Shown piece after piece: positions 1 to 64,000 of a stretch of 64,000 nucleotides of DNA (position 1 is its first letter; each line of letters opens with the position of its first letter). Below the pieces are notes generated by a model. It was not told the origin of the DNA. It worked only from the letters and a program-made list of their open reading frames with translations, and did not search any database. Made by a program: the position numbers and the translations under genes. The stretch covers positions 7,617,717-7,681,716 of the forward strand of contig NZ_AP018290.1 of the NCBI RefSeq assembly GCF_002368415.1, in the 5' to 3' direction. Origin of the DNA: Calothrix sp. NIES-4105 (GTDB taxonomy: Bacteria; Cyanobacteriota; Cyanobacteriia; Cyanobacteriales; Nostocaceae).

Positions 1-481
1 ATAACTCTTCTTTAGTCACAGGTGTTCTTCTCAAAGTATCCAAAGGTAATAAAAACTCACCCGTTTGAATTTGAATATCTAACGCATCAATTACATATCT
101 CACATCGAGAAAACTGGCTGATGCATAATCATCATCTTCATATTGCTTAATTTTTTCTACTGGCAAACCAGTCAAATCAGCCAGTTCTTTTTGACTAAGT
201 TTAGCCGCCATACGCGCTTTAATAAGGATTTGCGCTAAATAATCAATATCATCCAACCTCAACACAATTGGTGTCTGACCATCGTGAGATGTTAGTAATT
301 CATATTCAGCAATTTCAGCTTGCAAAGCCATTAAATGAGATTTTTTTACATCGATATCAAGCTGCCAACCTTCAGGGTCTTTTTGCTTAAAAGCTTCATC
401 CTTCTCTATTACAGCTATAGAATATTTAAACCTCCTTGCACAATCTTTACTATACTCATACTGCTTTTCATTTTTAATCAT
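1..481 (-). CDS. XRE-family helix-turn-helix regulator, 3' end cut by window edge
   Basis: About 160 codons are visible from the ATG at 481; the stop lies left of the window. The product matches the complete gene at 2786-3313 almost residue for residue, starting MIKNEKQYEYSKDCARRF. It carries the same lambda-repressor-like helix-turn-helix around residues 82-118 (KLSQKELADLTGL). The few differences, such as PVEKIKQ for TEDKIKQ, show a diverged duplicate and not an assembly repeat. Such small XRE proteins usually act as antitoxins or autoregulators, but no toxin gene is visible beside it. That role is inferred. Confidence 0.75.
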   Translation of the reverse strand, partial: MIKNEKQYEYSKDCARRFKYSIAVIEKDEAFKQKDPEGWQLDIDVKKSHLMALQAEIAEYELLTSHDGQTPIVLRLDDIDYLAQILIKARMAAKLSQKELADLTGLPVEKIKQYEDDDYASASFLDVRYVIDALDIQIQTGEFLLPLDTLRRTPVTKEEL

Positions 482-506
482 GGCGCCACCTCAAATTCAT
501 CCAACA

Positions 507-842
507 TCAACCCACCGCAAACCCCGTATATTGTCTAACAAATGGTTCATGAAAAGTCAAAACAATATCTTCTTTTGGAACTCCCAACCTAACTAACTCC
601 GACGCCATCCCAACCTCAGTTCCATCATGTTGAATCCAAATTTTTCCATCAATTATATCTAAATGTAAAACACACCCGTACATCCGGCGCCTCGAAACCC
701 ACCCAGCATAAACCACTTGATAATGGTCACGTACAGTATCAAAAACTAATTCTGATCTAACCTCACTATCAGAAGAACATTCATTAACGTAATCGGTTAA
801 CACTTGTTGAATATATGCTCGGTATAACTCTATCTTTTCCAT
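507..842 (-). CDS. xisI: XisI family protein (fdxN element excision controlling factor-like)
   Basis: A 111-aa protein with the XisI pattern: MEKIELYRAYIQQVL at the N-terminus, DHYQVVYAGW at residues 39-48, KIWIQHDGTE at 67-76 and VLTFHEP near the C-terminus. XisI was named for controlling excision of the fdxN element in Anabaena. It normally follows xisH, but no xisH is present, so this is an orphan. The frame is open upstream to 1070, but ATG 842 is preferred: TAGGAG sits about 8 bases before it, and the upstream part is a decayed copy of another gene. Its present function is unknown. Confidence 0.85.
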   Translation of the reverse strand: MEKIELYRAYIQQVLTDYVNECSSDSEVRSELVFDTVRDHYQVVYAGWVSRRRMYGCVLHLDIIDGKIWIQHDGTEVGMASELVRLGVPKEDIVLTFHEPFVRQYTGFAVG

Positions 843-1070
843 TCTAAAATCTCCTAAACCCGTAATTACTTCGGGTGTAAATCCAACCTGATAACCCATT
901 ACCAATCTAACCCTAGTCTTAGAGCAACTTCCTCCCGCTGAAATTCCCCGTTCTCCTGCTTGAGCGCGCTTAAGAGAATCAACTAGTTGTTTCACTCTAA
1001 CTAAATTTACAAATAATTCCGGCGCGAATATATATATAGCATATAGGAATATCATTAATTTGCCTCGCAA
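843..1070 (-). pseudogene. Frameshifted remnant of a 95-aa antitoxin-like gene (paralogue of 2442-2729)
   Basis: In one frame this stretch encodes VKQLVDSLKRAQAGERGISA. After a one-base shift it gives EVALRLGLDW and a stop. Together these match residues about 40-70 of the gene at 2442-2729 (DSLKRTQAGERGVSA then SEVARKLGF). The start and the rest are missing. The remnant lies between the excalibur gene and xisI, which suggests the 1-3.3 kb stretch arose by segment duplication followed by decay. Confidence 0.6.
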
Positions 1071-1834
1071 GCAATTCCATCTTTATCCCGGTCTAATCTA
1101 CTAGCCCAAGGGTTCATTAATACGTCGATATTTTTAATACCCTGCGCTTTTAAGTCTTTACAATTGCCCGACTGCACCGAAACAACGCTATTTTTAACTG
1201 ATGCGCTTCGAGTAGGCGCCAACTTGGTTTGAGTTTTAGATTGTTGCTTAAATGCAATACTACAATTCGCCTCTCGGTATTGAGCAACTAAATCATTAGC
1301 TTGTGCTTGGTTTTCGGCAATCGTTTGTCTTACTGCTTGATAAAATTGTCTTAAGGTAAGTTTTTTTACAGCTTTTGGACTATCGGAAGCTATCACCATT
1401 GCCATTACTTGAGCTTTATACTCCTTATCTACGGTGCCACAGCCAATGTTTTTACGAATATTAGCAACAAGTTTGGTGGGAGAAACAAAGGTATTCTGAG
1501 GTTGATAGACTACAACGCGCTTCAGAGCGTCTGAGCTTCTCTCTATTATAGTTTCTCGACGTTTAATAGCAGTCGGCGCCACAGATAATGATTTAGAAGT
1601 AGTCGTTTTAATTGGTTTTACTGGTTCTGGTTCTGCTTGAATTGTTTCGTGGGATGAATTTTCAGATATATCTATATTAGAAACAGTAGTTTCAATAGGC
1701 GCCGACTCTGTTGTTGTTTCCTTCACTGCAACCGCTACAGGTTTTTGTACTGATGTTTGACTTATTTCTCTGTCTGGCGCCGAGCATCCAACTGTAACAA
1801 CTGCGAGTAATGATAAAAGTACTATTCTGTTCAT
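1055..1834 (-). CDS. Excalibur-domain lipoprotein
   Basis: A 259-aa secreted protein. It begins MNRIVLLSLLAVVTVGC, a lipoprotein signal peptide with its lipobox cysteine at residue 17, then a long Thr/Glu/Pro-rich stretch. The C-terminus is an excalibur motif, with DRDKDGIACE near residues 248-257, a presumed extracellular calcium-binding site. The frame is open to 1876, but ATG 1834 gives a clean signal peptide. It is probably anchored to a cell-envelope membrane. The middle region resembles no enzyme I recognise, so the function is unknown. Confidence 0.75.
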   Translation of the reverse strand: MNRIVLLSLLAVVTVGCSAPDREISQTSVQKPVAVAVKETTTESAPIETTVSNIDISENSSHETIQAEPEPVKPIKTTTSKSLSVAPTAIKRRETIIERSSDALKRVVVYQPQNTFVSPTKLVANIRKNIGCGTVDKEYKAQVMAMVIASDSPKAVKKLTLRQFYQAVRQTIAENQAQANDLVAQYREANCSIAFKQQSKTQTKLAPTRSASVKNSVVSVQSGNCKDLKAQGIKNIDVLMNPWASRLDRDKDGIACEAN

Positions 1835-1960
1835 CGTGCAAGTCTCTGATTCAATAACTGAAAGTACTTTACGCAATTCAGTATATCTACTCAGGACAAT
1901 TTACTGGAAATAATTTATAGAATTTATATGTACGTTTATGGTGCCTAGGAACCTTTAGTA

Positions 1961-2005
1961 GATGGTGCCGATGAATTACATATTTCTCGGTTTCGGCACC
2001 GTCTA
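1961..2005. terminator. Imperfect hairpin just 3' of the 120-aa gene
   Basis: AGATGGTGCCGA and TCGGCACCGTCT pair with one mismatch across a loop of about 20 bases. It lies directly after the stop of the leftward gene ending at 2014, so a role in transcript ending or stability is plausible. No clear T-run follows. Confidence 0.35.
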
Positions 2006-2013
2006 TTGTCACA

Positions 2014-2376
2014 TTAAGCTACAGAATCAAGTAAACCTGACAGATCTAATACTCTTTGCGAGTAAATTTCCGCAAGTTTTGCTACTTCTCCTCGACGAAA
2101 TTCATCTAAAAAAATATTGTCTAAATTTATTTGCCAGCGCACGAGTTGAACTTGGATGTTAACTAATTCTTCGGCTTGTTCCGGTTCAATTTCTGCTGCT
2201 ATCCACTCGATAAACCACTCTGTCTCGTCTATCACAACTTCTACGCCTTTTTTAAACGCACTATTACAAAACGAACGAACGCGCGCTAAGTTTGAAGCAA
2301 TATGTCCTAACCGATGAGGAATATCAACGCTAAGGAAAGAAGATTTTTTTTCATCTAAAGTCGATTTGGTATCCAC
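2014..2376 (-). CDS. Hypothetical protein, 120 aa
   Basis: Begins with GTG at 2376, with AGGAG about 8 bases upstream, which decides the start. The product is acidic and probably all-helical, with a Glu/Val-rich central part (EVVIDETEWFIEWIAAEIEPEQ) and no signal peptide or membrane segment. I do not recognise the family. It lies 65 bases downstream of the 95-aa antitoxin-like gene on the same strand and could be co-transcribed with it, which would fit a partner role, but no toxin motif is visible. Confidence 0.6.
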   Translation of the reverse strand: MDTKSTLDEKKSSFLSVDIPHRLGHIASNLARVRSFCNSAFKKGVEVVIDETEWFIEWIAAEIEPEQAEELVNIQVQLVRWQINLDNIFLDEFRRGEVAKLAEIYSQRVLDLSGLLDSVA

Positions 2377-2441
2377 AGATTAACTCCTCTGTAATTTGTT
2401 TTACACGGTTAAAGAGCAGTGTTGATACAGAAGCGCGCGTT

Positions 2442-2729
2442 TCAGTCGAGTTCATCTAAAATATCCAACACTTCCTGCTCTACAGCACGACTTCGCAAAA
2501 TATTTAACACATCACAATCATTAAATCCCAGCTTTCTGGCAACCTCCGAAGCTGAAACTCCCCGTTCTCCTGCTTGAGTACGTTTTAAAGAATCAAGTAG
2601 TTCCTGCTTTACTTCTGGCTTAACTTCCTTACCTTCATCAGGGTCAGTTAACAAAGATTGAATAGTCTCTATTACAGTTTCTTGAATAAGCAGCTTCAGT
2701 TCTTCAACAGTCAGGTCTTTTACTTTCAT
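2442..2729 (-). CDS. Antitoxin-like small protein, 95 aa
   Basis: The sequence MKVKDLTVEELKLLIQETV followed by SLKRTQAGERGVSASEV is typical of short cyanobacterial proteins found upstream of RelE/ParE-type toxins. The SASEVARKLGF part looks like a small helix-turn-helix. No RelE-like gene follows; the next gene is the unknown 120-aa gene. The last 25 residues (LNILRSRAVEQEVLDILDEL) may be atypical. A decayed paralogue lies at 843-1070. The antitoxin role is inferred from family resemblance only. Confidence 0.6.
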   Translation of the reverse strand: MKVKDLTVEELKLLIQETVIETIQSLLTDPDEGKEVKPEVKQELLDSLKRTQAGERGVSASEVARKLGFNDCDVLNILRSRAVEQEVLDILDELD

Positions 2730-2731
2730 AA

Positions 2732-2770
2732 GTCAACTACGTAGGGTGGGCATTGCCCACCATACGAGGT
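2732..2770. repeat. Dispersed hairpin GTAGGGTGGGCATTGCCCACC
   Basis: GGTGGGCA and TGCCCACC form a hairpin directly upstream of the 95-aa gene. A close copy lies inside the repeat region at 18830-18853, and related GGGCGCCCACCC text occurs near 36889. It belongs to the short palindromic repeats common in cyanobacterial spacers. Confidence 0.6.
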
Positions 2771-2785
2771 TTTGATAGGCAATAC

Positions 2786-3313
2786 TTAAATAGTACTGCT
2801 TATTTCCTTACTTTTATTATTAACAGCAGAAAATAACTCTTCTTTAGTTACTGGCGTTCTTCTTAAAGTATCCAAAGGTAGTAAAAACTCACCCGTTTGA
2901 ATTTGAATATCTAACGCATCAATTACATATCTCACATCGAGAAAACTGGCTGATGAATAATCATCATCTTCATATTGCTTAATTTTATCTTCTGTTAAAC
3001 CAGTCAAATCAGCCAATTCTTTTTGACTAAGTTTAGCCGCCATACGCGCCTTAATAAGGATTTGCGCCAGATAATTAATATCATCCAACCTCAACACCAT
3101 TGGAGTTTGGCTATCATGAGATGTTAAAGTTTCATATTCCACAATTTCAGTTTGCAAAGCCATTAAATGAGATTTTTTGACATCGATATCAAGCTGCCAA
3201 CCTTCAGGGTCTTTTTGTTTAAAAGCTTCATCCTTCTCGATTACAGCAATAGAATATTCAAACCTCCTTGCACAGTCTTTACTATACTCATACTGCTTTT
3301 CATTTTTAATCAT
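2786..3313 (-). CDS. XRE-family helix-turn-helix regulator, 175 aa
   Basis: The complete copy of the gene cut off at the left edge. A charged N-terminal helical region of about 75 residues (KDPEGWQLDIDVKKSHLMAL) precedes a helix-turn-helix at about 82-118 (ILIKARMAAKLSQKELADL). A C-terminal stretch ends FLLPLDTLRRTPVTKEEL. The DNA-binding domain is of the HigA/XRE type, so this is a probable transcriptional regulator or antitoxin. The next gene leftwards is the 95-aa antitoxin-like gene, 56 bases away. No toxin partner is recognised. Confidence 0.75.
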   Translation of the reverse strand: MIKNEKQYEYSKDCARRFEYSIAVIEKDEAFKQKDPEGWQLDIDVKKSHLMALQTEIVEYETLTSHDSQTPMVLRLDDINYLAQILIKARMAAKLSQKELADLTGLTEDKIKQYEDDDYSSASFLDVRYVIDALDIQIQTGEFLLPLDTLRRTPVTKEELFSAVNNKSKEISSTI

Positions 3314-3381
3314 GGCGCCTACCTCAGCAACATGCTATCTAGTACTATAATTGAGAGAATATTAATTAAGGAAAGCTCAGT

Positions 3382-3644
3382 ATGCTAAAAACTATAGCAG
3401 GTTATTTATTAAGACGGTCAAATTAAACTAACCGAGTTACCGCCAGATATAAGTGAATATACACAATTGATTGTTATTTTTATTTAACCAAGCAAAATTG
3501 AGGCAACCAAACTGCTACAGCTAACAGAACAAATTGTAACAATTACGGGTATTCAATAAGGTTTAGACGACTACACACAGGAAAGACTTGTTCTTTGAAC
3601 AATTTTTTAAAGAAATGCAGCAGAAACATAACATTTCAAGTTAA
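3382..3644 (+). pseudogene. Decayed AbrB-like antitoxin gene
   Basis: ATG at 3382 after GGAAAG opens MLKTIAGYLLRRSN and then stops. Further fragments in shifting frames read IKLTELPPDISEY, then KIEATKLLQLTEQIVTITGIQ, then GLDDYTQERL, and end MQQKHNIS. Joined, they resemble the small cyanobacterial antitoxins that start with an MLKTIEG-type N-terminus and carry a KLTELP segment. At least three lesions make it non-functional. Confidence 0.55.
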
Positions 3645-3763
3645 AATTACTTACTATAGCCATAAAATTCACATTTCATATGCAAGTTGCGGGGCTTAGG
3701 CACCTTTAACAGTGGATAACTTAGGCGATAATTTGTAAAAAATTACACAATAATAACAAAAGT

Positions 3764-3901
3764 ATGAAAAAAATCTTACCTAAAATGAAAACCGATGAGG
3801 AAGCAGAAAAGTTGCTAGAGCAAGATTTATCTGAGTATCTTCACAAAGATAATTTTAAACCTGTACGTTTTCAATTTAAGCCTAAAGATAAATTATATTA
3901 A
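3764..3901 (+). pseudogene. Truncated CopG/BrnA-type antitoxin (N-terminal half only)
   Basis: A 45-codon frame reading MKKILPKMKTDEEAEKLLEQ and ending FQFKPKDKLY. It matches the first half of cyanobacterial CopG-type antitoxins. The C-terminal ribbon-helix-helix part that normally follows the FKPKD segment is missing, cut by a stop next to a GGCGCC site. No toxin gene lies upstream. It is probably a relic, although the short frame itself is intact. Confidence 0.55.
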
Positions 3902-4017
3902 GCGGCGCCGTAAGCCTAGTTTCACAGCTACTAAAAATACTCTCCTCAAGTGTTAGTCTTTTTAGTATAATAGTATTTGCAAATTATTTTTAAAACGATG
4001 CAAATCGTATTTTTAAG

Positions 4018-4374
4018 ATGGCAACATTGAAAGCACCTGACTTCCAGGCATCATCAAATCTGAAGGTGACGCTGCTGGTAGAGACTCTCCCCTCTGGACA
4101 GGTTGCTGCTTCTGTATTTGAATTGCCAGACTGCCGAGTAGAAGCTTCAACACGGAAAGAAGCAATTACCAAAATTAAAGCTGCATTTTTAGAGCGGCTT
4201 AAGCATATTGAAACCATCTCCTGGGATGTGCCAGTTAAAACTTCAGAACCTGCTTGGATGAAATTTGCAGGTATTTTTAAAGATGACCCAGATTTTCAAG
4301 AAATTATGAATCAAATTCAAGCAGAGCGAACTTGTGATGATGAATCTGAAGTTGACTCTTCCTATTATTCATAG
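4018..4374 (+). CDS. HicB-like-fold hypothetical protein, probable antitoxin
   Basis: A 118-aa protein. The N-terminal part (KVTLLVETLPSGQVAASVFELPDC then RKEAITKIKAAFLERLKHIE) follows the strand-helix pattern of HicB-like antitoxin folds. The C-terminal part (WMKFAGIFKDDPDFQEIMNQI) resembles the toxin-neutralising tail of cyanobacterial antitoxins paired with PIN toxins. No PIN gene follows; the next gene, 55 bases on, is the Panacea-domain gene. Whether the two form one module is open. Confidence 0.6.
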   Translation: MATLKAPDFQASSNLKVTLLVETLPSGQVAASVFELPDCRVEASTRKEAITKIKAAFLERLKHIETISWDVPVKTSEPAWMKFAGIFKDDPDFQEIMNQIQAERTCDDESEVDSSYYS

Positions 4375-4429
4375 ACTAATTTTCAAATAAGCTATATTAA
4401 AGATTTTATTCTAATTTGGGGTCGCTAGT

Positions 4430-5017
4430 ATGAGTAATAGCATCAACGTGGCTTGCTACTTTATTATCAGGGCTTACGAAGACGGTATGGAAGCTGAGAT
4501 AACTAACATAAAAGTTCAAAAGCTTCTGTATTACTCACAAAGTTTACATCTAGCTTTGTATGATGAGCCATTATTCTCTGAGGAAATTCAAGCATGGCGC
4601 CTTGGTGCTGTATGTCCAGAAGCTTATAAATTTTACAGTGAATTTGAAGCCAATCAACTACCCATTCCTAATAAAGATGATTTATCACAAATACCAGAAG
4701 ATAAGAAAAAGCTTTTAGAAGAAGTTTGGGAAAACTTCGGGTCATATAACATTTATCGGTTAGGCAGTATGACTCATGAAGAGTTCCCTTGGAAAAAAGC
4801 GCGTAAGGGTCTACCTCGGATAGCTTGTTCAACTGAAAAAATTTGTCTTGAGAATATGAAAGCATTAGGTCATCAAAAACTTAATACAATCGAACACTCT
4901 CATCCAGCGTATGAAGCTGTTACATATGAAGTTTTAGAAAATGCTCTAAATTCAGAAATTTCAAATCCTGTTGGTAAAGGAGAAATTCGCAACTGGCTTA
5001 AATCGCTTCTCGATTGA
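4430..5017 (+). CDS. Panacea-domain (SocA-like, DUF4065) protein
   Basis: A 195-aa protein with the Panacea/SocA core: ITNIKVQKLLYYSQSLHLAL near residues 24-45, then EEIQAWRLGAVCPEAYKFY. This domain was first known from the Caulobacter antitoxin SocA and is a widespread antitoxin domain that neutralises unrelated toxins. GGGGTCGC lies before the ATG. The gene is 55 bases after the HicB-like gene on the same strand. No classical toxin is recognised, so either the upstream gene or an absent partner would be the toxin. Confidence 0.8.
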   Translation: MSNSINVACYFIIRAYEDGMEAEITNIKVQKLLYYSQSLHLALYDEPLFSEEIQAWRLGAVCPEAYKFYSEFEANQLPIPNKDDLSQIPEDKKKLLEEVWENFGSYNIYRLGSMTHEEFPWKKARKGLPRIACSTEKICLENMKALGHQKLNTIEHSHPAYEAVTYEVLENALNSEISNPVGKGEIRNWLKSLLD

Positions 5018-5069
5018 AAAATCTGACGCAGCAAATCTAGAAAAGCGGGTAAATCAGACATGCACTTAA

Positions 5070-5498
5070 CTAAATGGGCGCCCTTATCTGTTCGGGAGAG
5101 AGAATCACTTCATCTTCTGGGTCAACGCTGATATCTTCTGGCACCAGAGGTGGAACAGATGCCGTTGGCAAAACGTTGACCGTTCCCAACATTGCCACTG
5201 TTTCCGCTAATAAAGCTAAAGTTTCTGAATCCTGGGGATGATTTTGCGCTACCCGCACTGCTCTCATCACAACACTTAGACCCTGTTGCAGACGTTCCAC
5301 ATCGGCAGCTATGCCTAAAAGGTGTTGGAAATCGACTTCTGTAAGGATGCGATACTGCCCGGTTTTACTATGTAGTGTACCCACCGTTCCTGGTGTAATA
5401 TTAGTAAGAGCATTGGCGCCAGCCGTCCGAAACTGCTCGAAAGAATTCCAATGAGCAGTAGGGGTAAGTTTAATGCGGGATAACGTTTGCGTAACCAT
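5070..5498 (-). CDS. Hypothetical protein, 142 aa
   Basis: Starts MVTQTLSRIKLTPTAHWNSF. The middle is helical (FQHLLGIAADVERLQQGLSVVMRAV) and the tail is acidic and proline-rich (VPEDISVDPEDEVILSPEQI). No signal peptide or catalytic motif is visible and I do not recognise the family. It lies downstream of hsdS on the same strand with a hairpin between them, so it is probably a separate unit rather than part of the restriction operon. Confidence 0.5.
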   Translation of the reverse strand: MVTQTLSRIKLTPTAHWNSFEQFRTAGANALTNITPGTVGTLHSKTGQYRILTEVDFQHLLGIAADVERLQQGLSVVMRAVRVAQNHPQDSETLALLAETVAMLGTVNVLPTASVPPLVPEDISVDPEDEVILSPEQIRAPI

Positions 5499-5542
5499 TT
5501 ATATTTTTAGAGTAGAGAACTAGTTCTTAGTTTAACCAATAG

Positions 5543-5570
5543 CCAACGATTTAACAAGGAATATCGTTGG
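5543..5570. terminator. Hairpin between hsdS and the 142-aa gene
   Basis: CCAACGAT and ATCGTTGG pair perfectly over a 12-base loop, downstream of the leftward hsdS gene. No strong T-run follows on the minus strand, so it is a possible terminator only. Confidence 0.35.
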
Positions 5571-5640
5571 TAGTAGTCGGAACTATCGTTTACCATCCTC
5601 TGGTTGCCTTCCATTCATTGGATGTTCCCTGCCTACCATA

Positions 5641-7455
5641 CTAAAACAATGGTAAGTTTAACTGCATAGCTTCCCCCGAAAGGTGCGAATGTATTTTTTT
5701 ACTGCTTTGTTTAACGGTCTTAGTTTCTAACTTGGTCGGTTCTGCGGAAATATCGTCTACTGCAATAGTATTTACATCTAGTAATTGACGTACCGCTGTT
5801 TCCATTAGTTTTTCGCTGTCAGCTACAGATTGTTTTAGTTGCGCTTCTAATTGGTCACATAAAGCCATTAACTGGTTAACTTTTGCAACAATGCAATGTT
5901 GTTCATTTAGAGGTGGTAGAGGTAGACTAAAACTAAGTATATCTTCTCGACTAAGACCTGGAACAGTTGAACCAGTACCTAAAGATTGGAATATTTGATG
6001 ATAAGCAAGGATTAAAATATAAATGTAATTAGTATTTAAAAGTATTGGTCGTATAGCCATAAGCTGGCGCCCAATAGCTGCTTTTTTAAAAGATAAGATG
6101 TTAGTTTTTCCTACTCCTGCACCTTTAACAGTAATAAGAATATCATTGTTTTCAGCAATAGCTTTAGGTGTCAAAGTCCATCTTGTTACTATTGGGTTTA
6201 CCTTTCCAAAATCTGATGGTCCAGTCAGGTAAGGCAATCCTTCTTCCTTATCATTTTGCTCATCTTGATTAAGATGTTGACCAGATATTAAATCAATACA
6301 TTCTCCAAGAGGAACACAAAGCCATCCTTTTGGCAATGTAGATAAAAATTTATTTGTACTAACACTTAATATATTACCAGATTTATTAATTTTTCCTTCT
6401 TCAACTAATCGCTTCTTTTCAGCCTTAATCTTGTCTAACAATACAGATGCAGGCTCATCGCGCGGGTCTTGCGGCGCCAGCTTACCCATTACAGCAAGTT
6501 GTAAAATGCAGGAGCGCAGTTTACCAATATTTTCGGGAGTACTATAAAGTAGGTCAAAGTTATTGTAAATGCGCTGCCAGCTTTTGTTAAATTCTTCTGG
6601 CTCGCGCGCGGCTAGCAGTTGAGCGATGGCTGTATTATTAATTGTTACGCGCGCTTCTTGTTTTTTTTGTTGGCGTGCTTCGAGTTCATCGCATAGTTTC
6701 ATAAGTTGGCCTACTTTATAACCAATTCGTATAATTTCATTGAGTGGTGGCAAAGGAATTAGAAAATCTTTAAAGCTTGCCATACTTAACCCTTCACGGG
6801 AAATTCCAACTTGCACTCCCATAATACAATCTTGGATGTATGGGGAAATCAAACACAAATGAAGATAATAACGAATTCTTTTATCTAACAACCTAACTAT
6901 TGCAACATGCTGACTGACATTGCCTTCATCAAAATCATCAGGTACTATACAGCTACGACCGATAGAAGCACCAGTAATATTTAAGAGAATATCCCCAGGT
7001 TGTACTATAGTGCCATTCATTCGTTGATGGATGCTTAGAGGTATATAAGCTACATTCTCCAAATAAAGACCATTATTCCAAACATTTTGGGAGCGAATAA
7101 ATTTTATACCTGTTTCTTTATAAACGCTTTTTCCACCCTTTGGAGTACTACCCGCACCTAATTTTTCTGTTATTTCTTGCAAGCGGCACCATTGCCATGT
7201 TGCAGGAATGTTAAAACTGGTATTATCTAATTTTATAGGTAGTAACCTTTCTTTTTTGAGCTTTCTTTCTTGATATATTAGTTCTTTTTTAAATCTAATT
7301 TGCTCTAATAACGCTGATGCAGGCTCATCGTTAGGGTCTTGCGGCGCCAATTTACCCATCACAGCCAATTGCAATATTAACTCTCGTAATTTTTGTACAC
7401 CGTTGGGCGCCTCTGCTAGTAATTCAAAATTGTCAAAGAATGTTTGTAAATTCAT
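5641..7455 (-). CDS. hsdS: Type I restriction-modification specificity subunit HsdS
   Basis: A 604-aa protein with two target-recognition domains, each of the HsdS type (IPATWQWCRLQEITEKLGAG and LPKGWLCVPLGECIDLISG). Each recognises one half of a split DNA site. Conserved helical segments are repeated: LQLAVMGKLAPQDP occurs at about residues 28-41 and again near 320. Helical spacers such as LPPLNEIIRIGYKVGQLMKL and LPPLNEQHCIVAKVNQLMAL follow the domains. It lies 114 bases downstream of hsdM on the same strand. It should direct both the methylase and HsdR. The gene appears intact. Confidence 0.93.
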   Translation of the reverse strand: MNLQTFFDNFELLAEAPNGVQKLRELILQLAVMGKLAPQDPNDEPASALLEQIRFKKELIYQERKLKKERLLPIKLDNTSFNIPATWQWCRLQEITEKLGAGSTPKGGKSVYKETGIKFIRSQNVWNNGLYLENVAYIPLSIHQRMNGTIVQPGDILLNITGASIGRSCIVPDDFDEGNVSQHVAIVRLLDKRIRYYLHLCLISPYIQDCIMGVQVGISREGLSMASFKDFLIPLPPLNEIIRIGYKVGQLMKLCDELEARQQKKQEARVTINNTAIAQLLAAREPEEFNKSWQRIYNNFDLLYSTPENIGKLRSCILQLAVMGKLAPQDPRDEPASVLLDKIKAEKKRLVEEGKINKSGNILSVSTNKFLSTLPKGWLCVPLGECIDLISGQHLNQDEQNDKEEGLPYLTGPSDFGKVNPIVTRWTLTPKAIAENNDILITVKGAGVGKTNILSFKKAAIGRQLMAIRPILLNTNYIYILILAYHQIFQSLGTGSTVPGLSREDILSFSLPLPPLNEQHCIVAKVNQLMALCDQLEAQLKQSVADSEKLMETAVRQLLDVNTIAVDDISAEPTKLETKTVKQSSKKIHSHLSGEAMQLNLPLF

Positions 7456-7479
7456 GTTTAGGAAAAATTATAATGTTTT

Positions 7480-7568
7480 AGCGGGTTTTGTTGGGTTCCG
7501 CAAAGCCTTCACCCAACCTACGATATTTATAGAATGATTAACCACAAAGGCACAAAGGACACGAAGGA
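7480..7568. repeat. Short dispersed repeats between hsdM and hsdS
   Basis: The spacer holds a TTGGGTTCCGC...CACCCAACC hairpin-like stretch and an AACCACAAAGGCACAAAGGA segment. The latter recurs, partly inverted, near 14345, 17045-17090 and 59610, so it is a dispersed non-coding repeat. Confidence 0.5.
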
Positions 7569-7569
7569 A

Positions 7570-9009
7570 TTAGGTGTTTTGTAACGCGCGCATTAATTCT
7601 TGTTTTAGGGTATTGCGTGTTTGTGCTAGTTCGTTTGAGAGTTGTTGGTAGTCTGCTAGCATTTCTTCTAGGTCGATGTGTTCTGCGTCGAGTTTGTGGG
7701 GGTTTTTTATATCTAGGTTAAAGTTGTTGGATTTTATTTGTTCTATGTTTACTTTCCAGGCAAATTCGTTTTCTTGGCGGTTGTGCCACCAAGCTTTTTC
7801 TGGTTCAAATTCTTCGATGCGTATGGGTTTTGATTTGTTGTATGATTTATAACCTGGTGGGTAGGGGTGTTCGTAATACCATATTTCTTTGGTGGGTTTG
7901 CCTTTGGTGAAGAATAGCAGGTTGGTTTTTATGCCTGTGTAGGGATTAAATACACCGTTGGGTAATCGCACTATGGTGTGTAAGTAGCATTCTTCGAGTA
8001 GTTTTTCTTTAATACGAGTTTTGACACCTTCACCAAATAATGTTCCATCTGGTAAAACTATTGCTCCTCTTCCCCCGTCTTCTAATAGATGAATGATTAG
8101 TACTAAGAATAAGTCGGCTGTTTCTTTTGTGCGGAAGGCGCCGAAGTTTGTTTCGATGCCGTCTTCTTCCATACCGCCGAATGGTGGGTTGGTGAGAATT
8201 ACGTTTACTTTATCACTTGGTTTATAATCGCGTAGTGGACGTGCCAAGGTGTTATCGTGGCGCACGTTTGGTACATCAACACCGTGCAGTAACATATTAG
8301 TTATACATAGTAGATGCGGTAGAGGTTTTTTCTCCACGCCCATGATGCTTTGATGTAGCTTCGCGCGCTCATCTGGGGTTTTGACGTATTTTTGTAGAAT
8401 GTGTTCTAACCCGCAAACTAGGAATCCTCCTGTTCCACAAGCCGGATCTAACAGATTTTCGCCAAGTTTCGGGTCAATCATATCTACCATAAATTGGGTA
8501 ACAGCGCGCGGGGTGTAATATTCACCTGCGTTACCTGCGTTTTGTAAGTCGCGTAATATCTTCTCGTATATGTCGCCAAATAAATGACGGTCTTGGGAGT
8601 TGTTAAAATCTACTTCGTTAAGTTTATTAATAACCTGGCGTATAAGGGTGCCATTTTTCATGTAGTTGTAAGCATCCTCGAATACTGCCCGCACTACATA
8701 CGCGCGTCGGTCAATACCAGATGTTAAAGTCAGACTTTTAAACGTTTTGAATAAAGCATTATCAACAAAATCAAGTAGCGTATCTCCTGTAATACCCTCC
8801 GAGTCAGCAGCCCAATTTCGCCATCGCAGTGCTTCAGGTATAGGAGATTTATAATCATCCTCAAGTAGTTCCCATTCTGCTTCGCGGTCATCAAAAATCT
8901 TAAGGAAAATCATCCATACCAGTTGGCTAATGCGTTGGGCGTCACCATCTACCCCCGCATCTTTCCGCATAATATCCTGAATCGTTTTGATTGTAGTGCT
9001 GATTGACAT
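7570..9009 (-). CDS. hsdM: Type I restriction-modification DNA methyltransferase subunit HsdM
   Basis: A 479-aa N6-adenine methyltransferase of the HsdM family. The N-terminal helical domain (IMRKDAGVDGDAQRISQLVW) is followed by GEYYTPR at 162-168, the SAM-binding motif DPACGTGGF at 188-196 and the catalytic NPPF at 274-277. It works with HsdS to methylate the recognition site. It is transcribed leftwards before hsdS. In many hosts it adjoins hsdR, but here hsdR lies 2.6 kb upstream with the ptuAB pair between. Confidence 0.95.
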   Translation of the reverse strand: MSISTTIKTIQDIMRKDAGVDGDAQRISQLVWMIFLKIFDDREAEWELLEDDYKSPIPEALRWRNWAADSEGITGDTLLDFVDNALFKTFKSLTLTSGIDRRAYVVRAVFEDAYNYMKNGTLIRQVINKLNEVDFNNSQDRHLFGDIYEKILRDLQNAGNAGEYYTPRAVTQFMVDMIDPKLGENLLDPACGTGGFLVCGLEHILQKYVKTPDERAKLHQSIMGVEKKPLPHLLCITNMLLHGVDVPNVRHDNTLARPLRDYKPSDKVNVILTNPPFGGMEEDGIETNFGAFRTKETADLFLVLIIHLLEDGGRGAIVLPDGTLFGEGVKTRIKEKLLEECYLHTIVRLPNGVFNPYTGIKTNLLFFTKGKPTKEIWYYEHPYPPGYKSYNKSKPIRIEEFEPEKAWWHNRQENEFAWKVNIEQIKSNNFNLDIKNPHKLDAEHIDLEEMLADYQQLSNELAQTRNTLKQELMRALQNT

Positions 9010-9010
9010 A

Positions 9011-9068
9011 GGGCGGGTTTACTGTTTTTTGGGAAATAAGGGAATTTTGGGTTAACCCGCCCGTACAG
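9011..9068. repeat. CGGGGCGGGTTTA-family hairpin upstream of hsdM
   Basis: GGGCGGGTTTA and TTAACCCGCCC pair across about 30 bases, directly before the hsdM start. The same arms recur at 26724-26930, 31106-31374 and 51244-51310 with different loops. Confidence 0.7.
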
Positions 9069-9318
9069 GGGCGGCGTTAAGATATTTTATGCTTTGTTGT
9101 GGGCACCTGTATCTATAAAAATCTGGGAAAGATTTTCAGACACATTAATATACCATTTTTGTAGAATGTCTTGTAGGATGGGCTTTAAGAATGCCCCGTC
9201 CATATCCAAGCATAAGTAATAATGCTTACTTGATTATAAAAATTATTAATCTCTAGAAAATTTAATAAATATAGCCAGAAATAAGTAAAATTTTAGAAGC
9301 ACTAGAATAATTACAGTC

Positions 9319-9537
9319 ATGAAAACAGAACGCGAAAGAAAAGAAATTATCAATACTATCAACGAACTATTAGAGCAAGCTTATGATAGTACCCTTGATG
9401 AAGTATTTAATTATCTACAAAAAATTGATGATATAGAAGATGCCGAAGATTTAATAGCTGTTAAAGAAGCTAGGGAAGATATTCAAATTAATGGAACTTT
9501 AACCTGGAATGAATACAAAAATTGTGAGACATTCTAA
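9319..9537 (+). CDS. Small antitoxin-like protein (Phd/RelB-like), orphan
   Basis: A 72-aa acidic helical protein. The tail (YLQKIDDIEDAEDLIAVKEA then EYKNC) looks like the C-terminus of Phd/RelB-type antitoxins with their DIEDAEDL segment. It is read rightwards, opposite to the defence operon, in the gap between ptuB and hsdM. No toxin gene is adjacent, since the next gene is convergent ptuB. It is either an orphan antitoxin or a relic of a lost module that sat in the defence locus. Confidence 0.5.
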   Translation: MKTERERKEIINTINELLEQAYDSTLDEVFNYLQKIDDIEDAEDLIAVKEAREDIQINGTLTWNEYKNCETF

Positions 9538-9546
9538 CAAAGGCGC

Positions 9547-10188
9547 CTACATAAACCTAGACAATTTCTTTTTGAGGTAGTAAATGACTATTTGGCAATA
9601 AGGTTGATATTTACCATCCTTCTGTTTCATACTCCACTCTTGAATTTTCTTATTTAATATCGCCACAGTCCAATCTCCTTTGGGATACTCGTTTTTAAGC
9701 TGTTGGAGTGCAAGCTCTAAAACATCTCTACGATTATTGACTAAATTTTGAGTGTTTAAATTTAGAGTTTCATTTAATTCTTCGTCTATATCTTTATCAT
9801 CTGAGTAAATTATGCCGTTACCACGATATTTAATTAAGTCTTCGCAGTTCCTGTTACTATCAAGAGGGTTTATACTAAGATATATATTACCCTTCCTTGT
9901 ATCGCAGTGCTGTAAATGCCTCGGAAAACCTTGACCACCTTCACAAGCACCAAGCAGGTTATTATAATCTAATTGTAAATCTGGATATTCGTCTTGAGAA
10001 CGCCAATGTTCTATTTTCATTTTTGTAGAGCTGATGCGTTGCATACAGTAGCAACAAATATGTCCTTGTTCGGTTAATAATGATACTCTTAACTCATCTT
10101 TCTCAGAATAGTTGTCATAATCAGCAAAGGGTTGTAAGCGATGTTCAATTAATGATTGGGGTGCTTTTCCTTTAATAACACGCTTCAT
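9547..10188 (-). CDS. ptuB: Septu component PtuB, HNH endonuclease-like (TIGR02646 type)
   Basis: A 213-aa protein starting MKRVIKGKAPQSLIEHR, the usual PtuB opening. An HNH-type zinc nuclease core follows: GHICCYCMQRI, then KIEHWRSQ, LDYNNLLGACEGGQG and HCDTRKGN, supplying cysteine pairs, His and Asn. In Septu defence PtuB is the nuclease that acts with the ATPase PtuA. The start lies one base after the ptuA stop, so the two are translationally linked. The pair is embedded between hsdR and hsdM. Confidence 0.85.
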   Translation of the reverse strand: MKRVIKGKAPQSLIEHRLQPFADYDNYSEKDELRVSLLTEQGHICCYCMQRISSTKMKIEHWRSQDEYPDLQLDYNNLLGACEGGQGFPRHLQHCDTRKGNIYLSINPLDSNRNCEDLIKYRGNGIIYSDDKDIDEELNETLNLNTQNLVNNRRDVLELALQQLKNEYPKGDWTVAILNKKIQEWSMKQKDGKYQPYCQIVIYYLKKKLSRFM

Positions 10189-10189
10189 A

Positions 10190-11506
10190 CTAATCTTCTA
10201 AAAACCCAATTAGTGTGTTAGCACGCACTACTTCTGCATCATTTTCCCCAAGTAGATTAGATAGTTCATTTAAAGCTATCTTTGCAGCTTCTATATGACC
10301 TTCCTCAATTAATTGAAAACAGTGATTTATCTGTTGCTGTACTTCTTCTGGTCTTTCTTTGACATTCATTAACTCATATAAAATCGAATTACTATCTCTG
10401 CCGTAAGTATAAGGTGTCTTTTCTACAATTTGAGAATCTTCTAATATAAATATATTTTCCCTTCTAACTCCGCTTAATACCTGTGGTGAGTGAGTCGTAA
10501 CAATAAATTGACAGTTAGGAAAAGTTTTTGTGAAACTTGGAATTACTGTTCTTTGCCATTGAGGATGTAAATGTAGGTCTACTTCGTCTATTAAAACTAT
10601 ACCTTCACCCAATAATGCATCTTTGGAACTGGGGTTAGCAATTGCTAATCGTCTTGCTAAGTCTGTGACTAGCATCAATATAATTTTTTCTCCCTCTGAT
10701 AGTTTCTCTAATTTGAAATCTTGGTCATTTTTAGTAATAGTCAATGAAGGTTTATTACGATTTTGATCATAAGCAAAATCTCTATCTATTGACCTGACTA
10801 CACGCAAATTAGAAAATTTACTGTTTGCAAACCTTCCTAAAAAATCTGTAATAGCTTTTCTGATAACTTCTAATTTCGGATTTCGGTACTTAGAGTTTTC
10901 TCTTAATCGAATTTCATTTTCATAATCTTCTTCTTCTTTAAACCAATCAAAAAAGTCTTGAAAGTCATTAACCCCACTGTAAAATGCTTTTTCGTAAGCA
11001 TAAAATTGATAATATGTTTCTCTCTTTGCTTTCTTTCTAGTTTTATTGTTTAAAATATAAGGGTTTTTTAAAATCATTCGATGCGTTTGATAATACACCA
11101 TTACTGGTAAATTTAAATCTGGATGAAATTTTAAATTTTCTTGTATTCGTTTAGCATAATCCTCAATATCATCATAGATACTTGTATTTTGTTTAGCTTC
11201 TCGTTCTTCTACCATTCTCCAAGATAAACTTTCTCTATCTCCTATCATAATTGTGATACTATTAACAGTTGAATGAGAACTTATATTTATATCATCTTCT
11301 GTTAATTGCACGTCGGGTTTTTTAATATTACGTATTTTCACTACGAATTGAGCTAGCATTATCGCTATACAATCTAGTACCGAAGATTTGCCGGCGCCGT
11401 TTATACCAATAAATACTGTTTCTGACGCTTGAGGAAACTTTAAATAAATCTCCTCTAATCCTCTAAAGTTTTGTATGTGTAGCTCTTTAATACGCATAAC
11501 TATCAT
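10190..11506 (-). CDS. ptuA: Septu component PtuA, AAA/ABC-type ATPase
   Basis: A 438-aa SMC/ABC-like ATPase: IKELHIQNFRGLEEI at the N-terminus, Walker A GINGAGKS at 34-41, signature KLSEGEKIILML, Walker B with GIVLIDEVDLHLHPQWQ, and VTTHSPQVLSGV. PtuA forms a complex with PtuB and is thought to gate its nuclease. The start could be M1 or M4 (11497). An intact ATPase followed at once by an HNH partner supports Septu over a generic AAA_21 protein. No reverse transcriptase is near, which argues against a retron-associated form. Confidence 0.85.
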   Translation of the reverse strand: MIVMRIKELHIQNFRGLEEIYLKFPQASETVFIGINGAGKSSVLDCIAIMLAQFVVKIRNIKKPDVQLTEDDINISSHSTVNSITIMIGDRESLSWRMVEEREAKQNTSIYDDIEDYAKRIQENLKFHPDLNLPVMVYYQTHRMILKNPYILNNKTRKKAKRETYYQFYAYEKAFYSGVNDFQDFFDWFKEEEDYENEIRLRENSKYRNPKLEVIRKAITDFLGRFANSKFSNLRVVRSIDRDFAYDQNRNKPSLTITKNDQDFKLEKLSEGEKIILMLVTDLARRLAIANPSSKDALLGEGIVLIDEVDLHLHPQWQRTVIPSFTKTFPNCQFIVTTHSPQVLSGVRRENIFILEDSQIVEKTPYTYGRDSNSILYELMNVKERPEEVQQQINHCFQLIEEGHIEAAKIALNELSNLLGENDAEVVRANTLIGFLED

Positions 11507-11608
11507 TAAATAACCACTTACACCATTTTAGAATAAGTTGACATTGTAAAGCGTGTAACGGTATCCAATGGCGCCAACGTGAGAAAATTCTAGACAAAAC
11601 GAGTTTTT

Positions 11609-11637
11609 CATCCGTTACATCCGTTACATCCGTTGCC
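11609..11637 (-). repeat. 3'-end repeat GGCAACGGATG... downstream of hsdR
   Basis: On the minus strand this reads GGCAACGGATG then two further ACGGATG units, about 20 bases after the hsdR stop. It is one of at least five copies placed in the same orientation at or just after gene ends. A weak inverted partner (ATACCGTTACA) lies near 11550. Confidence 0.65.
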
Positions 11638-11658
11638 AATAAACGACAGGCGAGACGC

Positions 11659-13971
11659 CTATCCTACGGGTATCATATAAATTTGCGCTTTCAACTCCTT
11701 TAACGCTTGCTCATATCTCTGCTTATTCCCAAACAGCTTAACAACTTCCAAAGGAGTGCCAAAATCACTAATAGGCTTCACTTTCAAAACATTAATATCC
11801 TCAATACTTTCCACACCCTCATCAACATATTTATCTAACAAAGCATTCAAAACTTTCTTAGCTTTATCACCATACTTACTAAAATACTCACCTGCTCTAA
11901 CTCGTTCCGCGCGCTCACATCTATCCACCAAAGGTTTATCAAAAGCAACATGGCAAATTAAATCAAAAGGGTCATAATCTTTACCCATTTCTTCAGCTAA
12001 AGCTTCAAATAACATACCTTGGTCGAGTATTTGTTGAATAACGGCGCCTTTACGTTCAGCTATATTCCAGTAATCAACAAAATCATTAAGATTTGCAAAT
12101 TTTTGATGTATTATTTTGCGAGTGTAATCTTTGATTGATTCGGTAATTAGATTACCATTTTTATCATAATACTGCGTTCGTTCGGCTTTAATAGCTACTT
12201 CTACATTGTTAACTGTATATTTACTGCTTGTACTACCCACTTTACCACGTCTATTCTCAAGTGGTACTAAAGAATCACCAACTTTAGGCTCATACACATG
12301 TACTGGCTCACCATTAAATTTAGCGTCTGCGAATAACTTCGTGGCGCCTTTAAAGTCAATAATAGTAAAATAACGCTTCTCAAATTCCTCATTTATACGA
12401 GTACCGCGTCCAATAATTTGTTTAAACTCGGTCATTGAACCAATATTGCGGTCAAGAATAATTAATTTACAAGTTTGAGCATCTACCCCAGTAGTCATGA
12501 GTTTCGATGTAGTCACAATTACAGGGTACTGACTTTCTGGCAAAATAAAGTTATCAAGTTCTAATTTCCCTTCTTTATCATCGCCTGTTATACGCATTAC
12601 GTACTTACGATTCTTGGATACTAAGTCAGCATTTTCATTAACTAGCGCGCGACGCATCCGTTCCGCGTGGTCTACATCCTCACAAAATACGATAGTCTTA
12701 TCAAAGCGGTTGGTAGCTTTGAGAAATTCGGTAATACGTTTGGCTACTAATATATCTCGTTTTTCTAGTACTAAAGTTTTATTAAAGTCCTTTTGGTTAT
12801 AAACTTGGTCTTTGATTAATTGGTTATATTTATCAAGCTGTCCTTGTTCGGGTTGCCATCCTTCTACATCTTTATCTATATCTACTCGCACTACTTTATA
12901 TGGCGCCAGAAAACCATCTTCAATACCTTGCCTTAGAGAATAAGTATAAACTGGTTCACCAAAGTAGTCTGTATTACTAACTTCTCTAGTTTCTGTAGGT
13001 GTCGCAGTTAAACCTATTTGGGTAGCTGATGAGAAATATTCGAGAATTTCACGCCATGCAGAGTCTTCAGCAGCACTTCCTCGGTGACATTCATCAATGA
13101 TTACCAAGTCAAAAAAATCACTCGAAAATTGCTTATAAATATTTTTCTCTGCTTCTGTACCTGATACTCCCTGGTACAAAGCAAGGTAAATTTCATATGA
13201 TTTATCTACCTGACGCTTCTTAATTTTAGTCATCGCCGAACCAAATGGTTTAAAGTCGTTCGTTTTGGTTTGGTCAACTAATATATTACGGTCAGCTAAG
13301 AATAATATCCGCTTTTTAGTCTTTGATTTCCACAGGCGCCAGATTATTTGGAATGCAGTGTAAGTTTTCCCCGTACCTGTCGCCATTACCAAGAGTATAC
13401 GGTTTTCGCATTTGGCTATAGCTTCAACGGTTTTGTTGATAGCAATTTCCTGGTAATACCTTGGCGCCTTACCACTACCATCATCATAATAGTCTTGAGT
13501 CACAATAGCTTCAATGCCGCTATCGATACCTTTATATATACAGTAACGCTGCCATAGCTCTTGAGGAGACGGAAAAGCATCAAGAGGAATTTCTTTTTCT
13601 TTGATCCCTGCGGTGATAGCAAAGTCGTGTTCTATAAAAGCATCACCGTTGGAACTGTAAGCAAAAGGTAAATCTAGAATGGATGCATATTCTAAAGCTT
13701 GCTGCATCCCGGCGCCGACACTATGATTATTATCCTTAGCTTCAATTACCGCAATCGGAATACCAGGTTTATAGTACAGAATATAGTCCGCGCGTTTAGC
13801 TTGACCCCGACTTACCATTTGACCTCGTACATACACGCGACCTTTGGTAAAAGATACTTCTTCCCTAATTTGTACGTGTAAATCCCATCCTGCTGTGTTT
13901 ACAAGTGCAGGTGTAATATATTTGCTACAAATATCGCGTTCGCTAAGGTCTTTCTTATTTAATGCTTTCAT
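11659..13971 (-). CDS. hsdR: Type I restriction enzyme subunit HsdR
   Basis: A 770-aa motor-nuclease. The N-terminal PD-(D/E)XK site is [10 protein letters not shown] with D62, then VIEAKDN with E77 and K79. The helicase part carries Walker A ATGTGKT at 197-203, motif II DECH at 293-296 and TATPT at 322-326. It fits EcoEI-like HsdR proteins. It should cleave unmodified DNA with HsdM and HsdS. It is the first gene of the leftward locus; 150 bases separate it from ptuA. No lesion is seen. Confidence 0.93.
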
Positions 13972-14189
13972 TGAGTTGAGCTAGCGGCGCCACTTATGCC
14001 ATAAAGTCAAAAATAATTCCTTCTTTTACTTTAGCTTACTCAACAACTGATGTTTTGTAGAACATCTGTCCCAGATGTCCTACAAATACCTCATGTTATA
14101 TTTTACACAAATTTATTACCCTAATATGTAGTTTGTACTTATAGGTGCCAAATAATTAATCATTTTCGCCTGAATTTTCACGTCATGTG

Positions 14190-14284
14190 TAAAACCTAAC
14201 CCCCTAACCCCCTTCCCTACGAGGGAAGGGGGGAAAAATATACTCCCCTCTCCTTGTAGGAGAGGGGTCGGGGGAGAGGTTTTA
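14190..14284. repeat. Dispersed hairpin repeat (CCCCTAACCCCCTTCCC / GGAGAGGGG)
   Basis: The block holds two nested inverted repeats: CCCTTCCCTACGAGGGAAGGG and CCCCTCTCCTTGTAGGAGAGGGG-like arms, followed by GGGAGAGGTTTTAA. Copies or parts recur at 48340, 24545 and 60710-60805. It is a typical cyanobacterial mobile-looking repeat; open frames through it are artefacts. Confidence 0.7.
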
Positions 14285-14468
14285 AAGATACCATGAAAAG
14301 TCAGGATTTCCACAGGTGCCTGAATATATTACGATTTCTCTTTTCTTTCTTTGTGCCCTTTGTGCCCTTTGTGGTTTATTACATAAATATTCAGGCGCCG
14401 ACGTGACCTAGAAAATATTTTATGGAAACCGAACAATAATACTTAATCCCAATATTACGGCTTCGTCT

Positions 14469-14706
14469 TTACTCATCATCCCAGTTCTTATCTTCTACAT
14501 ACTCTTCTGCCCATTCCATTTCTTCGCTACCAGGTACAAAGTACTCAGCTAATTTAGCAGCGTGTTGTGCTAAAATGACTTGACGCTATAAATGGAGATA
14601 GCTTTAACAGTTCACGTAGCGCGGTTAATTGCTGGTCGATTTCATCGTTCGTTGTTGTAACATCGTTTTTCATAAAGATAGAAGTTAATTCTTCATTTGT
14701 AGTCAT
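14469..14706 (-). pseudogene. Frameshifted small hypothetical gene
   Basis: ATG 14706 begins MTTNEELTSIFMKNDVTTTN and runs to SPFIA. The coherent product then continues one frame over as QVILAQHAAKLAEYFVPGSE and WAEEYVEDKNWDDE to a stop at 14469. The two halves meet around 14585, so a single-base indel has split a gene of about 79 codons. I do not recognise the family. A sequencing error is the alternative. Confidence 0.55.
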
Positions 14707-14773
14707 GGCTAGTACTCAATTAGTAATATTTCTTAGATTGTAACGTTTTCCGAATCTCATAATTTTGCAATTT

Positions 14774-14980
14774 TTATGCTTTCAAAATTTCTTCTACCGT
14801 CAATTTTAATTCTGGGAATATCCGAGAAACTATAATTTCATCACCTTGATATTTCGCACGTTGATATTTACCGTTTTCGTCTAGCAAATAAACAAATACT
14901 GTTGGAACTTTGGGGTTTCCTAGATATTGTCTCGAAGCTATTGCTAAATAATCAATAATCCAGTCTTCAATAATGCCCAA
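14774..14980 (-). pseudogene. C-terminal fragment of a Uma2-family nuclease gene
   Basis: Reads EDWIIDYLAIASRQYLGNPK, then VFVYLLDENGKYQ, then ISRIFPELKLTVEEI-like text. This is the usual C-terminal third of cyanobacterial Uma2 (DUF820) endonuclease-like proteins (YWIVD, SPTFPELKLTV). The first two thirds are missing. The N-terminus of what looks like the same gene lies just upstream at 15001-15153, so an internal deletion is likely. Confidence 0.65.
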
Positions 14981-15000
14981 ACGTTACGATTGAAGCAAGT

Positions 15001-15153
15001 TTAATTGATTGAAGCAAGTATTTTACAATTAGTTACACGTCTGGTCGGTCGCATCTCAACAATTTCTCCATCCACCAATTCATATAATCCCTCTTCTGGG
15101 CACTGTTCGAGAAATTGCTCGAATGTTAATTTTTGTTTAATAGTTGTAGTCAT
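15001..15153 (-). pseudogene. N-terminal fragment of the same Uma2-family gene
   Basis: ATG 15153 opens MTTTIKQKLTFEQFLEQCPE then GLYELVDGEIVEMRPTRR, the standard Uma2 N-terminus, and stops after 50 residues. The catalytic core that should follow is gone. The junction carries the direct repeat GATTGAAGCAAGT twice (about 14990-15020), which suggests slippage or recombination between repeats removed the middle of the gene. Confidence 0.65.
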
Positions 15154-15326
15154 AATCAGAAAAAATTATATTTAGCAATCAACAGCTTTTATGTATGAGC
15201 ATAGCACTGCACAGGCGCCGAATGCCCGTGCCACATTGATGCTTTTGGGGGCGCGTTTTGTAATACAGTGAATTAATAACTTGTATGGGCGCCTCTTGGA
15301 ACGACGGTGGCGCGTAGGGAATCCAG

Positions 15327-17030
15327 ATGTCAGATACAATGTCACAAAATATTAGAAGTCAGGCTATCACTCAAGGGGTGCAACGTTCGCCAAACCGCGC
15401 GATGCTGCGTGCTACGGGTTTTCAGGATGAGGATTTTAATAAGGCAATAGTTGGTGTTGCTAATGCCTACAGTACCATTACGCCTTGTAATATGGGGCTG
15501 AATGATTTGGCAGTGCGCGCGCAGGATGGTATTCGTGCTGCTGGTGGAATGCCGCAGGTGTTTGGTACGATTACCGTTAGCGATGGTATTTCTATGGGTA
15601 CTGAGGGGATGAAATATTCTCTCGTATCGCGTGAGGTTATTGCTGACTCTATCGAAACTGCTTGTAATGGTGAGAGTATGGATGGAGTACTCACTATTGG
15701 CGGTTGTGACAAAAATATGCCCGGTTCGATGATAGCTATTGCTCGGATGAATATCCCGGCTATTTTTGTTTACGGTGGTACGATTAAACCTGGTAGTTAT
15801 CGAGAATGTGATTTAACTGTTGTTAGTTCGTTTGAAGCTGTCGGTGCCTATAAAGCTGGTAAAATTCCCTTCATCGAATTAATGGAGATTGAAAAACGCG
15901 CTTGTCCAGGCGCCGGTTCGTGTGGTGGTATGTATACAGCAAATACCATGTCATCTGCGTTTGAAGCAATGGGGATGAGTTTAGTTTACTCTTCTACAAT
16001 GTCAGCCGAAGATGCGGAAAAAGCCGAAAGTGCGGAAAAATCAGGTTATGTTTTAGTTGAAGCAATTAAAAAACAGCTTTTACCTCGCCATATTATTACT
16101 CGTAAATCTATCGAAAACGCAATTTCGGTAATTATGGCAATTGGTGGTTCTACTAACGCAGTGCTACATTTCCTTGCTATTGCCCACGCTGCAGAAGTAC
16201 CTTTAGTATTAGATGACTTTGAAACTATTCGCGCGCGTGTACCTGTACTGTGCGATTTAAAACCAAGTGGTCGCTATGTAGCAACAGATTTACATCGTGC
16301 AGGTGGTATTCCTCAAGTTATGAAAATGCTGCTTGACCATGATTTATTACATGCTGATTGTATTACTATCACCGGGCAAACAATAGCAGAAGTCCTCCAA
16401 GATATCCCTTCTGAACCACCTTCAGGTCAAGATATCATTCGTCCTTGGTCAAACCCTATGTACCCACAAGGACACTTAGCTATTTTAAGAGGAAACTTAG
16501 CAACCGAAGGCGCCGTTGCTAAAATCACAGGTGTAAAAATACCGCAAATAACAGGCCCTGCGCGCGTGTTTGAATCAGAGGAAGAATGTTTAGATGCCAT
16601 CCTCGCCGATAAAATTAAACCCGGTGATATATTAGTCATCCGCTACGAAGGCCCCAAAGGTGGCCCCGGAATGCGCGAAATGCTTGCTCCTACTTCCGCT
16701 ATTATCGGCGCCGGTTTAGGTGACTCAGTAGGATTAATTACCGATGGACGCTTCTCTGGTGGTACTTATGGTATGGTCGTTGGACACGTGGCGCCTGAAG
16801 CAGCAGTTGGCGGTACAATTGCACTGGTAGAAGAAGGTGACAGCATTACTATCGACTCACCCGCGCGGTTATTACAGTTGAATATATCAGAAGAAGAACT
16901 AGCTTCCCGACGCGCAAATTGGAAACCAAAACCACCACGTTACACAAAAGGTACTTTAGCCAAATATGCCAAATTAGTTGCTTCGAGTAGTTTGGGCGCC
17001 GTAACTGATTTGAATTTGTTTGAAGGTTAA
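15327..17030 (+). CDS. ilvD: Dihydroxy-acid dehydratase
   Basis: A 567-aa IlvD. It converts 2,3-dihydroxy-3-methyl(iso)valerate to the 2-keto acid in valine and isoleucine synthesis, in the cytosol. Visible motifs include the cluster-ligand regions [20 protein letters not shown] and [19 protein letters not shown], plus [12 protein letters not shown] and the C-terminal [16 protein letters not shown] precedes the ATG. Length fits the family. It stands alone, with decayed genes upstream and repeats downstream. Confidence 0.97.
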
Positions 17031-17057
17031 ATTAATCTTCCTCTGCGCCCTCTGTGT

Positions 17058-17092
17058 CTCTGTGGTAAATAAAATTTTTTTTACCACAGAGG
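17058..17092 (+). terminator. Hairpin downstream of ilvD
   Basis: CTCTGTGGTAA pairs with TTACCACAGAG around a T-rich loop, 28 bases after the ilvD stop. It may end the ilvD transcript, but it is built from a dispersed repeat. Confidence 0.4.
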
Positions 17093-17096
17093 CGCG

Positions 17097-17122
17097 TAGA
17101 GACGCGATTAATCGCGTCTCTA
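17097..17122. repeat. Perfect 26-bp palindrome TAGAGACGCGATT...
   Basis: TAGAGACGCGATT followed immediately by its reverse complement AATCGCGTCTCTA. A sister 30-bp perfect palindrome with core GCGAAATTTCGC lies at 42795-42824. Confidence 0.75.
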
Positions 17123-17137
17123 CACAGAGATAAAAAA

Positions 17138-17344
17138 TTAATCTTTAATAACACTTTGTGAGCGTAAACGTAATAAGGATAAAAATTCCGCTAACTCTAC
17201 AAGTCCCTCTGCTTCCTTACGCTCTGCCTGTGTTAATTGCTCACCTGCATCCTGTCGGTCTAACAAATGCTGAAGACGTTTATGGACACCTTGCGGAAGT
17301 TTAAAATTTGTTAATTCTATTGGTATCTCAATAATTTCTGACAT
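17138..17344 (-). CDS. Small conserved hypothetical protein, 68 aa
   Basis: Reads MSEIIEIPIELTNFKLPQGV then HLLDRQDAGEQLTQAERKEA and a leucine-rich tail (LAEFLSLLRLRSQS). Short proteins of this kind are frequent in cyanobacteria, often as solo genes or beside toxin-like genes. The role is unknown. AGGAGT lies upstream of the ATG. It is convergent with ilvD. Confidence 0.6.
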   Translation of the reverse strand: MSEIIEIPIELTNFKLPQGVHKRLQHLLDRQDAGEQLTQAERKEAEGLVELAEFLSLLRLRSQSVIKD

Positions 17345-17423
17345 ATTGCGACTCCTTCAGGTCGTATATATAGTTAAATTGTACTTTCACTCTATATCGT
17401 TTTACAACCTTGCTTTTAATGCT

Positions 17424-18047
17424 TTAATTTGAAACTATCTGAGCTAGACGTTTTAATACTTTCAAAACAATTTCAATATCATCTCGACTATCTAAAGCAA
17501 ATAAATCAGATACAGCATACTGTGGGGTATGTTGTTGAACCAGCTTAATAAAACGAAACTCATCCCCATTTGTAACTATTCCAAAGCAGGGTTTTTGTTT
17601 TTCTGGGTAAGATAACATGTAAGCTAGAACTTGGGGGATAGCAGGCGCCAAAGATAAGTCCGCGCGTTTTGATTCAATAACAGCTACCCAAAATGGAGGT
17701 TCAAATACAAGTAAATCAAAATTACCATGTACAATTGTACCTTCATCTTCTGAAGTTATTTCGGTTTCTTGCTCAGAAGCAACATCGAACGGTGGACGGT
17801 AAAACTGTGCTAAACGAAGTAAAGGCGAAAGCACTACCATCTTGACTACAGGCTCTAAAATAGGGTAAAGCGAAAGATGAAAAAAATCTTCCTTAATTTC
17901 GTTTAACGATTGTTTCTCAAAGTCATCAAGTTCAGGCAAATCATTCTGCCATTCTGGAAAAAAAGCTTTATCACCTACACGCTGTAGTTTGAAATATTCA
18001 GTTAACGGATTAAGAGTGACATCCTTTGCCTTGATGACTTGAACCAT
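17424..18047 (-). CDS. Predicted PD-(D/E)XK nuclease-fold protein
   Basis: A 207-aa protein. The core HGNFDLLVFEPPFWVAVIES then KRADLSLAPAIPQVLAYML shows the D...E-x-K pattern of restriction-endonuclease folds (FDLLVFE and ESKR), with a helical N-terminus. Such single-domain proteins are common in cyanobacteria, where they are annotated as restriction-endonuclease-like; some may be inactive. No methylase or toxin partner is adjacent; the 68-aa gene is 80 bases downstream on the same strand. Confidence 0.65.
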   Translation of the reverse strand: MVQVIKAKDVTLNPLTEYFKLQRVGDKAFFPEWQNDLPELDDFEKQSLNEIKEDFFHLSLYPILEPVVKMVVLSPLLRLAQFYRPPFDVASEQETEITSEDEGTIVHGNFDLLVFEPPFWVAVIESKRADLSLAPAIPQVLAYMLSYPEKQKPCFGIVTNGDEFRFIKLVQQHTPQYAVSDLFALDSRDDIEIVLKVLKRLAQIVSN

Positions 18048-18136
18048 AAATATACGTTTTTTATTTTAATTTTATAAAAAAGATATTTTTGTTAACTTTA
18101 TTTTAGTAACACAAGATTACATTCTAAAACTGTGCC

Positions 18137-18541
18137 TTAAAACTGGGTTATTTGCAGTTTAACGCCTGAATCTAGTTTAGGTACTGCAAAATACTGAAGT
18201 TTTTCACCTAATTCAGGTGTTTGTGTCTTTTCTACCGTTGGACATTCTCTAAAAAACGAACCTGGGTCATTAAGTATTTCTTGCGGGTCAATTCTACGGC
18301 ATTGGTCTTCACGTACTATAGATATTGAACTAGCAGATTGATTCAAAGTCTCTGTTTGCTCTATGCGATTACCCCAGTTACTATTGATTGTCGCTGGTTG
18401 TGTAGTTAATATCCCTGCTTGATTATATTCTGATGTTCGGGCAGTATTTAGCGTATTCGCTTCCTGGGCATAAGCGCGCGGAGTTAATGCATTTAGCGCT
18501 ACACCTGTTATAATGACTAGCATCAGCGATTTGTTTAACAT
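18137..18541 (-). CDS. Secreted hypothetical protein, 134 aa
   Basis: Starts MLNKSLMLVIITGVALNAL and continues TPRAYAQ, a Sec signal peptide with a plausible AYA cleavage site. The mature part is short, polar and rich in Asn, Ser and Thr (NTARTSEYNQAGILTTQPAT) with two cysteines (C82-type in DQCRRIDP and RECPTVEK). No family is recognised. It is probably periplasmic or extracellular. Confidence 0.6.
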   Translation of the reverse strand: MLNKSLMLVIITGVALNALTPRAYAQEANTLNTARTSEYNQAGILTTQPATINSNWGNRIEQTETLNQSASSISIVREDQCRRIDPQEILNDPGSFFRECPTVEKTQTPELGEKLQYFAVPKLDSGVKLQITQF

Positions 18542-18767
18542 AGATTTAAGTTTTAATTCCCAATTACCTATACTAACGAGTATAGCGATAGAACATTACA
18601 AGTGTAAGTGGGATACTTGTTAATAAATATATAAATTTTAGTAGAAATTCTATAACTAATATTCAGTCGCTTTGCTTGAGTTTATTATTTATTTATCATA
18701 AGTAAAATTGCGGTTAATTAGAGTTTATATTTACTATTAATTTATCCTTTTGCCGTAAAAATACTTT

Positions 18768-19082
18768 GCAACGGATAGAACAGATGTAACGGATAGTTTT
18801 TTAGTAATTGCTGTATAGATAGGCACCTTGTAGGGTGGGCACTGCCCACCTTACGTTACATCTGTATAGATAGGCACCGTATAGTTACATCTGTATAGAT
18901 AGGCACCGTATAGTTACATCTGTATAGATAGGCACCGTATAGTTACATCTGTATAGATAGGCACCGTATAGTTACATCTGTATAGATAGGCACCGTATAG
19001 TTACATCTGTATAGATAGGCGCCCTGTAGTTCCACAACATAAATTAAAATAACTATCCGTTACATCCGCTACATCCGTTGCC
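18768..19082. repeat. Long inverted repeat enclosing a 29-bp tandem array
   Basis: The right arm (19053-19082) is the GGCAACGGATG element, starting at the gun4 stop codon. The left arm (18768-18796) is its inverted partner, GCAACGGATAG...GTAACGGATAG. The loop holds a GTAGGGTGGGC hairpin and six copies of a 29-bp unit. On the gun4 transcript the whole could fold as a large 3' hairpin. Confidence 0.7.
18855..19028. repeat. 29-bp tandem repeat, six copies
   Basis: Units start at 18855, 18884, 18913, 18942, 18971 and 19000. Each reads GTTACATCTGTATAGATAGG then CACCGTATA. The last copy has GGCGCC in place of GGCACC. There are no spacers, so this is a direct tandem array, not a CRISPR. Confidence 0.9.
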
Positions 19083-19798
19083 TAATTCCAAGCCGGATGT
19101 CCAAGTAGTGAAGCAATTACACGTACACCGCGAAGTTGGTTTGATAAAGGTAAGTGACCCTTTGGCGCCTTCAAGTCCCAAATAAACTCGTTAGGGTATC
19201 TCGTCCAGTTATTGCCAGATTTCCAGCCAATTTTTGTCCAGAGGTTATCCCAGTTTTTACCAAGGGACAGCCAAAGCTCACGCTGTACTGAAAAACCAAA
19301 TTTCCCTTCTGAGTGAATAAGCCATAACTGATTTATAGTTTGTAAATCGGTGATGGGAAAATTTTCCACCTCGGTAAAATATAGCCACTTACGCGCGGTT
19401 GCAGCAGACCCAGCAAGCTCGCACATCTTTTGAATTGTCATTTTGTCAGCTGCTTGAAAATCCTGATGAGCAAGTAACGCTTGTAGGGGACTATAGTCTA
19501 TACCGCGTTCTGATTTCAGCGGCACTACACCAGTCGGAAAGTAAGTTTGTAAAAATTCTTTAGCTTTCCCATATTCAGAATTAAACAATATTTGATATAC
19601 TTTTCCATCAACCAAACTGGCTGAGGTTTGGCGCCGATTATATAAAAATTCCATTAAAATATCGAATCCATTATCACCGCGACTTGCTAACTGGGGAATC
19701 AGCTGTTGTTGAGCTTGGAAAGACCCAGCAATTAACTGAACGCGGAGTGAGTCGATATCGCTTGGATAGCTTGATAAAATCATTGGGTCTTGAGTCAT
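19082..19798 (-). CDS. gun4: Tetrapyrrole-binding regulator of chlorophyll synthesis Gun4
   Basis: A 238-aa protein with the cyanobacterial Gun4 layout: an N-terminal helical bundle (residues about 1-85) and the GUN4 domain (ITDLQTINQLWLIHSEGKFG, SVQRELWLSLGKNWD, GWKSGNNWTRYPNEFIWDL, PKGHLPLSNQLRGVR). It binds protoporphyrin and Mg-protoporphyrin and stimulates Mg-chelatase ChlH. Length fits the Synechocystis protein. It stands alone; its stop codon overlaps the first base of a 3'-end repeat. ATG 19798 begins MTQDPMILSS. Confidence 0.93.
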   Translation of the reverse strand: MTQDPMILSSYPSDIDSLRVQLIAGSFQAQQQLIPQLASRGDNGFDILMEFLYNRRQTSASLVDGKVYQILFNSEYGKAKEFLQTYFPTGVVPLKSERGIDYSPLQALLAHQDFQAADKMTIQKMCELAGSAATARKWLYFTEVENFPITDLQTINQLWLIHSEGKFGFSVQRELWLSLGKNWDNLWTKIGWKSGNNWTRYPNEFIWDLKAPKGHLPLSNQLRGVRVIASLLGHPAWN

Positions 19799-19851
19799 GC
19801 AATTACTCGTAAAACACAGTCAAAAGATTTGTAGATTTGTTAAGTTTAGTC

Positions 19852-20016
19852 TTATTTATGCAAATGAATGTGGTTATTTTGAGCGAATTTGCCTAAAGAC
19901 CGAATAAATTCGCGCAAAATGTCGGTTTTTGTCCGACCTAACGCTTGACAGTGCGTTTCTAACATAGCAAACTCTTGCTCACTCACCCGAATTGTAATCT
20001 CGCGCTTTTGGGTCAT
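19852..20016 (-). CDS. Small CopG-type ribbon-helix-helix protein
   Basis: From ATG 20016 the 54-aa product reads MTQKREITIRVSEQEFAML then HCQALGRTKTDILREFIRSL. This is a ribbon-helix-helix DNA-binding fold (strand REITIRV, helices around EFAMLETHCQAL and KTDILREFI). Such proteins act as antitoxins or small repressors. The frame is open to 20064, but the upstream codons look non-coding. It lies between gun4 and divergent icd with no toxin beside it. Confidence 0.65.
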   Translation of the reverse strand: MTQKREITIRVSEQEFAMLETHCQALGRTKTDILREFIRSLGKFAQNNHIHLHK

Positions 20017-20360
20017 GCTGGTATTTTGCTGTATTTCTAAAAGCCTACACCAATTAGGCGCCACGTTTAGAGCATAAATTACAAATACTTAGTATTTATA
20101 TATATTTATCTTGGTCTTTTTGTACTAATTGCCGTAAAAGTAATGATCAACAATTTGCTTGACTTGCTATATAATTCGTACATTGCTGAATTACTTGCAT
20201 CGCACAAATGCATTAGTAAAATAGGCTGTTATAAATGAGCGCCTCAATGATGTGAGAATAAGGAAAATCTGCGTTTCCAAACAGGTTATGTTTAATAGAC
20301 CCTAATTAATTACACTTATGGGTTTGTATTGTGTTGCTGCAAAAATCTAGGAGTGTCGTA

Positions 20361-21782
20361 ATGTACGAAAAGCTTACCCCCCCTACGACGGGAGAAAAAG
20401 TTACTTTTAAAAACGGTGAACCAGTGGTTCCAGACAATCCAATTATACCTTTTATTCGAGGCGATGGTACGGGGATCGATATTTGGCCTGCTACTCAACT
20501 CGTATTAGACGCTGCAGTTCAAACCGCATATAAAGGTAAACGTCAGATTAGCTGGTTTAAAGTTTATGCAGGTGATGAAGCTTGTGATTTATACGGTACA
20601 TATCAGTATTTACCCCAAGATACTTTAACTGCAATTGAAGAATATGGTCTAGCAATCAAAGGCCCTCTTACTACTCCCGTTGGGGGTGGTATTCGCTCTT
20701 TAAATGTAGCTTTACGTCAAATATTTGACCTTTATGCTTGCGTGCGTCCTTGCCGTTATTATGCTGGAACACCATCTCCTCACAAAAACCCAGAAAAGCT
20801 TGATGTAATTGTTTACCGTGAGAACACTGAGGATATTTATTTAGGTATCGAGTGGAAACAAGGTGATGAAATTGGCGCCAAATTAATTAAGCTTCTGAAC
20901 GAAGAGCTTATACCAGCGACTCCCGAACACGGTAAAAAGAAAATCCCCATTGATGCGGGTATTGGTATCAAACCAATCAGCAAAACTGGTTCACAGCGTT
21001 TAGTTCGACGCGCGATAAAACACGCTTTAACGTTACCAAAACACAAGCAGATGGTGACTTTGGTGCATAAAGGCAATATTATGAAGTACACCGAAGGCGC
21101 CTTTCGCGACTGGGGTTATGAATTAGCTACAACTGAGTTTCGACGAGCGTGTGTAACTGAACGCGAATCATGGATTTTGGAAAATAAAGAAAAGAATCCT
21201 AATATTACCAACGACTCGAACGCGCGGATGATAGACCCAGGATTTGACGCGCTTACACCAGAGAAGCAAGCGCAAATAGTCCTTGAAGTTGAAACAGTTC
21301 TTAACGACATTTGGGATAGTCACGGCAACGGTAGGTGGAAATATAAAATTATGGTCAACGACCGCATCGCCGACAGTATCTTCCAGCAAATTCAAACTCG
21401 TCCCGATGAATATTCAATTTTGGCGACAATGAACCTCAACGGAGATTATTTATCTGACGCTGCTGCGGCAATAGTTGGTGGTTTAGGGATGGGACCAGGC
21501 GCCAATATCGGTGATCAGTGTGCTGTATTTGAAGCCACACATGGAACGGCGCCGAAACATGCTGGCTTAGATCGAATTAACCCTGGTTCAGTTATACTGT
21601 CTGGGGTAATGATGCTTGAGTATATGGGTTGGCAAGAAGCTGCTGACTTAATTAAAAAAGGACTAGGAGGCGCCATTGCCAACGGTCAAGTCACCTACGA
21701 CTTAGCACGCTTAATGGAACCACCCGTCGAACCTCTCAAATGTTCTGAATTTGCCGAGGCAATAATTAAAAGGTTCAATTAG
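20361..21782 (+). CDS. icd: NADP-dependent isocitrate dehydrogenase
   Basis: A 473-aa prokaryotic Icd. It oxidises isocitrate to 2-oxoglutarate, the nitrogen-status signal and last step of the cyanobacterial oxidative branch. Motifs include [16 protein letters not shown], the substrate-loop [51 protein letters not shown] and [17 protein letters not shown] about 9 bases before ATG 20361 decides the start; an in-frame upstream TTG at 20331 is unlikely. The partner TCA enzyme acnB lies 12 kb away. Confidence 0.97.
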
Positions 21783-21916
21783 AAATCCGCTTTGTGGTTG
21801 ATTAATTAAGAATTGGGCATTGGGAATTTATCTCGAATATTCCCATTCCCTATTCCTTACTCACAACTTTAGATGCATAAATTTCAACCTTGCGGTCGAA
21901 TAAGTACCTCTATAAA
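21783..21916. repeat. Inverted GGGAAT-rich dispersed repeat after icd
   Basis: GGGCATTGGGAAT and ATTCCCATTCCC pair around position 21830. This is a common cyanobacterial spacer repeat and could act as the icd terminator. Nothing coding is seen. Confidence 0.45.
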
Positions 21917-22064
21917 TCTTACGTGTGGATGGTGATTTTAACGTAAAGCTGCCGTTACTATTACTTATAGTGATTCTAAAGTATTAACTTTAGAATTAAT
22001 ACATTCTACTTGCACCATCCCGTAAGACTTGTAGAAACATAGTAAAAATAGATTTAATCTATGT
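21917..22064. other. Candidate structured RNA or nested hairpin element
   Basis: The outer arms TCTTACGTGTGGATGGTG (21917-21934) and CACCATCCCGTAAGA (22013-22027) pair over about 15 bases with a 3-base bulge. Inside is a perfect stem ATTCTAAAGT/ACTTTAGAAT with a 4-base loop (21973-21996). A third hairpin, AAACATAG/CTATGTTT, follows at about 22035-22064. The element sits 139 bases upstream of the DUF2294 gene. No known riboswitch is recognised. Confidence 0.45.
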
Positions 22065-22202
22065 TTACTATATGGCTGTCACAAAGTTCCATTTACCGCA
22101 ACTTCTGCGTCAACTTTCTAGTTGTTCAGGTTGTGTTAAATAGAATTCAACTTTATGCATATATTTTTACTAGTAACTTAATAATAAACTATTAGGTACA
22201 GC

Positions 22203-22652
22203 ATGGACATCAGAGATATGACAACTTCCACACCTACCCGAGGTCAAGTAGAACGCACACTATCACAGCGCATTCAGGGTTTCTACCGCGAACAACTAGG
22301 GCACCAACCAAGTAAAGTTACTTGTCAGTTAAACGAGCGTAATTTAGTAATAGTTATTGAAGATTCTATAACTCCGCCGGAACAATTACTAGCGCAGCAA
22401 GGTCATCAAGAATTAGCCGAACAGGTTCGGTCAGACTTAGACGATGCAATTCAACCACAACTAAAAGAAATGGTCGAAGAAATTTTGAACGTTGAAGTCG
22501 TGGAAGTACTTAGCGATGCCAAGTTAGAGACTGGACGTACTGGTATGATTGTAATTTTAAGCGACTTACCCAGCTTTAGAGTTCCGTCTGCTGCTGCTAA
22601 AATGCGTAGACGTGAAGGCGGCAATAATCGGCATGAAGAAGAATCAAACTAG
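22203..22652 (+). CDS. DUF2294 domain protein
   Basis: A 149-aa protein. The core RGQVERTLSQRIQGFYREQL, CQLNERNLVIVIEDSITPPE and DAKLETGRTGMIVILSDLP fits DUF2294, a domain seen as single small proteins in cyanobacteria and Gram-positives, sometimes called Na-translocating-linked, with no proven function. The start could be 22203 or the internal ATG at 22218 (MTTSTPTR). A hairpin-rich spacer lies upstream. It is convergent with the response regulator. Confidence 0.8.
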   Translation: MDIRDMTTSTPTRGQVERTLSQRIQGFYREQLGHQPSKVTCQLNERNLVIVIEDSITPPEQLLAQQGHQELAEQVRSDLDDAIQPQLKEMVEEILNVEVVEVLSDAKLETGRTGMIVILSDLPSFRVPSAAAKMRRREGGNNRHEEESN

Positions 22653-22668
22653 GCGATTATTCTAACCA

Positions 22669-23169
22669 CTAATTAACACCCGCGCGAGGATTGAGCTTTC
22701 TATGAAGATGGTGATATATCTTTGATTCAAACTCCTCAATCATAAAAGGCTTTGAAAGATAATCATCAAAACCAGCAAATAAAATTCGCTCTCGATCCTC
22801 CGCTCCGGCCAACGCCGTAACAGCAACGACTGGTATATCATAAGTTAAAGGCTCCCTCTTCAGAAGCTTAATTATATCTATACCGCTAAGTCCAGGCAAC
22901 AAAATATCTAACAATATTAAATCAGGTTGATGTTCTTTAGCTAAGACAACAGTGCTATAGCTATCTTGCAAGCATATTGACCTGCAACCGACAGCATCAA
23001 GCGCGTATCGCATCAGCACCAAATTATCTTCATTGTCTTCCACCGCTAAGATCAAGGGTGGCAGCAAGCTCTGCACCTTATTATCATTCATAAATTCACG
23101 CGCCAGTTCCATTTTGTCTCCAAAGAGTAAACTTGGATTATTTTGAAAAGCTAAATTGAGACGAGGCAT
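22669..23169 (-). CDS. Single-domain response regulator (CheY-like)
   Basis: A 166-aa receiver domain. Acidic pocket residues lie in VEDNEDN (E44, D45), the phospho-acceptor is D88 in LILLDILLPGLSG, T118 is in VVAVTALA and K140 in DDYLSKPF. A short N-terminal extension of about 37 residues precedes it; M20 or M28 are alternative starts. There is no output domain, so it probably passes a signal by protein contact. No histidine kinase gene is adjacent. Confidence 0.88.
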   Translation of the reverse strand: MPRLNLAFQNNPSLLFGDKMELAREFMNDNKVQSLLPPLILAVEDNEDNLVLMRYALDAVGCRSICLQDSYSTVVLAKEHQPDLILLDILLPGLSGIDIIKLLKREPLTYDIPVVAVTALAGAEDRERILFAGFDDYLSKPFMIEEFESKIYHHLHRKLNPRAGVN

Positions 23170-23672
23170 CCAACGAACGAAAGTACGCTCATATTGAATT
23201 GGCTCGCGCTCCTGGCATCTAATTAGTCCGCTTGTCTTTGCTCATATGCAAGACTGAGGAAAGAACTTGGCGAAAAGCCACGCTCGAATACACTTCTTCG
23301 ATTATAGAAAAAAATAATCAAAAAGCATAGCAGTATTCTTAGCAAAACTTAATAAATTTAATTATTTTTTAAAATTCAAGCAAGTAAGTTCACAAATACA
23401 ATTAATTTTTGTAACTTTAGTTACCGAATAATGAAAATTTTGATGTCGAATTTACGACTAACTAATTATATGCGCCTCGACAAAACAATCAAATAGGTAA
23501 ATCCAACTATTACAGTTATCTAGTAGTCTACCTCAATACCACCTCGGCATGGATTTTTGTAGGTTGGTGTCGAGGAACGAGACAAGCGCTCAAGGACGCA
23601 ACAAACAAGCGCGCGTCCTTCAAACCAACCTATAACCATTTAATCATTCATGGCGGAGCTTTCTCAAACCTC
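23170..23672. other. Gene-free spacer
   Basis: AT-rich, with no supported coding frame. Around 23560-23632 TAGGTTGG and CCAACCTA form the arms of a possible hairpin enclosing GCGCGC. Nothing else is recognised. Confidence 0.5.
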
Positions 23673-23702
23673 TTGACAACCTATGTAGTATAATGTAGTA
23701 TA
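23673..23702 (+). promoter_or_regulatory. Sigma-70-type promoter with direct-repeat operator
   Basis: TTGACA (23673-23678), a 17-base spacer, then TAGTAT (23696-23701). Within it TGTAGTATA occurs twice (23684-23692 and 23694-23702), 10 bases apart, one helical turn, like an autoregulator operator. It precedes the translation-paralogue operon; AGAGGAGG and ATG 23748 follow. Confidence 0.6.
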
Positions 23703-23747
23703 GGAATATAAATAAATTAGTTAGATATTTTTAGAGGAGGAAAACAA

Positions 23748-23852
23748 TGCAAGTAGCTTACTTGAAAACCAATCAATCGCAGCAAAAGACATTAGATACC
23801 AAGCAAGTAAGTAAATTGGGTATTGTTTTCCTGTATGAGCGAACATCGTAAG
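23748..23852 (+). CDS. 34-codon leader frame of the translation-paralogue operon
   Basis: ATG 23748 follows a strong AGAGGAGG site and encodes MQVAYLKTNQSQQKTLDTKQ then VSKLGIVFLYERTS before TAA. It overlaps the next open stretch in another frame (+1). It may be the displaced N-terminus of that gene, a genuine leader peptide, or part of a programmed +1 shift. The good ribosome-binding site shows the frame is probably translated. Confidence 0.45.
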
Positions 23853-24531
23853 CGGGCAAATTGTAATCGAGCGTCCGCGTAATGGAAGAAGAATTAGCCA
23901 GAAGAAAGTAACAGGCTACAAAAAATTTCTTTACAAAATTACGCAAGAAGCGAGCGAAGATGGATTATTTAGCCATTATTTACTTAAAAATAAGTGGCGT
24001 ACAAAATATTTCTCTGATAATTTATCTCCATTAGAACGCTGGTTAAAATCCAAAGTTGGACAACGTTGGGATATTATATATAGCGAACTTTGTCAGAAGA
24101 TAGAAACCAAGACTTTAGCTGGGCAACATCTTCTTTCTCATTTATGGCAAATGGTAGAACGGCATGTAATATTCGTTGATGGATTACCATATTATCAACG
24201 AAGTACTTATCCTCTAGGAAAATGGAGAGAAGCATTATATGTACATCCTGAAACAGGAATTCTTTGCATCGCTAAAAAATTGCCAAAAACTCCCAGTAAA
24301 AAACCTGACAATTTAGTAGTAATAGATAAATACAAAGAGTACCGTAAAATAGATGATTTGTGGTACTTTGTCACTCTGGAAATTACTGTATACGGCGGCA
24401 TAAATCAAAGTCTTAAACTCAAAACATTGCACTTAGAAGTAAGACAAGTAGATGGAAATATCTGTATAGTTCATAAGCGTCAATGTAATAAGAAAGAGAT
24501 TAAATGGATTCGTAAGCAGCTTGGTCAATAA
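23839..24531 (+). CDS. Hypothetical protein, 5' end unclear (frameshift or non-ATG start)
   Basis: An open stretch of 231 codons with no ATG before 24151, although the protein-like sequence clearly starts near 23851: SGQIVIERPRNGRRISQKKV, then GYKKFLYKITQEASEDGLFS, KNKWRTKYFSDNLSPLERWL and CQKIETKTLAGQHLLSHLWQ. It ends VHKRQCNKKEIKWIRKQL. It is rich in Lys, Tyr and Trp and could bind RNA. I recognise the style of conserved hypothetical proteins but no named family. It lies 68 bases before the L7/L12-like gene. A +1 shift from the 34-codon leader frame would give a full gene. Confidence 0.5.
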   Translation, partial: ANIVSGQIVIERPRNGRRISQKKVTGYKKFLYKITQEASEDGLFSHYLLKNKWRTKYFSDNLSPLERWLKSKVGQRWDIIYSELCQKIETKTLAGQHLLSHLWQMVERHVIFVDGLPYYQRSTYPLGKWREALYVHPETGILCIAKKLPKTPSKKPDNLVVIDKYKEYRKIDDLWYFVTLEITVYGGINQSLKLKTLHLEVRQVDGNICIVHKRQCNKKEIKWIRKQLGQ

Positions 24532-24599
24532 CTTGTAGATATTAATCCCCCCTTCCACGCGGGGGGTAGGGGGATCAAAATTAAATAGGAGCAAAAAAA

Positions 24600-25438
<839 letters not shown>

Positions 25439-25466
25439 TTGATTTGTTCTTACAACTTATGATTTT

Positions 25467-26078
25467 ATGACAAACATACCAGCAAAATTAATCCAAGCAC
25501 TGCGTGACAAGACTGGTGCGGGATGGATGGACTGTAAACAAGCTTTAATAGCTACTAACGGTGACATTGTAAAAGCAGAAGATTGGTTACGAACTAAAGG
25601 TATTACATCAGCAGGAAATAAAGGAGAACGAACCACAGCAGAAGGGGTAATAGGTAGTTATATACACACAGGCGGTAAAGTTGGAGTATTAGTAGAAGTT
25701 AACTGCGAAACAGATTTTGTCGCGCGTACCGAGGAATTTCAAAATCTTGTACGTAATATAGCAATGCAAATTGCAGCTTCTGGTGATGTCAAGTACGTGA
25801 AAGTCGAAGACATTCCTACTAATGTTATAGACAAAGAAAAATCTATTGCAATGGGACGCGATGACCTAGCAAATAAGCCAGAAAACATCAGAACTAAAAT
25901 TGTACAAGGACGGGTTGAAAAAGTCTTAAAAGAAATGTGTCTACTTAATCAACCATACGCGCGTGACCCCAACATTACAATTGAAGAACTAATCTGCGCT
26001 CATATTGCCAAGCTAGGAGAAAACATTCAAGTAAAACGATTTGTTCGCTTTATATTAGGTGAAAACGCCATCTTGTAG
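25467..26078 (+). CDS. Paralogue of translation elongation factor Ts
   Basis: A 203-aa EF-Ts. The UBA-like N-terminus ([17 protein letters not shown]) is followed by the EF-Tu-contacting TDFVAR at 82-87 and a core ending [20 protein letters not shown]-Ts exchanges GDP for GTP on EF-Tu. It matches canonical cyanobacterial EF-Ts closely, but the usual rpsB neighbour is absent and it is the last gene of a cassette with an L7/L12 paralogue. This points to a specialised second copy. It starts 28 bases after the previous gene. Confidence 0.88.
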
Positions 26079-26120
26079 CACATCTGTCTGGTGATGTGCA
26101 GTAAGGTGGCTATGCCGCAC

Positions 26121-26702
26121 CTACGCCTGTTTCATCTTCCACACATAACTAGAAATCAAATTAGTCACAATATGAGCAACAATAGGCACCAATAAATTAC
26201 CACTAATCAAAGCACTGTAACCAAACACAAACCCAACAATAGTAGCCCATGCCACATAAGGCCACTGAGAAGGGCCACTTAAATGCAAAACTCCAAAGCT
26301 GACACTAGAAACAAACACAGCCAGATGACTGGCGCCTAAAGCAGGTAACAGCACACCACGAAATAATAATTCTTCGCTTAACCCAGGTAGTAACCCTAAC
26401 CAAATTAAATCAGGTAACACCAAAGGCTTTAAAACAATTTCTAAATAATAATCGGCACTGCGGCGATAAGCAGCACTAAAGCGATATGCAACTCCACTCA
26501 ACGCTGTAATTGCTAATCCTAAAACAATTCCTGATAAAAATGCTGCTTCATCCCAACGCCAAGCCATAAGCGGAACATTGGCAAATTGCAGGCAAATTTT
26601 GGCAATTATCCATAAAATAATTGCAGTCACTCCCATAGCTATCAGCACTTGGGTGCGAGTTAGAAATGGAATTTCTGGTTCTTGGTTTTGCTGTTGCGTC
26701 AC
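26121..26702 (-). CDS. CPBP family intramembrane metalloprotease
   Basis: A 193-aa membrane protein with about five hydrophobic segments. The CPBP (Abi, CAAX-protease-like) motifs are EELLFR at 110-115, an FGVLH with H140, and HIVTN with H177 and N181. The conserved Glu pair and histidines form the predicted metal site in the membrane. In bacteria such proteins process peptides or confer self-immunity; the substrate here is unknown. It is convergent with the EF-Ts-like gene, with a 69-bp tandem repeat upstream. Confidence 0.88.
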   Translation of the reverse strand: MTQQQNQEPEIPFLTRTQVLIAMGVTAIILWIIAKICLQFANVPLMAWRWDEAAFLSGIVLGLAITALSGVAYRFSAAYRRSADYYLEIVLKPLVLPDLIWLGLLPGLSEELLFRGVLLPALGASHLAVFVSSVSFGVLHLSGPSQWPYVAWATIVGFVFGYSALISGNLLVPIVAHIVTNLISSYVWKMKQA

Positions 26703-26723
26703 GAGTAATTTAGTTAATAGTTA

Positions 26724-26930
26724 GGAGTTAGTCGGGGCGGGTTTACATATATCCTGGTAAAAATCGGAAATTTGGGTTAACCCGCCCGTACAGGAGTTAG
26801 TCGGGGCGGGTTTACATATATCCTGGTAAAAATCGGAAATTTGGGTTAACCCGCCCGTACAGGAGTTAGTCGGGGCGGGTTTACATATATCCTGGTAAAA
26901 ATCGGAAATTTAGGTTAACCCGCCCGTATA
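26724..26930. repeat. 69-bp tandem repeat, three copies
   Basis: Copies start at 26724, 26793 and 26862 with GGAGTTAGTCGGGGCGGG. Each unit contains the hairpin arms GGGCGGGTTTA and TAACCCGCCCGTA around TCCTGGTAAAAATCGG. This is a tandemly amplified member of the CGGGGCGGGTTTA hairpin family, between the DUF3326 and CPBP genes. Confidence 0.9.
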
Positions 26931-26945
26931 GGAGTTAGGAGTTCA

Positions 26946-28004
26946 TTATATATTCAATAAATTAAGCGATGCGATTGTTGAAGTTAACGCAGATGGATTG
27001 ACCCCAGCCTTATGAGCCGCTATCACTCCTACTGCTTCTAAATATGAATTTACCTGTAATGATTTTACCCCTAGTGGTTGAGATGGGACTTGAGAAAGTG
27101 TTTCGTTTTCTTCTATTGTAACAATTAAACACTTTTGGCTCAAAGTTAGTATTGCGCTACTACCACAAGCAGTTGCAGGTACAATCACAGCATCTACCTG
27201 GCTTGCCCAAATATCATTCGGTTCAGAAATATAGTTATGCTTATCTTTTACAATAAACTGCGGCGCCTTATTCAAGCCAACTAACACACTTGGTAGAAAA
27301 GTATAACCGATTTCTTCCGCTGCCGAACGTGGGGATAAATTTATATCTAAAGGAGGAGGTAAAAAAGCCGGAGCGTGCGCGCATGGTATTTGAAACTCGC
27401 GTACTATTAAATGACTAATCACCGCTTCGGCGCCAGCTATTGGGTCTACCCCTTTCCCTAAACGGTAATTTCTATCAGCTTCGGAATCAACTTCGTTACT
27501 GAACCGCGCGACAACCGCTATCGCATTAGCACCAACCTTATTTATTAAAGTGTCTGCTGCCCTTAATAAACTATCAGGATTACCAATAGTTCCCCAACTG
27601 GCGCCATCCGTCAACCGTAATTCTATATTCAAAGGCGCATCAGTAATAACATAATCAGTCACCGATATACCCAAAGTTGCCCTAGCAGCATCAACAGCCT
27701 GCAACTGTCGCAATCGTAAATCAGCTTCAATACCCTGGTCTAAAAGCAAACCTATCTTATTGTAATGCACTGGACGCAATCCCCACTCACCCGCAGCAAA
27801 CCTATCCAGTCCATACCCCTCAACATACAACGCATTCGGAATATTCCAATACAACATGGCGCCGTTCATTACATTAGGATGCGTAATAAGTCTATCTACA
27901 ACTTGTGCCAAAGTCTTCGCCACAGGCAACGCATCACCCGCATATCCGCCAATCGCGGCGCCAATTCCAGTAGGTATAATTAAAATCGCAGTATATGGAC
28001 GCAT
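26946..28004 (-). CDS. DUF3326 domain protein
   Basis: A 352-aa protein opening MRPYTAILIIPTGIGAAIGG. It has GYGLDRFAAGEWGLRPVHYN and NKIGLLLDQGIEADLRLRQL, and later VARFSNEVDSEADRNYRLGK and GVDPIAGAEAVISHLIVREF. This matches the DUF3326 family, widespread in cyanobacteria and of unproven function. It is probably cytosolic. ATG 28004 is the clear start; it lies 12 bases after the HicB-tail gene on the same strand. Confidence 0.85.
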   Translation of the reverse strand: MRPYTAILIIPTGIGAAIGGYAGDALPVAKTLAQVVDRLITHPNVMNGAMLYWNIPNALYVEGYGLDRFAAGEWGLRPVHYNKIGLLLDQGIEADLRLRQLQAVDAARATLGISVTDYVITDAPLNIELRLTDGASWGTIGNPDSLLRAADTLINKVGANAIAVVARFSNEVDSEADRNYRLGKGVDPIAGAEAVISHLIVREFQIPCAHAPAFLPPPLDINLSPRSAAEEIGYTFLPSVLVGLNKAPQFIVKDKHNYISEPNDIWASQVDAVIVPATACGSSAILTLSQKCLIVTIEENETLSQVPSQPLGVKSLQVNSYLEAVGVIAAHKAGVNPSALTSTIASLNLLNI

Positions 28005-28016
28005 GGAGACAAATAT

Positions 28017-28229
28017 TTAGGCAGCAGTACTAAGTAAGAATAATATATATTGATTCAAACTAACGTTTTCTGTTTCTGCTGCTTCTGCTAAACGGCGATG
28101 TAAAGACTTTGGCATTCGCAGTAACAATTTACCGCTAAAAGTTTCATCTGTACTAGGAAGTGGTATTTCATCATCATTTTCATAAACCGTTTCCAGCCAT
28201 AACTCCCTAGCTTCATTAATATTTACCAT
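28017..28229 (-). CDS. HicB-like C-terminal ribbon-helix-helix protein, 70 aa
   Basis: The last 40 residues (GKLLLRMPKSLHRRLAEAAE then NVSLNQYILFLLS) are the DNA-binding tail of HicB antitoxins. The usual N-terminal pseudo-nuclease domain is absent, replaced by about 30 acidic residues. No hicA is adjacent. It may be a shortened free-standing regulator or a remnant. It directly precedes the DUF3326 gene, so it may share its promoter. Confidence 0.6.
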   Translation of the reverse strand: MVNINEARELWLETVYENDDEIPLPSTDETFSGKLLLRMPKSLHRRLAEAAETENVSLNQYILFLLSTAA

Positions 28230-28269
28230 TGTCTGTTCTATGAAACTTACTCAAACCTACTTACTGCCA

Positions 28270-28384
28270 GAGTAATTAAGTTCAATGTTCACTTCTTGCT
28301 TCAACTTGGGGAGTCGGCTCCTTCCAATCCACAAGCGTTTTCCTCCTAGAGGCTTCAACCTCGAACCGAGGTCACTACGATATC
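28270..28384 (-). ncRNA. Probable omega (re)RNA at the tnpB 3' end
   Basis: Downstream of the tnpB stop, the minus strand carries CTCGGTTCGAGGTTGAAGCC and GGAAGGAGCCGACTCCCC, with GGTTCGAGG/CCTCTAGG and GGAGCCGACTCC hairpins, then AAGTTGAAGCAAGAAGTGAA. Position and hairpins fit the scaffold that guides TnpB. The guide boundary is unknown. Confidence 0.5.
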
Positions 28385-29620
28385 TTAAATCTTATTAATG
28401 CGCGCACCTTTCTTTTTCCTAGACCGTTTTATAGACTTTTTCTGCAATGGATGAGCCAGATGATTATCAGCCCTTTCCAAATTAATTGCAGCGTTTAAGT
28501 CACGGTCTATGATAAAGTTACAGGCGCCGCAGTTAAAAACGCGGTCAGATAGTTTCATGTCTTGAACATGTCCACATCTCGAACAAGTTTTAGAACTTGG
28601 ATACCATCTGTCCACAACTTCTAATTTGGTTCCGTAATGAGATTGTTTATAATCAAGCATTCTCCGGAACTCATACAATCCCAAACTAGAAACCGCTTCT
28701 GCCAATTTGTGATTGGCAACCATGCCTGAAACATTTAAATCCTCAACACGGATTTTATAATATTTCTTGCTAATCTCAGTAGTAGTTTTCTGTAAGAAGT
28801 CTCTACGAATATTAGCTATCCGAGCATGTTTCCGAGCTATAGAATCAAAGAACTTTTTGGCATTCTTACTAGCCCGTATTCCCTTACTTCTATTACCAAA
28901 CTGTTTGTTCCGATTTTGCCACTGTTCTTTGGATAGCTTGGTTTTCGCTTTTTTGAGGGACAGGGGCGCCTCGATTGTGGAATTGTCTGATAATGTTGCA
29001 AAGGTCTTAACACCCAGGTCAATGCCTACTTTTTCTACTTTGTGTATGATTGGTGTCACACGGTCTGCATCGATATTGGAAGATACGAACCACTTATCCG
29101 CAGTACGAGTCACAGTGAAGGTTTGGGATGAGTAATAAAAATCTACCTTTTGCTTTGAGCGTACAACTCCTATTCCTGGTAAATTGATTTTTATACCAGG
29201 TTCAATAACAACTCGGTTTGTAAATGGTAAAGCTGGTTCTCCTTTTTTAAGGTAAGTACCAGAAGTTCTATAAAGGGTAAATTTATCACCCTTTTTCTTA
29301 GTTGCTAAAACTGGAAACTCAGTTAGACCTTTACGCCACCGAGAAATCGCTTCTCCCAAATCTTGAAAAGCTGATTGATATATAGTACTAGGATAGTTTT
29401 TAGTCCAGGCATATTCAGGAAGAGTCATTACATTGTTTGTAAAAACCTTCTTAATTTCTGATATTCTATCTCTATCAGAAGCTTTTACATCTTCAAATCC
29501 CCAAGATGCTTTTAACATCTCTAACCCAAAGTTGTAAACAAACCTTCTGAATCCTGCATTTGCCAGCATTAAAGATGTTTCCTTGTTGTTTAATTTCAAC
29601 TCCCTCTTTAATGCGTACAT
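28385..29620 (-). CDS. tnpB: RNA-guided endonuclease TnpB
   Basis: A 411-aa TnpB from ATG 29620 (MYALKRELKLNNKETSLM); an in-frame TTG six codons earlier is less likely. It has the split RuvC site, GIDLGVKTFATLSD (Asp), IRVEDLNVSGM (Glu) and IDRDLNAAINL (Asp), and a zinc ribbon with CSRCG and CGACN. All catalytic residues are present, so it is probably active as a guided nuclease that helps retain the element. No tnpA accompanies it. Confidence 0.93.
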   Translation of the reverse strand: MYALKRELKLNNKETSLMLANAGFRRFVYNFGLEMLKASWGFEDVKASDRDRISEIKKVFTNNVMTLPEYAWTKNYPSTIYQSAFQDLGEAISRWRKGLTEFPVLATKKKGDKFTLYRTSGTYLKKGEPALPFTNRVVIEPGIKINLPGIGVVRSKQKVDFYYSSQTFTVTRTADKWFVSSNIDADRVTPIIHKVEKVGIDLGVKTFATLSDNSTIEAPLSLKKAKTKLSKEQWQNRNKQFGNRSKGIRASKNAKKFFDSIARKHARIANIRRDFLQKTTTEISKKYYKIRVEDLNVSGMVANHKLAEAVSSLGLYEFRRMLDYKQSHYGTKLEVVDRWYPSSKTCSRCGHVQDMKLSDRVFNCGACNFIIDRDLNAAINLERADNHLAHPLQKKSIKRSRKKKGARINKI

Positions 29621-29690
29621 AGTTGCCCCTGAACTCAATATTCACTATGTACGAAACTTTAGCAAGGAATAATTAGGTTTGTCAATCAGG

Positions 29691-29956
29691 AACAATAAAC
29701 TTTTTTAAATCAGCTTTTTTATACCTCCTAAGATCGGCAAAGCGCAAATAATCCAAGAAAAAGTTAATAAATAGGGTTATACCTTTTTGGATAACTACGA
29801 CTATCCATACTGATACTAATGAATATGGCAGTAATGTCTAGATGAATCAAAGCATTTATACGAACTTTACATATACAAATGATTATTTATAGAAAATTTA
29901 CTTTTGCTGTACCAGTTTTTATAATTAATCGGGAATTCTAAAACTATAGAGTTTCT
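29691..29956. other. Gene-free AT-rich spacer
   Basis: Between the tnpB element and the nuclease gene. No coding frame, hairpin or known site is supported. Confidence 0.4.
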
Positions 29957-30751
29957 GTGAAAATCATTATGCAAGAACAGCACAACAGAAAGGAAACATA
30001 TATTATTGGTTTATTCCTCTCTAAATTTGATGAAGCGGCTTTGATAGAATTAAAGTGTAAAACCTGGAAAGAAGCATATATAAAAATTAGTGACTCTTTA
30101 GGGTGTAAAGACACTACTATAAAACAAATTCGTGATTGGTTTGACCCTTTTTTTCCAAATAAAAGGCAAGGTTGGCACAAGAATAAACCTCATAAAATGG
30201 TCAGAGATGTCCTTAATGAGTTTCGCAATTATGAATTAAAAGATTTAAAATCTCTAGTAGAAAAAATATTAGAAGATGAGTTATTGTCCAATCTTCAAAG
30301 CTCAAATAATTTAACTATTCATTTAAGTCATACAAAAAGGAAGCAATTAATCAAAACAGTCGCAATAGAAAAGCAGCAGAAGCTAAAAGAAAGGAATCAA
30401 GACGAACTAGAATATTTATTAAAATTATGGAAGCAAGAAGGAGGTAGAAGGGAAGTTCCTATTTTTGACTGTAAATCTCTTTCTTTGGTGGGAATAGCAG
30501 ATTTAATCACAGATACACAAGTCATCGAAGTCAAAGATATTAAGAATTTTAAACATGCGATTGGGCAAATATATGCTTATTGGTATTACTTCTCACTAGG
30601 ACGTGATTCAAATATTTACAGATTAATTCCTCGAATTCACTTATTTGGGGGTAATGGTATTAATGACTATAGAGTTCAACTATGTCAGTCATTAATGAAA
30701 AAAGTTTTTAAGCCTTATAAAGTATCGGCTGTTGTCACTTATGCTAAATAA
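29957..30751 (+). CDS. Predicted PD-(D/E)XK endonuclease with N-terminal helical domain
   Basis: A 264-aa protein. The N-terminal 100 residues (YIIGLFLSKFDEAALIELKC then ISDSLGCKDTTIKQIRDWFD and FFPNKRQGWHK) match the helical domain seen at the N-terminus of HNH-type restriction enzymes. The C-terminal core LSLVGIADLITDTQVIEVKD then IGQIYAYWYYF gives G-x-D...E-V-K, a PD-(D/E)XK site. This suggests a restriction or homing nuclease in which the nuclease fold has been swapped. The start could be 29957 or ATG 29969. No methylase is adjacent. Confidence 0.7.
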   Translation: MKIIMQEQHNRKETYIIGLFLSKFDEAALIELKCKTWKEAYIKISDSLGCKDTTIKQIRDWFDPFFPNKRQGWHKNKPHKMVRDVLNEFRNYELKDLKSLVEKILEDELLSNLQSSNNLTIHLSHTKRKQLIKTVAIEKQQKLKERNQDELEYLLKLWKQEGGRREVPIFDCKSLSLVGIADLITDTQVIEVKDIKNFKHAIGQIYAYWYYFSLGRDSNIYRLIPRIHLFGGNGINDYRVQLCQSLMKKVFKPYKVSAVVTYAK

Positions 30752-30888
30752 AATAATTTGTTTAAAATCTATAAAACTCTACTATCGGCATATATCTTTG
30801 GCAATAATGGGGCAGATAGCATTTCCTATATTATGCAGGGCGGGCAAGGATGCCCGCTCCACAAGAGATTGTTGAATATTTTTGATTT

Positions 30889-31065
30889 TTAGGCTTGTTT
30901 TGTTACTACTGCTTCGACTTTCACTTTTTGTTGTTCTGTGTCTACAGAGGTTATTGCCCAGCGTAGGGGTTCACCTTGTTTTTTTAGTTCGGTTTCTACT
31001 GCTTTTTGTAGTTCGGTTGGGGTTTCTTGTAGGTCAATTTCTGCGCTGATGAAATGTGTGGTCAT
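30889..31065 (-). CDS. Small conserved cyanobacterial protein, 58 aa
   Basis: ATG 31065 opens MTTHFISAEIDLQETPTELQ, then VETELKKQGEPLRWAITSVD and VKVEAVVTKQA before TAA. The compact strand-helix-strand pattern and the regular coding style support a real gene. The function is unknown. The tandem repeat array begins 40 bases upstream of it. Confidence 0.6.
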   Translation of the reverse strand: MTTHFISAEIDLQETPTELQKAVETELKKQGEPLRWAITSVDTEQQKVKVEAVVTKQA

Positions 31066-31105
31066 GGTTGTTTGTCCTGATGTGTCTATAAATATAACTG
31101 GCGCC

Positions 31106-31374
31106 GGGGCGGGTTTACAATGATTTTTCGTTAATCTTGATGATTTTTGGATATGTCGGGGCGGGTTTACGATGATTTTTTGTTAATCTTGATGATTTTT
31201 GGATATGTCGGGGCGGGTTTACAATGATTTTTTGTTAATCTTGATGATTTTTGGATATGTCGGGGCGGGTTTACGATGATTTTTCGTTAATATTGATGAT
31301 TTTTGGATATGTCGGGGCGGGTTTACGATGATTGTTGGTTTTGCCCTTGGATTTGTGGTTAACCCGCCCCTACG
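31106..31374. repeat. 52-bp tandem repeat, five copies, closed by an inverted arm
   Basis: GGGGCGGGTTTAC starts at 31106, 31158, 31210, 31262 and 31314, each followed by GATGATTTTT and TTGATGATTTTTGGATATGT. Only the last copy ends with the pairing arm TTAACCCGCCCCTAC. The left arm and loop have been amplified without the right arm. Confidence 0.9.
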
Positions 31375-31454
31375 ATAATCATGCGGTATTCACTGCTTTG
31401 CTCATCCGGTTTACCTCACTGTCTCTATGCATGGAATTGGCACAATAGGGACAT

Positions 31455-32093
31455 ATGCAACAAAGATTAATGAAGCCGCAGCAATCAAGGAATTATTTAG
31501 ATATGCCTATTATACGCTCTTCTCGTCAAGGTGATATTCAAGCTATGCGTCGTTTAATGGATTCTATGTTTCAAGATATGATGGTACGTCAACCACAAAT
31601 GGTAGATTTTAGACCAGCGGTCGAACTACAAGATACTAATGAAGCTTTGGTTTTACGCGCGCTTCTTCCTGGTATTGATGCAAGAGATTTAGATATTCGC
31701 GTTACCAAGCAAGCGGTTGTTATCTCTGGTGAGAAGAGTGACAACAATCAAACTGAGAAAATTGGTTATTTCCGTTCAGAGTTTACTTATGGCAAGTTCC
31801 AACGGGTAATTCAATTGCCTGTTGCAGTTGAGAACGATAACGTGCAAGCTGAATATAAGAATGGTATTTTGTCTTTGACATTGCCAAAAGCAAGCGCTGC
31901 ACGTAATCAAGTTGTGAAAGTTAACTTGTTAAACAATCCTCCTGCAACTTCGGCGCCTGCTATTCAAGAAGCAGAACCTACCGCAGCAGTTGAAGAAGTT
32001 CAACCTACTCAAGAGAAGAATGAAGTCGTAGCTACTGAAGTTGCTCAACCTACTCAAATGGCTGAAGAACTCCAAGATGTTTGGGCAGCGTAA
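31455..32093 (+). CDS. Small heat-shock protein, Hsp20/alpha-crystallin family
   Basis: A 212-aa protein with an alpha-crystallin domain at about 50-145: FRPAVELQDTNEALVLRALL, GIDARDLDIRV, GYFRSEFTYGKFQRVIQLP, and KNGILSLTLPKA. It acts as an ATP-independent holdase. The start could be 31455 or ATG 31503 (MPIIRSSRQG, with AAGGAA before it). The C-terminal tail of about 60 residues rich in Glu, Pro and Thr is longer than usual. A clear terminator follows. Confidence 0.9.
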   Translation: MQQRLMKPQQSRNYLDMPIIRSSRQGDIQAMRRLMDSMFQDMMVRQPQMVDFRPAVELQDTNEALVLRALLPGIDARDLDIRVTKQAVVISGEKSDNNQTEKIGYFRSEFTYGKFQRVIQLPVAVENDNVQAEYKNGILSLTLPKASAARNQVVKVNLLNNPPATSAPAIQEAEPTAAVEEVQPTQEKNEVVATEVAQPTQMAEELQDVWAA

Positions 32094-32164
32094 TCGTTCG
32101 ATGAGGGATTTTTGCCCTCATTGTCGCTCTGAGATAACTTAAATTTACTGTAATTAGAATTAAT

Positions 32165-32198
32165 AATCCCGGTTTCGTGAAAGTTACCGGGATTGTTT
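32165..32198 (+). terminator. Rho-independent terminator of hsp20
   Basis: AATCCCGGT and ACCGGGATT form a perfect 9-bp stem over a 12-base loop, followed by GTTTAA. It lies 72 bases after the hsp20 stop. Confidence 0.7.
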
Positions 32199-32358
32199 AA
32201 TATGGGGGATTTTTACAACAAATGCTATAGTTATAGGACTTTGAGTAAAATTTATTAACGTACATATACGACTGCTTAAATTTTGTAATACAATTTTTAG
32301 AATCTTGACTGTGAGGGCACTAAGCAATACGTATAATATACGCCAAAAAATCGCGATA

Positions 32359-33021
32359 TTAACTTGCAATTTGTCCAGCCTTTCCACTAATCCAATCAAT
32401 ACATTCATCGGTTGTCATTAAAAATACATCAATATTTTTAAGCTCCTCAATCCCCTTCTCATAGATACCTGAAACTGCATCCGTTACTAAAACAATTCGG
32501 AAATCTCGCATACTGGCGCCGTATATTGAAGCACGAGGGCAATTGGGAAAGTTACAGCCACAAAATACGACAGTATCTATACCTTTATCACGTAAATGCG
32601 ACTCAAGCCCAGTTTGGTAGAAAGCGTCCCAACGGGGTTTATACATTGCCCACTCATTCTTACTAATAAGTTGAAACTCTCCTTGAAGCAAACGCTCTGC
32701 TTCAAGAAAGATAGTTTTATCTGGTTTCAACTCATTAACGAGTTCTGCACCACTTGTACCTGGAGTTGCAATTTTTGCTCCCTCTTCTATTAATTCTTTA
32801 CGACAAGCATCAACGTTACTGCCATCTGAAAGATAAAGGCGAATTACATGGACAATCGGATGTTCAGCAACACGAAATGCATTTAGTAGTTGTAGTATTT
32901 GTGGAATTTTTTCATATGTGCCTCGAATTTTTGCAGTGGCGCCAACAACAGTAAAGTCATTCTGAACGTCAATGCTAATTAAGGCAGATGATGCTTGTTT
33001 TGGAAAAGTATATTTGTTCAT
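32359..33021 (-). CDS. Isochorismatase-like cysteine hydrolase
   Basis: A 220-aa protein of the isochorismatase superfamily with the Asp-Lys-Cys triad: D18 in ALISIDVQNDF, K128 in YKPRWDAF and C161 in FCGCNFPNCPRASIYGASMR. Members hydrolyse isochorismate, nicotinamide or other small amides; the substrate cannot be told here. The start codon lies next to the stop of the broken O-methyltransferase gene on the same strand, so the two formerly shared an operon. Confidence 0.85.
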   Translation of the reverse strand: MNKYTFPKQASSALISIDVQNDFTVVGATAKIRGTYEKIPQILQLLNAFRVAEHPIVHVIRLYLSDGSNVDACRKELIEEGAKIATPGTSGAELVNELKPDKTIFLEAERLLQGEFQLISKNEWAMYKPRWDAFYQTGLESHLRDKGIDTVVFCGCNFPNCPRASIYGASMRDFRIVLVTDAVSGIYEKGIEELKNIDVFLMTTDECIDWISGKAGQIAS

Positions 33022-33447
33022 TTAGGGGTCACTAGTCACAAGCGCAATTGCCAAACCATCATAGCCTTTACTGCCTACTGTTTGAATTATTGTTACTGTC
33101 ACGCGCGCTTCTGCTGCCAGTTTCTCATTGAAACGGCGTATACCTTGAACGTTTGTATCTGTGCTATTTGCATCAATTACGGCGCCTCTTCGTACAACAT
33201 TATCAGTGATAATTAAGCTACCGCGTCGATTTAATTTAAGTGCCCATGCAAAATACTCTGCTGCGTTCACTTTGTCGGCATCAATAAATACTAAGTCAAA
33301 CGGCGCCAGTCCTTCAGTAGCAAGCTGCTAGAGTATCCAATGCTGCCCCCAACGCACATCGACTTTATCAATTAATCCGGCGCGCTCAATATTAGCACGA
33401 GCAACAGCAGCATGTTTTGGGTCAGCCTCTAAAGTAATTAATTTGTG
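33022..33447 (-). pseudogene. Broken SAM-dependent O-methyltransferase gene
   Basis: The 3' part (AEYFAWALKLNRRGSLIITD then NVVRRGAVIDANSTD) is the C-terminus of a caffeoyl-CoA-type O-methyltransferase. Upstream, KLITLEADPKHAAVARANIE and GLAPFDLVFIDADK are recognisable. An in-frame TAG and compensating shifts lie near 33330, and the N-terminal third with the SAM loop is missing. It directly precedes the isochorismatase-like gene. Confidence 0.7.
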
Positions 33448-33572
33448 GTATCTGAGCATCAACGATTGCACTTAGGCGCCAAGAAAAAACAATTACCCGT
33501 GCAGAACTAGAAAGAAGATTAAGCGTTGAACCATAATATTATCTAGACCAGTAATAAAAGTAAATCGGTTTA
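33448..33572. other. Spacer with decayed coding text
   Basis: On the plus strand about 33475-33530 could encode RQEKTITRAELERRLSVEP before a stop, like the tail of a lost gene. No start is seen. Evidence is weak. Confidence 0.25.
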
Positions 33573-33630
33573 CAACAGATGTAACGGATGAAAAAATCAA
33601 CTATCCGTTACATCCGTTGCATCCGTTGCC
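33573..33630 (-). repeat. 3'-end repeat hairpin downstream of the ferredoxin gene
   Basis: On the minus strand GGCAACGGATGCAACGGATG is followed by an inverted partner CATCCGTTACATCTGTTG. The arms 33573-33589 and 33603-33619 pair over about 17 bp with one mismatch and a 13-base loop. It starts 5 bases after the ferredoxin stop and may terminate the transcript. Confidence 0.7.
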
Positions 33631-33634
33631 AAGG

Positions 33635-33952
33635 CTATTTCCCAAATTGTTGTTGATATACAACTTCTTCCTGGTCAGTTATTATTTTCAAATCAGAACG
33701 AGGATAAGACACACATAATAATGCATAACCATCCTTTTGTAATTCAGGACTGATCCCCATACCTTCACTTTGGTCTACTGTGCCACCGTTGGTAATTTTT
33801 GCTGCACAGGTAGTGCAAACACCTGCATGACATGAAGCAGGCAGTTCTAAACCAGCTTTTTCTGCTACTGCTAAAACTGTTTCGTTTTCGGGTACTTGAA
33901 TTGTGAGAGTTTTACCCTGATGGTTAAGTTCAACGGTATATGTTTGTGTCAT
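33635..33952 (-). CDS. 2Fe-2S plant-type ferredoxin
   Basis: A 105-aa ferredoxin with cluster ligands C41, C46, C49 (SCHAGVCTTCAAK) and C80 (ALLCVSYP). The start at ATG 33952 (MTQTYTVELNHQGK) gives the family length; the frame is open to 33991 without a good start. The C-terminal extension DQEEVVYQQQFGK is longer than in PetF, so this is probably a secondary ferredoxin and not the main photosynthetic one. It is a single gene with a repeat hairpin after it. Confidence 0.9.
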   Translation of the reverse strand: MTQTYTVELNHQGKTLTIQVPENETVLAVAEKAGLELPASCHAGVCTTCAAKITNGGTVDQSEGMGISPELQKDGYALLCVSYPRSDLKIITDQEEVVYQQQFGK

Positions 33953-34180
33953 ATGGAGATTTGATAATAACGCTGCAATAGACAAACGCAATATTTTAAC
34001 TCAAAAAATTGTATCTTACCAAATTTGTAGCTATATTTTACACGAACTCAGGAGTTAAGATAAACCACCTTTATCGTTATAATAATTGGCGATACAGTGA
34101 TTATTATAAGCTAGGAGCTTACAAACACTTAAAATTTGGCTGTCACCGCTAAAAAGTTGGATTGATACTTGGAGAGCAGA

Positions 34181-36826
34181 ATGCTGGAATCATACCGCAA
34201 ACACGTTGAAGAAAGAGCAGCACTAGGAATTCCACCGCTGCCATTAGATGCAAAACAAACATCAGAACTGTGCGAACTACTGAAAAATCCACCTGCGGGT
34301 GAGGAACAGACATTACTGCATTTATTACGTGACAGAGTACCACCTGGTGTTGACCCTGCTGCTTACGTTAAAGCTGGTTTCCTCACAGGTATTGCTAAGG
34401 AAGAAATTACTAGTCCTTTAGTTTCCCCGATAGAAGCGGTTGAGTTATTGGGTACAATGATGGGCGGTTACAACGTGCAATCGCTGATCGATTTGTTACA
34501 AGTTCCTACCGTTTCGGTATCTACATCCTCGGAAACTCCTTTAGTAATGGGGGGACAAGGTAAGGAACCCATCGCTGCATATGCTGCTTCGGCTTTGAGT
34601 AAGATATTGCTCGTATATGATGCCTTCCATGACGTTTTAGAATTATCTAAGACGAATCCTTTTGCAAAGCGAGTTGTAGACTCTTGGACAGAAGCGGAAT
34701 GGTTTACTTCCCGCGCGCAGTTAGCAGAATTTATTAATGTCACTGTCTTTAAAGTACCTGGTGAAACCAATACCGATGATTTATCACCAGCACAACACGC
34801 TACGACTCGTCCCGATATTCCTTTACATGCACTTGCAATGTTGGAAACTCGGCAACCAGGAAGTTTAGAGACTATTGTCGAACTGAAGAAAAAAGGACAC
34901 CCCATTGCTTACGTTGGAGATGTAGTAGGTACAGGTTCTTCACGTAAGTCAGCTATCAACTCAGTGTTATGGCATATTGGTCAAGATATTCCTTTTGTTC
35001 CCAATAAGCGCGCGGGTGGATATGTACTTGGTGGAACTATTGCCCCTATTTTCTTCAACACTGCCGAAGATGCAGGCGCCTTGCCTATCGAGTGCGATGT
35101 TACCAAGATGGAAACGGGAATGATAATTACTATATATCCTTATAAAGGAGAAATTACCAACGAAGCCGGAGAAGTTATTTCCACCTTCCAACTTAGACCC
35201 GACACTATGTTAGATGAAGTGCGCGCGGGTGGACGTATACCTTTACTTATTGGACGTACTCTCACAGATAAAACGCGCGCTGCATTAGGTTTAGAAGCTA
35301 GCACTGTATTTACCCGTCCTCAACAACCTGCGGATACAGGTAAAGGTTACACATTAGCACAAAAAATGGTAGGTAAAGCTTGTGGTTTACCAGGAGTTCG
35401 TCCAGGTACATCATGCGAACCTATCATGACCACCGTTGGTTCCCAAGATACCACAGGGCCAATGACGCGCGATGAACTTAAAGAACTAGCATGTTTAGGT
35501 TTCTCCGCTGACTTAGTAATGCAAAGCTTCTGCCACACTGCTGCATATCCCAAACCAGTAGATATCAAAACCCATAAAGAACTTCCTGACTTTATAGCTC
35601 AACGTGGAGGTGTAGCATTACGTCCCGGTGATGGAATTATCCACTCATGGTTAAACCGGATGTTACTACCCGACACAGTAGGAACAGGTGGAGACTCACA
35701 TACACGCTTCCCTCTTGGCATCTCATTTCCCGCAGGTTCTGGGTTAGTTGCATTTGCAGCAGCTTTAGGTGTAATGCCATTAGATATGCCAGAGTCAGTA
35801 TTAGTTCGCTTCAAAGGAGAATTACAACCAGGTGTTACATTACGCGATATCGTAAATGCGATTCCCTACGTAGCGATTCAAAAAGGATTACTAACAGTCG
35901 AGAAAAAGAACAAGAAAAACGTTTACGCTGGAAAGATAATGGAAATCGAAGGTTTGCCAAACTTAAAAGTCGAGCAAGCATTTGAACTAACCGACGCTTC
36001 CGCCGAACGTTCCTGTGCTGGTTGTACAATCAAACTCAGTACAGAAACAGTTTCCGAATATATCCGCTCAAACGTAGCACTGCTCAAAAACATGGTGGCT
36101 AGAGGTTACGGAGATGCTAGAACCATCATGCGCCGTGTTGCCAAAATGGAAGAATGGTTAGCAAACCCAGTATTAATGGAAGCAGACCAAGATGCGGAAT
36201 ATGCGGAAATTATTGAGATAGACTTGAACGAAATTAACGAACCAATTGTAGCGGCGCCAAACGACCCTGATAACGTTAAATTACTCTCAGAAGTAGCAGG
36301 CGACCCAGTACAAGAAGTATTCGTAGGTTCGTGTATGACTAATATTGGACACTATCGTGCTACTGCGAAGGTATTGGAAGGTGCTGGTCAGGTAAGCGCG
36401 CGGTTGTGGGTGGCGCCTCCTACACGGATGGACGAAACACAGTTGAAGAACGAAGGTGTTTATGATGTCTTTGTTGGGGCAAACGCGCGGACAGAAATGC
36501 CAGGTTGTAGTTTGTGCATGGGGAACCAAGCGCGCGTTGAAGATGGAACTACGGTGTTTTCAACTTCGACGAGAAACTTTAATAACCGCATGGGTAAAGA
36601 CGCTCAGGTATATTTAGGTTCTGCCGAGTTGGCTGCAGTATGCGCGCTGTTAGGGAGAATTCCCACAGTACAGGAGTATTTGGATATTGTAGGGACAAAG
36701 ATTCAACCGTTTGCAGATAATTTGTATCGGTACTTGAACTTTGACCAAATTACAGGGTTTGAAGATGAGGGAAGGGTGATAAGTAAAGAAGAGGAAAAGA
36801 AAATTTTGGAACTAAGCGTGAAGTAG
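34181..36826 (+). CDS. acnB: Aconitate hydratase B
   Basis: An 881-aa AcnB, the cyanobacterial aconitase converting citrate to isocitrate with a 4Fe-4S cluster. It has the N-terminal HEAT-like domain ([20 protein letters not shown]), a swivel domain with [20 protein letters not shown], and catalytic motifs [33 protein letters not shown] and [15 protein letters not shown] 10 bases before ATG 34181 decides the start. No neighbour shares its strand. It works next to icd in the TCA branch. Confidence 0.97.
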
Positions 36827-36847
36827 TTTTGGTGTCTTGTCTTGTGG

Positions 36848-36874
36848 AACGGGCGTCCTCGCCCGTTTCAGTTT
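36848..36874 (+). terminator. Hairpin after acnB
   Basis: AACGGGCG and CGCCCGTT pair around TCCT, followed by TCAGTTTT, 21 bases after the acnB stop. The sequence is also a member of a dispersed repeat (compare 30838-30862). Confidence 0.6.
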
Positions 36875-36879
36875 TAAAG

Positions 36880-37206
36880 GGCTTGGAGGGCGCCCACCCT
36901 ACAAAATGCATAATTTATTTTTTGGTTTCCCCTTTAATCTTTGATGCTTGATAACGTTTACTCGCTTCGTTCTTAACCGCTTAGGGTTGCAAACCCCAAG
37001 CTAATAGCTCAAGTCCGTTTAAACGGACTGACAAAAAGCAAACGTCGTAGTTTTAAGAGAATATAGATTTCATTCTAAGCGCATCAAAGAATCTTAATAG
37101 TTGTAATGAACTATAAGATAATTTAATATACTTATTTAAGCAAAATATTAAAAAAGTCGTGTTTGGTAACGAGAAATTATGCCTTTGACCCAACCATCTC
37201 CTTGCC
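36880..37206. other. Gene-free spacer with short repeats
   Basis: Contains GGAGGGCGCCCACCCTAC (about 36887) and the perfect palindrome AGTCCGTTTAAACGGACT (about 37011-37028), both dispersed-repeat types. No gene is supported. Confidence 0.5.
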
Positions 37207-37488
37207 CTAGCTTTGCTTCTGCTGCTTTTCAACCAGTAGCTGCTCGTATTCCTCTGCTGATTTTAGCTTTTTCAAGAGTTTCTCTTTGTGAATACGCACC
37301 TTTTCAAGCTGGTCTGCTACAAAATCGGTATTCAAAAATTCCTTTACGATTCGAGCTTGTTGCTCTTCTGGTGGCAACCTTCCAGCAATTGCCCCGTCAT
37401 TCTCATCAAGACGCTTCCACCTGGCTAGTTGTTCGGGGGTAGGTTTATAAGTTTTTGACTGGCCGGTTTTTGGTAATTCCTGTGACAT
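37207..37488 (-). CDS. Small coiled-coil protein of a GNAT-linked gene pair (copy 1)
   Basis: A 93-aa charged protein: KPTPEQLARWKRLDENDGAI, GRLPPEEQQARIVKEFL and a C-terminal coiled coil (HKEKLLKKLKSAEEYEQLLV). It is homologous to the 83-aa protein at 47987-48238 (same PTPE..., GRL..EEQ and coil). It follows the GNAT-like gene by 16 bases. The fixed pairing in two loci suggests a functional module, perhaps toxin-antitoxin; that is inference. Confidence 0.6.
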   Translation of the reverse strand: MSQELPKTGQSKTYKPTPEQLARWKRLDENDGAIAGRLPPEEQQARIVKEFLNTDFVADQLEKVRIHKEKLLKKLKSAEEYEQLLVEKQQKQS

Positions 37489-37504
37489 AAGCTAAACCTT
37501 TTCT

Positions 37505-37909
37505 CTAATCAAAAGTAGTGGAATTTCGTTTTTGGTCAAGGTCTAGAAGAAGCATTGATGCCTTATTTTCACTTAGTATCATCTCTCCCGAACCGTTGGT
37601 TTCTTCAAAACCTAAATCGCTGTAAAAATTCTTTTCCTCTGGCAGGGCAAATAATTTCAGTATCCGGCTTAAGCCCTTTTCCCGATTTTCTTTAATTATA
37701 CCTTCAACTATAGCTGTAGCTGCCCCTTTTCTCTTCTCTGGCACTCTTTGTTGGATTAGATTCCAGGGGCTGTTAACAAGAGATTCAATTTCAATACAAT
37801 CTACGAACTCTGCTTCCAGAAAAATAGAAGTTTCCTGAGTTATAGCCACACTAGCTAATAAATTCTGGTCGTCAAGTACACTTCGCAAGCCTTCCTCTTT
37901 CTCAAACAA
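37505..37909 (-). CDS. GNAT-like acetyltransferase-fold protein (copy 1), start uncertain
   Basis: About 134 aa. The C-terminal half shows the GNAT pattern: EKRKGAATAIVEGIIKENRE (acetyl-CoA loop and helix), SRILKLFALPEEKNFYSDLG then FEETNGSGEM. A central CIEIESLVNSPWNLIQQ matches the second copy (AIAIESICNAPWNLISQ). The first usable codon is TTG at 37909; an overlapping frame upstream (MSKTLEEPDFTEELSKPE) may be a displaced N-terminus, so the 5' end could be damaged. Confidence 0.55.
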   Translation of the reverse strand: MFEKEEGLRSVLDDQNLLASVAITQETSIFLEAEFVDCIEIESLVNSPWNLIQQRVPEKRKGAATAIVEGIIKENREKGLSRILKLFALPEEKNFYSDLGFEETNGSGEMILSENKASMLLLDLDQKRNSTTFD

Positions 37910-38736
37910 ACTATCTACAATTACTCTGGTTTTGATAATTCCTCTGTAAAATCTGGTTCCTCTAGCGTTTTGCTCATCACCTTGATAATAGGCATCTATG
38001 TATCTCTCGCTTTTTCAGCCCAGAAAATTAAACCTTCCCTCACTTGCCTTGTCGCTCCAATCACGTAACTAAACTCGTTCATTCCATTTTTTTTGAGCAA
38101 TATACTAATTTAAGCATCTCATAGGTTGCTAGAAATATTTGTTTAGCCTATAAGTCTTACAAATTGTAACAACACCCTTGACATTTCGTACTCCGTAGTA
38201 TTAATACGCAAAGCAGTGTTCATTTGAAACTGGCTAAAAAGCGCTATATCGGCTTGTTTCAAGTGAACCAGAAGTTGCAGTGTCGTCCACACTGGTAATC
38301 ATTAATAGTTTCAATACGCAGCATTACCACTCTTCAGTATACCGCAAAGCCTAGCGCAGACTACATAATTCCAGGCGTAATTGCTGCTGGGAATAAAAAT
38401 TTTGTATTTATTATTACATATAAACTAACGCTTATTTGCTGTCAATAATCTGACTTAATTGTCAGTAATGGATTTTTGATTGGCGCCAGTAGAGTAATTT
38501 TTGAACCATCCTGTTCTAGAGTTAGCACTTAGAGAAAGCACCAGAGCGGTTGGTTGTAGAAGCATCACCAAACTGCATAGTCATTAGCTTTACTGTGCCA
38601 ATAACTGGTTGATTCTTTGCTATCCCAAGGCTCGTGCAACCAGCCAAAATTAATGACATGGACTACTGGTTCAGTTTACATTCCTCTTCAGTTGATCCTT
38701 TAAACTAGAGGTACTACTAATACTAAGTTTATTTGC
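37910..38736. other. Gene-poor spacer upstream of hicB
   Basis: No gene is supported. A promoter-like TTGACA, 16 bases, then ATTAAT lies at about 38178-38205 with CGTAGTATTAATACG resembling the TGTAGTATA operator at 23684. A 26-codon frame after it (HLKLAKKRYIGLFQVNQKLQ) has no good start and may be a relic. One GGCGCC lies near 38482. Confidence 0.35.
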
Positions 38737-38958
38737 GTGAAGTCGCTGCAAGACTATACAATCGTTATCCGCCCTGATGACAATGGTACATTTGTTGCTT
38801 ACGTCCCTGCCATTCCCAGTTGTCACGCTTGGGGACAAACTATAGATGAAGCGCGCGCTGAAATTGTTAATGTTTTCGAGATGATACAAGAAGAATATGC
38901 TGAAGAAGGACTTGTAATGCCTGAAGATGTTGATCTGGTGGTAGCGAATGTCAGCTAA
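38737..38958 (+). CDS. hicB: HicB family antitoxin
   Basis: A 73-aa HicB: YTIVIRPDDNGTFVAYVPAI, CHAWGQTIDEARAEIVNVFE and MIQEEYAEEGLVMPED. This is the standard partial-RNase-H-like fold that neutralises HicA mRNA interferase. It directly precedes a hicA remnant, and the reverse hicB-hicA order is usual in cyanobacteria. GTG or ATG start; the frame begins at 38737. Because hicA is broken, the antitoxin may have no target here. Confidence 0.8.
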   Translation: MKSLQDYTIVIRPDDNGTFVAYVPAIPSCHAWGQTIDEARAEIVNVFEMIQEEYAEEGLVMPEDVDLVVANVS

Positions 38959-39107
38959 ATAAGCGTGAATTAGAACGAGTTGCACGAAAACTTGGGTTTG
39001 AAAAAACACGACAAAAGGGGAGTCACGCCATTTTTGATAGGCATAGAAAAGAAACGAAATTTATATTATCGGAAAATTACCCTCAAGATTTATGTCAACG
39101 GTATTAA
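38948..39107 (+). pseudogene. Frameshifted hicA toxin remnant
   Basis: ATG 38948 reads MSAK then stops. One base over, NKRELERVARKLGFEKTRQK then GSHAIFDRH follows, the HicA core with its GSH active-site histidine. An extra A in the run at 38957-38959 explains the shift. The C-terminus (KFILSENYPQDLCQRY) ends early at 39107. The toxin is probably inactive. Confidence 0.7.
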
Positions 39108-39231
39108 GCTGGGGAAGAGGTAGTTAACCCAAGCGTGAAAAATCAGGGTATACTTGTTACAGACTCACAAAAGCACAGCTTGTTAGTATTACATAACACT
39201 TAATAAAGTCTTTTTTAAAAGGCAAATATTT

Positions 39232-41124
39232 ATGTTAACTACATTGACTCTTCAGTATTTTAAATCTGTATGTAACAAAACGACACTTCAAATAGCACCA
39301 TTAACAATATTTGCAGGCGCCAACAGTTCTGGTAAAAGTACAATTATTCAAAGTTTGTTATTAACGACTCAAACATTACAAAACCCTATACCTTCTCGCC
39401 CAGTAATACTAAATGGTCATATTTTGAAAATTGGTGCTTTCAATGATATTGTTTATAACCAAGAATCAGAAAATATATTGATTGGCTTTGAACTTAAGCC
39501 AACCGTTGATGAGCATAAAAGTTCTATTGCTATATCTAGATGTTTTCATGATTTACGCATAAATGAAGTATTAAGCTCAACTAGTTGCTCTTTTCTATTC
39601 TCATCTCGTGGGTCTAAAGATACAAAAGAAATAATGCAGTTACACCCTAGTTTAGAAGAATGCCAAATTGGTGTTAAATATAACTTAGAAAATATCTCGA
39701 ATGAAGAAGTAATACACATTCGTAGAAGTAAAAAAACAGTACAACAAAGAATAAAAGATAATCAGATATCAAAACAAAGCCTGAATAAAGCTGAGGTTGC
39801 GTCTCTAGAATACGAAATTGTAAAGCCAGATGCTTTAAGATATTATGCATTTCCTGAAAACGCCAAACCATTAGGAGCGTTACTTAACCACTTTTTACCA
39901 GAGAAGATTTCTTTCGCTTTGGATGCACTTGAGGAACAGTCAAGACAAATTATAGACTTGCTAATAGGTCGAGAAGAAGCTTGTTTTCAGAGAACAAGAC
40001 ACATTTTACTACTTCAAAATATATTTAACGAAAATATAAAAGCAATTATTTTATCGATTCTAACAGATGCTATAAATGAAAATTATGCTAATGGGATATT
40101 AAAACTTAAAAAGGCTGAATTACTTGATGTTATTAGTAAATTAGATACAAATTTTGCGTTAGATAAATTGATGAAATTTATTTATGATTTACCTATTGAT
40201 ATAAGACAAGCTGTAAAACAAAATATTTTGGAAAAAGAAAAATTATATGAGCTTATTCAAGCTATTAAGGCAGGACGAAATGCAGAATATCGGCTAGCGT
40301 ATTTTCCTTTACCAAAAATGTTAGAACTAGCTGTTGATTATACCCAGGAATTTTTTACTAGATTTGTCAAATACCTAGCTCCATTAAGAGATGAGCCAAA
40401 ACCAGTTTACTCGCTTGCGGGGGCAACAGATTCTAAAGATGTAGGTTTTAGAGGAGAACATACAGTTGCTGTTTTGGAAGTTCATCGCAATACTAAGGTA
40501 GAATATATACCTAGCGAGCAATTAAAATCTGGCGCCATTTCTTTTACTCCTATTTCTGAATTTTTACCAAAAGCTGTACTAGATTGGTTAGAGTACATGG
40601 GTGTTGCAAGTGATATAAAAACGGTAGATAAAGGAAAGCTAGGTTATGAACTCAAAGTTGTAACTGGTAACTCAGGCGCCTTACATGACCTTACCCATGT
40701 GGGAGTTGGCGTTAGTCAAGTACTTCCAATACTAGTTCAATCTTTGTTAGCAGAAAAAGGCTCAACATTAATTTTTGAGCAACCTGAACTACACCTACAT
40801 CCTCGTGTACAAACACGTCTGGCAGATTTTTTTATATCAATGATAATGTTGAAAAAGCAATGTATCATTGAAACACATAGCGAATATTTAATAAATAGAC
40901 TTCGTTATTTAGCAGCAGCCTCAGAAGGTGAAAATATTTCACAGAATGTGCTGATGTATTTTGTAGATAAGCAAAACGGTGAATCTGTTTACACACCGAT
41001 AAAGCTAAATAAATTTGGAGTTTTAGAAGACTGGCCAAAAGGCTTCTTTGATGAGAATGAAGAAAACGCAAGAGCCATTTTAAAAGCGGCAATACAGAAA
41101 AGAAAGAGAGAGCCAATTAAATAG
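39232..41124 (+). CDS. AAA ATPase with DUF3696 C-terminus
   Basis: A 630-aa ABC/SMC-like ATPase. Walker A GANSSGKST at 29-37 follows LTLQYFKSVCNKTTLQIAPL; near the C-terminus are GVGVSQVLPILVQSLLA, Walker B STLIFEQPELHLHPRVQ and IIETHSEYLINRLR. The end LNKFGVLEDWPKGFFDE is the DUF3696 signature. A long helical insert lies at about 190-400. Such ATPases often act in defence with a nuclease partner. The next gene starts 6 bases on, so the two form an operon. Confidence 0.88.
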   Translation: MLTTLTLQYFKSVCNKTTLQIAPLTIFAGANSSGKSTIIQSLLLTTQTLQNPIPSRPVILNGHILKIGAFNDIVYNQESENILIGFELKPTVDEHKSSIAISRCFHDLRINEVLSSTSCSFLFSSRGSKDTKEIMQLHPSLEECQIGVKYNLENISNEEVIHIRRSKKTVQQRIKDNQISKQSLNKAEVASLEYEIVKPDALRYYAFPENAKPLGALLNHFLPEKISFALDALEEQSRQIIDLLIGREEACFQRTRHILLLQNIFNENIKAIILSILTDAINENYANGILKLKKAELLDVISKLDTNFALDKLMKFIYDLPIDIRQAVKQNILEKEKLYELIQAIKAGRNAEYRLAYFPLPKMLELAVDYTQEFFTRFVKYLAPLRDEPKPVYSLAGATDSKDVGFRGEHTVAVLEVHRNTKVEYIPSEQLKSGAISFTPISEFLPKAVLDWLEYMGVASDIKTVDKGKLGYELKVVTGNSGALHDLTHVGVGVSQVLPILVQSLLAEKGSTLIFEQPELHLHPRVQTRLADFFISMIMLKKQCIIETHSEYLINRLRYLAAASEGENISQNVLMYFVDKQNGESVYTPIKLNKFGVLEDWPKGFFDENEENARAILKAAIQKRKREPIK

Positions 41125-41130
41125 TTTAAG

Positions 41131-42189
41131 ATGTATTACCTGTATTTAGATGCATTTCTACTTGCTTGCCCAAAATCAAGCACAAACATTCAAGAATTTG
41201 AAGAATATCTCAATAGTCTTATTAAGTGGGGTGAAGAAATAGACAATATAAGAGATGCAGGTTTAGCATCTATATATCTGTCTGCACAAACTCCTGAAGC
41301 ACTAGCAAAATCTTATGGATACCCAGATTGGGATGAACTAGACAAAATTATTAAAAACCTTGACATGCAAGATGTAGTACAACCGCATGATATTTTTGTT
41401 CTAATAGATGGGTTATTGAGATTGCCGTATATAGAAGATAAACTCAGTATAAATGAAATATTATTAGATAATTTTCAGTGTGAGCCATCTTCCCATTTGG
41501 ATGAAAGAGATGAACTCTTTGTAGAAATACATCATCGTCTAGCTGCGCTGATATTTTTGATGTGCCACTTTGAATCTGTTTTAGAAAAGAACCAAATTTT
41601 AATTACTCGTCACAATGATGATAAGCTTAGACAAATATCAATCAGTGGAGAAATTATAGATTGTGAGTTTTGTACAGATTCAAGAAGTATCCAGTATTAT
41701 CCCTACCCTATTAGCATATTATTAAACTACTTTATTAAGCCAGAGAGTTTATATTCTTATTTTGATGCCTTGGATATTTGGGTGAGTGCGACTAGTGACG
41801 AATTATACTTAAGGGCTATTAATATTTATGTTATTCAAATAAATTATTCTCTACAAAAACCAAAATCTAAGCTGGAAATGACCTCTTGGTCTTTCGGAAA
41901 CCGTTTTATAAAAACAGCTAAAGATAATGGTTTTCTCAATGACCAAGCAAAAGCCAAAATGCTTCTTCGGTCATGCGCTGAGACTATCTTAAAAGAAAAT
42001 TTGAGCGATACTCACTGGCTAAGAACAGGTAAAGGAGCTAATAACCCTCAAAGGAAACGTGAAAAAGATAAAGCACTAGCTTGGAGAAGAGATATCGACC
42101 GCGAATATCATCTACATTATTGGGAAACAGCTAAGGGTGTAGAATTTGCCTCAGTTGTAGTTCATAATGATATGAAAATTCCTGAGTAG
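41131..42189 (+). CDS. Partner protein of the DUF3696 ATPase, 352 aa, unknown
   Basis: Begins MYYLYLDAFLLACPKSSTNI and shows no signal peptide. The C-terminus is striking: LSDTHWLRTGKGANNPQRKR, then LAWRRDIDREYHLHYWETAK and VEFASVVVHNDMKIPE. It is rich in Trp, His, Arg and Asp and could form a nuclease or nucleotide site. The middle part is helical with an MCHFESVLEKNQI segment. I do not recognise a named family. Six bases separate it from the ATPase gene, so it is probably its effector. Confidence 0.75.
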   Translation: MYYLYLDAFLLACPKSSTNIQEFEEYLNSLIKWGEEIDNIRDAGLASIYLSAQTPEALAKSYGYPDWDELDKIIKNLDMQDVVQPHDIFVLIDGLLRLPYIEDKLSINEILLDNFQCEPSSHLDERDELFVEIHHRLAALIFLMCHFESVLEKNQILITRHNDDKLRQISISGEIIDCEFCTDSRSIQYYPYPISILLNYFIKPESLYSYFDALDIWVSATSDELYLRAINIYVIQINYSLQKPKSKLEMTSWSFGNRFIKTAKDNGFLNDQAKAKMLLRSCAETILKENLSDTHWLRTGKGANNPQRKREKDKALAWRRDIDREYHLHYWETAKGVEFASVVVHNDMKIPE

Positions 42190-42293
42190 TAAAGCGCAAC
42201 AAAAGGAAAGTCACCTTTAAACTAGAGATATAAACTCTTAATGAATGCAAAACCTATGGATTTTTATACAGTAATTCTCAGGGAAAAGGTTTT

Positions 42294-42572
42294 CTATAAA
42301 TATTTCCATGCTTCGTCTTCCTCTGGATTGAGCCAAACCTTATTTAATGATGACTCACTCAATTCCATAAAATCTTTTACTATATGAGAGTCATCTAATT
42401 CACTTATTTGTAAATCTTTTATTTGCTCAATTGTGAATCCAGTTAGTTTTGCTACTAAATTTATATCAATACCCTCGTACAGCATGTTAACAGCTACTTG
42501 GTTTAAACCCTGCTGCAAACCTTGCTCCCATGCTTCACGTATTGTCTTAGCCTGAATTGCAAATTCTCGCAT
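42294..42572 (-). CDS. Chimeric small protein: Rpn-type tail plus antitoxin-type tail
   Basis: A 92-aa protein. Residues 1-55 (AWEQGLQQGLNQVAVNMLYE then IDINLVAKLTGFTIEQIKDL) resemble the C-terminal tail of Rpn/PD-(D/E)XK transposase-like proteins. Residues 58-92 (DFMELSESSLNKVWLNPEED then EAWKYL) match the C-terminus of DUF2281-like antitoxins. It may be a recombination product; expression is unknown. Confidence 0.5.
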   Translation of the reverse strand: MREFAIQAKTIREAWEQGLQQGLNQVAVNMLYEGIDINLVAKLTGFTIEQIKDLQISELDDSHIVKDFMELSESSLNKVWLNPEEDEAWKYL

Positions 42573-42920
42573 GGTTTCTTGAACACTAAATTTTAGTTTT
42601 AGTATACCCCATAAGTAATCAGGAAGGAAATTTTACATTAATGCCATGTCTAAGTACTTAACGCTCACTCTGTCACTACTTGAATAAAGGCGCCTGTGTT
42701 TTACCAGTATATAAAACTTAAACCGCTCATACCTTTTGATAAACGCACTTAATTATATATAGCAGTCCTAGATGATTTGTAAAAAATGCCTAAATGTAGA
42801 GACGCGAAATTTCGCGTCTCTACAACGCGCGGATTTACCTGCGGTACACTTCGTGAACACAAATGATTTAGGATTGCTATACAATAGCTAAGTAAGGGTG
42901 TTTAGTAACGGAAGTAAAAC
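42573..42920. other. Spacer with palindrome upstream of the ParA-like gene
   Basis: No gene is seen. It contains a 30-bp perfect palindrome at 42795-42824 followed by AACGCGCGG and a TTTAG-rich stretch before the ParA-like start. Confidence 0.5.
42795..42824. repeat. Perfect 30-bp palindrome TGTAGAGACGCGAAA...
   Basis: TGTAGAGACGCGAAA followed by its exact reverse complement TTTCGCGTCTCTACA. It is kin to the palindrome at 17097-17122 (same TAGAGACGCGA arms, different centre). Confidence 0.8.
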
Positions 42921-43568
42921 TTGATAATTCTGTGTACTCACAACAGTGGAGGGGTAGGTAAAAGTACCTTGGCTATTCATGCTGCTGGTGCTTTAATAGC
43001 TTCGTCAGAGAAAACGCTTGTGATAGATTGTGATGAGCAGTCTGATTCATGGCAATTTTATACTGGTAGAATACCAACTCAAGCTCAGGATGCTGATACA
43101 GATGGTTACAGGGCAGTTATCTCTAACAAAGAACGTAAGACTGTTAAGGCTTTAGCTTTAAAAGGATTCGACCATATTGTTTTAGATATTGATACTCCTC
43201 TAAAAAATACAGTTCAAGTTATTGTGGGCAACAACCCTGACCTTGTATTAGTGCCTGTAAATAAGTCTCAAGAACTCAAAGCATTACGTAATCTTCCAAA
43301 AACATTAAAAGTCGTTTCTCAACTAGCGAAGCCTGGTTTTTCCCCAAAAGTTATTGTTGTTCCTCTTGGAGTGGCACAAGAAAGCATTTTAGAGGTGATT
43401 GATAAGATAGATGCAAAGAATAAGCCAAATACTTGTAGAGTTGCTAATGCAATGCCTGATTTACAGGATAAAATGCAATTAGCTATCTATAAAGATAGAA
43501 AGTATATTTGGAGTTATGAAGGGTACGAGTATCTGCTTGTATATTTCAACTCGCTAATCAAAACTTAA
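42921..43568 (+). CDS. ParA/MinD-like ATPase with altered Walker A
   Basis: A 215-aa protein starting at TTG 42921 with GGAAG about 8 bases upstream. It opens MIILCTHNSGGVGKSTLAIH. The P-loop GGVGKST is intact, but the signature lysine of the deviant Walker A motif (KGGxGKS/T) is replaced by Ser. ALIASSEKTLVIDCDEQSDS and HIVLDIDTPLKNTVQVIVGN supply switch and Walker B segments. It resembles small ParA proteins of plasmids and mobile islands. It is followed after 11 bases by the 155-aa gene and then a nuclease gene. Confidence 0.82.
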   Translation: MIILCTHNSGGVGKSTLAIHAAGALIASSEKTLVIDCDEQSDSWQFYTGRIPTQAQDADTDGYRAVISNKERKTVKALALKGFDHIVLDIDTPLKNTVQVIVGNNPDLVLVPVNKSQELKALRNLPKTLKVVSQLAKPGFSPKVIVVPLGVAQESILEVIDKIDAKNKPNTCRVANAMPDLQDKMQLAIYKDRKYIWSYEGYEYLLVYFNSLIKT

Positions 43569-43579
43569 AGGAGATAGGC

Positions 43580-44047
43580 ATGTCTGTAAGTAACTACAAC
43601 AATGAATCAGAGGATTATATCGTTGAACAAGCTATTGCCGAAGGTTTGCAGCAAGCGGCTGAAGCGGAACCAGTATTAGAAGTTACGCTTGAGTTTGACG
43701 ACGAGCAATTAAAAAAAATTCAGCAACTGACGTTAGCTTTAGAATTATCTGTTACTGATTTATTAGATACAGCTGTTGGCTATGTTTATTTTAATCGAGA
43801 TGACGAAGAAGTTAAAAAACTGTTGGAGGAATGTGTAAATAAAGCTAAAAATAATTCAGTTGAAGATGAGTATAATCGAGATTTTATAACCTCTATAGCG
43901 CGCTTTAAAAAATTGGTATTAACAGCTTTAGTTGCTCACAAACTTCGAGTATTGGGAATGACAGATAACATTTATGAATGTGTTACCACAGGAATAAATT
44001 TGCTTTATGAAAGATTAATTACACACAAAACCAAAGTTGCAAGTTAA
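43580..44047 (+). CDS. Unknown 155-aa protein in the ParA-like/nuclease operon
   Basis: Preceded by AAAGGAGATAGGC, an excellent ribosome-binding site. The product is acidic at the N-terminus (NNESEDYIVEQAIAEGLQQA) with a possible ribbon-helix-helix-like stretch, LEVTLEFDDEQLKKIQQLTL then ALELSVTDLLDTAVGYV. A helical second half (ITSIARFKKLVLTALVAHKL) follows. It could be the ParB-like or DNA-binding adaptor of the ATPase. The family is not recognised. Confidence 0.65.
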   Translation: MSVSNYNNESEDYIVEQAIAEGLQQAAEAEPVLEVTLEFDDEQLKKIQQLTLALELSVTDLLDTAVGYVYFNRDDEEVKKLLEECVNKAKNNSVEDEYNRDFITSIARFKKLVLTALVAHKLRVLGMTDNIYECVTTGINLLYERLITHKTKVAS

Positions 44048-44057
44048 TGCATTGATA

Positions 44058-44513
44058 ATGGATTACATTGAAACTACCGCATTAGTTGATGGAATTATAT
44101 ACTCCGATTCTTCTGTCAAGCAAGACCTTGGGCGCCGCTTTGCTGTCTATCTTGGTTTAACTCCAGGTTCAGCAGGAGCAGATGGTGGGATTGATGGAGA
44201 AGGAGAAATTAATGGGGAAAAAATTTATTTCCAATCTAAATTATCCCGAAAGTCTTTAGATGCTTCATACGTAGCGGATTTTTGGGGTAATATATCAATT
44301 TATCAAGCAAGTATTGGCGTATTATTAGCAGGTATTGGTTATACACCGGGTTTTATGTCCAAGTTAAATAAATGTCCAAATATAGATAAGTTAAAAATTC
44401 ATCTACTTACATTAGAAGATATTTTTACAGAAAGTTCTATTTTTGAGCAAGCTTTATTAGATTTACCTCCGCTACGAGATTTAAGTAGCGGTGAGTGGGC
44501 ACGCTTTAAATAG
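44058..44513 (+). CDS. Mrr-like PD-(D/E)XK restriction endonuclease
   Basis: A 151-aa nuclease from ATG 44058 (MDYIETTALVDGIIYSDS). The core AGADGGIDGEGEINGEKIYF followed by QSKLS gives the Mrr pattern G-x-D-G-G-I-D...Q-x-K. The earlier TTG at 44037 would overlap the previous gene. Mrr-like nucleases cut modified or foreign DNA. It is the third gene of the ParA-like operon, which suggests an ATPase-directed nuclease system. A DUF3696 tail remnant follows it. Confidence 0.78.
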   Translation: MDYIETTALVDGIIYSDSSVKQDLGRRFAVYLGLTPGSAGADGGIDGEGEINGEKIYFQSKLSRKSLDASYVADFWGNISIYQASIGVLLAGIGYTPGFMSKLNKCPNIDKLKIHLLTLEDIFTESSIFEQALLDLPPLRDLSSGEWARFK

Positions 44514-44527
44514 AGTTAAAATTGGCG

Positions 44528-44611
44528 ACTGTAAAGCTGAATAAGTTTAGAGTTTTAGAAGACTGGCCAAAAGGTTTCTTTGATGAGCAAGCTACCTCAG
44601 ATTTTAAGTAA
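44528..44611 (+). pseudogene. Remnant of a second DUF3696 ATPase gene (C-terminal tail)
   Basis: Reads TVKLNKFRVLEDWPKGFFDE then QATSDFK and a stop, nearly identical to the end of the ATPase at 39232-41124 (IKLNKFGVLEDWPKGFFDE). The nucleotide text is also close. The preceding 580 codons are absent. It shows that a DUF3696 gene once stood here, or that a recombination copied its tail behind the nuclease operon. Confidence 0.8.
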
Positions 44612-44612
44612 T

Positions 44613-44697
44613 TGAGCATAACAGAGGAAGAATTTGACGAATTGCGATAAGCAGGAATATTAAGTGGTAATAAGGTTACATTACTTCAACTCAGCTA
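44613..44697 (+). pseudogene. Short decayed frame
   Basis: LSITEEEFDELR, a stop, then AGILSGNKVTLLQLS in the same frame. It looks like the C-terminal text of a lost small gene with one nonsense codon. The family is unknown. Confidence 0.3.
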
Positions 44698-44929
44698 AAG
44701 AACGTACAGCCAGTACTGCATCGGCAGTTAACTTAGCTACAGTTGACATAGGAACTGTGAAAACAGCGATAGAATCACCCGCAGCATTAAATACCTCTAA
44801 TATGTACCCATCTTCCCCACCACTTGGATGCGTAACATAATCAATAAGCATCGCAACATCTCCGCGTTTAAGATTGTATTCCGGAATATCCCAGTTTAGA
44901 GCTACATATTGATAAAGTTCAAGCTTCAT
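44681..44929 (-). CDS. DUF4926 domain protein
   Basis: An 82-aa protein: MKLELYQYVALNWDIPEYNL, KRGDVAMLIDYVTHPSGGED and GYILEVFNAAGDSIAVFTVP. This matches DUF4926, a small SH3-like barrel family often encoded beside DUF6883 or similar genes in cyanobacterial toxin-antitoxin-like pairs. No such partner is present. It lies next to the tacAT pair, on the same strand. Confidence 0.75.
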   Translation of the reverse strand: MKLELYQYVALNWDIPEYNLKRGDVAMLIDYVTHPSGGEDGYILEVFNAAGDSIAVFTVPMSTVAKLTADAVLAVRSLAELK

Positions 44930-44968
44930 AATAATTATTGCCTTTTACAAAATTTCTGCGTTGAAAAC

Positions 44969-45484
44969 TTAACCAGCGGCTTCAAGCGATTGTCGAATGT
45001 CCTTGAAGAGCAAAAGCAGGTGCAGGGGATTGGTTGGAGATTCTTCCATGCCGAATTTGAGGTAAAAGGCGCGGGCTTCGTCGTCTTTAGCATGGACAAG
45101 AAAAGCGCGACCGCCAATGGTTTCAGCCCCCGCTAGGGAGCGGCGTAGCGCGTTGCGGAACATGGCTTTACCTAAGCCTTTTCCCTGTTCGGCTTTGTCT
45201 ATGGCAAACCGCGCCATAAGAATAACCGGCACGGGATAACGCCCCTGCCCTTTCATGACACGAGCGGGAACATCGTCCGGCGATACGGACGCAGGGGCAA
45301 GACTGTAATAGCCAATGACGCGCTCGGTGCGGGTCAGGACATAGGTTCTAGCTCCGCCGCTTGCCTGATTTTGCAAAGCGTATTTAATCAGGAAATCATT
45401 AAGTGGTGGCTTGCCACAATCAAAATCCGCAATGATATGACTTTTGGCAAGCAGAATAGGCTCATTTAAAGGCTCACTTTGCAT
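44969..45484 (-). CDS. tacT: GNAT toxin, TacT/AtaT type
   Basis: A 171-aa GNAT acetyltransferase toxin: FDCGKPPLNDFLIKYALQNQ, VIGYYSLAPASVSPDDVPAR, the acetyl-CoA loop DKAEQGKGLGKAMFRNALRR, and DDEARAFYLKFGMEESP with the catalytic Tyr. Family members acetylate charged aminoacyl-tRNAs and stop translation. It follows tacA by 23 bases. Codon use and GC are visibly higher than in neighbours (many GCG, CGC, GGC), which points to recent transfer, probably from a proteobacterium. Confidence 0.88.
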   Translation of the reverse strand: MQSEPLNEPILLAKSHIIADFDCGKPPLNDFLIKYALQNQASGGARTYVLTRTERVIGYYSLAPASVSPDDVPARVMKGQGRYPVPVILMARFAIDKAEQGKGLGKAMFRNALRRSLAGAETIGGRAFLVHAKDDEARAFYLKFGMEESPTNPLHLLLLFKDIRQSLEAAG

Positions 45485-45507
45485 TAAAACAATTCCAGTT
45501 CCTTACA

Positions 45508-45789
45508 TTAGAACGGTTCTAGTTCGCTAAAGAGCCGCTGTAATTCTGGAACAACTTTCGGCGGCGCGTCAAGACGTTCACAGAACGCTTCCCACTGGTC
45601 GGGCGGCAAGGGAAACTCGGTTTGATACATCAGAATAGCATTCGCAGCATCAAGCGATGCTTGCAGGACAAACTTGCTTACATTCGTGTGCCGGACTCGT
45701 GCCGCTTCTGCCAGTATTGCCTTTTCCGCCTCCGTTGCGCGAATGGAAAGCCGCGTTTCTTTTGGCGTAGCGGCTGCTGCCTCAAACAT
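45508..45789 (-). CDS. tacA: DUF1778 antitoxin, TacA type
   Basis: A 93-aa ribbon-helix-helix antitoxin: PKETRLSIRATEAEKAILAE then ARVRHTNVSKFVLQASLDAA, and the toxin-wrapping C-terminus LPPDQWEAFCERLDAPPK. ATG 45789 with GGAG upstream decides the start; the open frame to 45834 is spurious. It is transcribed with tacT and should repress the pair. GC-rich like tacT. Confidence 0.9.
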   Translation of the reverse strand: MFEAAAATPKETRLSIRATEAEKAILAEAARVRHTNVSKFVLQASLDAANAILMYQTEFPLPPDQWEAFCERLDAPPKVVPELQRLFSELEPF

Positions 45790-46128
45790 GATTTTTCTCC
45801 TATAGTTATTCTTGTATTCCCAATGTACACCCAAAAGCGTGAAAACTGCAATTTATTTAAATGCGGTCGCACCCACAAGCCCATTTTTCCCTAACGGAAG
45901 TTAAGCAAGACTTATGAATCGACAGGAAATCACCGATAAGAATTTGTGAATTAGTGGGTTGAGGAACGAAAAATGGGGCATTAGTGCTGGTAGGCTAACA
46001 AAGTGTTCTATGTAAACGGGATTTACAATTTGTTGTATCCAAAGCTACATCAAAAACCTGGTTAATCCCTTATGAATGCAAATGCTTTAAAATAATAATG
46101 GTAAGCCTTTGCTACAAACTCTAAGCCT
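45790..46128. other. Gene-free spacer upstream of tacA and hicB
   Basis: AT-rich DNA typical of the host flanks the GC-rich tacAT block here, with the shift close to 45790. No gene, repeat or insertion-sequence end is recognised. Confidence 0.4.
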
Positions 46129-46302
46129 GTGAGACAAATAATTATTTACCCTGGTAAAGATGGTTACTGGGTTGCTGAATGCCCAACCTTGACGGGTTGT
46201 ATTAGTCAAGGTAAGACTAAACAAGAGGCAATCGTTAATATTAAAGAAGCTATTGACCTATATATTGAAGTTTTACAAGAAAAGGGTTTACTTGTTCGGT
46301 GA
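46129..46302 (+). CDS. Short HicB family antitoxin, 57 aa
   Basis: Starts at GTG 46129: VRQIIIYPGKDGYWVAECPT, then LTGCISQGKTKQEAIVNIKE and AIDLYIEVLQEKG. It is the minimal HicB fold with the GCxSQGKTxxEA pattern. No hicA follows within the next 70 bases; the next gene belongs to a PIN module. It may work with a hicA elsewhere or be an orphan. Confidence 0.75.
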   Translation: MRQIIIYPGKDGYWVAECPTLTGCISQGKTKQEAIVNIKEAIDLYIEVLQEKGLLVR

Positions 46303-46372
46303 GGAGAAGTTTTGTAGTTAAATACTTTTACTCACGCTATATTCGTCATAATACTTAAAACCGTTCAATTAT

Positions 46373-46711
46373 ATGCAAGCAGATAAATATCCATTTGCCC
46401 AAGAACTTATTACCGATACCCAAGGGAATATTCGTAAGGTTGTAATAGATTTTAACGATTATCAACATTTACTTAAAGCGCTAGAAGTTAGAGGGTTAAC
46501 CCAAACAACCGTAAAAACCCCAGAAAAAAGCCTAATTAGTCAGGAAGAACTCGATAAATTTGACCCAGTGAAGCAACATGAAACTTTGAGCAAGTTAATG
46601 CAAGAGTGGGAAGAAGATGATGACGATGAACAAGAACAAACAGAAACTTGGGAATTTCTTCGTAAAGCGTTAGATGAAGACCGTCTTTCTAATAGACCGT
46701 TATTTCCATGA
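46373..46711 (+). CDS. Antitoxin of a PIN-domain toxin module
   Basis: A 112-aa acidic protein: MQADKYPFAQELITDTQGNI then KVVIDFNDYQHLLKALEVRG (Phd/YefM-like start) and a highly acidic C-terminus (WEEDDDDEQEQTETWEFLRK). It overlaps the PIN gene by ATGA, typical of antitoxin-toxin pairs. Its role is to bind and silence the PIN nuclease and probably its own promoter. Confidence 0.72.
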   Translation: MQADKYPFAQELITDTQGNIRKVVIDFNDYQHLLKALEVRGLTQTTVKTPEKSLISQEELDKFDPVKQHETLSKLMQEWEEDDDDEQEQTETWEFLRKALDEDRLSNRPLFP

Positions 46712-47160
46712 GTCAAGTAGTATTATTAGACTCTGGCCCTTTGGGAATGGTAACAAACCCAAAAGCATCTTCTATAGAAGTTCAGGAATGTAAATTGTGG
46801 TTCAATACTTTGCCACAGAGAAATTACATAGTTATGCTCCCTGAAATTACTGATTATGAAGTTAGACGTGAATTATTACGTGTTGGTAAAATAAAAAGTA
46901 TTAGGCGCCTAGATAGACTTAAGTTACAAATTCCATACCTTCCACTAACAACTGAAACAATGCTTTTAGCCGCTCAGTTATGGGCAGAAGCAAGACTGAG
47001 AGGAAGACCAACAGCAGAGCCTTCAGCATTAGATGGCGATGTAATTTTAGCAGCACAAGCAATGTTACTAGAAAATCAAGGGTATGAAGTGGTAATTGCA
47101 ACAACTAATGTAGGGCATTTATCGCAATTTATAGATGCTCGTGAATGGCGTGCAATTTAA
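46708..47160 (+). CDS. PIN-domain (VapC-like) toxin
   Basis: A 150-aa PIN RNase: D8 in VVLLDSGPLG, E46/E51 in PEITDYEVRREL, D109/D111 in SALDGDVILAAQA, and N134 in ATTNVGHL. The four acidic residues of the metal site are present, so it should be an active RNase, probably cutting tRNA or mRNA. It overlaps the antitoxin gene by four bases. Confidence 0.85.
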   Translation: MSQVVLLDSGPLGMVTNPKASSIEVQECKLWFNTLPQRNYIVMLPEITDYEVRRELLRVGKIKSIRRLDRLKLQIPYLPLTTETMLLAAQLWAEARLRGRPTAEPSALDGDVILAAQAMLLENQGYEVVIATTNVGHLSQFIDAREWRAI

Positions 47161-47233
47161 TAAACCTCCTTTACGTATCTTTTCTATTATAAAAGATACA
47201 AGTTTCCGCTTGAATTTTCAATTCACTAATAAA

Positions 47234-47524
47234 ATGTCTAATTTAAAATCAGATAATTCAATTAGAGCCATAAATAAGAGGAATAAAAAATTATTAGTTG
47301 AGAAACAATTAATATATGTTGCTGGACAGATTAGATTTAAATCAGAACAAGATTTAGAAGATTATATAGAGTCAAATTTTAATTAAATTTTTCCAGAGCT
47401 AATTTTAGTTAAGCGTCAACATACAATTAAAAAGCAAAGGTGTGATTTATTGTGTAAAAATAAATCTTCTAATCAACCAGTAATAATTGAGTTAAAAAAT
47501 GAAGAAGATAGAGGACGGAAATAG
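47234..47524 (+). pseudogene. Nonsense-interrupted, truncated PD-(D/E)XK nuclease gene
   Basis: ATG 47234 encodes MSNLKSDNSIRAINKRNKKL to QDLEDYIESNFN, then TAA (47384). In the same frame IFPELILVKRQHTIKKQRCD and PVIIELKNEEDRGRK follow to 47524. The part RIKF..EDYI..FPEL..KRQ..RCDLL...VIIELKN is the start of a NucS/DUF91-like cyanobacterial nuclease with its D and E-x-K residues. The remainder is missing, replaced by the GNAT-like gene. Confidence 0.6.
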
Positions 47525-47965
47525 AGAAAATGTCCGCAATACTTCTTTTGGCGATTGTGTATCAAAGATACAATTCTTAATTAACTTACTTTTAGAACCA
47601 GAGCAAGGGATTCTTCAAGCAATCGCAGTAATTCAAGACATTGAACTATATAATGAGGGGGAGAGGTTAAGAGCTATAGCAATCGAATCCATTTGCAATG
47701 CACCTTGGAACCTTATTAGCCAAACACAAGCGAAAACGCGCAAAGGTGGCCTACGTTACTGATAGAAGAAATTGTTAAGGAAAGTAAATCAAAACAATTT
47801 GGTGGTGTCGTCAAGTTGTTTACCATCCCGCGTGCAAAGTCTCGCTACGCTAAAATTGGATTTGCAGATACTGATGGTTCAGGAGAAATGCTACTAACAG
47901 AAGCTGCTGCCAATGAATTTCTAGATAGACAGCTACAGCGACGTAACTCACAAACATTTGATTAA
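47499..47965 (+). pseudogene. GNAT-like gene of the gene pair (copy 2), frameshifted
   Basis: The first part runs to LIKE-text AIAIESICNAPWNLISQTQA then KTRKGGLRY and a stop at 47762. One frame over, LLIEEIVKESKSKQFGGVVK, LFTIPRAKSRYAKIGF and ADTDGSGEMLLTEAAANEF continue to 47965. A one-base change near 47745 splits a gene homologous to 37505-37909. The 5' end is also ill-defined. Confidence 0.65.
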
Positions 47966-47986
47966 CAACCTTATTAAACTAATACT

Positions 47987-48238
47987 ATGAATCACACTGA
48001 CAATACCCCAACACCTGAAACGCTTGAAATATGGCGCACGCTTGATGAAATTGACCTTGACCCATGTGTAGGGCGCCTAACAGAAGAACAAAAAAATGTT
48101 CTGTTTGACCAGTTTTTTAGCAAGGAAGCTAAAATGGCACGCTTACAAAGAGTACGTCAACGCAAATCTGCTTTAGAAGAACAGTTAACTTCATTATTGG
48201 CAATGGAAAAACAATTAGTAGAAAGCCTTCAAGAATGA
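47987..48238 (+). CDS. Small coiled-coil protein of a GNAT-linked gene pair (copy 2)
   Basis: An 83-aa protein: TDNTPTPETLEIWRTLDEID, CVGRLTEEQKNVLFDQFF and a C-terminal coil (RVRQRKSALEEQLTSLLAME). It is homologous to the protein at 37207-37488 and in the same order after the GNAT-like gene (21 bases). The partner here is frameshifted while this gene stays open. Confidence 0.6.
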   Translation: MNHTDNTPTPETLEIWRTLDEIDLDPCVGRLTEEQKNVLFDQFFSKEAKMARLQRVRQRKSALEEQLTSLLAMEKQLVESLQE

Positions 48239-48356
48239 GAGTACATAGCCGCCACTTATTTGTGAAATCCTTGGTTTATCGTTAAAACGTGGGGTGTGAC
48301 CCCTGATTTGCGCCTCTGTTATCCTCGTAGGTTCCTTTATGCAGGGGGAGAGGTTT

Positions 48357-48902
48357 TTAAACCTTGATGTTTTTCAAAGCTGGGCATTTCTGTAAAAAGC
48401 TGGCGCCCTTATTAATTGCATCAGGATTATTTACATGTGTAGGAGTTGGACGAATTACACCATTAAATAAATCATCTAACCCGTAAGGTGTGAAATATTC
48501 CCATTCTCCTTGAATATTTACTCGTACTCCTACTGCTGTAGCTGTGTGTAGCCAGTTACTAATTCCATCTTCTGTACTTACAAAAGTCTGGCGCCCTTCA
48601 CGCCATCTTGCAAAGCTAGCTTGGTTTTTAACGTCAAATATATAGTTAGGAAATTGGTTTGTTAAAGTTTCTTTGGCGCCAAGTTCCTGAGAACGGTCAC
48701 CTTCAGCATCAAAAAAAGCAATATCAAAGTCTTTAATCACTAATTTACAATCATCACTAAATATTTGGCGCCATACTGTATTACGAACGGCGCCACCTGC
48801 TAACCACCAGTTAGGGAGTTGAAGTTCTGCTATAGCTGGCAATACTTCACCAACTGGAGAATTTAAAAGTATTTCTTTTAGCCTTACTTGGTTAGATGTC
48901 AT
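48357..48902 (-). CDS. Nucleotidyltransferase family protein (NTP_transf_6-like)
   Basis: A 181-aa protein with WWLAGGAVRNTVWRQ (GGAVRN at 36-41) and VIKDFDIAFFD (DFD at 58-60), the two parts of a nucleotidyltransferase active site. The C-terminal FTPYGLDDLFNGVIRPTPTH fits PF06042 (DUF925). Members probably transfer a nucleotide to an unknown target. The start overlaps the TauE stop (ATGA-like), so it is in the leftward operon with tauE and the methyltransferases. Confidence 0.8.
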   Translation of the reverse strand: MTSNQVRLKEILLNSPVGEVLPAIAELQLPNWWLAGGAVRNTVWRQIFSDDCKLVIKDFDIAFFDAEGDRSQELGAKETLTNQFPNYIFDVKNQASFARWREGRQTFVSTEDGISNWLHTATAVGVRVNIQGEWEYFTPYGLDDLFNGVIRPTPTHVNNPDAINKGASFLQKCPALKNIKV

Positions 48903-49645
48903 TTTGCTGGAAACAGAAAGAAATAGCTAGTTATGGAAACACCAATGCATGTAATAAAATTACGTACCCATACTGAACTGACCTTACGCGCGAGGAAAGC
49001 ACTACTATATCCACCAATTAAAGCACCAACTGCCATCAAAATTGCACTTGACCAGACAATAATGCCTGCTGCAATAAAGTGAAGTAAAGCGCAAGCGTTT
49101 AAAGTTGTTGCTAACCAGCTTTTTACAGCATTCATCGTGTGAATACTTTTGACACCCATCATTTCTAGAATAGCCAGTATCACAATACCACCACCGCCAC
49201 CGAAAAAACCTCCATATATCGCAATCAAGAACTGCAAAATCATTACCAACCACATTGGTAATTTAAAACGATTTTGCAACCAGCTATTAATTCGCTTGCC
49301 AAATGCAAATAACAATGTGGCAGTTAGCATCAGATATGGAATTAAACCAGCAAAGCTTTTAGAGGGAGTATGCAACAGTATATATGAACCTATCGTTCCT
49401 CCTAAAACACTTGCTACAGTCAATACGAATAATTCCCAGCGACGAATTGACATATCTTTACGATAAGCAAATGTTGAAGCAGCAGTTCCTACCCACATCG
49501 CGGCTGTATTTGTTGCGTTTGCTGGTATTGGTGGAACTCCAACGAACATTAATGCTGGAAATGCAATTAAACCTCCTCCACCAGCAACACCATTCATGGC
49601 GCCTGCAATTATAGCGACGGCAAATAAAAATAAATTAGATAACAT
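48899..49645 (-). CDS. TauE/SafE family sulfite/anion exporter
   Basis: A 248-aa membrane protein with about eight hydrophobic segments. Family motifs are GAMNGVAGGGGLIAFPALM near residue 15 and the repeated IYGGFFGGGGGIVILAILEM around 145. Both are glycine-rich re-entrant motifs of TauE/SafE permeases. The substrate is an organosulfonate, sulfite or other anion, not decidable. It starts at the stop codon of the methyltransferase gene. Confidence 0.9.
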   Translation of the reverse strand: MLSNLFLFAVAIIAGAMNGVAGGGGLIAFPALMFVGVPPIPANATNTAAMWVGTAASTFAYRKDMSIRRWELFVLTVASVLGGTIGSYILLHTPSKSFAGLIPYLMLTATLLFAFGKRINSWLQNRFKLPMWLVMILQFLIAIYGGFFGGGGGIVILAILEMMGVKSIHTMNAVKSWLATTLNACALLHFIAAGIIVWSSAILMAVGALIGGYSSAFLARKVSSVWVRNFITCIGVSITSYFFLFPAK

Positions 49646-50391
49646 TAACTTTCCCTCATAGCAACAATTCGCAGATGCCGATAATCAACTGTCCAAGTTC
49701 CGTTCTTGTATAAGATAGGTTTAAGCTGTTCTTCTACTGTTTTAATTACTTCTTGCCGTGTAGAGTTAGCAAAGAATCTGGTAGCGAACATCGTAAGCCA
49801 ATTTCTTAAACCTGCTTCTCCATCAGGTAACGGTGTTGGAAGGTCGAATAGTACTGCGTAATTAACATCAAAACCCTGTTTTTCTAATAGACTCGTGTAT
49901 TCTCCTATGCTAGGGAAGTACCAAGATAATGATTCAGGTGATTTTTGTTCTAAAGCTTGGTAGAGTGCATGTGTAATTAATTTGACATCACCTTTACCGC
50001 CAAATGCTGCAACAAAGCGACCTCCTGGCTTTAATGCACCGTGAATAGAATTTATTACAGCTTCTGATTCTGGTATCCAATGCAACGTAGCATTTGAAAA
50101 TACTGCATCAAATGATGTGTTGAATTGGAATGAGCGCGCGTCTGCTACTACAAATTCTAAATTGGGATAATTCAGCTTTGCTTTTTCAACCATTGCTGCA
50201 TCAGCGTCTATTCCTGTTACTATGGCGCCATTCGCTGCTATTTTTGCGGCAAGTTGTCCTGTACCACAGCCAACATCTAAGATTTTTTCTCCTGGTTGTG
50301 GGGACAGTAACTTAAGTAGGTCTTCACCATATTTCCAGACAAACGCATGTTTACCCTCGTAAAGGTTTGTGTCCCAAGTATTGGATAACAT
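49645..50391 (-). CDS. Class I SAM-dependent methyltransferase (copy A)
   Basis: A 248-aa methyltransferase: KILDVGCGTGQLAAKIAANG at 37-56 (SAM motif I), VTGIDADAAMVEKAKLNYPN (motif II) and FDAVFSNATLHWIPESE. It is like trans-aconitate methyltransferases (Tam). It is about 85 % identical by eye to the next gene upstream (50391-51131), with stop and start codons sharing bases. Substrate unproven. The presence of acnB elsewhere in the window is only circumstantial. Confidence 0.88.
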   Translation of the reverse strand: MLSNTWDTNLYEGKHAFVWKYGEDLLKLLSPQPGEKILDVGCGTGQLAAKIAANGAIVTGIDADAAMVEKAKLNYPNLEFVVADARSFQFNTSFDAVFSNATLHWIPESEAVINSIHGALKPGGRFVAAFGGKGDVKLITHALYQALEQKSPESLSWYFPSIGEYTSLLEKQGFDVNYAVLFDLPTPLPDGEAGLRNWLTMFATRFFANSTRQEVIKTVEEQLKPILYKNGTWTVDYRHLRIVAMRES

Positions 50392-51131
50392 TAACTTTCC
50401 CTCATAGCAACAATTCGCAGGCGCCGATAATCAGCCGTCCAAGTTCCGTCTTTATATAAGATAGGCTTAAGTTGTTCTTCTACTGTTTTGATTACTTCTT
50501 GCTGTGTAGAGTTAGCAAAGAACCTAGTTGCGAACATCATAAGCCAATTTCTCAAACCTGCTTCTCCATCAGGTAAAGGTGTTGGACGGTCGAATAATAC
50601 TGCATAGGTAACATCAAAACCCTGCTTTTCTAATAGGGTTGTGTATTCTGCAATGCTAGGGAAATACCAAGATAATGGTGATTTTATTTCTAAGGCTTGA
50701 TAGAGTGCATCTGTAATTAATTTGACGTTACCTTTACCGCCAAATTCTGCAATAAAGCGACCTCCTGGCTTTAACGCGCGGTAAATAGAACTTATTACAG
50801 CTTCTGGTTCTGGTATCCAATGCAACGTCGCATTTGAAAATACCGCATCAAATTCTCTATCAAATTGGAGTGAGCGCGCGTCTTTTGAAGCAAATTCTAA
50901 ATTGGGATAATTCAGCTTTGCTTTTTCTACCATTGCTGCATCAGCGTCTATTCCTGTAACTATGGCGCCCGTATCAGCTATTTTCGCAGTCAGTTGTCCT
51001 GTACCACAGCCAACATCTAAGATTTTTTCTCCTGGTTGGGGGGAGAGTAAGTTGAGTAAGTCTTCACCGTATTGCCAGACGAACGCATGTTTACCCTCGT
51101 AAAGGGCTGCGTTCCAAGTATTTTGAAGCAT
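50391..51131 (-). CDS. Class I SAM-dependent methyltransferase (copy B)
   Basis: A 246-aa tandem duplicate of the gene at 49645-50391, with the same KILDVGCGTGQLTAKIADTG and FDAVFSNATLHWIPEPE motifs and the same last ten residues (RLRIVAMRES). It is the first gene of the leftward operon, divergent from the LysR gene. Differences cluster at 85-180, so the pair could have different substrates. Confidence 0.88.
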   Translation of the reverse strand: MLQNTWNAALYEGKHAFVWQYGEDLLNLLSPQPGEKILDVGCGTGQLTAKIADTGAIVTGIDADAAMVEKAKLNYPNLEFASKDARSLQFDREFDAVFSNATLHWIPEPEAVISSIYRALKPGGRFIAEFGGKGNVKLITDALYQALEIKSPLSWYFPSIAEYTTLLEKQGFDVTYAVLFDRPTPLPDGEAGLRNWLMMFATRFFANSTQQEVIKTVEEQLKPILYKDGTWTADYRRLRIVAMRES

Positions 51132-51243
51132 AGATTTAATTCCTAGACTTTGTGTGGCGCCTGTATTTACCAGGGTACGTAATATATAAATGATTGTCCA
51201 ATATATTTTTTGCCACCTATTAATATATATAAAATATTATTAT

Positions 51244-51310
51244 CCTGTACGGGCGGGTTTACCTATATCCTCCTGGGTAAGGAAAATGTAGCTAAACCCG
51301 CCCCTACAAT
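51244..51310. repeat. CGGGCGGGTTTA-family hairpin in the divergent promoter region
   Basis: GTACGGGCGGGTTTA and TAAACCCGCCCCTAC pair over about 13 bp around TATCCTCCTGGGTAAGG. It lies just 5' of the LysR start between divergent genes, so it could also affect their expression. Confidence 0.7.
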
Positions 51311-51314
51311 AATT

Positions 51315-52205
51315 ATGGAACTGCGACATTTACGTTATTTTGTGACGCTGGCAGAGGAATTACATTTTGGACGCGCGGCTATACGGTTACACATAGCTCA
51401 ACCTCCTTTAAGTCAACAAATACGACAATTAGAAGATGAACTTGGTTTTCAGTTATTTCATCGTACTAAGCGGGTAGTACAATTAACTGAAGCTGGAGAA
51501 GTGTTTTTATTAGAAGTTCAAAAAATATTTAAGCAACTGGAACAAGCCGTACAAACAGGGCGCCAAACTAGTCGTGGTGAAGCGGGACAATTAGTAATAG
51601 GCTTTGTCAGTTCAACTACATATAATGTCTTACCAGAAATTTTGCGTAAATTTCGTGCGGAGGTTCCAGGAGTTAAGTTAGAACTGCATGAACTTACAAC
51701 CGATGAACAATGGCGCCTTTTACGCGAAGGTAAAATAGATATTGGTTTTGTGCGTCCTCCTATTGAAGAACCTTTATTTGCTACGGAAACAGTATATAAG
51801 GAGCCTCTTATTGTAGCGTTACCAGAAGGGCATCGATTAGCTAAAGAAACGAGTGTTTCAATAAAATCGCTGAGTAACGATGATTTTATATTATTCCCTC
51901 GGACTTTTTCACCCGGTCTTCACGATGCAATGATTAATTTATGTCAGCAAGCTGGCTTTTACCCAAAGGTGACACAAGAAGCTATCCAAATGCAAACAAT
52001 CGTCAGCTTAGTTGCTGCACAAATGGGTGTAGCAATAGTACCTTCATCGCTTCAACATCTTCAGCGTACTGGTGTTATTTATAAACCTATCGAAGAGTTT
52101 GTTACTGAAGTCGCTATTAATATTATCTGGCGCCGAAATGATATATCTCCAACTGTACAAAAGTTCCTATATATAGTAACAACTAGCAATTGTTTTGATA
52201 ACTAA
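51315..52205 (+). CDS. LysR-type transcriptional regulator
   Basis: A 296-aa LTTR: N-terminal winged helix MELRHLRYFVTLAEELHFGR then IAQPPLSQQIRQLEDELGFQ, and an effector domain (QLVIGFVSSTTYNVLPEIL, DIGFVRPPIEEP, VAAQMGVAIVPSSL). ATG 51315 is the canonical LysR start; the upstream open frame is repeat sequence. It is divergent from the methyltransferase-TauE operon, the usual target arrangement. Confidence 0.92.
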   Translation: MELRHLRYFVTLAEELHFGRAAIRLHIAQPPLSQQIRQLEDELGFQLFHRTKRVVQLTEAGEVFLLEVQKIFKQLEQAVQTGRQTSRGEAGQLVIGFVSSTTYNVLPEILRKFRAEVPGVKLELHELTTDEQWRLLREGKIDIGFVRPPIEEPLFATETVYKEPLIVALPEGHRLAKETSVSIKSLSNDDFILFPRTFSPGLHDAMINLCQQAGFYPKVTQEAIQMQTIVSLVAAQMGVAIVPSSLQHLQRTGVIYKPIEEFVTEVAINIIWRRNDISPTVQKFLYIVTTSNCFDN

Positions 52206-52386
52206 AGATAATTACCAGACTAATTTATTAAGTACAGTACTAAACTATAAATTGTCAAAGATTGCCTAATTCAAAAAATAATTAGTTGATATTAACTTTA
52301 CTAAATTTGACTGAATAATTTATGTTTTTGTATCCCTTAACTCGTATAATTGTTCCATTCTGGCTATTTGCGATACATACTTTGAC

Positions 52387-53751
52387 ATGATGAATACTGA
52401 TGTTGCTAACTCCAAACGTGGATTGAAGTTAAATGTAAAGCTTGTCTGTCAAGCGATTACTACTGTAGCTTTTACTACTGTATCGCTGATTTTTAATATG
52501 TCAGTCCAAGCGAATGCTGTACAGGCTGCAACGTCCGAGGCGCCTGCATCATTCCAACTACCAAATCTGACTGGTCCGTACCAAGTAGGCACGACTTCTT
52601 ACAACTTTGTCGATCCCGAACGGAATGATATTTATGCCCCAAATCAAACCGATAAACGAGAGTTAATGGTGCAAGTATTTTACCCTGGCATAGTAGAACC
52701 AGGAGCAACGAACGCGCCTTATCTGTCGGACACGGTGGCACGGTTGTACGCCCCTGCTCTAGGGTTGAACAGTAATGATTTCGTGAAGACAGTCTCCGCA
52801 GTTAAACAAAATGCCTTTTCTGGAGTTGCTCTGGACAAGACTCAAGAAAGTTACCCCATTGTGTTGTTTTCGCCCGGTTTTGGTGCGTTACCTGAATCTT
52901 ATAGCTTTCAAGCGTCTGAGTTAGCCAGTCACGGTTATATCGTAGCTAGCATTTCACATACATACGACGCATTCGTTACAGCCTTTGAAGATGGACGAAT
53001 TGTGCCACAGTCTCCAATCTTTAGTACAGCGCCGTCTGTTTCCGAATTAATTAAACTCATTAATCAAAACGTTGATATTCGCGCTGCAGATGCGCGGTTT
53101 TTACTAAATCAATTAGAACAAGTTAATGCCAACGACCCGAAAAGCTTGCTCGCTGGACATCTTGATTTGAACAATGTTGGTATTTTTGGACATTCTCTAG
53201 GAGGTGCCACCGCAGCATTAGCCATGCAGAGCGACCCTCGTTTTAAGGCAGGGTTAAATATGGACGGTACATTATTTGGGAATATAATTCAAGATGGCTT
53301 AAATCGACCGTTTATGTTGATGAATTCTGAAAATGCGACTAATATAGACCCGACACGGCAGCCGTTTTATGACAATTTGAAAAACGACGCTTACAATTTG
53401 ACGATAAAAGGTACAGAACACTATAATTTCAGCGACCTACCCTTACTATTGCCACTGATGGAAACTTATTCGCCACAGTCGGCTGCTGGCTTGAAAAGTA
53501 CTCTTGGTTCAATTAATGGAACGCGCGGGGCACAAGTGATAAACGATTATACTACTGCCTTTTTTAACAAATATCTTAAAAATCAGAATCAGCCTTTATT
53601 AAGCGGGGCTTCATCCGATTATCCAGAAGTCCAGTTTGTAGCGCGCTATGCTACTCCAACTTCAATACCAGAGCCAAGCGGTGCAGTCGGATTGATAACT
53701 TTTTTTGGCGTAAGCTTCTTATCTATCAGAAGTTACAAACATGAAAATTAG
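52387..53751 (+). CDS. Secreted alpha/beta hydrolase with PEP-CTERM anchor
   Basis: A 454-aa exported hydrolase. Hydrophobic N-terminus (LVCQAITTVAFTTVSLIFNM then SVQANA), a PAF-acetylhydrolase/dienelactone-like body (VQVFYPGIVEP, YPIVLFSPGFGALPESY), nucleophile elbow GIFGHSLGGATA, later TEHYNFSDLP with the likely His, and a C-terminal IPEPSGAVGLITFFGVSFLS, the PEP-CTERM sorting signal. It is probably exported by the exosortase system and acts on esters or lipids. Confidence 0.85.
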   Translation: MMNTDVANSKRGLKLNVKLVCQAITTVAFTTVSLIFNMSVQANAVQAATSEAPASFQLPNLTGPYQVGTTSYNFVDPERNDIYAPNQTDKRELMVQVFYPGIVEPGATNAPYLSDTVARLYAPALGLNSNDFVKTVSAVKQNAFSGVALDKTQESYPIVLFSPGFGALPESYSFQASELASHGYIVASISHTYDAFVTAFEDGRIVPQSPIFSTAPSVSELIKLINQNVDIRAADARFLLNQLEQVNANDPKSLLAGHLDLNNVGIFGHSLGGATAALAMQSDPRFKAGLNMDGTLFGNIIQDGLNRPFMLMNSENATNIDPTRQPFYDNLKNDAYNLTIKGTEHYNFSDLPLLLPLMETYSPQSAAGLKSTLGSINGTRGAQVINDYTTAFFNKYLKNQNQPLLSGASSDYPEVQFVARYATPTSIPEPSGAVGLITFFGVSFLSIRSYKHEN

Positions 53752-53901
53752 GTAAATTGCTTATAAATTAACGGCGCCGACAACATTTACATGGTTCAAT
53801 TAGTTGAACTAAACGAGGCGGTAAATTGTTATGGGCGCCAGTTTAAATAAGAATACGTTGTCTAAAAATCGTTTACATATCTGAGTTAATTTTTGCGCCT
53901 G

Positions 53902-54621
53902 CTACAACATAATTTTTTTCCTTTTTTTAACTGCGAAGGCGCCTAATGATACCCCTATTATTCCTAAAATAATGCTAGGTTCTGGGACTTGAGTAACCGA
54001 CGCAACTATTATTGCTTCGCCCCCCGTGAAACCAAACGTATTTATGGCGCCTCCTTGCATAAGTAAATCGCTTGTCTCTTTGCTAAAAGTTAAGTCAGTT
54101 GTTATATATAACTTTCCATCATCGAGTAATGGTGCAAATTTTAACGGTAAATTGGCAGTGCGTACTTGAGCATCTAAATTATCTTTGAGGAAAAAATTAT
54201 TAGTGTTATTATCAAAACCAATTGTATAATTACCTACTCTCTGAATTGCTGGCAGAGGTAGTTTTGTTGTGTCATTACTAAGCACATAATTACCTGTTGT
54301 TTCAATGGCGCCAGCAATTGAGTTAAGTGTTCGGGTGTCGAAATCGTAACTAAAAGTAAAGTTCGTACCACGATTAGAGTTAGGAGGCAAAATATTAAAA
54401 CCGGTTTGAAATCCAAGTGCTGGCGTAACCGTATTTTCGAGTCCCACCACATTTTGACCAGCCGATTCAAAAAGCTCTAATGCCGATGGAAAAAATCGTA
54501 TGCTGACTGTGCCAGACTGAATTTCATACTTTAAGTCGGCTGCATAGGAGGCGCCTTTTGGTTCCAATAATGCTGTAGTGGCAATGATTGCGGTAACAAT
54601 ACCTGATTTTAAGAAACGCAT
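53902..54621 (-). CDS. PEP-CTERM secreted protein
   Basis: A 239-aa secreted protein: signal peptide MRFLKSGIVTAIIATTALLE then GASYAADL, a beta-rich body (GFQTGFNILPPNSNRGTNFT) and a C-terminal VPEPSIILGIIGVSLGAFAV then KKRKK, a typical PEP-CTERM sorting signal. The function is unknown, probably surface or extracellular matrix. It is convergent with the hydrolase. Confidence 0.85.
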   Translation of the reverse strand: MRFLKSGIVTAIIATTALLEPKGASYAADLKYEIQSGTVSIRFFPSALELFESAGQNVVGLENTVTPALGFQTGFNILPPNSNRGTNFTFSYDFDTRTLNSIAGAIETTGNYVLSNDTTKLPLPAIQRVGNYTIGFDNNTNNFFLKDNLDAQVRTANLPLKFAPLLDDGKLYITTDLTFSKETSDLLMQGGAINTFGFTGGEAIIVASVTQVPEPSIILGIIGVSLGAFAVKKRKKIML

Positions 54622-54793
54622 AATTAAAGATTTTATTAACTGTTTAACAAAGTTTTAAATCAATATTTATTCAAATTGTGTAAACCAAGACACGTGCTGT
54701 TTTTAATTTCACTGTAAATATGTTTGTTTCTTTACAATCCTATGATAGTATAATTTCAGAGAAATTCAAGACTCTTTAATAAAAAACACAATT

Positions 54794-55439
54794 ATGTTTT
54801 GCTTACTTGCTGTACGGTGTACTCCAATAGCTCTAATTTTACTCGGTTTTGCGTTGCATCCAAAAAGCGCGATGGCACAAACAACGTATCAATTCAATGC
54901 TACGTATACTGGTGAAAATGCAGCAGTACCTTTGATGCAAAATATATCAAAAGTAACTATTACATCATCAAGTACGGATGCACCATACGGTTTAACAAGC
55001 CTCATTAACAGAAGTTATGCTAATATTGACCCGTCAACTGGTAGTCTTTCGTTCGGGCCAGATGCAGCAACTTTTGGTTTAAATAATAAACCCGCGCGGT
55101 GGCGCCACTTTTTTTGGAGCAGGAGACGATAAGCTGTTTGCAGATGTTGTTGGTAGCGGAAAACTTGACTTCGAGAACTTAAAAGGTACAACGACTGGGA
55201 CTTTTAATATTACTGGTGGCGAAGGAAGGTTTGTAGGTGCAACAGGTGTATTTAACTTTTTGGAAAACGACACATTAGGCACCGACCCTACGGCACCTTT
55301 TCAAAGTAAAGCCATGTTAAGTGGTTCATTTACAATCCCTAAGACAATTCCAGAACCGGGAAACACTACTGCATTAATTGGTATAGGAATTATTGGATAT
55401 GGAGCGCTCCGTCGTGCGAGCATCAAAAGTAACTGTTAG
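54794..55439 (+). pseudogene. PEP-CTERM protein gene with a frameshift
   Basis: The N-terminal part has a signal peptide (LALILLGFAL-like, then SAMAQTTYQF) and runs to DAATFGLNNKPARWRHFFWS before a stop at 55132. From the GGCGCC at about 55102 the coherent text GATFFGAGDDKLFADVVGSG continues one frame over to TIPEPGNTTALIGIGIIGYG and RRASIK at 55439. The shift lies in CCCGCGCGGTGGCGCC. The gene is recently broken, or the sequence has an error here. Confidence 0.75.
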
Positions 55440-55549
55440 TTAAAGTATTTCACAGGCGCCAATAATTAATAGATTGTGATGCTCGTGGCGCCTGTAAATA
55501 TTAGATGCTATTATCCATCCACCTGCAATTTATCGTTCTTGTTGGGGGA

Positions 55550-55885
55550 TCAATCCTCATCAAGTGCAGGAAAATACTCCTCAAACTTCCACAACTCTTC
55601 TTTATTAGCAACAAACCAAACGCGCGTTTCTGGACTTAGCTTACTCCAAATAATGGACGGCGGCACATCTGGTAATGCATATCGGTATTCATAACCAAGT
55701 ACTCTCAAATTATCTAATACATCATTTGGAACACCTAGTTCTTCCCAGTCAACCTCTATATCAATACCCGACATACAGCTAGCAGGATTATACATTAATT
55801 GTGCCGCGCGCACTAAATCAGCAAAATGTACAGGTTTAATGCCTAGAAGCTGAAATTCAAGTAATTCGTTATCCATTTGAGACAT
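55550..55885 (-). CDS. Hypothetical protein, 111 aa
   Basis: An acidic protein: MDNELLEFQLLGIKPVHFAD then VDWEELGVPNDVLDNLRVLG and SPETRVWFVANKEELWKFEE. No motif or signal peptide. Plain coding style and a Glu/Trp-rich C-terminus suggest a real cyanobacterial gene. It is upstream of the 3'-end repeat of the SDR gene. Confidence 0.6.
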   Translation of the reverse strand: MSQMDNELLEFQLLGIKPVHFADLVRAAQLMYNPASCMSGIDIEVDWEELGVPNDVLDNLRVLGYEYRYALPDVPPSIIWSKLSPETRVWFVANKEELWKFEEYFPALDED

Positions 55886-55941
55886 GATAGGCTTTCGTAA
55901 AGTAAATAAATGTACTCAATTGGATTTACGAACAGAGATTT

Positions 55942-56042
55942 GGCAACGGATACAACGGATACAACGGATAGGTGATTTTAAATAACTAGATTTTGTTTGT
56001 AACAAATAACTTATCCGTTACATCCTAGAGTCATCCGTTGCC
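55942..56042 (-). repeat. 3'-end inverted repeat of the SDR-CIA30 gene
   Basis: The right arm (56011-56042) encodes the last residues LATDDSRM and the stop of the leftward gene. The left arm (55942-55972) is its inverted partner built from GGCAACGGATACAACGGATA units. Loop about 40 bases. Confidence 0.7.
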
Positions 56043-57511
56043 AGTGTACCGAATAGTTTTTGCCAATCTGTAAAATCAGCTTTATCCTCAGTTGCTTTTA
56101 CCTCGAATGTCACGTTACAAGCTTTATCGTATTGCAATGCCTGTACACAAACTTCGGCAACGTCATCGCGGCTGATTTTACCTCTAATATTATCACCCTG
56201 TTCAAATACTAATTGTTTGGCGCCTACTTCTTCTGTCAATGCACAAGGGCGGATAATTGTATAATTTACACCGCTTGCTCTTACGCTGTCTTCGCCTTTT
56301 AATTTCCAGGTGAGAATACCACCTAATTGGTCATTTAACCGTACTGCTGGTGGTTCTTCTTCTAAATTTATACCTGGTCTTCCGGGACGTGTAACTCCAG
56401 CAGAACTGACAAATACAAACCCTGGTAAAGGACTTCCACCATAAGCTTTTATTGTTTCGACTTCTAACGAAAAAGTACCTGGTGAAAAATGAGGATTCAA
56501 ATCACCGTCGTACTCAAATTTACTCAACATTAATTGAAACGAGCGTATTTGAGCAATATTAACAGGAGGACGCTCTCTTACTACTTTGGCACGAAATACA
56601 GGAATTAATTCAGCAAACGGTACACGAATATCTATCCAGGCGCCATCTACAGTATCAAACGAATAGGCATAACCTACACCGTCCCAAGCAGAGTCACTAC
56701 GCAAAAATAGTTTATATCGCTTTCCGTCTCCTTTGACTCTTAGCTCAACACCTTCGTAACCTGATAAATTTATAGCTGGGTCGAAGTTCTTGGTGCGTAC
56801 AGAAGCAAAACCACCGGAGTTGTCTGTAGATACATTACCTGTAAATAAAGCTGTTTCGCCTGAAAATATTATATTACTTTGGCTAACTCCACCCATCACG
56901 ACATCATCTAAGGCGCCCCAAACATTTTTAAGATTGTCAGATGGTTGGGTAAAATCAAATATAGTTTTGACCGAAGCCTTTGGTAAGTATTTTGCTGCTG
57001 CCTCAACTAAATTTTTCACACCTTTATATTCAACGTTTTCAGGTGTATCGCCAACTATCTCAGGCATGTAAAATTTGATGCCTTGATTATATTTAGCACG
57101 GTCTGCCGTATCTCCTTCTTTTGGCTGTACACGCACTGCAGTACAACAAATAACACCTTGAATATTCGCCATTACGAGCGGTGTTAACGTTTCAGGCTTA
57201 GTAATATCGCCTACAACCATCTCAACATCGTTACCGAGAATCAACCGTGCTTTCTCAATATCGCGCACTAAACACCGCACCCGATAACCAAGTTGATTCA
57301 ATCGTCGCACAACTCGCTTACCAACACCACCCGTGGCGCCTGCTACTAGTATTACACCCACCTGTTTCGCTCCATTCGCTTGACTCTGATTCTCTTTATC
57401 ACGACCTTGAAATAAATTCTGCACCCAATTGAGTAAAGGAAAAACTTCAAAGTAGCTAAGAGTCTGAATAAACCTACCCAAGTCCCAAGGCTGACGATTT
57501 TTGTCGCTCAT
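56018..57511 (-). CDS. SDR-type NAD(P)-binding protein with inserted CIA30 domain
   Basis: A 497-aa protein from ATG 57511 (MSDKNRQPWDLGRFIQTLSY). A Rossmann NAD(P) motif VAGATGGVGKRVVRRL at 56-71 is followed by an inserted CIA30 domain of about 160 residues (DFTQPSDNLKNVWGALDDVV, FLRSDSAWDGVGYAYSFDT, FQLMLSKFEYDGDLNPHFSP) and then the end of the SDR fold (FVFVSSAGVTRPGRPG). The fusion is known in cyanobacteria, where it is tied to photosystem or complex I assembly; the exact role here is unproven. Its C-terminus is encoded by the repeat. Confidence 0.85.
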   Translation of the reverse strand: MSDKNRQPWDLGRFIQTLSYFEVFPLLNWVQNLFQGRDKENQSQANGAKQVGVILVAGATGGVGKRVVRRLNQLGYRVRCLVRDIEKARLILGNDVEMVVGDITKPETLTPLVMANIQGVICCTAVRVQPKEGDTADRAKYNQGIKFYMPEIVGDTPENVEYKGVKNLVEAAAKYLPKASVKTIFDFTQPSDNLKNVWGALDDVVMGGVSQSNIIFSGETALFTGNVSTDNSGGFASVRTKNFDPAINLSGYEGVELRVKGDGKRYKLFLRSDSAWDGVGYAYSFDTVDGAWIDIRVPFAELIPVFRAKVVRERPPVNIAQIRSFQLMLSKFEYDGDLNPHFSPGTFSLEVETIKAYGGSPLPGFVFVSSAGVTRPGRPGINLEEEPPAVRLNDQLGGILTWKLKGEDSVRASGVNYTIIRPCALTEEVGAKQLVFEQGDNIRGKISRDDVAEVCVQALQYDKACNVTFEVKATEDKADFTDWQKLFGTLATDDSRM

Positions 57512-57580
57512 AATCTTAAAAGCTAAAATAACTAGAGCCACGTATGTGGCTCTTATCTTTAGGCTACAATAATTAGTTTT

Positions 57581-57877
57581 ATGCGCGCTCGTATTGAAGA
57601 TGATTTATTATTCTTACACAAAGAAGATTTACCCGAATATAAAAAGGGTGGTTCGATAGTGCGGAATAGTTACTTCTGGGCACTAAAATCTATAGCTGGT
57701 AAAGCTTCACGCTATGGAGACTGGGAATATGAGCAAGAAGTTTGGTTTGCGTTAGGACGGATGCTGATGTCTTTTACCGAGTCAGGGTATTTAGGACATC
57801 GCGAGACGATATTAGAGTTTCCTGTCTCACAAGGCGAAATTCCCGATGAATTTCGTTTGGTCGCTACTTGGGAATAA
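57581..57877 (+). CDS. Hypothetical protein, 98 aa
   Basis: Reads MRARIEDDLLFLHKEDLPEY, KGGSIVRNSYFWALKSIAGK and WEYEQEVWFALGRMLMSFTE. Trp- and Tyr-rich, soluble, no known motif. It is divergent from the SDR-CIA30 gene with 69 bases between, so both probably use the same short promoter region. A hairpin with T-run follows the stop. Confidence 0.6.
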   Translation: MRARIEDDLLFLHKEDLPEYKKGGSIVRNSYFWALKSIAGKASRYGDWEYEQEVWFALGRMLMSFTESGYLGHRETILEFPVSQGEIPDEFRLVATWE

Positions 57878-57883
57878 AGCTCT

Positions 57884-57916
57884 AACCGCTGGTTTTCCCC
57901 AATTAGCGGGTTTTAA
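57884..57916 (+). terminator. Possible terminator after the 98-aa gene
   Basis: AACCGCT and AGCGGGTT pair with one bulged base over a 14-base loop, then TTTTAA. Confidence 0.5.
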
Positions 57917-58020
57917 TCCTTCCTTACAAGCTTTACTAAATACAGCTTCGGGACAATCAACCTTAGTCCAGGTGCGTAACGCTTCTTTAAGATAAGCAAT
58001 GGCGCCATTTCCAGCCCAAA
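57917..58020 (-). pseudogene. Possible coding relic
   Basis: On the minus strand this reads VFWAGNGAIAYLKEALRTWT then KVDCPEAVFSKACKEGLKPA with an upstream stop and no start. Coding style is protein-like, but the family is unknown. It could also be an unrelated open stretch. Confidence 0.25.
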
Positions 58021-59049
58021 ATACACGCTAAAAAATCCATAAGGATAAATCAATTATCCATAAAATGCTCCTGTGTTGTTAAAATATTATTTTATTGTCA
58101 TTTTTTTCATGTTTTTGTCGTTTTTTCATGTTAATAGGTACCAGAATTATTATAATGATGATTGGCGCCTATTGGATGTTAAAAACGTGCTGCTCAACTT
58201 TTATTGAGTATAAAATTAAAGTTTTGATTACGAAATAATGCTGAAATTTTCGGAAAATTCGAGTGTACACGTACAGCTAAAAGATACTTAATTTCCTACT
58301 GAACACGCTCGTTTACTAATCTGCATACTGAATTAATTAAGATATTTATTATACTATTTTAGTGTCTTGCAGTGGAAGTAATTCAGTCAAGATACGAGAT
58401 TTAAAGTTAATTATTTAACTATTTGATACTTAAAATTTTGGTGAGAATCATTATGATTCTGGTGTGATATTTTTGACAATTACTTGTCTGAAAGTTATTT
58501 TTACGTTTTTTAAAGTCTTTTCATTAATTCCTCACTATGTTAAATTTATCTTTCAATAAAAAAGCAATTTTTTACACTCTCATTAAATATGCGTTTTTAT
58601 GAACGCTACTTTAGATAGAGTTACTTCGCTTTTGTTTTTGGTTAACTTACCTACCAGGGTTTTATACTTAAGGGTGCCATTATTAGACAAAAACGTCTGT
58701 ATTTGGCGTGGGGTTTATTATATTTATCTGCTTCTACCTTCTCTACTGCTGTAAGCGTATGATTTCCCAAAGTTTTTGGGTGAAATTTTCCACGCTTAAC
58801 GCCTTTAGTTCAGGCTTGACCAGGGTTTGTGCTTTTACTAAGACTGTTTAACTGAATAATTTAGAGCTTACTTTATTCGATTAAAGTAGGCTTTAGATTT
58901 TCAATACCTATCTTTACCAAAATGCTTATATAGTTAGCAACGCTTTGGCTTAAAAACGCGTGCGTAACAGCATTATGGGGATTTGATGGGAGATATTTCT
59001 GTAACCAGGACTACATTCATTGAAATTGAAATCAAAACAGGTCTATAAT
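58021..59049. other. Gene-free region of about 1 kb
   Basis: AT-rich with many stops in all frames. One GGCGCC at about 58165; palindrome density is low compared with genes. No RNA gene, repeat array or insertion-sequence end is recognised. Confidence 0.5.
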
Positions 59050-59469
59050 ATGCACGAACATTTTCAAGCTGTACTCAAGCGTCATCTACAAGCAAAGGTA
59101 GAGACTCATCCTCCTTTGTTTCCTTGGGAAACAGAATTAGCAGATTATCCGGACTATCCAGATGCGTCATCTATGATGCAGGTTCGGAGTGCAGAGCGCA
59201 GTATAAAGCAATCAACCTTCACAAGTTTTTTACCCGTAAAAATTTTCAATAAGCCTTTAGTTTGTCAAAATATAATAGGGTTTTATATACTTTTAACAGT
59301 CAAATTACTCCAGTCACTAAAAATATCTTTTCCGAAAGCAACTCATAATCTTAAAGGTAAGGATTCCTTGGTGCTGAAAAGTTTATATTGGTCGGTATCA
59401 CTAGCAAAGTATTTTATATTGCTGCTTTTTTTACTAGCCTTGCCTGCTAAGAATCAATTTCGGAGTTAA
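59050..59469 (+). CDS. PatU-like N-terminal protein with unusual membrane-like tail
   Basis: ATG 59050 gives 139 aa. The first 40 (MHEHFQAVLKRHLQAKVETH, PPLFPWETELADYPDYPD) match the N-terminus common to PatU-type and related Nostocales proteins. The rest is not the usual body: hydrophobic segments (IIGFYILLTVKLLQSL, YFILLLFLLALPA) suggest one or two membrane spans. It may be a truncated gene joined to foreign text, so its integrity is doubtful. Confidence 0.5.
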   Translation: MHEHFQAVLKRHLQAKVETHPPLFPWETELADYPDYPDASSMMQVRSAERSIKQSTFTSFLPVKIFNKPLVCQNIIGFYILLTVKLLQSLKISFPKATHNLKGKDSLVLKSLYWSVSLAKYFILLLFLLALPAKNQFRS

Positions 59470-59589
59470 TTGGAGATAACCCTGAGATTGCGCGCGGTTA
59501 CATGAACGTTCTCACCACACCTTTTTTCCAAACCTACATTACCCCAAAGACAGAATTAGCTTGCTATCTTACTCCCTTCCCAGCATAAG

Positions 59590-59650
59590 ATTACCTATCT
59601 TCCTTCCTCCTTTGTGACCTTTGTGTCCTTTGTGGTTAATTCCAAATCAG
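59590..59650. repeat. CCTTTGTG-rich dispersed repeat
   Basis: TTTGTGACCTTTGTGTCC and TTTGTGGTTAATTCC repeat the motif seen near 7535, 14345 and 17045. Non-coding. Confidence 0.45.
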
Positions 59651-59768
59651 TATTCTTTGAGTGGGAAGGGAGTAATGCTGCCTATGCTAAAGCTATCTCA
59701 ATTCCCAGCATACGCCTGATTTTAATCCATTCGGATGCGAAATAGCAACGCGAATGCTTTATTAAAGA

Positions 59769-60008
59769 ATGACTCCTAAGAATAGAGAAATTTTACAACA
59801 AGCGGCACAAAAAGCGAAACAGTCAGCAAAACGTGCAATTCAAGCAATTGAAAGAGCAATTCAAAATAAACAATTAATTAATCTTGAAAAATCTCAAGAC
59901 ATGATTATTGCTAATTTGAGAACTGAAGTTAAGCAATTAAAAACTGAAAATGAAAAATTAATAGTTTTACTTGAATTATTGCTGCAAGTAATAACGGACA
60001 AAGAATAG
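59769..60008 (+). CDS. Small coiled-coil protein, 79 aa
   Basis: Almost wholly helical: QQAAQKAKQSAKRAIQAIER then LRTEVKQLKTENEKLIVLLE. The second half is a clear leucine-heptad coil. No partner is recognised. It is followed by a transposase fragment, so it could be a passenger or a relic of a larger gene. Confidence 0.5.
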   Translation: MTPKNREILQQAAQKAKQSAKRAIQAIERAIQNKQLINLEKSQDMIIANLRTEVKQLKTENEKLIVLLELLLQVITDKE

Positions 60009-60081
60009 GTATTTAAACTAAACTGCAAGGAATGCACTTGATGACAGCTCTGCTATTCTCGCTACTCGCGCGCCTGCTTAA

Positions 60082-60432
60082 ATATCTAAGTATCCTGAAC
60101 AGTTCAAATTTGAACAAATTCAATCATATCCAGTCGTAGTTAATTTCCAGGGTGAAACTGCAACATCAGATGCCGGACTCAGCCTGATTGCGGAGTTGAA
60201 TAATGATGGTAGCTTAGAACTTGTAGCAGTGGTGCCGATGTTAACAATGATAGGCGCCAATAGGTTATCTGAATATCTATCAAAAATAATATGCGAGGGT
60301 GAGAACCCCTACCTTTTAAGGCTATCCATTAGTCACATCTTTCTTAACAATCCTAAAACCCTTGTTATAAAATCATCTATTGGACTGAGGAGTCAAACAT
60401 ACTTGACAATTTCACCTTTATCTTATCGCTAA
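60082..60432 (+). pseudogene. N-terminal fragment of an IS1380-type transposase
   Basis: Without a start codon the frame reads FEQIQSYPVVVNFQGETATS then DAGLSLIAEL, the conserved N-terminus of IS1380-family transposases. The match then fades (NNDGSLELVAVVPMLTMIGA) into unrelated text up to a stop at 60432. The catalytic domain is absent. It is a dead element fragment. Confidence 0.55.
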
Positions 60433-60709
60433 AATCAGGTTTTTATTGAGAATTAAAAAACGGCGCCATAAGGATTAGAAGGATGTTCGTGAATACTCTC
60501 GCTAATGTTGAGAATCCGGGTAATGGATAGCTTATTAAGGGGAGTCAGGGGGGATAAATATCGAGAAAATTTGTTAAAAGAGTAGTATTGAGATAACATG
60601 TTATTTCCGGAAAGCTTAAGAGAGAATTTGTATCAGCATTAAGTACTTAACTAGTTCGCTCAAATCCTTATGGTGACTTTTCATTTTATCTGGAAAAACG
60701 CTCGCCCGT

Positions 60710-60806
60710 TCACCTAACCCCCCAGTTTTTTTCTTGATTATGGAAGGAAGAGAGTAAAATTACTCCCCTCTCCCTTGTAGGAGAGGGGCTGGCGGAGAGG
60801 TTTTAA
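60710..60806. repeat. Dispersed hairpin repeat (second copy of the 14190 type)
   Basis: TCACCTAACCCCCCAG, then CCCCTCTCCCTTGTAGGAGA and GGGGCTGGCGGAGAGGTTTT. It matches the block at 14190-14284 with the first hairpin decayed. Confidence 0.7.
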
Positions 60807-60833
60807 CCAATTATATTATAAAGGTGAAAAATT

Positions 60834-61457
60834 ATGTCTTTAAATACCAAAGCTGACAATGAACATACAATCAATTTTATTGTATCGAAAATTATTTCTA
60901 TTCTTAGTTTATTATATTTTATTGCGATTCCACTAGGGTGGACTAAATCACAATTTACGACAGAAGATGTAGTCATATTACTAGTTATTCTACTATTTAA
61001 CTCTGAGTTATTAGAAAAACTAGTAAAACTTGTAATATCCAAAGATGGTATCACACTCGATTTAAATCAAATTAAAGAAACGCAAGACAATCAGCAAGTC
61101 AGTATTCAAGCCAATCAATCTAACATCGAAGCGATTTCTAATATAATACAGCGTATTACAACATTAGAGGAACAAATAGCTCAAAATAAGAATGAAAAAG
61201 AGCTTATCGTCAACAGTCTATTGAGCGAATACGAGTTAAAGCATCTCGAACAGCTATCAAGTAACCAACCTTTTCCATACACAAAACAACGCACGTTTGA
61301 ACAAGAGTTACGCCATTTACGCGCGTTTGGCTTTATTGAAACCTTACCTGGTAAAACAATTTCGGGAATGCCAGCAACGGGTGAACTTAAAGACTATGTA
61401 AGAATTACCCAAAAAGGTTTAGATTTCTTAAGTAAGAAGCAAGAACTACAAGTATAA
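60834..61457 (+). CDS. Membrane-anchored coiled-coil protein with winged-helix C-terminus
   Basis: A 207-aa protein. Two membrane segments (SIISLLYFIAIPLGW-like at 20-36 and VVILLVILLFNSELLEKL at 46-63), a coiled coil at about 77-130 (ISNIIQRITTLEEQIAQNKN), then a soluble domain with HLEQLSSNQPFPYTKQRTFE, ELRHLRAFGFIETLPG and VRITQKGLDFL, which looks like a winged helix. AAGGTG precedes the ATG. It might tether DNA or a partner to the membrane; the family is not named to me. Confidence 0.7.
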   Translation: MSLNTKADNEHTINFIVSKIISILSLLYFIAIPLGWTKSQFTTEDVVILLVILLFNSELLEKLVKLVISKDGITLDLNQIKETQDNQQVSIQANQSNIEAISNIIQRITTLEEQIAQNKNEKELIVNSLLSEYELKHLEQLSSNQPFPYTKQRTFEQELRHLRAFGFIETLPGKTISGMPATGELKDYVRITQKGLDFLSKKQELQV

Positions 61458-61569
61458 AACACAACTTTATTCTCAGCAAAAATTTTTGACACAAATTCGG
61501 TGCAATTTCACAACTTTCTGCTATACCTGATATTTGGAAGTTTAACTCAAAATACATTTCACATATCTG

Positions 61570-63336
61570 ATGGCAAACAGTACAAGTTATCAACCGCCCA
61601 TAGATAAACTGCTGACTCTTGGTTCTAAGCAGTTGAATGATGTTGCAGAACTAGGTTTTAGCTCTGAGCATATTCCTGATTTAATTAAAATGGCGATTGA
61701 TAACGAGTTGCTAGGCGCCTCGGATGATAACTTTTCTTGGGCGCCTGTTCATGCTTGGCGAATATTAGGGCAACTACAAGCGACTGAAGCTATAACTCCC
61801 TTAATACAATTGTTTCAGTACAAAGATAATGATTTAGTTAACGAGGAATTGCCAAAAATCTTAGGTAAGATAGGTAATGCGGCAATTCCTGAATTAACAA
61901 AATATCTAAATTCTCAAGAAAATCAGCTTTTAGCACGTGTTACCGCAATAAATAGTCTAGAAGAAATCGCCCAGCAGACGGGAGCGCGCAGTGAAGTTAT
62001 AAACGTGTTAGCTCAAAGCTTACAATCATGTAACCAAAATCCTAGCGAACTTAATGGATTTATAGTCAGCGCACTTATTAATTTACAAGCACGTGAAGCG
62101 GCACCACAAATAAAATACGCATTCAATACAAACCAAGTAGCTGAGGATATAGTAGGTGATTGGGAGGAAGTTCGAGAAAGCTTAGGTATCAATTCAGACG
62201 AAGAAGTTGAAGAGTATCAACCCCAAGCATTACAACAATTAGCTGAAACTAATATTGAAGCAGAAAAAGCAACACTTGAAGAAGAGCAACAGCGTCAAGA
62301 AGAACTTAATGCTTTGATTGATATAGTCGCAGAAACTGCCGAGATAGAAACTCAAACGCAAGAAAATACACTTCCTACAACCGAGTTAGCTTCCGAAATT
62401 ATTGATACAGAAACTTCTACTGAAGAAAATACACTTCCTACAACTGAGTTAGCTACCGAAGATACTGAGACAGAAACTTCTACTGAAGAAAATACACTTC
62501 CTACAACTGAGTTAGGTATCGAAGATACTGAAACAGAAACTTCAACTGAAGAAAATAGACTTCCTAAAACCGAGTTAGCTTCCGAAGATACTGAAACAGA
62601 AACTTCAGCTGAAGAAAATGCACCTCCTACAATTGAGTTAGCTTCCGAAATTATTGATACAGAAACTCAAACTCAAGAAAATGCACCTCCTACAATTGAG
62701 TTAGCTTCCGAAATTACCGAGACAGAAACTCAAGAAAATGCACTTCCTACAATTGAGTTAGCTTCCGAAGTCAATATAACAGAACCACCAACTGGAGAAA
62801 CAGCATCTTCTACAACTGAGTTAGCTTCCGAACTGGCTAATATAGAAATCCAAGCTCAAGAGAATGCACTTGCTACATCTGATAACGCTTCCCAACTTGT
62901 TGAGACAGAAACCTCAACTGAAGAAAATGTACTTCCTACACCTGATAACGCTTCCGAAACTAACAATACTAACTTAGTATCAGGTGAGCCACAATTGCAG
63001 CAGGAGATTATTTATACGCAAGAAAACTTAGTTAGTGAGATACATAAGCTAGAAGACGAGATAGAAGAAGTTGCATCTGAAATTGAAGCTAGTGAGAAAA
63101 CACAAGTAACTGTTGAAGCATCAACTCAAACTGATGATTCGCACGAAAAAACCGAGGACAAATCTACCGAAGCAATTAGTGTAGAATCTTCCGAAGAATC
63201 TTCTGAAGAGTTAAACCCATTGGAACAAGAAGATATTAAAGGCTTTGGGCGCCCTGCCACAACTAAGGAAAAAACGGAGAAACCCCAGAAAGGCAAGCCA
63301 AGCAAAAAGAAAAAGCGTGGTTTCAGCGATTTATAA
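61570..63336 (+). CDS. HEAT-repeat protein with 21-residue acidic tandem repeats
   Basis: A 588-aa protein. The N-terminal 210 residues are HEAT-like (APVHAWRILGQLQATEAITP, LPKILGKIGNAAIPELTKYL), as in DUF1186-type proteins. Residues about 265-475 are about ten copies of a 21-residue unit of the type ENTLPTTELASEIIDTETST, highly acidic. The C-terminus is basic (KPQKGKPSKKKKRGFSDL) and preceded by EDIKGFGRPATTKEK. It is probably a scaffold; the opposite charges of repeat and tail are notable. It follows the membrane gene by 112 bases. Confidence 0.75.
   Translation: MANSTSYQPPIDKLLTLGSKQLNDVAELGFSSEHIPDLIKMAIDNELLGASDDNFSWAPVHAWRILGQLQATEAITPLIQLFQYKDNDLVNEELPKILGKIGNAAIPELTKYLNSQENQLLARVTAINSLEEIAQQTGARSEVINVLAQSLQSCNQNPSELNGFIVSALINLQAREAAPQIKYAFNTNQVAEDIVGDWEEVRESLGINSDEEVEEYQPQALQQLAETNIEAEKATLEEEQQRQEELNALIDIVAETAEIETQTQENTLPTTELASEIIDTETSTEENTLPTTELATEDTETETSTEENTLPTTELGIEDTETETSTEENRLPKTELASEDTETETSAEENAPPTIELASEIIDTETQTQENAPPTIELASEITETETQENALPTIELASEVNITEPPTGETASSTTELASELANIEIQAQENALATSDNASQLVETETSTEENVLPTPDNASETNNTNLVSGEPQLQQEIIYTQENLVSEIHKLEDEIEEVASEIEASEKTQVTVEASTQTDDSHEKTEDKSTEAISVESSEESSEELNPLEQEDIKGFGRPATTKEKTEKPQKGKPSKKKKRGFSDL
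62360..62990 (+). repeat. 63-bp coding tandem repeat inside the HEAT-repeat gene
   Basis: About ten diverged copies of GAAAATACACTTCCTACAAC then GAGTTAGCTTCCGAA and ACAGAAACTTC. The units stay in frame. Copy number probably varies between strains. Confidence 0.85.
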
Positions 63337-63357
63337 TTGAATACAGGGAATTAATTT

Positions 63358-63861
63358 ATGAATATTCGCTGCGAAACTTCGTCAGATTATCCAAAAATAG
63401 CAGAGGTAATTACTGCCGCTTTTGGACAGTCAAACGAAGCTAAACTTGTAGAGGCAATACGTGATTCAGAAAATTATATTCCCCAACTTTCCTTGGTTGC
63501 AGAAATTGACGGTAACATCGTCGGTCATATTTTATTTAGTTACATACATCTTATAAGTAAGGAAATTCTGCCTGTGTTAGCTTTGGCGCCAGTAGCAATT
63601 TCTCCACAGTTCCAGAACCAAGGTATAGGGACTGCTTTAATAAAATACGGATTAGAAAAAGCAGACGAATTAGGAGAAGCATTAGTAATTGTACTTGGTC
63701 ATCCCTCGTTTTATAGCCGTTTTGGTTTTGTTCAATCAACTTATTACGGTATAAAATCACCATTTGAAGTTCCAGCCGAAGCTTTTATGGTGAAACCGTT
63801 GAAGAACTACGAAATAAAATATACAGGCGAAGTTGTTTATTCAAAAGCATTTAATTTGTAG
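63358..63861 (+). CDS. GNAT family N-acetyltransferase (YhbS-like)
   Basis: A 167-aa acetyltransferase: MNIRCETSSDYPKIAEVITA, GNIVGHILFSYIHL, VLALAPVAISPQFQNQGIGT and ALIKYGLEKADELGEALVIV with the Q/R-x-x-G-x-G/A acetyl-CoA loop, then GHPSFYSRFGFV. It is like YhbS-type enzymes of unknown substrate. It is 21 bases after the HEAT gene on the same strand, so may be in its operon. Confidence 0.88.
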   Translation: MNIRCETSSDYPKIAEVITAAFGQSNEAKLVEAIRDSENYIPQLSLVAEIDGNIVGHILFSYIHLISKEILPVLALAPVAISPQFQNQGIGTALIKYGLEKADELGEALVIVLGHPSFYSRFGFVQSTYYGIKSPFEVPAEAFMVKPLKNYEIKYTGEVVYSKAFNL

Positions 63862-63874
63862 GTGGGGCTATGCC

Positions 63875-64000
63875 TCACTTACCCTCTAGAAATGCTGCAA
63901 CTTGTATTAACTTAGCTTCGTTGTAAGGCGCCGCTATCAACTGTACACCTAGGGGTAAAGCATTTGGGCGTTGAATTGGGATTGATAATACTGGTAGACC
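63875..64000 (-). CDS. Amidase (AtzE/GatA-like) C-terminal end, cut by window edge
   Basis: 42 codons are visible on the minus strand: GLPVLSIPIQRPNALPLGVQ then LIAAPYNEAKLIQVAAFLEG and K before the stop. This is the C-terminus of amidase-signature enzymes, whose Ser-cisSer-Lys core lies outside the window. It is convergent with the GNAT gene. Confidence 0.8.
   Translation of the reverse strand, partial: GLPVLSIPIQRPNALPLGVQLIAAPYNEAKLIQVAAFLEGK

Follow-up and report, generated by a model that had tools for sequence, protein, structure and literature searches.

Why should an ATPase of the kind that segregates DNA be encoded together with a nuclease? This question is raised by three genes of the cyanobacterium Calothrix sp. 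NIES-4105, located within a 64,000-nucleotide stretch of its 12.0-Mb genome (hereafter, the window). A preliminary description of this DNA reported three open reading frames arranged head to tail on the forward strand, with 11 bases between the ParA-like and the middle gene; both observations are correct, and the operon is confirmed (Table 1). The small overlap that it also reported between the middle and nuclease genes requires the nuclease to start at TTG 44037 and is probably a start-codon artefact. Specifically, the first residue of most aligned nuclease homologues corresponds to ATG 44058, which makes this codon the most likely start and therefore leaves a 10-base gap and no overlap with the middle gene. 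A small inserted repeat now lies immediately upstream of the short leader that precedes the ParA gene. The nuclease is present in one copy in the host genome, and among named relatives the closest locus is that of Calothrix sp. PCC 7103 (nuclease 95% identical).

Table 1. Position and reading of the trio and its leader in the window
Feature	Position	Strand	Remarks
Short leader upstream of ParA	42880..42920	+	Common to the window and Calothrix PCC 7103; promoter/ribosome-binding signals likely inside
ParA/MinD-type ATPase gene	42921..43568	+	TTG start; 215 aa
Middle gene	43580..44047	+	ORF; 155 aa; AGGAGA, Shine-Dalgarno-like, ahead of its ATG
Mrr-like PD-(D/E)XK nuclease gene	44058..44513	+	151 aa from ATG 44058; 158 aa from TTG 44037

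Distribution and linkage of the three genes

Among 291 genomes of the same order, the window nuclease used as bait was found at 45 places in 32 genomes, and the window middle protein used as sole bait at 20 places in 19 genomes. Nineteen of the latter 20 places adjoin a nuclease match (at a contig edge in locus L050, and with the nuclease in two pieces in L043), and in the remaining one, L033, ParA and the nuclease survive only as remnants. A profile of the middle protein matched 36 of the 291 genomes at E 1e-3, and 41 places in 32 genomes at E <=1e-5; five weak places (E 7e-5 to 5e-4; four genomes with nothing else) were dropped before linkage was counted. The preliminary description had made its reading depend on whether homologues of these genes occur together, and together they occur across genomes: the nuclease lies directly downstream in 40 of the 41 middle-gene places, and the middle gene lies directly upstream in 41 of the 45 nuclease places. 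Both genes are present in 31 genomes, the middle gene only in one (G088) and a collapsed nuclease only in another (G289). This collapsed locus is among the nuclease places without a middle gene, as is a 46-residue fragment (G176:C3); additionally, G126:C1:2683623 (L103) carries ParA plus a middle-gene frame that has diverged (E up to 0.01), and G097:C1:1144549 has an open nuclease frame with no middle-gene match in the genome search. The search profiles (A1 and A2) derive from linked copies, a bias from which the single-protein baits of the window (P0002 and P0003) are free.

A named genome collection yielded 23 loci, 22 of them cyanobacterial; the other is in a Candidatus Parabeggiatoa MAG. 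The nuclease adjoins the middle gene in all 23 (in L074 as a contig-edge stub), and an upstream ParA frame of at least 88 aa is present in 20. In a phylum-wide sample, 25 of 386 genomes match the nuclease profile; 13 of these matches, at E 3e-27 or better, are strong and confined to the same order, and the other 12 are weak (E 3e-5 to 1e-3) and fall in frames of 182-504 aa. Within 72,556 plasmid records, one has a nuclease match, which belongs to a full trio beside an AbiD gene. A phage origin was considered and rejected, with no nuclease match in 50,697 phage records and no relative among 325 pattern stretches in viral contigs. Across 33 distinct complete trios, the correlations between the pairwise distance matrices are 0.847, 0.871 and 0.835 (0/2000 permutations each), in a permutation test that leaves relatedness in. 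Judged from these sequences, the three-gene operon is a real, conserved, self-contained and co-inherited module, i.e., a conserved cyanobacterial unit that couples a DNA-segregation type ATPase to a nuclease.

The three proteins and their known counterparts

The assignment of the third gene product to the Mrr-type PD-(D/E)XK nucleases holds: the window protein scores just over the cut-off of Pfam Mrr_cat (2.1e-4; 21.8 bits, with a cut-off of 21) and has a D...QxK site in an endonuclease-like core, the motif being D49-x3-D53 ... Q66-x-K68 (158-aa numbering). Conservation of the nuclease residues had been set beforehand as a check. D49, D53 and Q66 are present in 41/41 distinct nucleases of at least 140 aa, and K68, and with it the complete D-D-QxK site, in 38/41, the exceptions having arginine in its place (L026, L027 and L101). 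Foldseek searches with the AlphaFold2 model (pLDDT 86.4, pTM 0.82) returned EcoT38I as the best match (2.3e-4), followed by AspBHI (2.2e-3), MspJI (2.6e-3) and Cap4 (1.4e-2), at TM-scores of only 0.37-0.49. RNA polymerase subunits are interspersed among these matches; Rpb5 has an endonuclease-like fold. The likeness to EcoT38I, AspBHI, MspJI and Cap4 is accompanied by the D...QxK site, but the trio nuclease is without a specificity, target-recognition or sensor domain, which is why we propose that targeting falls to the middle protein.

The middle protein has no significant match to a Pfam, NCBIfam or PADLOC family. Its AlphaFold2 model (23 rows; pLDDT 76.8, pTM 0.65) consists of an N-terminal helix (residues 12-27) followed by two beta-alpha-alpha units (33-71 and 109-154), and Foldseek ranks 1-9 are occupied by F-plasmid relaxosome chains and DndE at E-values of 0.18-1.4 (best probability 0.92, E 0.18). 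Foldseek gives the entry title 'F plasmid relaxosome' and not the chain, which we take to be TraY; TraY and DndE are tandem ribbon-helix-helix (RHH)-like proteins. This likeness is at the level of the fold, between unrelated systems without sequence similarity, and an RHH gave no sequence match in Pfam or PDB. When the two halves of the middle protein were compared by hhalign, they scored 15.4 (probability 14.6%), against 11.6 for the best of 30 column shuffles; the predicted ribbon residues are not conserved. On the basis of its model, the middle protein is predicted to be tandem RHH-like, and we infer that it binds DNA. It also evolves fastest, with a mean column identity of 27% versus 45-47% for the other two; sensors are often fast-evolving. 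All three cassette proteins are mostly acidic (median pI 5.3, 5.5 and 5.9).

The window ParA passes the Pfam cut-offs for AAA_31 (6.7e-10) and CbiA (4.1e-9), and the P-loop, GGxGK[ST] and Walker A'/B aspartates of the ParA/MinD deviant Walker A class are all present. As the preliminary description had observed, the signature lysine is missing: Walker A reads S-G-G-V-G-K-S, with serine at residue 9, where this lysine is expected. The catalytic lysine K14, the Walker A' residues D36 and D38 and the Walker B residue D89 are invariant in 20/20 aligned ParA rows. What that description had missed is a second, substitute lysine, K120, which accompanies the loss of the first. Across the trio ParA family, the signature position is occupied by S, D, N, G or K. 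From 48 ParA rows, 10 outside 200-280 aa and L043, in which the site is missing, were dropped; of the remaining 37, all 27 without the signature lysine carry K120, in an SQxxK-like stretch, and none of the 10 with it does (L, L, L, R, W, W, F, D or a gap). In a ParA tree built without the lysine columns, five changes are needed (bootstraps 4-5), two of which are forced by well-supported branches, and L004/L005 (K, no K120) neighbor L050 (D, K120) with support 100/99. The independent pairs for the exchange number two on well-supported branches and five on all branches; the sign test gives p 0.5, two pairs being too few for it to reach significance. A Fisher test on the exclusion takes no account of relatedness and still counts the truncated L043.

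Among solved structures, the nearest to the window ParA is McdA, a ParA protein that positions carboxysomes (6non/6noo; E 6e-5, HMMER). With the ParA family profile, McdA (2e-9) is outscored by the PF-32 protein 3k9g (4e-11), and Orf delta' (PDB 2oze) is matched at 6.1e-7, at positions 3-44 only. Like the window ParA, McdA has a lysine between the 'IP' strand and the next helix, directly ahead of the latter; in the HMMER alignment this lysine coincides with K120, and in the profile alignment the two-residue gap falls elsewhere. McdA K151 reportedly takes over ATP-sandwich formation. Since the signature lysine swaps exactly with K120, as in McdA, the window ParA is probably an active ATPase, and the missing signature lysine is probably not a defect. 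The same exact exchange disfavors an ATPase rendered inactive by the lost lysine, with two independent pairs on well-supported branches. These mutually exclusive lysines amount to a natural experiment on the residue that defines ParA proteins, and they add a second system to the exception known from McdA; if the reading is true, the signature lysine of the family would be repeatedly exchangeable for a second one. According to the McdA literature, beta type 1 likewise has a Walker A, SGGQGKT, without the signature lysine (PMC8262871, PMC9178275), and type 1 lacks this lysine whereas type 2 has it (PMC8262871). The same source (PMC8262871) gives McdA type 1 a long mid-protein extension, in contrast to the window ParA, which at 215 aa is without it, and a Q-rich partner with a coiled coil, McdB. 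The model of the middle protein, with its beta-alpha-alpha unit occurring twice, is not McdB-like and leaves an McdB-like partner unsupported. Furthermore, the trio, unlike the McdA system, is linked to a nuclease.

With PADLOC 2.0.0, neither ParA nor the middle protein had a match up to E 0.1, and the nuclease matched only PDC-S02 (0.0048); in Pfam and NCBIfam, the trio is represented only by two general folds, ParA and Mrr_cat. No published description of the trio was found in a literature search, closed-access papers and preprints being outside its reach. All three parts are of known kinds, and their combination is new to us.

Borders, decay and surroundings of the cassette

Four copies from Nodularia (L053), a Nostocales isolate (L054), Dolichospermum (L056) and Trichormus (L058) define the borders of the unit. 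In all six pairs, the aligned block starts at -23 to +1 of the ParA start and ends at -1 to +15 of the nuclease stop, and five pairs share no piece >120 bases beyond the trio within 5 kb, L056/L058 sharing two further downstream. As expected, alignments of same-site copies (L062/L064/L070 and L071/L072) run past these borders. The cassette is 1.6-1.7 kb long and occurs as one unit at different sites. Any neighbor family is common (within about 10 kb) to 21 of 236 locus pairs with nuclease identity <75%, and no further gene is commonly linked to the trio. In Planktothrix (10 genomes), the trio occupies one site in three genomes, and 53-64 bp lie between the same flanks in the other seven; the left flank of this site contains a repeat also present elsewhere. 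Six of the seven empty-site genomes were covered by the nuclease search (G586 lay outside it): G075, G190 and G245 have another copy elsewhere, and G140, G239 and G273 have no nuclease match at all. The cassette contains no integrase or transposase, and no terminal repeats were seen by eye at the Planktothrix junctions. Clear borders and empty sites make knock-out and transfer tests easy to design.

The dN/dS values lie below 1 (0.10-0.66) in 18/18 gene comparisons of six pairs. Individual genes are often damaged. ParA is broken, truncated or missing next to an open nuclease frame in seven loci (L021, L057, L059, L060, L062, L063 and L069), with a remnant of 15-18 codons in L057 and L063 and none in L069; the nuclease is broken or truncated in L007, L043 and L068, in which the ParA and middle frames are open. 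In L057, the nuclease frame is open and the middle gene is without its normal C-terminus. The middle genes of L007, L027, L060, L062 and L068 and the nuclease of L021 were judged by their own ORFs, the reference ORF starting too far upstream. Since nuclease frames stay open where ParA is lost, ParA is not needed as an antidote; it may be dispensable, or the ParA-less copies may be dead.

Centromere-like repeats were sought in the 260 bases upstream of 15 loci, with 40 first-order Markov resamplings as shuffles: at k=8, 0/15 loci beat the shuffles, and at k=10 only L065 beats all 40.

The location within a defence island given in the preliminary description is partly right for the window, where an NsnB-like AAA gene (PADLOC 4.3e-70) and two toxin-antitoxin-like pairs lie near the trio, but it does not hold for several other copies, which sit beside housekeeping genes: alaS (L060, L061 and L068), those for peptidyl-tRNA hydrolase and a RuvX-like protein (L062), and that for an aminotransferase (L033). 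Defence-type genes near other copies include AbiD with a piece of a type I REase (L051), the end of a type IIG RM gene (L065) and a mad3-like gene (L053). The trio of L066/L067 sits within a PknG-like kinase/PP2C/VWA/FHA gene cluster. Neighbors were surveyed with Pfam and PADLOC for 136 proteins of 19 loci (of 146 in 20 loci, the eight of L064 and the two longest being omitted). Of the 288 and 109 families matched by these neighbors, the 25 most frequent in each case are mainly TPR, DUFs, zinc ribbons, tRNA synthetases and kinase matches. Because seven of the 10 neighbors picked for PADLOC have no match at 1e-8 (the other three matched), and because of the housekeeping neighbors, enrichment in defence islands is unsupported and is not claimed.

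Candidate functions

The reading that we rank first, albeit tentatively and at somewhat less than even confidence, is that of a mobile stand-alone three-gene conflict cassette, most likely serving defence. The scattered occurrence of the trio, its movement as one block, the rapid evolution of the adaptor, the conservation of the nuclease and the many decayed copies are compatible with a conflict system, and the first two and the last also with anti-phage or anti-plasmid action. Mechanistically, an ATP-bound ParA dimer would coat or scan DNA, and the middle protein, as partner of ParA and DNA adaptor, would bring or license the small Mrr-like nuclease onto DNA foreign to the cell, of phage or plasmid origin; it could additionally act as repressor of the operon or hold the nuclease back before a trigger arrives. 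Several observations run counter to a role in defence, namely the housekeeping neighbors, the insignificant E-values of the RHH matches, the non-conserved ribbon residues, the acidic proteins and the loss of ParA in seven loci.

From the earlier interpretation, the co-inherited three-gene system, the conserved nuclease motif and the ParA without the signature lysine stand. Its alternative, a stabilizer of a mobile island, is disfavored because the cassette is alone at its sites and has no upstream repeat array in 14/15 loci, and because its nuclease matches few plasmid (1/72,556) and no phage (0/50,697) records. A more specific version of the defence cassette, which we regard as doubtful, is ParA-powered restriction: an ATP-driven nucleoid ParA gradient and the tandem-RHH partner would patrol DNA, and the target-blind Mrr nuclease would cut DNA whose organization differs from that of the chromosome, such as a plasmid or phage genome entering the cell. 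If true, this would be, to our knowledge, the first case of a partition ATPase steering a nuclease. Wadjet and further anti-plasmid systems likewise join an ATP-driven DNA machine to a nuclease (PMC10586767), but with an SMC motor instead of ParA.

The main rival to the defence cassette, and an unlikely one in our estimate, is a partition-linked toxin (addiction) module, in which the RHH protein would be both ParA partner and repressor/antitoxin, the nuclease would be the toxin, and cells losing the cassette would be harmed. The delta-omega-epsilon-zeta genes of pSM19035 combine a short ParA, an RHH partner and a toxin in one stabilization cassette; its toxin is a kinase, and its omega a short protein with one RHH and operator repeats, whereas the trio has a nuclease, a predicted tandem unit of about 155 aa and no upstream repeats found. 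Type Ib partition (ParF-ParG) likewise pairs a small ParA without an N-terminal HTH domain with a small partner, from which the trio differs in its nuclease third gene, in having no centromere array found and in lying nearly always on large chromosomal-type contigs. The gene order (ParA, RHH-like, possible toxin) and the limited profile match to Orf delta' are compatible with such a module, and a nuclease held in check by the middle protein would explain why the middle gene is retained at nearly all nuclease places while ParA is often lost. However, the upstream repeat array is missing in 14/15 loci, and absence of the cassette is tolerated, as in the three empty-site Planktothrix genomes without a nuclease match. 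Moreover, the nuclease is open in L057 though the middle gene is without its normal C-terminus, and it is open in G097:C1:1144549, where the genome search found no middle-gene match.

Plasmid incompatibility is a less probable function, by which ParA and its partner would disturb the partition complexes of incoming plasmids and the nuclease would remove the stranded plasmid. The orphan ParA ParI is said to interfere with plasmid partition complexes, and the active-site chemistry of the trio ParA is seemingly kept; however, nothing points to plasmids as targets, and in S. elongatus UTEX 3055 the cassette is itself on a plasmid.

Quite improbable is a homing-like selfish element, whose nuclease and adaptor would cut empty sites so that repair spreads the cassette. 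Insertion without an integrase or transposase inside the unit could be explained in this way, as could a trio that is less diverged than its flanks: the window and Calothrix PCC 7103 differ by 1.7% in ParA and 2.6% in the middle gene compared with 7-16% in the flanks, identity in L056/L058 is 91.8% for the trio versus about 75% for the flanks, and L066/L067 show a slight contrast (74-79% versus 65-72%). In L062/L064/L070, L060/L068 and L071/L072, however, the aligned blocks extend over both trio and flank with no clear difference between them, and conserved coding sequence or ordinary transfer would account for the remaining cases. Contexts also vary widely, no common target sequence was noticed on a casual look, and we know of no homing system with an ATPase. 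The least probable of all is McdAB-like positioning of some cargo with a merely co-transcribed nuclease, to which the proximity of the window ParA to McdA (6non/6noo, 6e-5) and their same lysine arrangement point, but no further gene is commonly linked, and among the linked genes it is the nuclease that is conserved best and that remains with the others.

Divergence between two Calothrix loci

When the trio of the window (42921-44513) is compared with that of its closest named relative, Calothrix sp. PCC 7103 (L052:8885-10477), dS is 0.06-0.09 in the ParA-like ATPase and middle genes and 0.24 in the nuclease gene. The flanks of the two loci differ at 7-16% of bases, and the ParA and middle genes are far less diverged than either these flanks or the nuclease gene, a pattern that, judged from sequence, could reflect either recent exchange or constraint. 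Comparison of both loci further showed that the PCC 7103 locus is without the MITE-like element, the insertion of which lies ~40 bases upstream of the ParA start and the terminal inverted repeats of which read TATAGCARTCCTA..ATTTGT and ACAAAT..TAGGATTGCTATA.

Features near the trio in the window
Feature	Position	Description
AAA_15/DUF3696 ATPase gene	39232-41124	PADLOC NsnB match, 4.3e-70
352-aa gene		6 bases after the ATPase gene; pair spans 39232-42189
MITE-like element	42759-42880	~121 bases; terminal inverted repeats and internal palindrome
Toxin-antitoxin-like pair 1	44969-45834	TacA-like antitoxin and GNAT acetyltransferase (family scan)
Toxin-antitoxin-like pair 2	46373-47160	RelB-like and weak PIN match below cut-off (family scan)
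Two closely similar tandem genes, 246-248 aa	49645-51131	Putative methyltransferases, direct reading

Neighboring genes and a probable ATPase remnant

No counterpart of the pair formed by the AAA_15/DUF3696 ATPase and 352-aa genes was aligned in the retrieved PCC 7103 locus, and the 352-aa product gave no match in family scans, including PADLOC. On direct reading, a short frame immediately 3' of the nuclease gene (44530-44611; KLNKFRVLEDWPKGFFDE) resembles the DUF3696 end of this ATPase gene, and is probably the leftover of a second gene of that type. Further downstream, the tandem genes read like S-adenosylmethionine methyltransferases.

Trio loci in other genomes

In two other genomes (L066:4120-13898 and L067:4293-13951), a conserved PknG-like kinase/PP2C/VWA/FHA cluster, assigned by Pfam in the former and by homology in the latter, encloses the trio. 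On the Synechococcus elongatus UTEX 3055 plasmid, the strand opposite the trio carries, at a distance of ~1.6 kb (L051:4947-7308), a second ParA gene together with genes for a tyrosine integrase and a DUF3102 protein.

Some copies are decayed or altered. Only the first 15-18 ParA codons are left, directly before the middle gene, at L057:782-864 and L063:6201-6300, and in L063 these are joined in frame to it. In three further loci (L026, L027 and L101), the catalytic lysine 68 of the nuclease D-D-QxK site is replaced by arginine while the ParA and middle-gene frames are open; these nucleases are possibly inactive.
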